Positions 1-25,826 of a DNA stretch of 25,826 bases are shown piece after piece. Origin of the DNA: a virus; IMG/VR virus record IMGVR_UViG_3300022902_000523, positions 1 to 25,826 of that record. The stretch is one strand, 5' to 3'. The notes beneath the pieces were generated by a model. That model searched no databases. It had not been told where the DNA came from and saw only the letters and a list, made by a program, of their open reading frames with translations. The position numbers were made by a program, and so were the translations under genes. Positions within the stretch are counted from its first letter, which is position 1. Every line of letters begins with the position of its first letter.

Positions 1-63
1 AAAGTTCTTTTTTGAATTAGCTCTTTTGGCAGGTTTCTTGTTAGGCTTGGTATTAGTTGCCAT
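1..63 (-). CDS. Unknown basic protein, N-terminus only (runs off left edge)
   Basis: Only the first 21 codons are in the window: an ATG at 63, then a Lys/Arg/Asn-rich start (MATNTKPNKKPAKRANSKK...). The start is well supported because GGGGAGG lies 6 bases upstream of the ATG. A basic, low-complexity N-terminus is seen in many phage DNA-binding and virion proteins, but it does not identify a family. The gene follows a promoter and a structured leader of about 130 nt (positions 64-196), so it appears to begin a new transcript separate from the late operon that ends at the holin-like gene. Function unknown. Confidence 0.6.
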   Translation of the reverse strand, partial: MATNTKPNKKPAKRANSKKNF

Positions 64-65
64 GT

Positions 66-84
66 GTTACCTCCCCTAGGTAAC
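66..84 (-). promoter_or_regulatory. SD-covering hairpin in 5' leader
   Basis: In the minus-strand transcript, GTTACC (84-79) pairs perfectly with GGTAAC (71-66) around a 7-nt loop, TAGGGGA. The Shine-Dalgarno sequence AGGGGAGG of the gene starting at 63 lies partly in the loop and partly in the 3' arm, so this fold could limit translation. That is an inference from base pairing; no known riboswitch class was recognised. Confidence 0.5.
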
Positions 85-107
85 CCTCAGATAGGATATT
101 AGGGCAA

Positions 108-124
108 GCCAGTGAGGTACTGGC
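108..124 (-). promoter_or_regulatory. Hairpin in 5' leader
   Basis: A perfect 6-bp stem, GCCAGT with ACTGGC, around a 5-nt loop in the leader upstream of the gene at 63. A weaker CCCT/AGGG pairing (104-101 with 88-85) lies between it and the SD-covering hairpin, giving a series of up to three stems. This is what a regulatory leader would look like, but the ligand or regulator, if any, is unknown. Confidence 0.4.
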
Positions 125-202
125 CGTATTGACTTTATATTGCAAATGATACATTTTCTCGTCTCCACTCAAAAGGTTATAATCTTTCTTAATCATGAAC
201 AT

Positions 203-231
203 ACTTTAACATAATCATTATGCTATGTCAA
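203..231 (-). promoter_or_regulatory. Sigma70-type promoter reading leftward
   Basis: A perfect -35 box TTGACA (231-226), a 17-nt spacer and a -10 box TAAAGT (208-203, 4 of 6 matches to TATAAT). Very AT-rich DNA just upstream (232-260) could act as an UP element. The predicted start is near 196, giving a leader of about 130 nt before the gene at 63. This is the best-looking promoter in the window. Confidence 0.65.
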
Positions 232-290
232 ATAAAAATATATAAATAATTAAACTATATTTATTAAGAGTAGGACATAGAGAGAGATTG

Positions 291-308
291 CATACTATAT
301 ATAGTATG
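291..308. repeat. 18-bp perfect palindrome
   Basis: CATACTATATATAGTATG reads the same on both strands. It sits about 60 bp upstream of the -35 box of the promoter at 203-231. A perfect AT-rich palindrome of this length is a plausible binding site for a dimeric regulator. Shorter palindromes, AGGATATCCT (323-332) and TTCGCGAA (351-358), lie in the same gap between the holin-like gene and the promoter. No repressor gene is visible in the window. Confidence 0.5.
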
Positions 309-399
309 GTTTGAAGATTTTAAGGATATCCTAAAAAAGAATTGACTAATTTCGCGAACTTGATATTATAGGTTTACTTTTTTCCATTCTTTCCACAGG

Positions 400-430
400 G
401 GCTGGCATTAACCCATTGCCAGTCCCAGCC
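400..430 (-). other. Hairpin just after the holin-like gene
   Basis: The right arm TGCCAGCC can pair with either of two left arms, CTGGCA (422-417, 9-nt loop) or GGCTGG (430-425), starting a few bases after the stop codon at 434. No U-tract follows in the transcript, so it is not a standard intrinsic terminator. It may protect the 3' end of the late message or act with a protein factor. The rest of 64-433 holds the palindromes, promoter and leader described separately. Confidence 0.35.
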
Positions 431-433
431 TTA

Positions 434-730
434 TTACCCACCGTTTGTTTTCATTACCTGATACGCCATCCGGACATTGCTTTCATATTCCGCCTCTGTA
501 GCCTTAACCACCTTTTTCATAGAATTAATAGCATGTATGTACTTTTCTACACCTTTTTTTTCTCCAGTCACAACGTCTTTTGCTTCCCGGACAGACGCAA
601 ACGCCAGCTTTGCCAATAAGTCTACGCGCTCTGCCTTCGTTTTTCCTGCCATATTTCTAATATACGCATACGCACAAGAGGCGAGGCCGCCCAGTGCCAC
701 TCCGATTTCTATAATCGTTGCTAAATCCAT
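434..730 (-). CDS. Holin-like small membrane protein
   Basis: A 98-residue protein with one hydrophobic N-terminal segment (about residues 4-24, MDLATIIEIGVALGGLASCA), then a charged, helical, Lys/Glu-rich tail. This layout matches single-span phage holins of the LL-H type, which form pores that let the endolysin reach the wall. The start is the ATG at 730, with AGGAG 5 bases upstream; the GTG at 736 is too close to that site. It is the last gene of the late operon, directly after the tail fibre genes, where lysis genes often sit. No endolysin follows within the window. It could instead be another small phage membrane protein, as there are no diagnostic residues. Confidence 0.5.
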   Translation of the reverse strand: MDLATIIEIGVALGGLASCAYAYIRNMAGKTKAERVDLLAKLAFASVREAKDVVTGEKKGVEKYIHAINSMKKVVKATEAEYESNVRMAYQVMKTNGG

Positions 731-742
731 ACTCACTCCTTT

Positions 743-1117
743 CTAATCATGCTCTTGTTTGTTAAGTTTACGCTGAATCCTCAGCACGTTAATTGTATCA
801 GGCTCCGGCTTGCCAAGCTCCTTGTCTAAGGCACTACACAAATCCTGTCTCAATACCACCTTTTTGTCAATATTAATGCCGGTTCCCTTGTCACCCCTCC
901 ATCTATTTCTATCCGCTCTGACTTGAAGTAACTCAGACGTGTCCATATCAGTATATTCTAATCCAGAAAACTCTAAAGACTTCTCGGCAACGCTATCAAG
1001 TTGTTGCGTTATCCATGTACGGTATGCCATGTCACTTGGCTTATTCTGTGGATTTGTATCTGGATAACTTACTGATATTTTCCCATCTAATCTAAACCAC
1101 ACCCTGCATATACTCAT
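743..1117 (-). CDS. Small protein after the tail fibre, function unknown
   Basis: A 124-residue soluble protein. It begins with an ATG preceded by a very strong AAAGGAGG site. The N-terminal third is beta-like (CRVWFRLDGKISVSYPD) and contains a Trp-rich patch, followed by a helical, charged C-terminal half ending in Lys/Arg/Gln-rich sequence. It sits 11 bases after the fibre gene and just before the holin-like gene. Proteins in this place are often fibre chaperones or small fibre-associated proteins, but I recognise no family, so that role is only a guess from position. Confidence 0.6.
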   Translation of the reverse strand: MSICRVWFRLDGKISVSYPDTNPQNKPSDMAYRTWITQQLDSVAEKSLEFSGLEYTDMDTSELLQVRADRNRWRGDKGTGINIDKKVVLRQDLCSALDKELGKPEPDTINVLRIQRKLNKQEHD

Positions 1118-1128
1118 TGTTTCCTCCT

Positions 1129-1950
1129 TTATGAAACGTCACCAAAAACAGCAAAGCCGATTCTGTCGGCATCAACAGCACTTCCACTGAAATCACGAAG
1201 TACAATCCTGAAACTTCCCTTAAGCACAGTGGCAGAACTGTGGCGTGATAATATTTGTGCAGATCCTCCTCCCATTCCCACAATAACATAATTTGCATTC
1301 GCCATGTCCGTATCAATATTTAATGTATAATCTCCAACGCCATTATCTGTAATAACCGAGGTCATATTAAATCTATCGTAATATACTGGAGTCCCTGTAC
1401 CATTAAAAGATCCCCATGCTTGACATAATTTTTGATTTGTTGACGTGGCAATATCGTCATCGGTTATACTGTCAATATCTGGTGGGCTTCCGGTCGTTGC
1501 AGTCAGCACAGAGCCCAACATTCTCTCTCCGGTAAAATTATCAGCATTTGACGTCCGGAATGACATGCTAAATGTTCCACCAGGCACATTGTCATCAACG
1601 GCATACACATAATACGTTGTAGAAACCGCAGAGCTTCCACTGCCGTCAATATTTCCATTTAAATCAAGTGATATATCCGCAGTATTCCTTACCGCGCGCT
1701 GGTCAATCATCATTTCCTGCGCTGGAATTTGCACCGTATCACCAGCGGTTACGTTAATTGCTACTGCCTGCCTGAAATTTAACAGCATTTTTGCCAGGCC
1801 AATATTCTGAACCTTCGAAACCGTTCCAAGGAAATCTTGTATTGCCCTGTTCTCTTCTTGCAATGTAATTATATCTGCCGCCTCTATGTCATCCTCATGG
1901 TCAACAGGAGGCTTAAAGTCTTTTTTGCCAGTAGGGTATTGTGATGCCAT
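1129..1950 (-). CDS. Tail fibre / receptor-binding protein
   Basis: A 273-residue virion protein with three parts. An acidic N-terminus (about 1-55) ends in a short helical stretch. A beta-rich middle follows (about 60-165). The C-terminal segment (about 175-273) has the pattern QAWGSFNGTGTPVYYDRFN...GVGDYTLNID...NANYVIVG, which closely resembles the tip domain of many phage tail fibres. It likely forms part of the host-contacting structure at the tail end. AAGGAG precedes the ATG at 1950. It follows the tail hub gene, the usual order. It contains no Ser-Gly-Asp tripeptide, unlike several other virion proteins here. The receptor cannot be inferred. Confidence 0.75.
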   Translation of the reverse strand: MASQYPTGKKDFKPPVDHEDDIEAADIITLQEENRAIQDFLGTVSKVQNIGLAKMLLNFRQAVAINVTAGDTVQIPAQEMMIDQRAVRNTADISLDLNGNIDGSGSSAVSTTYYVYAVDDNVPGGTFSMSFRTSNADNFTGERMLGSVLTATTGSPPDIDSITDDDIATSTNQKLCQAWGSFNGTGTPVYYDRFNMTSVITDNGVGDYTLNIDTDMANANYVIVGMGGGSAQILSRHSSATVLKGSFRIVLRDFSGSAVDADRIGFAVFGDVS

Positions 1951-1960
1951 CTCTCACTCC

Positions 1961-3178
1961 TTAAGTATCTACAATTTGATTTAGTCTATTATTTAAGTAT
2001 CCAATTGTTTCAGATATATCCTCTCTGATCTTACCGCCAACTATATTTACCGTCAAACCATCTCCATTTGACAGTGCATAATTTATTCTTTCCATCTGAT
2101 ATTTAGAAGTTACAAAAGGCGACGAACCTAGCAATGCAAACAAAATAGCCCCCTGCGGAGGAAGAGTTTCTACTTGTTTTCTAACATTAGATATAATTGC
2201 ATTTACAGTCGTTAGCGGCTCCTTAGAATCGGTTAAATATCCATCTATATATTGATCAGCCGTATCATCCGTAGAGATTGCGCTTTGTTGCAATATCGCA
2301 TTTCGTTTGCCGAAACTATCTTGACTCGCCAGATCTGTTTTTGTTCGGACATATGATCCTGCGCCGAATAACTTATACTCATTTATTATACCGCTAAAAT
2401 CACTCACTTCATTTAAAGCATGGAGTTCGTCTGCAACAAAAGCATTTTTTACATCATTAGACCGTACAACAAAGAATATTTCCTTTTCATTATTTACGCC
2501 CCACTCGGCGTTTCCGGATATTTCCGACAATGACCGAATCGCAGACATTGCAGATCCATTAAAAGTTATGGAATCAACGACAAACCCCTCAGCCCTGACT
2601 AGCCCCTTTGACGGTGTTCTTTTTATTTGCGTATCAGGTGCTACATAATTATCGATGATAAACGCAACTATCGAGTCTGTATTAGAGTCTGTGAATGTTA
2701 TATTGTCAAGCCTTACCCTTTCAAGCTGCATTACAAACCCCTGAACCTGCAATGAAACTGTACTTGCCAGACCTAGCTTTTGTGATCTATTGGCCACCTC
2801 TCCACGATACCAAGTTTCATACAATTCGCCACTATTCCGAATCACGTCTATCTGAATCTCTGTCCCTTCTTCTATTACATCAACCGACTGATAAGGTAGG
2901 GCAAGAGACATACTGGCACTGCCACAACCTCCGATTCTATTATACTCCCAACTTACATCAAGCAATACAGGCTGACGGTTCTTTCCAGAATATGTGGCTT
3001 GACCATATTTGCGCTGTTTGTATTTATATGGATCCGCCAATTCATGAAATACGGCCTTTGGATCCACGAGTATGGTACTGCTGTTGTTCTTATCGCGTAG
3101 AATTACCCTTATATTAAAAGGCCGTTTCTCGCCACCATATTTTGCCTGCCCATATTTTACGGTTTTATATTTCGACAT
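1961..3178 (-). CDS. Tail tip hub / tail-associated protein
   Basis: A 405-residue protein placed directly after the distal tail protein gene, overlapping it by one base (TAATG). Position, size and the run of beta-rich modules fit the tail hub (gp27/Tal-like) that closes the tail tube and carries fibres. The N-terminus carries an internal duplication, KYGQAKYGGEKRP (about 8-20) and KYGQATYSGKNRQP (about 57-70). A DPYKYK motif near residue 49 resembles DPYKYS in the preceding gene. No peptidase motif (NlpC/P60 or M23) is visible, so it is the hub without a lysin domain. The family assignment rests mainly on gene order. Confidence 0.6.
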   Translation of the reverse strand: MSKYKTVKYGQAKYGGEKRPFNIRVILRDKNNSSTILVDPKAVFHELADPYKYKQRKYGQATYSGKNRQPVLLDVSWEYNRIGGCGSASMSLALPYQSVDVIEEGTEIQIDVIRNSGELYETWYRGEVANRSQKLGLASTVSLQVQGFVMQLERVRLDNITFTDSNTDSIVAFIIDNYVAPDTQIKRTPSKGLVRAEGFVVDSITFNGSAMSAIRSLSEISGNAEWGVNNEKEIFFVVRSNDVKNAFVADELHALNEVSDFSGIINEYKLFGAGSYVRTKTDLASQDSFGKRNAILQQSAISTDDTADQYIDGYLTDSKEPLTTVNAIISNVRKQVETLPPQGAILFALLGSSPFVTSKYQMERINYALSNGDGLTVNIVGGKIREDISETIGYLNNRLNQIVDT

Positions 3179-5181
3179 TATAGATATGTGTCTCTGTATT
3201 CAAATTGATATCGTCCTGGAGCACTTTGTACCTCAAAGACATTATCACCTTTGGGCATCTCTATAAAATCACCAGTGATAAAGTTCGCATAATCCCTACC
3301 AGCGCCAGAAATTTGCCTTGTCATGGAATCAAACAATATTGTTCCGGTCTGTACTAAATTCTTGGAGAATCTAAAGAATGAGGTTCTTCCCTCTGGTTCA
3401 GTATTAATAATTCTCGTATCAATTAAATCCCCGGAATCAGCAATCATAAATATACGAGGCCTTGCAAATGCATTACCCGCATTATTGAGAATGATTGATT
3501 TTGTACAGTGATTTACTTTGAAATATACATCCCCGCTGATGTTCTTGGTTACTGTATCGCCAGAAGTATGTTCATATTGACCACCCTGATATTCATTTGA
3601 TAGCGTAGCAGCCCTGATTGACCGGTAATTGCTATCATCAAATGCCTGGTCTCCACTAAACATAAGGCCATATTCAAGTCCAATTTGTATTGGGGCGAAC
3701 TGGAAGTTTAGATCGATCTCTGACGAAACAGTCCAATCGCCACTTCCCACAGTAACGGTATCTTTGACATTATTGTTTATATCCCTGATAGTACAAACGA
3801 CATCTCCGGAAGGAACTCCGGTATTCGCTCCAGATTTAATAATTATCTTACTAATTGTACTGTTTGTTGCGATAAACCTTTGCTTCAAAGCGTTCTTTGT
3901 CGTCGTGCCAAACTCAACATCTGTATCACCACTGGTTTGAGATATTCCTACAGCTTCATCAGTCCACGCCAATTCAAGGTGTTTAAATTTATATTGATTA
4001 GAATATTTGTATGGATCATCATGGATAATATTTAGATTATATGACTGTATTACTCCAGGGCTGAGTGGGGTTCGTGATAGATTGTTTTTTCGACTAAACA
4101 TAAATCTATCTTCACCGAACCATATTTTGAATTCTTTGCGTTCTGTGGCCTGTTGTATAAATTGGATCCTGGTGTCGATGCCATCAAAAGACCCCTTTGT
4201 CACAGTGGATGATATTGTTGTCTGGCTAACGGCTTTATAATTACGCTCTTCGCTTATGGCGCCATCCCTTTTCAAGTTATCCAGAATTCCTATTTTATTT
4301 GGAGAGCCTTCTACCCACGTGTCGCCGTCTTCAATTAATCGTACAAAGTTCACGCTTTTAATTAAGTCATCCCCGGAAACAACTGTGATTAATCGTCCTT
4401 TATGGGTTCCGAGCCCTACAATTGGCGAGAATGTATGTTTTTTATTCCATCGTCTGTTTTCAAGAAAAAACATATCACCACTGATATTTGTAGCGACTTC
4501 TGTATCAAGATACACGGTATGAGCCTGCATAATACCATCGCTTATTTTATTTTTTTCCCATTTCAATCCATCGTGCTTGTAATGAAACCCATTATCTGCA
4601 ATGCCTGTAAGCTTGCCATGTGCCTCTAACAACCTCCAGATATAACCTATGCTGTCTCCTGATAAAATTGATTGTTGCCACCATGAATCGTCCTTTGCAA
4701 AGATCTTAGCCCCCGTTGTCGAAGCATATATTTTTCCATCCCATGCAGCAATGCCTTTGACAGAAGTTTCACCCGTAGTATGGTCTGACGTTAAAGTACT
4801 CCCATCAGAAGTGTAAATGTCACCATCTTCTGCAGCAATAAAGATATCATCGCCGCTTTTACTAGCTATCTGGTGGAATCTGGTGGATTGTGCGCTTCCT
4901 ACTTGAGCCCACGCCCCATCAAACGTATTCTTGCGATATAACCTACCACCATCAGTTCCAGCGTACAGAAAGCCATCTGTGTGTAATTTAAGAGCTGTTA
5001 CTGTTCCCGTTATACCTGACTCAGAAGTCCAGTTCGTGCCTTCAATAGAACGTTCAACCCCACTATCGATACCAACAAAGGCATAGCCAAAGGCAGACTC
5101 AGCAGGTAGCGGAGTAGTAAGCCCTGATTTCACAGTACTTTCCTCTGTAGCGCCAGATATGGTTTGTATTATTTCTGTCAT
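3178..5181 (-). CDS. Distal tail (Dit-like) protein fused to an N-terminal beta-propeller
   Basis: A 667-residue protein with an unusual build. Residues about 30-295 hold repeated blade-like units (LYAGTDGGRLY, IYASTTGAKIF, GIADNGFHYKHDGLKWEK) typical of beta-propellers of the BNR/YCF48 kind. Residues about 315-410 look like the N-terminal half of a distal tail protein. Residues about 430-555 resemble the jelly-roll 'choice-of-anchor' type domain, which appears inserted. Residues about 560-667 match the C-terminal Dit pattern (GRDYANFITGDFIEMPKGDN). It overlaps the tape measure stop by ATGA and precedes the hub, the normal Dit position. It contains eleven Ser-Gly-Asp tripeptides. The propeller and jelly-roll probably bind surface sugars; this is inferred. 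Confidence 0.7.
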   Translation of the reverse strand: MTEIIQTISGATEESTVKSGLTTPLPAESAFGYAFVGIDSGVERSIEGTNWTSESGITGTVTALKLHTDGFLYAGTDGGRLYRKNTFDGAWAQVGSAQSTRFHQIASKSGDDIFIAAEDGDIYTSDGSTLTSDHTTGETSVKGIAAWDGKIYASTTGAKIFAKDDSWWQQSILSGDSIGYIWRLLEAHGKLTGIADNGFHYKHDGLKWEKNKISDGIMQAHTVYLDTEVATNISGDMFFLENRRWNKKHTFSPIVGLGTHKGRLITVVSGDDLIKSVNFVRLIEDGDTWVEGSPNKIGILDNLKRDGAISEERNYKAVSQTTISSTVTKGSFDGIDTRIQFIQQATERKEFKIWFGEDRFMFSRKNNLSRTPLSPGVIQSYNLNIIHDDPYKYSNQYKFKHLELAWTDEAVGISQTSGDTDVEFGTTTKNALKQRFIATNSTISKIIIKSGANTGVPSGDVVCTIRDINNNVKDTVTVGSGDWTVSSEIDLNFQFAPIQIGLEYGLMFSGDQAFDDSNYRSIRAATLSNEYQGGQYEHTSGDTVTKNISGDVYFKVNHCTKSIILNNAGNAFARPRIFMIADSGDLIDTRIINTEPEGRTSFFRFSKNLVQTGTILFDSMTRQISGAGRDYANFITGDFIEMPKGDNVFEVQSAPGRYQFEYRDTYL

Positions 5182-8100
5182 TTTAAACTGCTAAATTGTA
5201 TTGGTTTATTTAGTGTCAAGTTTATTTCATTGCCTAATTTCTGGCCCACGACCTTAATGTTTTGATCACTGGACAAATTAATAGCTCCATTTAAATTCAG
5301 TGTAATCCCGGAACTTCTATCACCTTGAAAATCAAGTCTTGACAAATTAACACCGCTGAACCTTTCACCCTTATCAACAAATGCTAATCCTGATCTTGTA
5401 ATTTCGCCGCCTTGCGCGAGCTTAGGTATTCTAATTGCCTGCGCCGCAGACATTTGAGAATCCGGAGAAAAGCCTTTGGATAAAGTATCCAATCCCTCAA
5501 AAACACTGGTAAATAAGTCCGAGGCCTTGGCGAAATCTGGTGAGACGGCAATCTCTTTTGTCAAAGATTTAAAGCCTGCGGCATCAAAAACATCACCTTG
5601 CTTACTCAAAAACTCTGTTATCGGAGCCACGGTCTTCGCCATGATTGATTTTAAAACAGTCGTATTGCCCAAGCTGGCTGTTACCGCCTGTATTATACTA
5701 TCAAATATTGAGTTATTTAACACATCTTTAAATACATCAAAGCCTGCAGTAGCAGTTGACTGTTTAAACCCTTCTCCAATCGCAGAAGTCACAGCACCTG
5801 TCAATGTTGTCTCGATTGTGTCTAGTAGTTTTTCCGCATCGGCAGTCGCGGATTGAAGAGCACCTATCTTACTAGCTAAATCCTGTGGACTAGATGGTAT
5901 TGCCTGAATAGCAGATAAAGCTCCGGATAATTGAGGGAAATTTTCTTCGATACCCAATGCGCCGGCACGTCCCAAAACTCCACCGGCGGCCCCTTTGGCC
6001 TGTGCTGAGAGTGGATTCGCAATTGCCCCAAAACCTCTGAATGAAGTCGCTCCAAATGGCAATCCCGGTCTGCTTTTTTTTCCTCCGAATAAAGATCCAC
6101 CAATGCCGCCTAAAGCAGATCCAAGGAATCCTCCTGCTGCCGCCCCAATAGGCCCACCCAAGGCGAACCCCCCAATAGAACCACCAATACCGCCAATTGA
6201 ACTCCCGATCCTAGATCCACGGTTCTTTTGAAACCCCAATAGTCCTGGAGCAAATCCGCCCGCAAAAGAACCAATACCACCAGCGAGGCGAAGTCCACCA
6301 CCAATAGCCCTTGTGCCTGCACGTCCAAAAACCTTGGCAAATCCGCCCGCAAGCTTTCCCGTTCCTCCGAATGCAGTTCTTGCCGCCAATCCCAGACCGG
6401 CACCGCCAAGTCTGATCAAGCTTGACGGGCTAGACAACCCACCCGGGCTTAATGTCCCTTGGCCTGCAGCCAATGCAATAGACGCGGCACTTTTTAACCC
6501 AACCGATGAGGACAAGCTTTTGCCAGCACCTACGGCAGAAACCGCACTACTCGCACTAACCGGAGATCTACCGCCCTGTCCGATACCACCGATACCCGCA
6601 CCACTTGCCAATCCCCCAGCAGTTGTTTGTACTATTCTGTTTCCAGCAACAACTTGATTGCCCCCGAATCCTCCAACGCTACTAATTCCAGCAAAATTTA
6701 AAACCGACCGTGCCACGGCATCTGCGGATATCCTTACAATCGAATCACCTATATCCCTGAAGATATCTACCATCGTGTTTCTGAAATCCAATCCCTTGCG
6801 CGTAAGCCTTGCGAAAAGAATATTTGATAGAGTTGATTCAATCTTCCCGGATGTCGCGACAAAAGCCTTTTCTGTCTGCGATAATGCCTTTTTTGTAATT
6901 TGAGGGAACCGAGTATCCATCAGATTTACAAAATCCTGCACCTCTTTGTTTTGCAGTTTCAATGCAGGTATGATTTGCTTCCTTGCACTTTCCCACGCCT
7001 TGCCGAGTCTCGGCAATGAAACGGTACCACTTTTCTCTATTTCCTTAAATGCTTTAACTGCCGCATCTGCAGTTTTTGTAATTTCGACATCAGTGCTTAT
7101 GTTTAATAATTTCAATGCGGAATCAAGTGATTCCTTTGCTTGCTCATTTGCCAGCCTTCGTGCCTTTGCAACTTCAACTTCCCCCTTTGCCACAGCGTCT
7201 AATATCACAGCATATTTGGGCAATATTGTTATTAATGCAGTGTATTCTGTACTTGTCGCTTGGATTAATTTTAAATCTTCTGGAGTAAATGGCTTTTGCC
7301 CGGTTGCAATTTCTTTAATTGCTCTCTGCACTTCCTTGAGCCTCTTTGTCTCTGCCTCCGTGCCTACAAAAAAATCAAATGCTTTTTTGGGAGATTTAGT
7401 TAGAAGACTAAAAAACCTTTCAATAAAGCCAATCGTAACAGGCACTTCGTCTTTAATATCTATCAGCCCATTGCTAAAGCCAGTCAGCCCTTTGATTGCA
7501 CCAGTTAAAGCAGGAGTCGCAAGCAGCCCTAAGCTGATCCGTAAGTCATCAACCCTGATTTTAAATTGTTGTGCTTGGAACCAATTTGTTTTAGATATTT
7601 CTGCAAAGGCTTTTGCCGTTGAACCTGTTCTATTTAATATAGTATCATAATCTTCTGTTAATTCCGATAACTGAGCCATTTGATTATTAAATGCCCTCAG
7701 TGCTTCACGCTCTGAAAATATGATATTGATGTCATCTGTTCTCACTTTCCGAAGCGTTCGCAAGGTTTTAATCATGTTATCATTTGCGATAGCACTGGCA
7801 CCCAAAGTAATATTATATTTTGCCGCCGCTCTGCTTGCTTCAGCAGTCGGCTTACTCAGCGATATCATCAAAGTTCTAAGCCCCGTCACAGTCTCTTCTA
7901 TATTTTCACCAGACCGAGTTGCCGCCGCGAACGTTGCACCCAAATCTTCCACACTTACATCCAATGACCTTGCCGTTGACGCTATTTTTCCAAAATTCCT
8001 TGCAACATCTGCAAGTGTGGCTCTGCCTCGTTTTTGGATTGAAAACAGCAAGTCAGACGCATCGGTAGCATCTTTAATTCTATTGCTATAAATTTGGAAT

Positions 8101-8621
8101 GCAGTAATTAATGCACGGGTAGAAACTTCTGTTGTGGTCAGTCCAGCAGTGGCCAATGTAGCAGAAGTGTTCAGCAAGTCCATTGCCTCTTTGCCTTTGA
8201 AGGTGGCAGATATGATGTCGAATAATCCAGCCGTTAAATCCTTTGTCCCCTGTGCTGTGGCTATTCCGACTTGACGCAATGTTTTTGTCATGCCAGTAAG
8301 ATTCTTATTCGCTCCATCAATAAGAGTTCCAACCTTTGCAACACCCTTTTCAAGCTCTAAGAATTTACTAATCGAGAATCCAATAGCCGCACTTAATGCA
8401 ATTATCTCAATTTTATACTTATTGATTGATGCCTTGCCAGCCCTGACGGTCTGTCCAAAACCAACAACAGCAAGCCTTGCTTTAGAGAATCCAGCGTTAA
8501 TTCCTGCCGTGACTGTTTTGGAAACTATCTCTAGTTGTTTTAATTGTCCTTGAACCGCTTTTACGGCGGCCTTAGTTGCCACTTTTGCCTTAACAGTAAT
8601 TTCAACTTTACGCTCTGCCAT
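5178..8621 (-). CDS. Tail tape measure protein (TP901-type)
   Basis: An 1147-residue protein that sets tail length and later passes through the tail during DNA entry. The basic N-terminal 60 residues are followed by a TP901-like core (about 85-330, with KGVAKVGTLIDGANKNLTGM and TLADVARNFGKIASTARSLD), a helical middle and a long Gly/Ala-rich hydrophobic stretch (about 640-870). I place the start at the ATG at 8621, one base after the stop of the frameshifted chaperone; the frame is open upstream to a TTG at 8669 but that stretch overlaps the chaperone extension. At about 1.5 angstrom per residue, the tail would be near 170 nm. There is no peptidase domain and no Ser-Gly-Asp tripeptide. Confidence 0.93.
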   Translation of the reverse strand: MAERKVEITVKAKVATKAAVKAVQGQLKQLEIVSKTVTAGINAGFSKARLAVVGFGQTVRAGKASINKYKIEIIALSAAIGFSISKFLELEKGVAKVGTLIDGANKNLTGMTKTLRQVGIATAQGTKDLTAGLFDIISATFKGKEAMDLLNTSATLATAGLTTTEVSTRALITAFQIYSNRIKDATDASDLLFSIQKRGRATLADVARNFGKIASTARSLDVSVEDLGATFAAATRSGENIEETVTGLRTLMISLSKPTAEASRAAAKYNITLGASAIANDNMIKTLRTLRKVRTDDINIIFSEREALRAFNNQMAQLSELTEDYDTILNRTGSTAKAFAEISKTNWFQAQQFKIRVDDLRISLGLLATPALTGAIKGLTGFSNGLIDIKDEVPVTIGFIERFFSLLTKSPKKAFDFFVGTEAETKRLKEVQRAIKEIATGQKPFTPEDLKLIQATSTEYTALITILPKYAVILDAVAKGEVEVAKARRLANEQAKESLDSALKLLNISTDVEITKTADAAVKAFKEIEKSGTVSLPRLGKAWESARKQIIPALKLQNKEVQDFVNLMDTRFPQITKKALSQTEKAFVATSGKIESTLSNILFARLTRKGLDFRNTMVDIFRDIGDSIVRISADAVARSVLNFAGISSVGGFGGNQVVAGNRIVQTTAGGLASGAGIGGIGQGGRSPVSASSAVSAVGAGKSLSSSVGLKSAASIALAAGQGTLSPGGLSSPSSLIRLGGAGLGLAARTAFGGTGKLAGGFAKVFGRAGTRAIGGGLRLAGGIGSFAGGFAPGLLGFQKNRGSRIGSSIGGIGGSIGGFALGGPIGAAAGGFLGSALGGIGGSLFGGKKSRPGLPFGATSFRGFGAIANPLSAQAKGAAGGVLGRAGALGIEENFPQLSGALSAIQAIPSSPQDLASKIGALQSATADAEKLLDTIETTLTGAVTSAIGEGFKQSTATAGFDVFKDVLNNSIFDSIIQAVTASLGNTTVLKSIMAKTVAPITEFLSKQGDVFDAAGFKSLTKEIAVSPDFAKASDLFTSVFEGLDTLSKGFSPDSQMSAAQAIRIPKLAQGGEITRSGLAFVDKGERFSGVNLSRLDFQGDRSSGITLNLNGAINLSSDQNIKVVGQKLGNEINLTLNKPIQFSSLK

Positions 8622-8622
8622 G

Positions 8623-8868
8623 TTATTTGTCGTTTTTACGGTTAGTATGTGAAATAATTTGAGCTTCAATCGCTCTGAACCATTTCACGTCAACATAATA
8701 TTGATCGTAATAACTGCCGTCTCTTGGCAGACACCTAAGCTTTGTATCAAGTGAAGGATTGCAAAATAGATATGTTTGTAATACGGCAGGAAGCTTTTTC
8801 CAACCAAGTTTCTCACATACTGCGTCAGAATTTGTATTGGTTAGAAATAATTCGACTGCCGTAATTAT
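8623..8868 (-). CDS. Tail assembly chaperone extension, reached by -1 frameshift
   Basis: An open frame of 81 codons plus stop with no usable start codon near its beginning, in the -1 frame relative to the 128-residue gene just upstream. It reads as a normal folded protein (IITAVELFLTNTNSDAVCEK..., ending SHTNRKNDK). Ribosomes slipping on A AAA AAA at 8874-8868 would pass from ...DKEKK into IITAV and make a 209-residue fusion. This is the classic arrangement between tail tube and tape measure genes (lambda G/GT and many relatives), where the long form bridges the tape measure and the tube subunits. The stop at 8625-8623 is one base before the tape measure ATG. Confidence 0.85.
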   Translation of the reverse strand: MITAVELFLTNTNSDAVCEKLGWKKLPAVLQTYLFCNPSLDTKLRCLPRDGSYYDQYYVDVKWFRAIEAQIISHTNRKNDK

Positions 8869-9251
8869 TTTTTTTCTTTGTCTTTTGCCTCCGATTCGGG
8901 TTCATTTAATTCATTGTCTTCATCTATTTTCTCAACAATTTTAATCCTTATCCAGTTGGCAAGTTTCTTCTTATTATCACTGTTAAATTTTATAGTCTTG
9001 TTGTCTTTGTCAACAACATTCCGCCAGTCCTTGAGAGCATAGTCAAATTTTAAAGACCTAACCTTTCCGCCGAGATACTTAACAAAACTCTTTTTACTTT
9101 TTGAGTCTGTTGTCGTAATAGTACTGTTGTCTTCTATCTGGTCAAATTCCCATTGAGTGAGTTTTGACAATTCGAAAACCGGATTCTTTTCACCTAAACC
9201 ACAATCTACTACAAAATCATACGTTTCTTTATTATCGAACATCTGCTTCAT
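8865..9251 (-). CDS. Tail assembly chaperone (short form)
   Basis: A 128-residue protein between the tail tube and tape measure genes, where the G-like tail chaperone normally lies. The N-terminal part holds a small beta-helical region (TYDFVVDCGLGEKNPVFELS); the C-terminal 30 residues are highly charged (DEDNELNEPESEAKDKEKK) and end exactly on the slippery run GAA AAA AAA TAA. AAGGAG precedes the ATG at 9251. The short form is expected to coat the tape measure, while a minority of ribosomes continue into the extension at 8868-8623. No sequence family was recognised; the assignment rests on position and the frameshift design. Confidence 0.8.
   Translation of the reverse strand: MKQMFDNKETYDFVVDCGLGEKNPVFELSKLTQWEFDQIEDNSTITTTDSKSKKSFVKYLGGKVRSLKFDYALKDWRNVVDKDNKTIKFNSDNKKKLANWIRIKIVEKIDEDNELNEPESEAKDKEKK
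8868..8874 (-). promoter_or_regulatory. -1 ribosomal frameshift slippery heptamer
   Basis: The minus-strand message reads GAA AAA AAA TAA in frame zero, so A AAA AAA sits immediately before the stop codon. Both tRNA-Lys can re-pair after a one-base slip back, and the next -1 codons are ATA ATT ACG. A stop right after the slip site tends to favour shifting. An SD-like stimulator or downstream pseudoknot was not obvious to me. Confidence 0.8.
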
Positions 9252-9280
9252 AAGATCTCCTTATTGGGTTTATCCTGACC

Positions 9281-9299
9281 TGCAGGTTCCTACCCTGCA
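9281..9299 (-). other. Intergenic hairpin between tail tube and chaperone genes
   Basis: A 6-bp stem, TGCAGG with CCTGCA, around a 7-nt loop in the 62-base gap after the tail tube stop. No U-tract follows, so it is not an intrinsic terminator. It may stabilise the upstream, highly needed tail tube message or trim expression of the downstream genes. Confidence 0.35.
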
Positions 9300-9313
9300 A
9301 GCCAAGCACTTAA

Positions 9314-10201
9314 TTATGTCACTGTTATTTTGATTGCATCATCACTCGCACTATCATCAACTTGTGCTGTAAACGGTATAGTTTCATTGACGATAGCACT
9401 GAATCCAGACAATGGCGCATCATTCTGTTCCATGTTTATCTTTGCACACTCAAGTATAAATGTATTTGAGTTTCTGGCAAATGTGACTTTAAACGATGTC
9501 TGCGTATTTGCTAAGAACAACGCGCGTGCGGTTGTATCTGTAAAGAGCCTGGTGAAAGTCCCGGTAACAAGCAAACTCGTTGCTGGTATTTCTCGCCTTG
9601 TTAAAGACGCTCCTGTCCATAGATCAGTAATCAGGTTATTGTTTAGTGATAGCGTAAAGGCTGTTATTTCGTCATCTTGAGCACCACCAATTTCAAATGT
9701 GGCTTCAGAATGCATGTATGGATCATCACCAGAATTAAAAGACGGTGCGCCAATAGACGCATCATTTCCACCCTTGCCCTCAATAGCAACGTTACAAACT
9801 AATCCTTCGCTACTATTGGAACTAAAGTCCATGCTGGATATTTTATCGCCGCTGGTATATAAGTCACCAACTCCCCTATCAACATGGACAACCACTGATC
9901 CTATAGTTGCCTGGCCTTTTGCAGAATAAGGACTTGATGCATTGCCGAGCGCGGCTTGCCACCATTTTTCTGTATTGTTAGGAGTGACATAAAAGCTGAT
10001 ACCACCGGTAACAAGCTCTCTCATCAGCCTGCCTCCCTGCTGCTGTCTACTGTTTTGTATTACCTGCGGATAGAAATAGTCTTTCTGGTGAATAAGACTC
10101 TCAGATATAATAGGCTGGAACGTATCTACCGTCCCTCCTGAACCGAAACTCCCTTCAGTGCGAAGCCCCACATAACCAGTACTGGCCAATGTAACTGCCA
10201 T
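9314..10201 (-). CDS. Major tail tube protein
   Basis: A 295-residue beta-rich protein. It opens MAVTLASTGYVGLRTEGSFG, followed by segments such as RRE.P-type loops, GISFYVTPNNTEKWWQAALG (about 68-86) and a C-terminal part about binding and packing (FKVTFARNSNTFILECAKIN). This matches the major tail tube family found in Mu-like and siphovirus-like prophages. Its position, followed by the chaperone pair and tape measure, is the standard order. GAGGAAG precedes the ATG. It contains two Ser-Gly-Asp tripeptides (about 117-119 and 157-159). At nearly 300 residues it is longer than many tube proteins (often 150-250), which may mean an additional surface domain. Confidence 0.8.
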   Translation of the reverse strand: MAVTLASTGYVGLRTEGSFGSGGTVDTFQPIISESLIHQKDYFYPQVIQNSRQQQGGRLMRELVTGGISFYVTPNNTEKWWQAALGNASSPYSAKGQATIGSVVVHVDRGVGDLYTSGDKISSMDFSSNSSEGLVCNVAIEGKGGNDASIGAPSFNSGDDPYMHSEATFEIGGAQDDEITAFTLSLNNNLITDLWTGASLTRREIPATSLLVTGTFTRLFTDTTARALFLANTQTSFKVTFARNSNTFILECAKINMEQNDAPLSGFSAIVNETIPFTAQVDDSASDDAIKITVT

Positions 10202-10246
10202 TATTTATACTTCCTCATAATAAACCTCCATTATTAAATTAAAATT

Positions 10247-10594
10247 CTATTTCTTTATTGATTCCTTTATGTCGTTTTCTGCCATAACGGTTTTTATGAT
10301 CTTTCTGAGTTTCTTTGTCAGTTCGTTGTCTTTGCGTAAAATTCGGCAGAATAGTCCCATTAACTTCTGCGCCGATATATCAAGTTCAAGCCATTCCCTT
10401 CTTTTAATATGCCCACCGGAATACGCTATACGCTTTAGCTCTGAATTGACAACCATTTTTATATTGCCTAGAAATTCGTTTTCTTCTTCGAGACCAGTGC
10501 ACAAGATACTTACTACTTCATTTTCTCTGATTTTTATTATCAAACCAGATTCCTCTTTCTCAGTCAACATTTTATTTGGCTTTGAATCACTCAT
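10247..10594 (-). CDS. Unknown 115-residue protein between cargo and tail tube
   Basis: The ATG overlaps the stop of the B12-type radical SAM gene (ATGA), so translation of the two is coupled. The N-terminal half is beta-like (SGLIIKIRENEVVSILC) and the C-terminal half helical and basic (AQKLMGLFCRILRKDNELTKKLRK). No signal peptide or membrane segment. It stands 45 bases before the tail tube gene. It could belong to the tail module or be the last cargo gene; I recognise no family and assign no function. Confidence 0.6.
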   Translation of the reverse strand: MSDSKPNKMLTEKEESGLIIKIRENEVVSILCTGLEEENEFLGNIKMVVNSELKRIAYSGGHIKRREWLELDISAQKLMGLFCRILRKDNELTKKLRKIIKTVMAENDIKESIKK

Positions 10595-11964
10595 AATTTA
10601 TATAACCTTTTGAATAAATGTTCTTTGTATAATTTTCCAACACGCTCATATAGACGATCAAACGGCAGTAGCAACAGGATACTTGCCATCCACTTCGGCA
10701 CTTTTAATCCAACCAATAAAGTGAATAAACGCTGCATATTCTCAAGCTTCCTTGCTGTTTTCTTATCAAATAGCAAGACAGTCTTGCCAAAAAATGCATC
10801 TGGTATTGTCGATATATCTCCGTCAAATACCCCTGACTTGATACATCTATTGCCAAGTTCCGTTGATGGATACGGCTGACAAAGCGATGCCCAACTGAGC
10901 CCGGTTTTGGATTTTTTATTGAACTCAAAAGTGTTCCACATGTCCTCAATGGTATTACAAAACGGAATACCGATCATATTTTCCATGCGAAAAGGCATTT
11001 TTAGTTCATGGAGTATATCTATAGCTTTATCTACTTTTTCCTGTGAAAACTTTTTGCCAAGTATTTCTTTTCTGACTTTACCGTCTGCGGATTCAAGAGC
11101 AAATGTTATTGAGTTACACCCAGCCTTTTGTAATAGTCTTATTCTATCATAATCAATATATTCTATTCTCATTTGTACGTGAAATGGAACGCCTACGTGG
11201 AAAGGCCAAAAGTCTGCTAATATTTCAAGATTCTTTTTGCTTGCACCCATTTCATCATCCTGGAAAAAGAAAAATTTGGTTTCCGGATAATCTTCTTTTA
11301 TCTTTGTCGCCTCATTTATGACTCTCCATATTTCCCGTTGCCTCAGTCTTTTGCCATCGAATATCTCATTAAATTGTGAATTAAAACAGAACGTACACGC
11401 AAATGGACACCCACGGCTTGAACTAATCGACCTAATAGGATTATTTTTATTGTGTTCATATTTATATAAAATATCTCTGTCTGGATCTGGCAATTCATCT
11501 AGCTTTTGTGGTGGTAATTTAGCATTAACCAATCCTGCCTTATTACAGCTTACATATTCTATACCCATAGAAAAAACATCCTCATTCCTCAAGTGTTCAC
11601 ACAATTCAGGCAGCGCATAATCACCTTCGCCCTTAATAACATAATCAATATGCGGTTGGCTCATAACATCATCCGTGCAGAATGTGGCATGGGCACCACC
11701 AAAGATTGAAATAAAACGGTAGTTTTGCTTAAGGCATTTGTTAATATCATAAAAACACTTCTGACCGCCTGTCCAAATCTGATAACAAATTATATTCGGA
11801 GTATGAGTTTTTACATATCCAATATAATCAGTGTCTTTATCGATCTGCAACAAATCGACTTCAAAGCCTTTTTGCTTTAAACCGGCAGATAGGTACCCAA
11901 TTCCAAGGGGTTCGATAACAAATCGCTTTGTTATAAATAAAATCTTATTCAACTTTTTGCTCAT
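10591..11964 (-). CDS. B12-binding-domain radical SAM enzyme
   Basis: A 457-residue enzyme. Residues 8-125 look like the cobalamin-binding-like Rossmann domain of this family, with the typical GGAHATF (89-95) and KGEGDYALPEL (111-121) signatures. The radical SAM core follows: CPFACTFC (C186, C190, C193) to bind the 4Fe-4S cluster, and later GIPFCNTIEDM. The last 60 residues are hydrophobic and basic (PKWMASILLLLPFDRLYERV), perhaps membrane-associated. Known relatives methylate or rearrange unreactive carbons in lipids, sugars, peptides or antibiotics; the substrate here is unknown. It lies directly after the GT9 gene and is coupled to the next gene. Confidence 0.85.
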   Translation of the reverse strand: MSKKLNKILFITKRFVIEPLGIGYLSAGLKQKGFEVDLLQIDKDTDYIGYVKTHTPNIICYQIWTGGQKCFYDINKCLKQNYRFISIFGGAHATFCTDDVMSQPHIDYVIKGEGDYALPELCEHLRNEDVFSMGIEYVSCNKAGLVNAKLPPQKLDELPDPDRDILYKYEHNKNNPIRSISSSRGCPFACTFCFNSQFNEIFDGKRLRQREIWRVINEATKIKEDYPETKFFFFQDDEMGASKKNLEILADFWPFHVGVPFHVQMRIEYIDYDRIRLLQKAGCNSITFALESADGKVRKEILGKKFSQEKVDKAIDILHELKMPFRMENMIGIPFCNTIEDMWNTFEFNKKSKTGLSWASLCQPYPSTELGNRCIKSGVFDGDISTIPDAFFGKTVLLFDKKTARKLENMQRLFTLLVGLKVPKWMASILLLLPFDRLYERVGKLYKEHLFKRLYKL

Positions 11965-11985
11965 TTCCCTAATTAGTTACTATTG

Positions 11986-12915
11986 TTATTCCAAATCCGA
12001 GGCTGTTTGTAATTCTATTTCTACATTATGAGAAGTATCACCATGGAACTCAACAATCTTCATTTGCCTCTTTATCAAACGCCACACCCGGTCAACATCA
12101 AGCCTCTCAATACATGTTGGCTTTGATTTACAATGAGCATGGCACCTAATAGGCCGACACGTTGGGCACGGCTCAGACACGATATGATAAACATTATCGC
12201 CATATCCTCCGGAAGTTTTTGGTATTGTACAACCACATAATTGAAATACTTGTGTTCCGGTAGTTGCAGCCAAAGAAGTTAATCCAGAATCAAGTCCGAT
12301 GAACATATCAGCATTATTCATCAAATGCCATATTTCAGTAAAGCTACCTTTAAATCGATGGTCATCATCAACCATCTGCATATCTTTATCACCACCAACC
12401 TGGTAGATTGTGTATCCGGCGTCTGTCAATAATTGATTCAACGTATACCAATCTTTGAAATCCTTATCTGAATTTCTAGTTTGACAATGAATTACCGCAT
12501 ATTTAAAATTGATTATCTCGGGTCCTATTTTTGGATTAGGATAAAAGACCAAAGGTGTTTTCTTTACCGGCAATCCGCATCTTAATTGATAATAATTGAG
12601 CAAATGATTATGCCTCAAATAATCAAGCTGGTGCCAGATACCATCCTCCCACTTGATCTGCTGAGGAATCATAACCTTGTCATAACCGCCTTTGATCGCA
12701 TGTTGTAATATCAGATCCCATTGAGTCAACCAATTCTCGCATACTTCTATTTTATGGAAATCAGGATTATATCCAACGAGTTCCAAGTAGCACGTGTTTG
12801 TAAATAACGTGATTTCTGTATCTTCTCCATGATGTTCTTTAATATTACGTGCGAGTGGATTATTAAGGATTACATCGCCCATGTCTTTTACAAGCACTAG
12901 CATTATCTTTTTCAT
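11986..12915 (-). CDS. GT9 (heptosyltransferase-like) glycosyltransferase
   Basis: A 309-residue GT-B enzyme. The start is the ATG at 12915 because AAAGGAGAACA lies just before it; an in-frame ATG at 12954 would overlap the previous gene. The GT9 signatures are visible: NNADMFIGLDSGLTSLAA near the donor site, then a Cys-rich C-terminal patch (CPTCRPIRCHAHC) and a final helical segment as in ADP-heptose transferases. Family members add heptose or related sugars to lipopolysaccharide or, in a few cases, to proteins. It follows a virion protein gene by 11 bases and precedes the B12-type radical SAM gene, inside the cargo block. Acceptor and donor are unknown. Confidence 0.85.
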   Translation of the reverse strand: MKKIMLVLVKDMGDVILNNPLARNIKEHHGEDTEITLFTNTCYLELVGYNPDFHKIEVCENWLTQWDLILQHAIKGGYDKVMIPQQIKWEDGIWHQLDYLRHNHLLNYYQLRCGLPVKKTPLVFYPNPKIGPEIINFKYAVIHCQTRNSDKDFKDWYTLNQLLTDAGYTIYQVGGDKDMQMVDDDHRFKGSFTEIWHLMNNADMFIGLDSGLTSLAATTGTQVFQLCGCTIPKTSGGYGDNVYHIVSEPCPTCRPIRCHAHCKSKPTCIERLDVDRVWRLIKRQMKIVEFHGDTSHNVEIELQTASDLE

Positions 12916-12926
12916 TGTTCTCCTTT

Positions 12927-13988
12927 TCAATTGTCTACATACAACATTGCCCATCCTGCAGCAATTCCAGTGCTGTTCGTATCTGAATCAGCCTCTATTG
13001 TTATATCATTCATTTCTTTGAAACCTCCCTTTGGAATTGGATACACTCTTGGCAAGGCGCTATTACCTGAAGACATAACGGATGCCTCCTCCTGTACCTG
13101 AAAAACATCCCCAACTGGCCTGACTTTTAATCTTAAGCTGCAATTTGCGTTTACCTTGCCAGACAGAGAACCGAACCATGTAATAAAATGCCCTGTTTTT
13201 CCTGCAGGAATTGTATCTGCGCAAATCATTGTGGAGTTATAACCGATAGGCAATGCCATCATGATATTTGCCGTGGTTGTTTTCTGCCGACATGTAATCT
13301 CTCCAACATTGTCCCCACCATGACATCTCGCTCTAGACATTCTCAAATAAGCACCAACAGTATCAACCCCTGTTACCCCATTAGTTATTATGTATTCACC
13401 CCCTACATCTACATAGGAAGAATTAAGAAGATGCCTCAATTTGATAACTGGCGTTCCCGTAGAGGCTTTAGTGGCGACCCTATAAGCATCATTTACTGCA
13501 ATAGCAGTGCTTCCTTCAAATCTCCACACCGTGATTATTGTTTCAGTGACAGATACTATTATCCCATGATCGGACTGAGTGTCATTTATTAAAACATCGC
13601 CAGCCGCCACTCCATCACTTGAAAAAGTGGCTCCTGTATCTTCCATGGTTGTAGTGCTTCCACCCGTTGCCGTGCCGCTTGATACTAATGTCCCGATATC
13701 ATTCCCACTGCTACTAAAGACTTCTAATATTTCTGCCGCTACCGCATTATGCCCTGTATAAACCCCACCACCATTCCATATGGTTTCAAATGTACCAACT
13801 GCATTCGGTATATTAGGGTTACGTCCAAACTTATGCACCACAGAATGTCCCGGTATATTCCCCTTCGCAACTTCTAATAAAAAATCTCGTGTCCAAAGAG
13901 GATTTCCAGGAATACCCATTTGTTTCTGCGATTGATCTCCTAAATATGCAGCAATCTTTGATATCTCTTTATTTAAATTAACAGCCAT
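12927..13988 (-). CDS. Phage virion protein of the 'IPGHSVVHKFGRNP' type
   Basis: A 353-residue beta-rich protein. The N-terminal motif PGHSVVHKFGRNPNIPNAVGTFETIWNGGG (split: IPGHSVVHKFGRNPNI then FETIWNGGGVY, about 46-76) and the C-terminal part with AGKTGHFITWFGSLSG, KVRPVGDVFQVQ and FKEMNDITIEADSDTNSTG recall a structural protein found in many marine and soil phages, often annotated as a fibre or hypothetical virion protein. A Thr/Gly/Ser-rich insert with beta repeats lies at about 98-175. It overlaps the aldo/keto reductase-like gene by 11 bases. Its place between sugar-modifying enzymes suggests it may be a substrate or partner; that is inferred. Confidence 0.7.
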   Translation of the reverse strand: MAVNLNKEISKIAAYLGDQSQKQMGIPGNPLWTRDFLLEVAKGNIPGHSVVHKFGRNPNIPNAVGTFETIWNGGGVYTGHNAVAAEILEVFSSSGNDIGTLVSSGTATGGSTTTMEDTGATFSSDGVAAGDVLINDTQSDHGIIVSVTETIITVWRFEGSTAIAVNDAYRVATKASTGTPVIKLRHLLNSSYVDVGGEYIITNGVTGVDTVGAYLRMSRARCHGGDNVGEITCRQKTTTANIMMALPIGYNSTMICADTIPAGKTGHFITWFGSLSGKVNANCSLRLKVRPVGDVFQVQEEASVMSSGNSALPRVYPIPKGGFKEMNDITIEADSDTNSTGIAAGWAMLYVDN

Positions 13989-14715
13989 TGTTTCCCATCC
14001 GTCCTGTTATATCGTTAAACAACTTAATAGTTTCCTCGCAGTGAGCAATGTTCTTTGTGCCAAAACATATTACATCCGGATTTATTTCATTGATAATCAT
14101 GTGGAAGGTGTTGGTAATTACACTTGCAACATGACAAGGCTTCGCCATAAAAGAAAGACCATCATTAAATGGCTTTATTGCAAATACATATTTATCCTGC
14201 CTCTTTAATTCTAATGCAAAATCTTTCATTTCAGGGCTTGATTTTGGATGATACGGTATCATGAAAAACTTACATTCCGGGTGTTGTTTTAAAAACATAA
14301 ACCCCATTCCTGCTGACTCAGTTGTAATGCCAAGCCGTGGGAACATTTTAGTTTCTAAAAGTTCATGATATAATTTATCACCGGTATTGTATAATTGTTT
14401 ATCGTCCAGGTCGGATATCCACATTATATCTGGTATGCGCTGTAATGTTTGCAAGCTGTTTTTGACCAACATTAAATTTTCATTATATTTATAAGCTGAA
14501 ACCTTAGTCATTATCTTAACGGTCGGATTCTCACAATAATTTCCGAGTATTGCTTCACTGATTCCATATCGATGATGGCTATCGAATAGATTTATTCCAA
14601 GAGCCAATGCCCTCTCAATTAATGGGTATGCTAGTGCTGTCGGTAGGTGCTCAAATTTCCCACCGCCGAGGCATAACCGGGAAATATCTAAACCGTCAAT
14701 ATTTGTTGTTTTCAT
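13978..14715 (-). CDS. Aldo/keto reductase-like protein, catalytic His not seen
   Basis: A 245-residue TIM-barrel protein of the aldo/keto reductase superfamily, shorter than the usual 280-330. It shows SRLCLGGGKF (12-21), LIERALALGINLFDSHHRYG (32-51) and KIMTKVSAY (67-75), giving three of the four catalytic residues: D45, Y50 and K71. The position normally holding His (after 'D-x-x-x-x' in strand 4) reads DIMWISDLDD, with Ser101 in place of His. The C-terminal NADPH-binding loop is also shortened. It may use another substrate, act differently or be a degenerate partner protein. The start overlaps the stop of the 57-residue gene (ATGA). Context suggests sugar or keto-group chemistry. Confidence 0.65.
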   Translation of the reverse strand: MKTTNIDGLDISRLCLGGGKFEHLPTALAYPLIERALALGINLFDSHHRYGISEAILGNYCENPTVKIMTKVSAYKYNENLMLVKNSLQTLQRIPDIMWISDLDDKQLYNTGDKLYHELLETKMFPRLGITTESAGMGFMFLKQHPECKFFMIPYHPKSSPEMKDFALELKRQDKYVFAIKPFNDGLSFMAKPCHVASVITNTFHMIINEINPDVICFGTKNIAHCEETIKLFNDITGRMGNNGC

Positions 14716-14885
14716 ACTATTTTTTTATTATATTGTATGCAGTAAGCTATATTATGTAATACTTGGTGATTAGACGAGCACGAATCTTTTGATTTATCTA
14801 TTTTGGCATTGATCCTGTTTACCCACACTGACCTCTCATGGTTCCTTGCCGATTTTTGTATTGATTTAATTTCTTGATTTTTCAT
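14712..14885 (-). CDS. Small basic protein, 57 residues, function unknown
   Basis: An ATG immediately after the TAG of the SPASM radical SAM gene opens a 57-codon frame that ends in an ATGA overlap with the aldo/keto reductase-like gene. Filling the gap exactly and coupling on both sides strongly suggests it is translated. The protein is rich in Lys, Asn, Ser and Gln (MKNQEIKSIQKSARNHERS...) with two Cys, no membrane segment and no recognisable domain. Confidence 0.6.
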   Translation of the reverse strand: MKNQEIKSIQKSARNHERSVWVNRINAKIDKSKDSCSSNHQVLHNIAYCIQYNKKIV

Positions 14886-15866
14886 CTAATTAATCCCCAA
14901 TTCCTCACATACCTCATCGTATGTATTTTTAAATTCTTCTCCAGATTTCCACCACGCAGCATCTATCCCAGCAGACCTCATATAATCACACTCACCACAA
15001 TAAGACAATTCTTTCTTTTTGCCTTCAATAAATGCTTTCCGGATATCCATCATCGGCTTGCCATGCCATATCTCTTTAAGTGTTTGATATTTTAAATCAC
15101 CTATCACAACGGTACCTCGAACATCTTGGCAGCAAACAACGGCACGCCCATCTGCCATAATACTTAAATCAAGGAATATCCGCCAGCAAGGAACATTAAT
15201 ATCCCCTGCCATATATTGAGATTCTTTAATAATCTTGCTGTCAGAATCAATCAATCCACCAATGTTCTGCACCCCGGAACCACCAACATCATCAACGCCC
15301 ATATCCTGAAAAAGCTTATGATATGCATCCAGTGATTTTTTGTTGGCTTGTTGTGGCACAATAGCCGTTTGAATCTTCATGTTGACACTGCCAGCATTTC
15401 GAATCTTAACAAGATTTCTTACATTCTCAACGACTATATCAAATTTCAACCCAACACGGATTTTTTCATAATCCTCTGCATTCCCACCATCAATACTGAT
15501 TACAATTATATCAAGTCCTGATTCTAATATTTTTACAATTTTTTGCTTATCCAAGAGGCTTCCATTTGTGAAGAATACCAACTTCTTATCTGGATTAATT
15601 TCCTTAGTATATTTAATTCTTGAAACCAGCTTATCAATATCCATCAATAACGGCTCACCATTTAGATGAAAGTGGATGTATTCCATATGATAATCCTTGC
15701 ATTCAACAACCGCTTTCTGGAATATATCACTCGGCATTTCTCCTTGATAGCGTGTCATGCCACCACGCGGACACATAGTGCAACGGGCATTACACCCGGA
15801 ATGGCTCTCTAAATGTATCTCCGCTGGGAAAGCCATTGCCTTTGTTAAATATTCCTTTAGATTCAA
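14886..15866 (-). CDS. Radical SAM/SPASM-domain enzyme
   Basis: A 326-residue enzyme. CNARCTMC (C25, C29, C32) binds the SAM-reactive 4Fe-4S cluster; HFHLNGEPLLM and FTNGSLLD follow in the barrel. The C-terminal part has the SPASM layout: CWRIFLDLSIMADGRAVVCC, GDLKYQTLKEIWHG and CGECD, which hold extra iron-sulfur clusters. Family members modify peptides and proteins (thioethers, carbon-carbon links, formylglycine) or act on sugars and other small molecules. The only start between the upstream stop and the motif is TTG at 15866, with GAGG 9 bases before it, unless the ATG at 15836 is used. No precursor peptide is obvious next to it. Confidence 0.88.
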   Translation of the reverse strand: MNLKEYLTKAMAFPAEIHLESHSGCNARCTMCPRGGMTRYQGEMPSDIFQKAVVECKDYHMEYIHFHLNGEPLLMDIDKLVSRIKYTKEINPDKKLVFFTNGSLLDKQKIVKILESGLDIIVISIDGGNAEDYEKIRVGLKFDIVVENVRNLVKIRNAGSVNMKIQTAIVPQQANKKSLDAYHKLFQDMGVDDVGGSGVQNIGGLIDSDSKIIKESQYMAGDINVPCWRIFLDLSIMADGRAVVCCQDVRGTVVIGDLKYQTLKEIWHGKPMMDIRKAFIEGKKKELSYCGECDYMRSAGIDAAWWKSGEEFKNTYDEVCEELGIN

Positions 15867-15960
15867 TGTGTACGTCCTCTATTTTTAATGAATTGTCTAT
15901 AAACGATAAGTCCATTGTTAATGTTATATCTCCGCGTCTGACTATACAAGTATGCTTCAC
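15790..15960 (-). CDS. Possible small overlapping gene (56 residues)
   Basis: A GTG overlapping the methyltransferase stop (GTGA) opens a 56-codon frame that fills the 90-base gap and then overlaps the first 77 bases of the SPASM gene in another frame. The first half reads like a protein (MKHTCIVRRGDITLTMDLS). It may be a real coupled gene, or a leftover from shifting the SPASM start to TTG. Low confidence without comparison to relatives. Confidence 0.3.
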   Translation of the reverse strand: MKHTCIVRRGDITLTMDLSFIDNSLKIEDVHIESKGIFNKGNGFPSGDTFREPFRV

Positions 15961-16553
15961 TCCCAAATAATATAACCAATCAAATCTCCGCGTACCTTAA
16001 CTTCAAATTTCTTGAATATATCGGTCAAAAAAGCAATGAAGTCTCCAATATTCCAATGCCATAAATGCTCCGGATTGTCATTTGCCATTCCGCTTGGTAG
16101 AATGCCACATACTACCTTGGCCACTCCCTTTTGTTCTCTCAATGCTTTTCCGGGGCATGTAAAATGTTCTAATGAATGCTGGGAAAAGGCAGCATCGAAA
16201 GGGGTTTTTACATACTTGCAAATTCCTGTTAATTCTTCAGACAATGACTGCTCAAAATAAACATTTGATATATTATTCCTCTCTTGCAAATCTCTAGCGA
16301 GTTTTATGAAAATTCTTGATCCGTCTATGGCAGAAACCCGACAATCATTATTCAATGCGTATGACAAAGCAAATAACCCATTTCCACAACCCATATCAAT
16401 AATGCTTTTACTATCTTTTAACACGGAATCGTACATCCATTTAAATATTGTTCCGGTATCTCCATTATCAGTCAACAAATAATGATCTTTAATCCTCTGC
16501 TTATCCCATTTGTCAAAGTTATTTACAATATCCTTGTAATATCCTGATTCCAT
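15957..16553 (-). CDS. Class I SAM-dependent methyltransferase (start uncertain)
   Basis: A methyltransferase with SAM-binding motif I IIDMGCGNGLFALS (51-64 counted from the ATG at 16553), then SAIDGSRIFIKLAR and a QHSLEHF motif as in small-molecule methyltransferases. The ATG at 16553 has no ribosome binding site and the frame is open further upstream to 16634, with protein-like sequence (HKYPDGCKSVDDVSRYLDIQ). The only strong ribosome binding site, AAGGAG at the end of the preceding GT gene, fits an ATT at 16622, which would give 221 residues. Substrate is unknown; sugar or lipid-linked sugar is likely from the neighbouring glycosyltransferases. Confidence 0.8.
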   Translation of the reverse strand: MESGYYKDIVNNFDKWDKQRIKDHYLLTDNGDTGTIFKWMYDSVLKDSKSIIDMGCGNGLFALSYALNNDCRVSAIDGSRIFIKLARDLQERNNISNVYFEQSLSEELTGICKYVKTPFDAAFSQHSLEHFTCPGKALREQKGVAKVVCGILPSGMANDNPEHLWHWNIGDFIAFLTDIFKKFEVKVRGDLIGYIIWE

Positions 16554-16617
16554 TGCCTGTATATCGAGATAGCGAGAAACATCATCAACACTTTTACATC
16601 CATCAGGATATTTATGT

Positions 16618-17724
16618 TTAATTAAATATCTCCTTCAACAACTGAATTGCCACATCATTCCACTGCATATCAAACATGTCTGCACGGCCAGCATCTCCCA
16701 AAGTACATCCATGAACCGGTTTACTGGCCAACGCTCTCATTTTTGCTTTCAAATCTTCTTTATCCGGAATAAGCCACTTATGATTTAACGCCTGTGGACA
16801 TTTCTTTATGTATTCAACGCAGTCTATAGTTTTTTCCAGGCACTTAACAGTAAGGCCATTAACTCCGTCCTGCACAAAGTCCATATACCCGCCCTGAGCC
16901 GTTACAATTACCGGTAGTCCTCTGGACATGGCTTCTGCCACTGGCAAGCCAAGTCCCTCGCCTCTGGTCGCCAGAACGAAGCAATCACACGCATTGTATA
17001 GCCTTGGCAAGTCGTCATAATACAACTTGTCTGTATTTAATAAGATCCTTGGGTGTCTACCATGCTTTTTAATCATATCCTCTATCAAATATGACAATTG
17101 ATATCGATGCATTGCTGTGAACCCACCCCTATGTGTCTTGAGAATCAGTGTCACATCTTCTTCCGGGCCAAATTCCTCACAATAGGCATCAAGTAAGATG
17201 TCAAAGCCCTTACGCTCTGTGAAGTCGCCAACACTCAAGAATGTATACCCCTTTTTGTTTAATATGTTTGCTGGTTCCTCACAATACCGGAATGAATCTT
17301 CAATGCCGAAACCAAGACTGGCAACATTATCCAAAGTCTTTGACCAATGGGCTCTGTTGAATTCACTGAACGTAAATACCTTTTTGACACGCTCGAAATA
17401 AGGAAGCCATTCTGACGGAACTTTATCAGTTTCAAACAGACTGTAAATATATGCCTTTTTTAAATCAATATCTTGCGGAATGTCGTCTTGCCACTTCTGC
17501 ATAACAACAACCGGAGCATCTTTGATAAAGGGAGTATCGGCCATTCTTTTAAGCCTGCTTGTTTTGTCTGTTGGCAAATTCACAATCTCCCTGTTCCATC
17601 CCTGTATATTCCGGAATGATACCTTGACTCCAAGTTTATCCAACGCTTCTAAGAGACCACGCGTGATCAGTTCGTATCCAGATTGCCCTTGTGCGGCTCC
17701 GTACCAGTTTAAAGCATATGTCAT
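16618..17724 (-). CDS. GT4-family glycosyltransferase (second)
   Basis: A 368-residue GT-B retaining glycosyltransferase. Residues 1-155 form the acceptor domain (opening NWYGAAQGQSGYELITRGL). The donor domain includes FLSVGDFTERKGFDILLDAY (162-181) and the catalytic EX7E motif in EGLGLPVAEAM (E256 and E264). It presumably adds a sugar from a nucleotide-sugar donor to a glycan or protein. The ending DMQWNDVAIQLLKEIFN shares DMQW with the other GT4 in this block. A weak AAAGG site precedes the ATG at 17724, one base after the small Cys-rich gene. Donor and acceptor cannot be read from sequence. Confidence 0.9.
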   Translation of the reverse strand: MTYALNWYGAAQGQSGYELITRGLLEALDKLGVKVSFRNIQGWNREIVNLPTDKTSRLKRMADTPFIKDAPVVVMQKWQDDIPQDIDLKKAYIYSLFETDKVPSEWLPYFERVKKVFTFSEFNRAHWSKTLDNVASLGFGIEDSFRYCEEPANILNKKGYTFLSVGDFTERKGFDILLDAYCEEFGPEEDVTLILKTHRGGFTAMHRYQLSYLIEDMIKKHGRHPRILLNTDKLYYDDLPRLYNACDCFVLATRGEGLGLPVAEAMSRGLPVIVTAQGGYMDFVQDGVNGLTVKCLEKTIDCVEYIKKCPQALNHKWLIPDKEDLKAKMRALASKPVHGCTLGDAGRADMFDMQWNDVAIQLLKEIFN

Positions 17725-17725
17725 A

Positions 17726-17887
17726 TTAATCCTTTTTCTTTAATTTTATTGTAGGTATTTCAAATTCAATACCATAATTCGTGCAGTTAAGTGTTATGCA
17801 AAATACAGTCTTTTCATGGCAATCTTGCTCTAATTCAACTTTACACTCAGGACAAATAACCTTGACAAAGGCATTCATAAAAGGCAT
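17726..17887 (-). CDS. Small Cys-rich (zinc-ribbon-like) protein, 53 residues
   Basis: An ATG overlapping the TGA of the first GT4 gene by one base opens 53 codons, ending one base before the second GT4 ATG. The sequence holds CPEC (12-15) and three more Cys (23, 29, 34), the layout of a small zinc ribbon or a metal-binding protein, with a basic tail (KLKKKD). Exact packing between two genes supports translation. Zinc ribbons in phage structural clusters are often nucleic-acid or protein binding; the role here is unknown. Confidence 0.55.
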   Translation of the reverse strand: MPFMNAFVKVICPECKVELEQDCHEKTVFCITLNCTNYGIEFEIPTIKLKKKD

Positions 17888-19098
17888 CACACCATCTCCA
17901 TTACAACGTTATATTTTAAAGGATGCTCGATTTTATCTATAACCTTTTTCCACTGCATATCAATAACCCCTTGAGACAAATTCTCTTTAGCCCAATCGTA
18001 AGCTTTATCAACCATTGCGTTCCGCTTTTCTGCCTTCATAGACTTCATTTCTATAATAGCCTTGGCAATGTCCTTTGGATTCGCCAATGGCCTTTCTGTT
18101 AATTCCATTCCCGTTATATATGCCGTTGGTTTCACCTTAATACCTCTGCCATTCCCAGCAAGCTCTCCGGTTGCTGCATTGTCAATGGTAATAACCGGCA
18201 ATTTAGCCATCATAGCCTCAGCAACATTATACCCGAATCCTTCCCCGGCTACGTTTATCAGGCAATCAGCAATTCCGAACAAAAGATTGTATTCCTTTTC
18301 TGTCATCATTAATAACGGTGTACTTGCCTCGGACATTTGTTTAAAGGTATAAACTTTATTTTGTAACCCAAACTCTGCGATTAACATATTAATATTATAA
18401 CCCTGTGGATCCGCAAAGTTTGAATTTATCCATAATCCATAGTCTTTGTCATGCCCACAATCCATTAAAATCTTGTATGCCTTCATTACATCGGCCAAGC
18501 TCTTCCTGAAATGTGTTCTTCCTGTGTAAAGGCATAGAAATTTATCTGGTGGAATATTTAATTCCTGCCTGAGCTTCGTTCTTTCTTCTTTTGAAATTGG
18601 ATGAAAAACTTTCTCGTTAATTCCGTGATATATCCGCTCAATCCTGTTTGTCACTTCTGGAATAGTATGGATAACAGCCCGTCTTCCATACTCACAATAT
18701 GTTATTATATGGTCTGCATGGCCTAAGTGAGTCGCATGGTGCTTTGGCATGCCTCCACCGTATCCAGTGCCATCAACCGCACAATATGAAACCCACTTGA
18801 ACAATCCTCTTACTGGTGACTGTCCGATATAAGCAAAGTTCCATATATCACCAATTGTCAACACAATATCCGGACGATTTTCTCTGATCAGATCACCAAA
18901 CATTGCAGATCCGTAATCTTCTACTGCATAAATCACATTGAACGGCAGTTTTTTATTTCTGTTTACCTCAGAAGGACACCAAGCATTATAAAACACTCCA
19001 TGCCCAGCTTTATACAACGCCATTGCCACATCATGACCTATACGCCCTTGGCCAGTTTGCAATCTCGGGTTCTCGCCTATTACTAATATATTTGCCAT
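17887..19098 (-). CDS. GT4-family glycosyltransferase (first)
   Basis: A 403-residue GT-B glycosyltransferase. The N-terminal domain starts MANILVIGENPRLQTGQGRI with the Gly-rich acceptor-side loop. The donor domain carries RIYHGINEKVFHP (155-167), YTGRTHFRKSLADV (191-204) and the EX7E motif in EGFGYNVAEAM (E286 and E294). The N-terminus contains no signal peptide or membrane segment, so it acts in the cytoplasm. Its ATG overlaps the TAA of the 72-residue gene (TAATG), tying it to the tail-terminator side of the operon. This is the first gene of the cargo block in transcription order. It ends in GVIDMQWKKVIDKIEHPL, sharing DMQW with the second GT4. Confidence 0.9.
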   Translation of the reverse strand: MANILVIGENPRLQTGQGRIGHDVAMALYKAGHGVFYNAWCPSEVNRNKKLPFNVIYAVEDYGSAMFGDLIRENRPDIVLTIGDIWNFAYIGQSPVRGLFKWVSYCAVDGTGYGGGMPKHHATHLGHADHIITYCEYGRRAVIHTIPEVTNRIERIYHGINEKVFHPISKEERTKLRQELNIPPDKFLCLYTGRTHFRKSLADVMKAYKILMDCGHDKDYGLWINSNFADPQGYNINMLIAEFGLQNKVYTFKQMSEASTPLLMMTEKEYNLLFGIADCLINVAGEGFGYNVAEAMMAKLPVITIDNAATGELAGNGRGIKVKPTAYITGMELTERPLANPKDIAKAIIEMKSMKAEKRNAMVDKAYDWAKENLSQGVIDMQWKKVIDKIEHPLKYNVVMEMV

Positions 19099-19316
19099 TA
19101 TGTTATCATTTCCTTAATCGTATCAATTTCCTTTTTCGTTTCATTAAGCGTTTCATAAATAACCGTGGGACTCAAACCACGCTTATTGCAACGATCAGTA
19201 GTCGCCAATACTGCATCTTCAACTTCCGATTTGTTAAGAAATTTTGCAGCCAATAGGCACGTCAACATATTAATAAATTCAATTTGAACTATGCCTACTT
19301 GTGTTTCTTCATCCAT
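19098..19316 (-). CDS. Small helical protein, 72 residues
   Basis: Coupled by TAATG to both the preceding tail-terminator-like gene and the following GT4 gene. Mostly helical: INMLTCLLAAKFLNKSEVED then ETLNETKKEIDTIKEM. Two Cys but no metal-binding pattern, and no clear membrane span. It sits where phage neck and tail-completion proteins normally lie, and it is the last gene before the cargo. I recognise no family. Confidence 0.65.
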   Translation of the reverse strand: MDEETQVGIVQIEFINMLTCLLAAKFLNKSEVEDAVLATTDRCNKRGLSPTVIYETLNETKKEIDTIKEMIT

Positions 19317-19771
19317 TATGCTTTTTTCTCCAAATTCCCTTCAATCTCAGCCGTTAAAATTGCAATCTGGAAATAATCCGGCTCCCTCGGCAATGTCTCA
19401 TATGCAATCTCTGTAATAACGATAGCGCCCTTTACAAGATATCCATCAAGTGTGTTGAATTCAATCACATCAATAACATCTTGAACTTGCTGGACAATCC
19501 CTTTGTTATTTCCGCCACCTATAATTGCTTCTTCCATATTAGGGTATACGGCAAGTATAGTAATTTGTATTTCATGATTTGGCCTAATTTGTAATGTGGT
19601 TTCAACTTCTCTGCCTGTGTTTTTAGGAGCGATGGCAATAAAAGGCAATTTTTCTACTGGAATCTCAATCCCAACTGCTTTTGCTAAATCAACCGGCATT
19701 ATCTCTATTGTGGCGGAGCCAGTAAGATCTAGCATTAATAACGCCTTAAGCCTTTTTAATGTTTCCTTCAC
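19316..19771 (-). CDS. Tail terminator-like protein (Mu gp37/DUF1834-like)
   Basis: A 151-residue protein. The GTG start overlaps the stop of the gpG-like gene (GTGA) and has GGAGG about 10 bases upstream. The helical N-terminus (LKRLKALLMLDLT) and the beta strands EIQITILAVYPN, DGYLVKGAIVITEIAYETL and FQIAILTAEIEG resemble tail-terminator or neck proteins of the gp37-like family, which cap the tail tube and join it to the head. Order supports this: it follows the gpG-like gene. In most phages the tail tube gene would follow, but here 9 kb of other genes intervene. The family match is from general pattern. Confidence 0.6.
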   Translation of the reverse strand: MKETLKRLKALLMLDLTGSATIEIMPVDLAKAVGIEIPVEKLPFIAIAPKNTGREVETTLQIRPNHEIQITILAVYPNMEEAIIGGGNNKGIVQQVQDVIDVIEFNTLDGYLVKGAIVITEIAYETLPREPDYFQIAILTAEIEGNLEKKA

Positions 19772-20250
19772 TGATCCAATACCTCCATAACCCAGTCTGC
19801 AAATATTTCAACATTCGCATCAATGTCTTCATTGCTAAATCCGAGGTATTCACGTTGAGGTACCCGGCCTTCACCAAATTGATGCTTTGCAGCGATGTCA
19901 TCCGCTCCGGACTTACGCCTGGCGCGAATACTCATTACCGTTTTAGTAAGCGAGTGTATTGTTTCGACAGACTTCTTCAAATCCCCGGTGTCCTGCAATA
20001 TCATATCTCCAGCAATGCGGCCTCCAACCGTCCGAGTGCCTTTTCTCCTTTGTGCAATAGTTGCCGGCCTTAATGGTGCCCATTTAACCCCATCAGGTGT
20101 GCTTTCCTTCCTGAAATTATCATCTGTGCTTTTTAACATAAACAACCCAGATCGCTTTAACGGCACTTGCGTATTCTCCAATTTCTTGAAGTCATCACCA
20201 AGTTTTTTGCTAAATTGCCGGATAGTGGTTGAAAAGTCTATGTCAATCAT
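19768..20250 (-). CDS. Neck / tail completion protein (Mu gpG, phage virion morphogenesis family)
   Basis: A 160-residue protein with the family hallmarks in order: PDGVKWAPLRPATIAQRRKG (about 53-72), a Gly-rich loop, ILQDTGDLKKSV (about 85-96), IAAKHQFGEGRVPQREYLGF (about 124-143). These match the phage virion morphogenesis (gpG) family that forms the head-tail joining complex. It begins two bases after the stop of the connector gene and ends overlapping the terminator-like gene. The protein is of normal length. A connector-like gene before it and a terminator-like gene after it form a complete Mu-like neck set. Confidence 0.82.
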   Translation of the reverse strand: MIDIDFSTTIRQFSKKLGDDFKKLENTQVPLKRSGLFMLKSTDDNFRKESTPDGVKWAPLRPATIAQRRKGTRTVGGRIAGDMILQDTGDLKKSVETIHSLTKTVMSIRARRKSGADDIAAKHQFGEGRVPQREYLGFSNEDIDANVEIFADWVMEVLDQ

Positions 20251-20252
20251 AT

Positions 20253-20747
20253 TTATGCTCTGTCACTTGCAATCTGGTTTTCCAAGTCTTCATCAAGCAC
20301 TTGGTCAAATTCACCATCTACATCAAATACTGGAGTAAAACCATTATGAGTAAAGTATCCGGAAGAAGTTGTTACCGCAGTACTCAGGCCCTGTCCGGAC
20401 TCGCCTATTTTCTCAAGCCGTTCTTTTGCTTCTGCATACTCGGTATTAAGCGGATTCTCTGCAACGCTTTGCAACCGCTTTAATCTCTTGTTTTCAATCC
20501 ACCATGATGCAATTGTATCACTATCTTCATCAATTATTGGATCTACATCAGCCGTATCAAACGGCACTGTATACTTGCCTCTCAATAGACTATTTATAAG
20601 ATTAAATGCAAACTTACGACCCTGTGTGATCATTGCTTCTGAAACCAAATCTTCGCTAACAAACATATCCCTACCTTCTAACACACCACCGCTTAAATGG
20701 TAATTCCTTATATTTTCCGCACTTCCATAAGCTGTAGCTGCTGCCAT
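20253..20747 (-). CDS. Head-tail connector protein (Mu gp36/DUF1320-like)
   Basis: A 164-residue protein with an opening of helices in the order seen in head-tail connector proteins: LVSEAMITQGRKFAFNLINS (about 35-54), then SLLRGKYTVPFD and a short helix DTIASWWIENKRLKRL (about 77-92), followed by EYAEAKERLEKIGES. It lies directly upstream of the gpG-like and terminator-like genes, the standard Mu-like neck order. AGGGAG precedes the ATG at 20747. The last 50 residues are less typical and beta-like (TTSSGYFTHNGFTPVFDVDG). It should sit under the portal ring. Confidence 0.65.
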   Translation of the reverse strand: MAAATAYGSAENIRNYHLSGGVLEGRDMFVSEDLVSEAMITQGRKFAFNLINSLLRGKYTVPFDTADVDPIIDEDSDTIASWWIENKRLKRLQSVAENPLNTEYAEAKERLEKIGESGQGLSTAVTTSSGYFTHNGFTPVFDVDGEFDQVLDEDLENQIASDRA

Positions 20748-20756
20748 TTATTCTCC

Positions 20757-21191
20757 CTATGAATAAGAATAAGTCATTACTTGTTTTAAAGATACACCAC
20801 GCTCAAGACTGTCTCTCATTTGTCCTGTTATTTCTTTGAATGCCTCGATATCCCAGTTGTCGCAATTAGCGCAAATAGTTGGGTAAACGCCAACCCATAC
20901 ACCGCCACAACTTTCACAGATACAAAACAATTCATTATTTTCTCCTCCGATAGCCTTACATGCATTAAGCCATTCTTCAACATTATTAAAATGCGGTACA
21001 CTCGCACCATTTATCTGTTTAAGCGGATACTCACCCCAACTACCACGGATATAATCGTTTTCGTTTCTTTGCTTTTCATTTTCCGGAAAAGATACTCGTA
21101 AATCCTCTAGTGAAATCACCTTTAATGGCAATGGTTCAAGAGTCTCAGCCTCTTTGGATATCTTGCGTTTACTATTTCCTTTTGATTTCAT
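20757..21191 (-). CDS. Zinc-ribbon protein, second of a tandem pair
   Basis: A 144-residue protein with a Lys-rich N-terminus (MKSKGNSKRKISKEAETLEP) and a C-terminal zinc ribbon: CICESCGGVWVGVYPTICANC. The Cys pairs (CxxC ... CxxC) can bind one zinc. The ribbon and the preceding VEEWLNACKAIGGENNELF align with the upstream 119-residue protein (QLQTKLVELGGDHGHEF...CGGCGGVF), indicating an old duplication. Sitting between the major capsid and connector genes, it may be a capsid-associated or assembly protein, or a regulator; no family recognised. Confidence 0.6.
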   Translation of the reverse strand: MKSKGNSKRKISKEAETLEPLPLKVISLEDLRVSFPENEKQRNENDYIRGSWGEYPLKQINGASVPHFNNVEEWLNACKAIGGENNELFCICESCGGVWVGVYPTICANCDNWDIEAFKEITGQMRDSLERGVSLKQVMTYSYS

Positions 21192-21200
21192 GATATTTGC

Positions 21201-21560
21201 CTATTCATATTTATAGAAAGCTGTATCAACTATATTGCCACATACACACTGTGTAGGTTTCAAATCGATGAACACGCCTCCACAACCGCCACATACATAA
21301 AACTCATGGCCATGATCGCCACCAAGCTCAACCAACTTCGTTTGCAATTGATTAACACTGCCTAAAGCCGGTGCATTCGCAGATTGTGGCATGGAAGGCC
21401 ACATGTCCTCTACAGCCGGTTCTTGTTCTCCTGCCTCTACTTTACCATGAGAGTCTTCCGTGGATTCCTCTGCAACCATGTGAATAGGCTTTGACTCTTT
21501 TTCAAGTTCATCTTCAAACGGCTGAACTTCTTCTCCATTCTCTGGGGTTTCGTTTTCCAA
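21201..21560 (-). CDS. Zinc-ribbon protein, first of a tandem pair
   Basis: A 119-residue protein. The start is TTG at 21560, 8 bases after AAAGGAG. Residues 1-55 are very acidic and disordered-looking (Glu/Asp/Pro-rich); the C-terminal ribbon is VCGGCGGVFIDLKPTQCVCGN, with CxxC and CxC pairs. It resembles the next gene's product over about 40 residues. An acidic tail next to a zinc ribbon is unusual for a head protein. Function unknown. Confidence 0.6.
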   Translation of the reverse strand: MENETPENGEEVQPFEDELEKESKPIHMVAEESTEDSHGKVEAGEQEPAVEDMWPSMPQSANAPALGSVNQLQTKLVELGGDHGHEFYVCGGCGGVFIDLKPTQCVCGNIVDTAFYKYE

Positions 21561-21574
21561 ACTACAATCTCCTT

Positions 21575-21874
21575 TTAAATATTCCCGTCAAGTTTAACTT
21601 TACCCTTTTGGGTTCTTATGATTTTGCCAATTTCACCTTTTTGGCCTTTGTCTTTCTCGCCATAGATCATACCTGAAATTGCATCCTCATTAAAACCTTT
21701 TTCGTGCAGCTCTAAAACACGCTTTTCATGAAGGTACTCCATATGCAACCCCTGGCCACACTTCCTAACCTCCTCATTCTGGACTTTAAATCCGTAGGAA
21801 CTAATGCTCTTGGTGCCTACTGAGTCTCTGCGTCTATGTAGTCTCTTTGTTTTGCTCGTTATAATATTTGCCAT
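21575..21874 (-). CDS. Basic protein after the capsid gene, 99 residues
   Basis: A very basic N-terminus (SKTKRLHRRRDSVGTKS) is followed by helical sequence (LHMEYLHEKRVLELHEKGFN, then a 'DAISGMIYGEKDKGQKGEIG' stretch resembling a helix-turn-helix-like or Gly-rich loop). It is the first gene after the capsid hairpin, with only a weak ribosome binding site. It may bind nucleic acid or the capsid interior. No family recognised. Confidence 0.55.
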   Translation of the reverse strand: MANIITSKTKRLHRRRDSVGTKSISSYGFKVQNEEVRKCGQGLHMEYLHEKRVLELHEKGFNEDAISGMIYGEKDKGQKGEIGKIIRTQKGKVKLDGNI

Positions 21875-21890
21875 AATTTTACTTTAAATG

Positions 21891-21951
21891 AAAAAAGGCA
21901 GAGGCCCCGTACAATCATGTAGTGACCGTAAGAAACACACTGCCTTTTTTT
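21891..21951 (-). terminator. Long-loop hairpin after the major capsid gene
   Basis: Eleven complementary bases, AAAAAAGGCAG and CTGCCTTTTTT(T), enclose a 38-nt loop, starting 81 bases after the capsid stop. In the leftward transcript the U-run is the 3' half of the stem. This is the place where phages often put a partial terminator or RNA-stabilising hairpin so that capsid message exceeds downstream message. The long loop makes it weaker than a textbook terminator. Confidence 0.5.
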
Positions 21952-22031
21952 GGATATAGATTGGTTTTTGAAACATTATCATATCTCTCTCAGATATAAA
22001 TTATAAAGCTTATTATAATGAACCCGTTATC

Positions 22032-22985
22032 TTAACCGGTTAAAACACTATGCAAGTTATAACCACAACCACTCGCAACAGTTTTTGCAACACGAATCTT
22101 ACTGATTTCATAAACAGTACCAGACTTCGGATTGTCTCTCCAAGTCTTAACCGTGCCAGAACCGACACCCGCGCCGCGAACTGTAAACGTGAGGCCAAGT
22201 GTTCTTGATTCTTCACCAGGACTCGGATCAACAAAGCCAACAATCGCCCTTGAATCCCAGATCCTTGATATGCTTGGTGTCTGTCCAAGCTGTGCCGTGT
22301 TATACCTGGAAGCAGCAACCACGATCTTAAGATTGAACATAACCGGTGGCAATTCACCATCAACAAGCAACCTCTGGCCGCCATCACCCTGAATAGTATA
22401 TCGAATTAAGTTCCTCAGAGTAGAATCCTTCTTAACAACATCCTTAATCTGGTCATTAAAAAGAACCTTGTTGGCAACTGCTCCACTTTCATCAAGGATG
22501 CTCTGTTTTGCCGTATCCAAATCACCTTCAATGTTAATGGTACCGGAACCAGCGTTCCATTTTACTGCAGGAGTACTTCCCGTAAGGCCTGCCAATGATG
22601 AAACTTCATCCATAACATCAAACTCATGATCAAGGTCGATGAATGACTGAATTAGCCGCACTGCATTTGCTCTTAACCTTGTCGGAGAATCTGCATTGTT
22701 CATCTTCCTGTCTGTAAGGATTTTGTGCAGTGCCTGCTCCTGGCAAATATATGATTCTGTGGTCGGCTTGAAATCGAATGTATTTGATTCCGTACCGTCC
22801 GCACGCTTTACATTTAACCTGCTTAAACCTTCTCGGTTTTTGTATACATAATATTTATCTGATTCATTCTTGACAAAAAACTCTGGATATAGCTCTAACG
22901 CCTTAAAAGCAGGGTTTGTTAAAACTATAGACAGATTTGATAGTGGTTTGTCAACATGAATATCTGAATGTTGAGGACTTCCCAT
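22032..22985 (-). CDS. Major capsid protein (HK97 fold)
   Basis: A 317-residue protein of a widespread HK97-fold capsid family. Its signatures are in order: DIHVDKPLSNLSIVLTNPAF (8-27), YPEFFVKNESDKYYVYKNR (34-52), ESYICQEQALHKILTDRKMN (about 77-96), NADSPTRLRANAVRLIQSF and the later KVLFNDQIKDVVK and SRIWDSRAIVGFVDPSPG. It shells the head and is the most abundant virion protein. GGGAG precedes the ATG at 22985. It follows the decoration protein and protease genes, as usual. Length is typical of the family, and it has no N-terminal delta domain, which fits scaffolding being supplied by the separate upstream protease/scaffold gene. Contains no Ser-Gly-Asp tripeptide. Confidence 0.88.
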   Translation of the reverse strand: MGSPQHSDIHVDKPLSNLSIVLTNPAFKALELYPEFFVKNESDKYYVYKNREGLSRLNVKRADGTESNTFDFKPTTESYICQEQALHKILTDRKMNNADSPTRLRANAVRLIQSFIDLDHEFDVMDEVSSLAGLTGSTPAVKWNAGSGTINIEGDLDTAKQSILDESGAVANKVLFNDQIKDVVKKDSTLRNLIRYTIQGDGGQRLLVDGELPPVMFNLKIVVAASRYNTAQLGQTPSISRIWDSRAIVGFVDPSPGEESRTLGLTFTVRGAGVGSGTVKTWRDNPKSGTVYEISKIRVAKTVASGCGYNLHSVLTG

Positions 22986-23006
22986 TATTATCTATCTCCC
23001 TTTAAA

Positions 23007-23417
23007 TTAAGGCATTAATTCGGATAAATCTAACCTTGCTACAACCTTGTCACCACTTGCGGTCGGCGCCTCGTTGTAGTAACCTACTAAGCCATCACCA
23101 GACGCCCAATTATCAGAACTGGTGTCATCTACGTGACCTGTTGCGCCAGCCCCAATGAATACTGGACGGCCAACAGTGCCTGCGGAATCTGCTATTACAT
23201 AAGATTCCCCTGCCTGTCTAACGGTAATTCTATCTCCACTCGCCGTTGATCCTTCTTGAGCGATACCGTGACAAACATCTGCCTGCGCACTCGGAAGTGC
23301 CACAATGTGGTCTCCGTTCTCTACTGAATTGAGAACCACCGCCATATATTGTGTTATAGCCCCATTGGTACGCACGGAGATATCGTGAATACCGGACTCA
23401 TTTAAACTTTGTGACAT
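23007..23417 (-). CDS. Capsid decoration / cement protein (DUF2190-like)
   Basis: A 136-residue all-beta protein between the protease and major capsid genes, the usual place of the decoration protein (lambda gpD position). The pattern MAVVLNSVENGDHIVALPSA followed by VCHGIAQEGS and GDRITVRQAGESYVIADSAG (about 25-80) matches the DUF2190 head-decoration family. Such proteins form a trimeric or single-domain cap on the outside of the mature shell. It carries three Ser-Gly-Asp tripeptides (60-62, 106-108, 121-123), each in a predicted surface loop after a Thr/Ala. The ribosome binding site AAAGGA is a little far from the ATG (23417). Confident family; the loop role is unknown. Confidence 0.78.
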   Translation of the reverse strand: MSQSLNESGIHDISVRTNGAITQYMAVVLNSVENGDHIVALPSAQADVCHGIAQEGSTASGDRITVRQAGESYVIADSAGTVGRPVFIGAGATGHVDDTSSDNWASGDGLVGYYNEAPTASGDKVVARLDLSELMP

Positions 23418-23436
23418 ATTTTATAGTTTTTCCTTT

Positions 23437-24849
23437 TTAGGACTGTTTTTCTTTTTCTTTTGCGTCAAGGACTGCGTATGCCGCATCCTCATAAGAGCAT
23501 TCATTTTTCCTTGCATATTCTTTGATTTCAATGTCATCCTCGACACCATCAACCGCAAACGTTTCCGTTCCGATTGTTACCTGCTTGTCATCTTCGCTTA
23601 CCTTTTTGTTTTTGTCTTTCATGTTTGGATCTTCCGAAGGTGCTATTTCTGAATATTCGACTATCTTGCCTATTTTACTAAACAACTTCATAGCATACTC
23701 AAGTGTTGAAATCTTGGTGTCAACATCACCATCCTTCTGTGTCTTGATTTTATAGTCCAGTGTTTTTTCACTGTTGTCAAGACTGTATAGCAGAGTTTTC
23801 AAATCGGATTCAAAGGCTGGTATAACCGAGCCCTTTTCCTTCATCTCTGATACGAATGTGTCTATATCCTGCTTGCGCAGAGTTTCTTTGTTCTCTACGT
23901 CCTTTTGTTTATACGTATTCAATTCTTTTTTGTTTGCCTCAAGTTCCGTGGTGATCTTACTCATGTCATCGCCGGAAGACTTTTCCAATGCGTCAAGATT
24001 TGACTTGAAAGTAGAGACAGTTAAGGAAAAAGCCTCATATTCCGCCTTTGATTTTTCGTCTGTTATATTAGATTTCAGAGCATCTAAGCTCTCGTTCATT
24101 TCTTTAAACTGCTGCTTGAGAATTTCTAATGGATCCATAAGGTTGGTATCTCCTCTATCTGAGACTGAAAAAGTACAAATAATATCTTTGTCTTCTGGTT
24201 CGTATGTGTAATATATTGCCGTTTCATCACCGATTAAGGTTAAATGATTATTAACATCAATTCCACTGTCTATTTCGAGTGATAATTCTATAGGCTTCAT
24301 CCCGGCCACGGCTGGTATTTCATGGCCCAAGAGCGCAACCTTAACCATCACATTTTTAAACTTCTTGCCATCGATACTTATATTTCTGAATATTTCAATA
24401 CTGCGCTCTGAAAACCTTTTATCCTTAATCCATTGGGCCACCTGGTCAGGCACATCAATCAAATCAACAAAAAGGCGTTTAATACCCCCAACAGTCTTAG
24501 TGAATACATTCTTAACATCTCCGTAACTGGCTAACCCCGCAAGCGCTTTCTGGTCTTTCCTGTGCGTGATTTTTACTTTCGGTATAAGCTTGTTTTTTAG
24601 AAGATTGAAATTGACGACAAAGTCCTCAATATCTTGTGCTGTAAATTTGTCTCGATTGTGAGTGCCTTCTTTGAATACTTCGACACCAGATATATTTTGA
24701 AATAACAATTTGTTTTGTCGTTTTTCCGCCTGTGTATTGCAAATGCCCATACGCTGATCGTTATCCGGAAACTCTCCTTTTAAGTCGAGCATACACCTCG
24801 TAATGAAATGTTCTCGCGTCTCACTTGTATTTGGTATTGGTAAAGGCAT
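23437..24849 (-). CDS. Prohead protease fused to scaffold (Mu I-like)
   Basis: A 470-residue protein. Residues 11-40 (TREHFITRCMLDLKGEFPD...QRMGICN) match a short motif common at the start of phage head proteases and related proteins. Residues about 50-215 resemble the Mu I-type protease domain, with KVKITHRKDQ (91-100), RFSERSIEIF (145-154, candidate catalytic Ser) and VALLGHEIPAVAGM (171-184). Residues about 240-340 are a charged coiled coil with a Ser-Gly-Asp, and the rest is a helical acidic tail, together a typical scaffold. The enzyme matures the prohead, then the scaffold is removed. Its own weak promoter may lie just upstream (24918-24891). Catalytic residues need alignment. Confidence 0.72.
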   Translation of the reverse strand: MPLPIPNTSETREHFITRCMLDLKGEFPDNDQRMGICNTQAEKRQNKLLFQNISGVEVFKEGTHNRDKFTAQDIEDFVVNFNLLKNKLIPKVKITHRKDQKALAGLASYGDVKNVFTKTVGGIKRLFVDLIDVPDQVAQWIKDKRFSERSIEIFRNISIDGKKFKNVMVKVALLGHEIPAVAGMKPIELSLEIDSGIDVNNHLTLIGDETAIYYTYEPEDKDIICTFSVSDRGDTNLMDPLEILKQQFKEMNESLDALKSNITDEKSKAEYEAFSLTVSTFKSNLDALEKSSGDDMSKITTELEANKKELNTYKQKDVENKETLRKQDIDTFVSEMKEKGSVIPAFESDLKTLLYSLDNSEKTLDYKIKTQKDGDVDTKISTLEYAMKLFSKIGKIVEYSEIAPSEDPNMKDKNKKVSEDDKQVTIGTETFAVDGVEDDIEIKEYARKNECSYEDAAYAVLDAKEKEKQS

Positions 24850-24890
24850 AATCTATTTTCCTTTAAATGTCTGATACGCTTCAATTAAAA

Positions 24891-24918
24891 AGTAAAGCAA
24901 ACTATTCTAATTTGTCAA
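24891..24918 (-). promoter_or_regulatory. Candidate promoter upstream of the protease-capsid genes
   Basis: TTGACA (24918-24913), a 16-nt spacer and TTTACT (24896-24891, 4 of 6 matches to TATAAT) lie in the 71-base gap before the protease gene. This gap is one of the few in the operon, so an internal promoter boosting head genes is plausible. The evidence is only the -35 match and position. Confidence 0.35.
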
Positions 24919-24920
24919 GC

Positions 24921-25247
24921 CTAATTTACAGACTTCACAAATATATTTATATCTTTCTCGATCACATCACCACTCAAAGTCGTGGCTAATATTGACAAAC
25001 CATAGGTGAATCCACTGTCTCCGCTGATTATCTGAACAGAGGCCGTGTCATTAACACCATCAAAGTTTTGATCACTGATTTTGCCGCTTCCCGCTACCGT
25101 TAATGCCATTGTAACATCTGTATCACCGCTTTTAACTGTATAAGTAGCACTTGCAATCGAATCACCACTGGCAAATTCCTTAGTAAAATCGTTGCCGATC
25201 CTTAATATTTCGTTTGGCTGTTTCCTGAAATTATCTAATATGCTCAT
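24921..25247 (-). CDS. Small beta-sandwich virion protein (fibre-tail adaptor-like)
   Basis: A 108-residue protein with the pattern LRIGNDFTKEFASGDSIASA (15-34), TYTVKSGDTDVTMALTVAG and DTASVQIISGDSGFTYGLSI, ending DIEKDI-type strands. This pattern recalls small Ig-like phage proteins often called fibre-tail adaptor proteins, which have the loop 'SGDTI-x-SA' by family habit. It contains four Ser-Gly-Asp tripeptides (27, 40, 75, 92), one in nearly every loop. The ATG overlaps the stop of the 57-residue gene (ATGA). It lies upstream of the head protease, an early position for an adaptor, so a head-fibre or neck role is also possible. Confidence 0.6.
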   Translation of the reverse strand: MSILDNFRKQPNEILRIGNDFTKEFASGDSIASATYTVKSGDTDVTMALTVAGSGKISDQNFDGVNDTASVQIISGDSGFTYGLSILATTLSGDVIEKDINIFVKSVN

Positions 25248-25417
25248 GGCCTTGGCTCACTTGTAAATATTTTAATTCTACCTTGTGACCGGTACAGCTT
25301 GCGGATGCTCTCCGTAAATACTGTTTGAGGCGAGTGAGTTATGGAAAATATATAATCTTGCGATGTTATATACTCACTTGTTTGCCTATATTTAACACTT
25401 ACCCAATCTAATATCAT
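25244..25417 (-). CDS. Small coupled protein, 57 residues, function unknown
   Basis: A frame of 57 codons fits exactly between the fibre-like gene (stop at 25420, two bases before this ATG) and the adaptor-like gene (ATGA overlap). It is mixed in composition with Tyr, Ile and Ser (MILDWVSVKYRQTSEYITSQ) and a basic second half. It may be a small structural or connector protein. Coupling on both sides supports it; no family recognised. Confidence 0.6.
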   Translation of the reverse strand: MILDWVSVKYRQTSEYITSQDYIFSITHSPQTVFTESIRKLYRSQGRIKIFTSEPRP

Positions 25418-25419
25418 GC

Positions 25420-25826
25420 TTACACGTTAGTAATTATGGTAATTGCGGTATCATCCGCACCGGTTGCACTAAATCTAAATGATATTGTATCACCATTTAA
25501 ATCAGCAGCGTCTAAATCAATCTTATAAAACCCGTTACTTATTTCTGATGGAGAATTTGCAGTTGAGGCAAAAGCTCCGCCATCAATACTACGATTTGAA
25601 GAAACAGATAAACCGGTTTTTGCACTTACATGGTCAGAGGTATCTCTCATAAAAAATTGGAAATTGCTATATGCAGTATTCTTTTTTATTCCTTCCGGCA
25701 GGTTATCCGTCTTTGCTTTTATCGCAGCTGTATCTCCACTAACAATGACCAAGTCCCCGCTAATATGCCTTGACTCTGCAAGGATTGAATCTATTTCACC
25801 GTCCTTGTCTGTAGTGACCGAAGATC
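25420..25826 (-). CDS. Fibre-like virion protein, C-terminal part (runs off right edge)
   Basis: The frame is open to the window edge, with 134 codons visible before the stop; the true start lies outside. Visible sequence starts in helical linker-like repeats (DGEIDSILAESRHISGDLVI, then GDTAAIKAKTDNLPEGI) and ends in a small beta domain (NFQFFMRDTSDHVSAKTGLS ... FYKIDLDAADLNGDTISFRF). This C-terminal domain is common in phage tail or neck fibre proteins. Two Ser-Gly-Asp tripeptides are visible, one in each repeat-like unit. Its place before the head genes suggests a head or neck fibre, though that depends on genes beyond the window. Confidence 0.6.
   Translation of the reverse strand, partial: SSVTTDKDGEIDSILAESRHISGDLVIVSGDTAAIKAKTDNLPEGIKKNTAYSNFQFFMRDTSDHVSAKTGLSVSSNRSIDGGAFASTANSPSEISNGFYKIDLDAADLNGDTISFRFSATGADDTAITIITNV

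Follow-up and report, generated by a model that had tools for sequence, protein, structure and literature searches.

The locus raises the question of what glycosyltransferase (GT), radical SAM (rSAM), methyltransferase (MT) and aldo/keto reductase (AKR) genes are doing between two genes for a phage tail. In the window, by which we mean the whole 25,826-nt stretch of DNA analysed, they form a block at positions 10247-19316, with every enzyme gene on the minus strand between the tail-terminator-like and tail-tube genes. The answer that we favour, with confidence only just above even, is that the block is a glycan-assembly island at the terminator/tube junction of a siphovirus-like lineage, acting late to make a heptose-type glycan that is tailored by rSAMs and most likely carried on virion proteins. 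The features, read along the minus strand, are as follows.

19316..19771, minus strand: tail-terminator-like protein (151 residues), after Neck1 (phrog_26); upstream border of the insertion
19098..19316, minus strand: 72-residue ORF (ORF list), one-base overlap with each neighbour; window clade only, absent from relatives L035 and L037
17887..19098, minus strand: GT4a, GT4-family glycosyltransferase, first core gene (PF00534; phrog_2170)
17726..17890, minus strand: 54-residue zinc-ribbon-like ORF between GT4a and GT4b (ORF list), four-base overlap with GT4a
16618..17724, minus strand: GT4b, GT4-family glycosyltransferase, second core gene (PF00534, 7e-20)
15957..16553, minus strand: SAM-dependent methyltransferase (PF13847)
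14886..15866, minus strand: radical SAM enzyme with Twitch/SPASM auxiliary-cluster domain, TTG start (PF04055 and PF13186)
14712..14885, minus strand: 57-residue ORF between the Twitch rSAM and AKR genes (ORF list), absent in relatives
13978..14715, minus strand: aldo/keto-reductase-like protein (PF00248, a weak match at 30.4 bits, cut-off 24)
12927..13988, minus strand: 353-residue virion-like (tail-fibre/structural) protein between AKR and GT9 (phrog_8198, 1.4e-23)
11986..12915, minus strand: GT9, heptosyltransferase family, third core gene (PF01075, 1.3e-9)
10591..11964, minus strand: B12-binding radical SAM enzyme, fourth core gene (PF02310 and PF04055 in one chain, above cut-off)
10247..10594, minus strand: 115-residue small protein preceding the tail tube; partial homologue (42% over 38 residues) at the same spot in relatives L035/L040
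9314..10201, minus strand: tail tube protein (PF18906, Phage_tube_2, 2.6e-26; phrog_290); downstream border of the insertion

A Pfam search recovers two GT4s, one GT9, a SPASM-type rSAM, a B12-type rSAM, an MT and an AKR, all above curated cut-offs, which bears out the enzyme set on one strand described in the original prediction. Its placement of these genes likewise holds, with Neck1 and the terminator-like gene on one side and Phage_tube_2 on the other, although its gene list lacked the 353-residue virion-like protein. The terminator-like protein has no match in family-model searches (Pfam, PHROG); the window order of Neck1 followed by the terminator-like gene is that of RDJL Phi 1, where the gene after Neck1 is annotated as tail terminator, and the protein is 43–52% identical in the nearest relatives. 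The tail tube, used as a query against deposited phages, gives no match. The genes had been described as joined by overlaps, which is correct for some junctions, but at others gaps of 64, 90, 21 and 45 bases intervene. Terminator-like sites are no commoner than in shuffled sequence and none falls within these gaps, and promoter and terminator scans return nothing exceeding shuffles. We infer that the block is transcribed together with the tail genes.

The search of related genomes proposed as a check locates the block at the same junction. The core GT4a–GT4b–GT9–B12-rSAM, in that order, is complete there in four lineages (the window clade, L035, L060/L063 and G009) whose major capsid identity goes down to 40%, and partial in four more (L037, L044, L045 and G001), which have the first core genes at that junction on contigs that end there. 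GT4a directly follows the terminator in L035, L037, L028, L044, L063 and G009r, and GT4b, 41–62% identical across six other lineages, has GT4a as its neighbour in every one. GT9 is 28–64% identical in L035, L063, G009 and L044; the B12-rSAM is 66% identical in L035 and 38–39% identical in L063 and G009, and in each of them its gene lies between GT9 and the tube. The core arrangement is not due to chance: order and place are kept in independent lineages. An assembly artefact is ruled out as the source of the block, because five contigs have it in common and distant relatives repeat it. GT4a identity follows capsid identity (Spearman 0.86, Mantel p 0.001; 28 pairs, eight lineages), as does that of GT4b (Spearman 0.69, Mantel p 0.005), indicating long co-inheritance with virion genes; Mantel tests for GT9, the B12-rSAM and the tube, with few taxa, do not reach 0.05.

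The terminator and tube genes are adjacent and the site is empty in the distant relatives RDJL Phi 1 and KPP23, identifying the junction as an insertion site. The extra genes found there vary (the 353-residue gene, rSAM2, a GmrSD/HNH-like gene, a 19-kb island), and so clear a hot spot could mean that the block is mobile cargo, comprising morons or metabolic genes that happen to occupy a junction able to tolerate them and that benefit the host or have no role at all. We give this explanation a small chance, given that the four-gene core keeps its order at 28–66% identity between lineages, a level of conservation similar to that of capsid and tube, and that among near-identical contigs the GT9 codons differ by 15 synonymous and 4 non-synonymous changes.

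GT9, with its gene start trimmed to the conserved MKKIMLVLVKDMGD, scores 38.2 bits against PF01075 (cut-off 22) and also matches heptosyltransferase I–III models. Its matches to the heptosyltransferase I and Aah/TibC O-heptosyltransferase models are weak and lie under the specific-model cut-offs (heptsyl_trn_I 34 bits versus 185; Aah/TibC 22.6 versus 200), and a solved-structure search with it gives no sequence match. A GT9 with two GT4s is an enzyme set of LPS-core assembly, a cytosolic process for which no flippase is needed. This set, together with the heptosyltransferase I–III matches, fits the main rival explanation, that late in infection the enzymes alter the LPS core, or some other glycan, of the host surface and thereby spare progeny from binding debris or infected cells. 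The hydrophobic C-terminal stretch of the B12-rSAM also fits host-surface modification, which is the explanation favoured for pelagimyophage GTs (PMC7029224). We nevertheless consider it unlikely. The place of the genes among virion genes is fixed over deep divergence; Pfam finds no membrane flippase, membrane glycosyltransferase or GtrA/GtrB-like gene of the gtrABC type in the block, and hydropathy maxima of at most 1.65 leave it with no clear membrane protein; and some phages whose Gram-positive hosts have no LPS likewise carry GT4 genes in structural operons. The resemblance of GT9+GT4+GT4 to LPS-core enzymes is counted against a virion glycan, as is the window's lack of any recognised nucleotide-sugar gene.

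The rSAM first described as SPASM-type does match PF04055 and PF13186, but has cysteines for one auxiliary cluster only and is therefore Twitch-type. Its CxxxCxxC motif (C25-x3-C29-x2-C32) and auxiliary cysteines C227, C245, C290 and C293 are invariant in an alignment; it has no further cysteines for a second SPASM cluster, ruling out assignment as a full two-cluster SPASM peptide maturase. Its nearest solved structure is BtrN, both by profile and by fold, with DesII next but one by fold, and C245, C290 and C293 align with BtrN C187, C232 and C235. No relative was found in a scan of 84,980 bacterial and archaeal genomes that is sensitive to close relatives only. Structure prediction, suggested earlier as a check, confirms the fold of the AKR-like protein, whose predicted model matches AKR structures (best PA4992; E 6e-13, TM 0.72); a solved-structure search with its sequence gives no match. 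The AKR gene adjoins the rSAM gene in L018, is one gene apart from it in L035 and L048, and is fused to it as a single ORF in L037. Of the catalytic tetrad Asp-Tyr-Lys-His, D45, Y50 and K71 are invariant and, in a by-eye comparison of two sequences, Ser seems to stand where His is expected, an observation that we count against the virion-glycan reading. The MT has a homologue in L035 (35%), and in L048 lies beside the AKR.

The B12-rSAM matches AprD4 in the PDB, and its best scores stay below function-specific NCBIfam cut-offs (HpnJ 102.9 bits versus 577.6; AprD4 48.7 versus 500). No rSAM scores above an equivalog cut-off, so their reactions are assigned by nearest neighbour only. Many SPASM and B12-rSAM family members are peptide maturases, and the two rSAMs might thus act on residues of virion proteins, by RiPP-like chemistry or protein C-methylation, with the GTs serving separately. 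This strikes us as very improbable: no small precursor peptide is conserved with the rSAM, the single auxiliary cluster and the presence of BtrN and DesII among the nearest structures point elsewhere, and sugar-nucleotide genes lie in the same island of G009.

That island, 19 kb long at the terminator/tube junction, contains GmhA-like, HddA-like, nucleotidyltransferase and GDP-mannose-4,6-dehydratase-like genes, along with further GT2s and rSAMs. The island makes sugars, and its rSAMs therefore probably act on sugars; because its genes include heptose-nucleotide genes, the glycan probably contains heptose. The GT9 of G009, used as a query against deposited phages, finds no match.

Enzymes of this kind located away from virion genes had been named at the outset as a finding that would speak against virion modification, and in part they are so located. 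G001 and G008 have SPASM-rSAM/AKR/MT/GT genes upstream of terminase, between replication and packaging genes and outside the tail operon, and we count this against the virion-glycan reading; G001 still has GT4a–GT4b immediately after the terminator. G008 also carries QueC/D/E-like genes, and genes resembling DNA methyltransferases lie upstream of terminase in a near-identical relative. Both would suit DNA hypermodification, in which the GTs and radical enzymes put a tailored glycan on phage genome bases before packaging, and glycosylation of DNA by phage GTs is known (Pyle 2024, as cited in PMC12619734). We regard this as improbable, since neither the window nor those stretches of the relatives' incomplete genomes that were read show a recognisable hydroxymethylpyrimidine-synthesis or DNA-kinase gene, most lineages co-locate the block with tail rather than replication genes, and G009 has nucleotide-heptose genes. 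The best reading is still the one originally predicted, a pathway for modifying the virion that is produced along with the tail genes, because the core is fixed at the junction in divergent relatives and because GT4/MT/GT2 genes are likewise found within, or leading, the structural operons of unrelated phages whose hosts are Gram-positive.

In such a pathway, GT4a, GT4b and the heptosyltransferase-family GT9 would build a short glycan. The Twitch rSAM would turn a hydroxyl group of a sugar into a ketone, the kind of oxidation that BtrN carries out on a cyclitol, and the coupled AKR would reduce the ketone to leave an epimerized or deoxygenated sugar, with the B12-rSAM and the MT tailoring the glycan further. 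Attachment would occur in the cytoplasm, during assembly, to virion surface proteins, of which the tail tube, the capsid and the 353-residue protein are candidates. Residues ~205–353 of this last protein match cyanophage proteins annotated as tail fibre or virion structural. Its gene is restricted to the window clade, and because it is missing in L035 and G009 the protein is ruled out as a universal glycan acceptor, an absence also counted against the virion-glycan reading. Only tentatively do we propose the scheme in full, namely a virion-attached heptose glycan in which oxygen-sensitive radical reactions (Twitch-rSAM oxidation with AKR reduction, and a B12-rSAM step) rewrite the sugars, produced by an assembly-time island whose place in the tail operon is fixed and whose size, about 5 to 19 kb, differs from relative to relative.

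If this is true, some phages make elaborate particle glycans by means of an island that is both conserved and movable and that brings its own enzymes for tailoring by radical chemistry, with heptose-nucleotide genes as well in one relative, and many phage genes now loosely filed as auxiliary metabolic or LPS-modifying gain a testable function. The terminator/tube junction is a place to look for more such islands. To our knowledge, protein glycosylation in tailed phages has been proven in only a few cases.

The closest known enzymes come from antibiotic biosynthesis. BtrN, the radical SAM dehydrogenase of butirosin, oxidizes a ring hydroxyl of a free aminocyclitol (PMC9012708). The Twitch rSAM resembles it in its Twitch auxiliary domain, in a shared C-x44-C-x2-C spacing and in being its best fold and profile match, but the two are about 20% identical and the BtrN substrate is a free aminocyclitol. 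Apramycin AprD4/AprD3 pairs a radical SAM dehydratase with an NADPH reductase acting on a sugar (PMC5461906), much as an rSAM and a reductase are paired here; however, it is the B12-rSAM that matches AprD4, short of the NCBIfam cut-off, whereas the AKR pairs with the Twitch enzyme.

The original statement that this is not a described phage system was too strong. Virion glycosylation (as cited in PMC11256854 and PMC12363180) and rSAM/GT cassettes (PMC7029224) are already known in phages, and it is the arrangement that is new. Phage GTs glycosylate the virions of mycobacteriophages Che8, Corndog and Myrna (Freeman 2023, as cited in PMC11256854, PMC12363180 and PMC12619734), where the tail tube and the capsid have been proven to accept the glycan (according to citations in PMC12619734 and PMC12363180). 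The phages studied here likewise encode GTs (two GT4s and one GT9 above Pfam cut-offs), in stable association with virion genes across relatives; their GTs adjoin the tube gene, and the acceptor is putative. The related phage Maravista has its GTs near the 3′ end of the genome, and PMC11256854 does not mention rSAM, AKR or heptose genes, whereas here the core lies inside the tail operon. S-CBS4, Mae-JY09 and phiPsal1, the last a phage of an actinobacterium, carry a GT4-like gene amid head and neck genes, with an MT and a second GT in two of the three, but at other insertion points (portal/protease, capsid/neck) and with no radical SAM enzyme annotated. GT and radical SAM cassettes with a proposed role in O-chain modification adjoin the tail-fibre genes of pelagimyophages, whose host-recognition cluster is a hypervariable T4-like region (PMC7029224), whereas in these siphovirus-like phages the core keeps a fixed order and a fixed place.

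The genes of interest in this 25.8-kb virus record all lie on the minus strand, in the following order.

Minus strand, head side: protease, decoration/scaffold-like gene, major capsid protein (phrog_1005), small genes, Neck1 (phrog_26), terminator-like gene.
Minus strand, after the terminator-like gene: the block of enzyme genes (10247–19316), tail tube (Phage_tube_2), tape measure, tail-tip genes.

The enzymes originally predicted for the block are all borne out, each exceeding Pfam curated cut-offs: two GT4-family glycosyltransferases (GT4a and GT4b), a methyltransferase (MT), a radical SAM enzyme (rSAM) with a SPASM domain, an aldo/keto reductase (AKR), the heptosyltransferase-family GT9 and a B12-binding rSAM (B12-rSAM). 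That list overlooked a gene for a 353-aa protein that lies between those for AKR and GT9; it matches phrog_8198 and cyanophage proteins annotated as tail fibre or virion structural. Neighbouring genes mostly overlap, as reported, or are a short distance apart, except that gaps within the block reach 64 and 90 bases; these two, the largest, contain no terminator-like site. Two small zinc-ribbon-like proteins are encoded in the capsid–neck interval (20757–21191 and 21201–21560), and are also found in the relative L035.

The block is carried by four near-identical contigs, which differ at 6001–7000 of the window, within the tape-measure gene, where G+C is up to 0.50 versus about 0.40 elsewhere. 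In L035 (capsid 56% identical) the terminator–tube interval contains GT4a, GT4b, MT, SPASM-rSAM, an extra rSAM, AKR, GT9 and B12-rSAM, and in L060 and L063 (capsid 44%) exactly GT4a, GT4b, GT9 and B12-rSAM, with the first three genes overlapping at their ends. Genome G009 (capsid 40%) has GT4a, GT4b, GT9, a GDP-mannose-4,6-dehydratase-like gene, B12-rSAM and then further glycan genes in a 19-kb stretch upstream of the tube; this glycan island (contigs L076, L077 and L062) includes two B12-rSAMs, two other rSAMs, several glycosyltransferases, methyltransferases and heptose-nucleotide genes. GT4a also follows the terminator region in L037, L044, L045 and G001, whose contigs stop short of the tube; those that extend far enough show GT4b as well, and L044 also shows GT9. 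A GmrSD_C/HNH-like gene in the GT4b–GT9 interval of L044 (12562–13236) is possibly a homing-type insertion. Identity of GT4a tracks that of the capsid (Spearman 0.86, Mantel p 0.001; 28 pairs, eight lineages), as does that of GT4b (0.69, p 0.005), in lineages that were located via the enzymes themselves, so that the frequency of the island among all relatives is not derivable from them. The same comparison gives no significance for GT9, B12-rSAM and the tube, for which there are too few taxa.

Roseobacter phage RDJL Phi 1 (capsid about 26% identical) has the same gene order as the window, with Neck1, the tail terminator and the next gene, which we take as the tube though it is annotated major capsid protein, in direct succession (gap about 18 bases). 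Pseudomonas phage KPP23 looks similarly arranged. The simplest reading is thus that the block was inserted between terminator and tube in one branch.

In the more distant genomes G001 and G008 of the same lineage, SPASM-rSAM, AKR and MT lie with GT2 and GT4 upstream of terminase, joined in G008 by B12-rSAM. Immediately before this gene set, G001 encodes LamG-domain proteins and G008 a short protein that has the same N-terminus as those proteins. GT4a and GT4b of G001 nevertheless remain behind the terminator. The lineage therefore has a fixed part, GT4a–GT4b, which GT9 and B12-rSAM usually accompany, and a movable part, rSAM–AKR–MT. The occurrence of the latter away from the tail operon counts in part against the original proposal and makes it less likely that all the enzymes are bound up with tail assembly. 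Three relatives carry an additional GT4 gene upstream of the terminase genes (L024:1208–2290, L018:11923–13041 and L048:14123–15280; 33–48% identical). QueD-, QueE- and QueC-like genes in G008 (L048:1062–2729) suggest, as read from sequence, 7-deazaguanine chemistry.

The best solved relative of the SPASM enzyme is BtrN (E 5e-14 with the single sequence, 8e-18 with a profile). In fold comparison, too, BtrN ranks first and the sugar enzyme DesII is one of those that follow; the predicted model is of moderate confidence (mean pLDDT 73, lowest around the iron–sulphur motifs). We class the enzyme as Twitch-type on its auxiliary cysteines (C227, C245, C290 and C293): in the alignment, C245, C290 and C293 fall on C187, C232 and C235 of BtrN with the same spacing, and no cysteines are left for a second auxiliary cluster. 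BtrN oxidizes a ring hydroxyl in a two-electron step (PMC9012708). Structure prediction bears out the AKR fold (mean pLDDT 85). The rSAM and AKR genes adjoin each other in L018. One gene intervenes in L035 and L048, and a 57-aa ORF does so in the window; at L037:6984–8195 the two make up a single open reading frame, which may be a natural fusion and is seen in one contig, ending within it. The Twitch enzyme may thus oxidize, and the AKR then reduce, the same sugar.

For B12-rSAM, the nearest solved structure is AprD4 and the nearest curated model HpnJ, all far below cut-offs. The HpnJ substrate is a lipid-linked sugar. AprD4 acts on a sugar together with a reductase (PMC5461906). The B12-rSAM gene at L059:2296–4680 is interrupted in frame by an intein (PF14890, with weak similarity to LAGLIDADG). 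The insertion falls precisely on the third cysteine of the CxxxCxxC motif, a position characteristic of inteins in active enzymes.

The sugar genes of G009, together with GT9, point to heptose or deoxy-heptose. They include a kinase, best matched by the model for D-glycero-D-manno-heptose 7-phosphate kinase (E 8e-47), an isomerase, best matched by those for phosphoheptose isomerases (E 7e-20), a nucleotidyltransferase and the GDP-mannose 4,6-dehydratase-like enzyme (E 4e-117; 391 bits, cut-off 415); none of the four reaches an equivalog cut-off. We infer a heptose-type sugar for the window itself, from which the G009 heptose genes are absent.

The block's place among virion genes, co-inheritance and parallels in other phages make virion proteins the putative acceptor, with roughly an even chance of being correct. 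In phiPsal1, which infects the actinobacterium Pontimonas, GT4–MT–GT2 occupies the capsid–neck interval; GT4 genes also lie among the head genes of S-CBS4 and Mae-JY09, and a GT4b homologue heads the late operon of Streptomyces phages. Capsid and tail tube are proven glycan acceptors in mycobacteriophages, according to citing passages in PMC12363180 and PMC12619734. The glycosyltransferases and tailoring enzymes could instead target the host surface (LPS): GT9 and the GT4s resemble LPS-core enzymes, and similar pelagimyophage genes are read preferentially as host surface modification (PMC7029224), yet we regard this as unlikely here, and DNA as acceptor as quite improbable. As a separate observation, Streptomyces phage Coruscant (Gram-positive host) has an annotated heptose kinase/adenylyltransferase with two glycosyltransferases near its GT4b homologue (L082:5986–7698).

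Glycosylation of phage virions has been described, as have glycosyltransferase genes in structural regions and cassettes of rSAMs and glycosyltransferases near tail fibres; the open-licence articles searched yielded no island of the same composition conserved at one junction of the tail operon.
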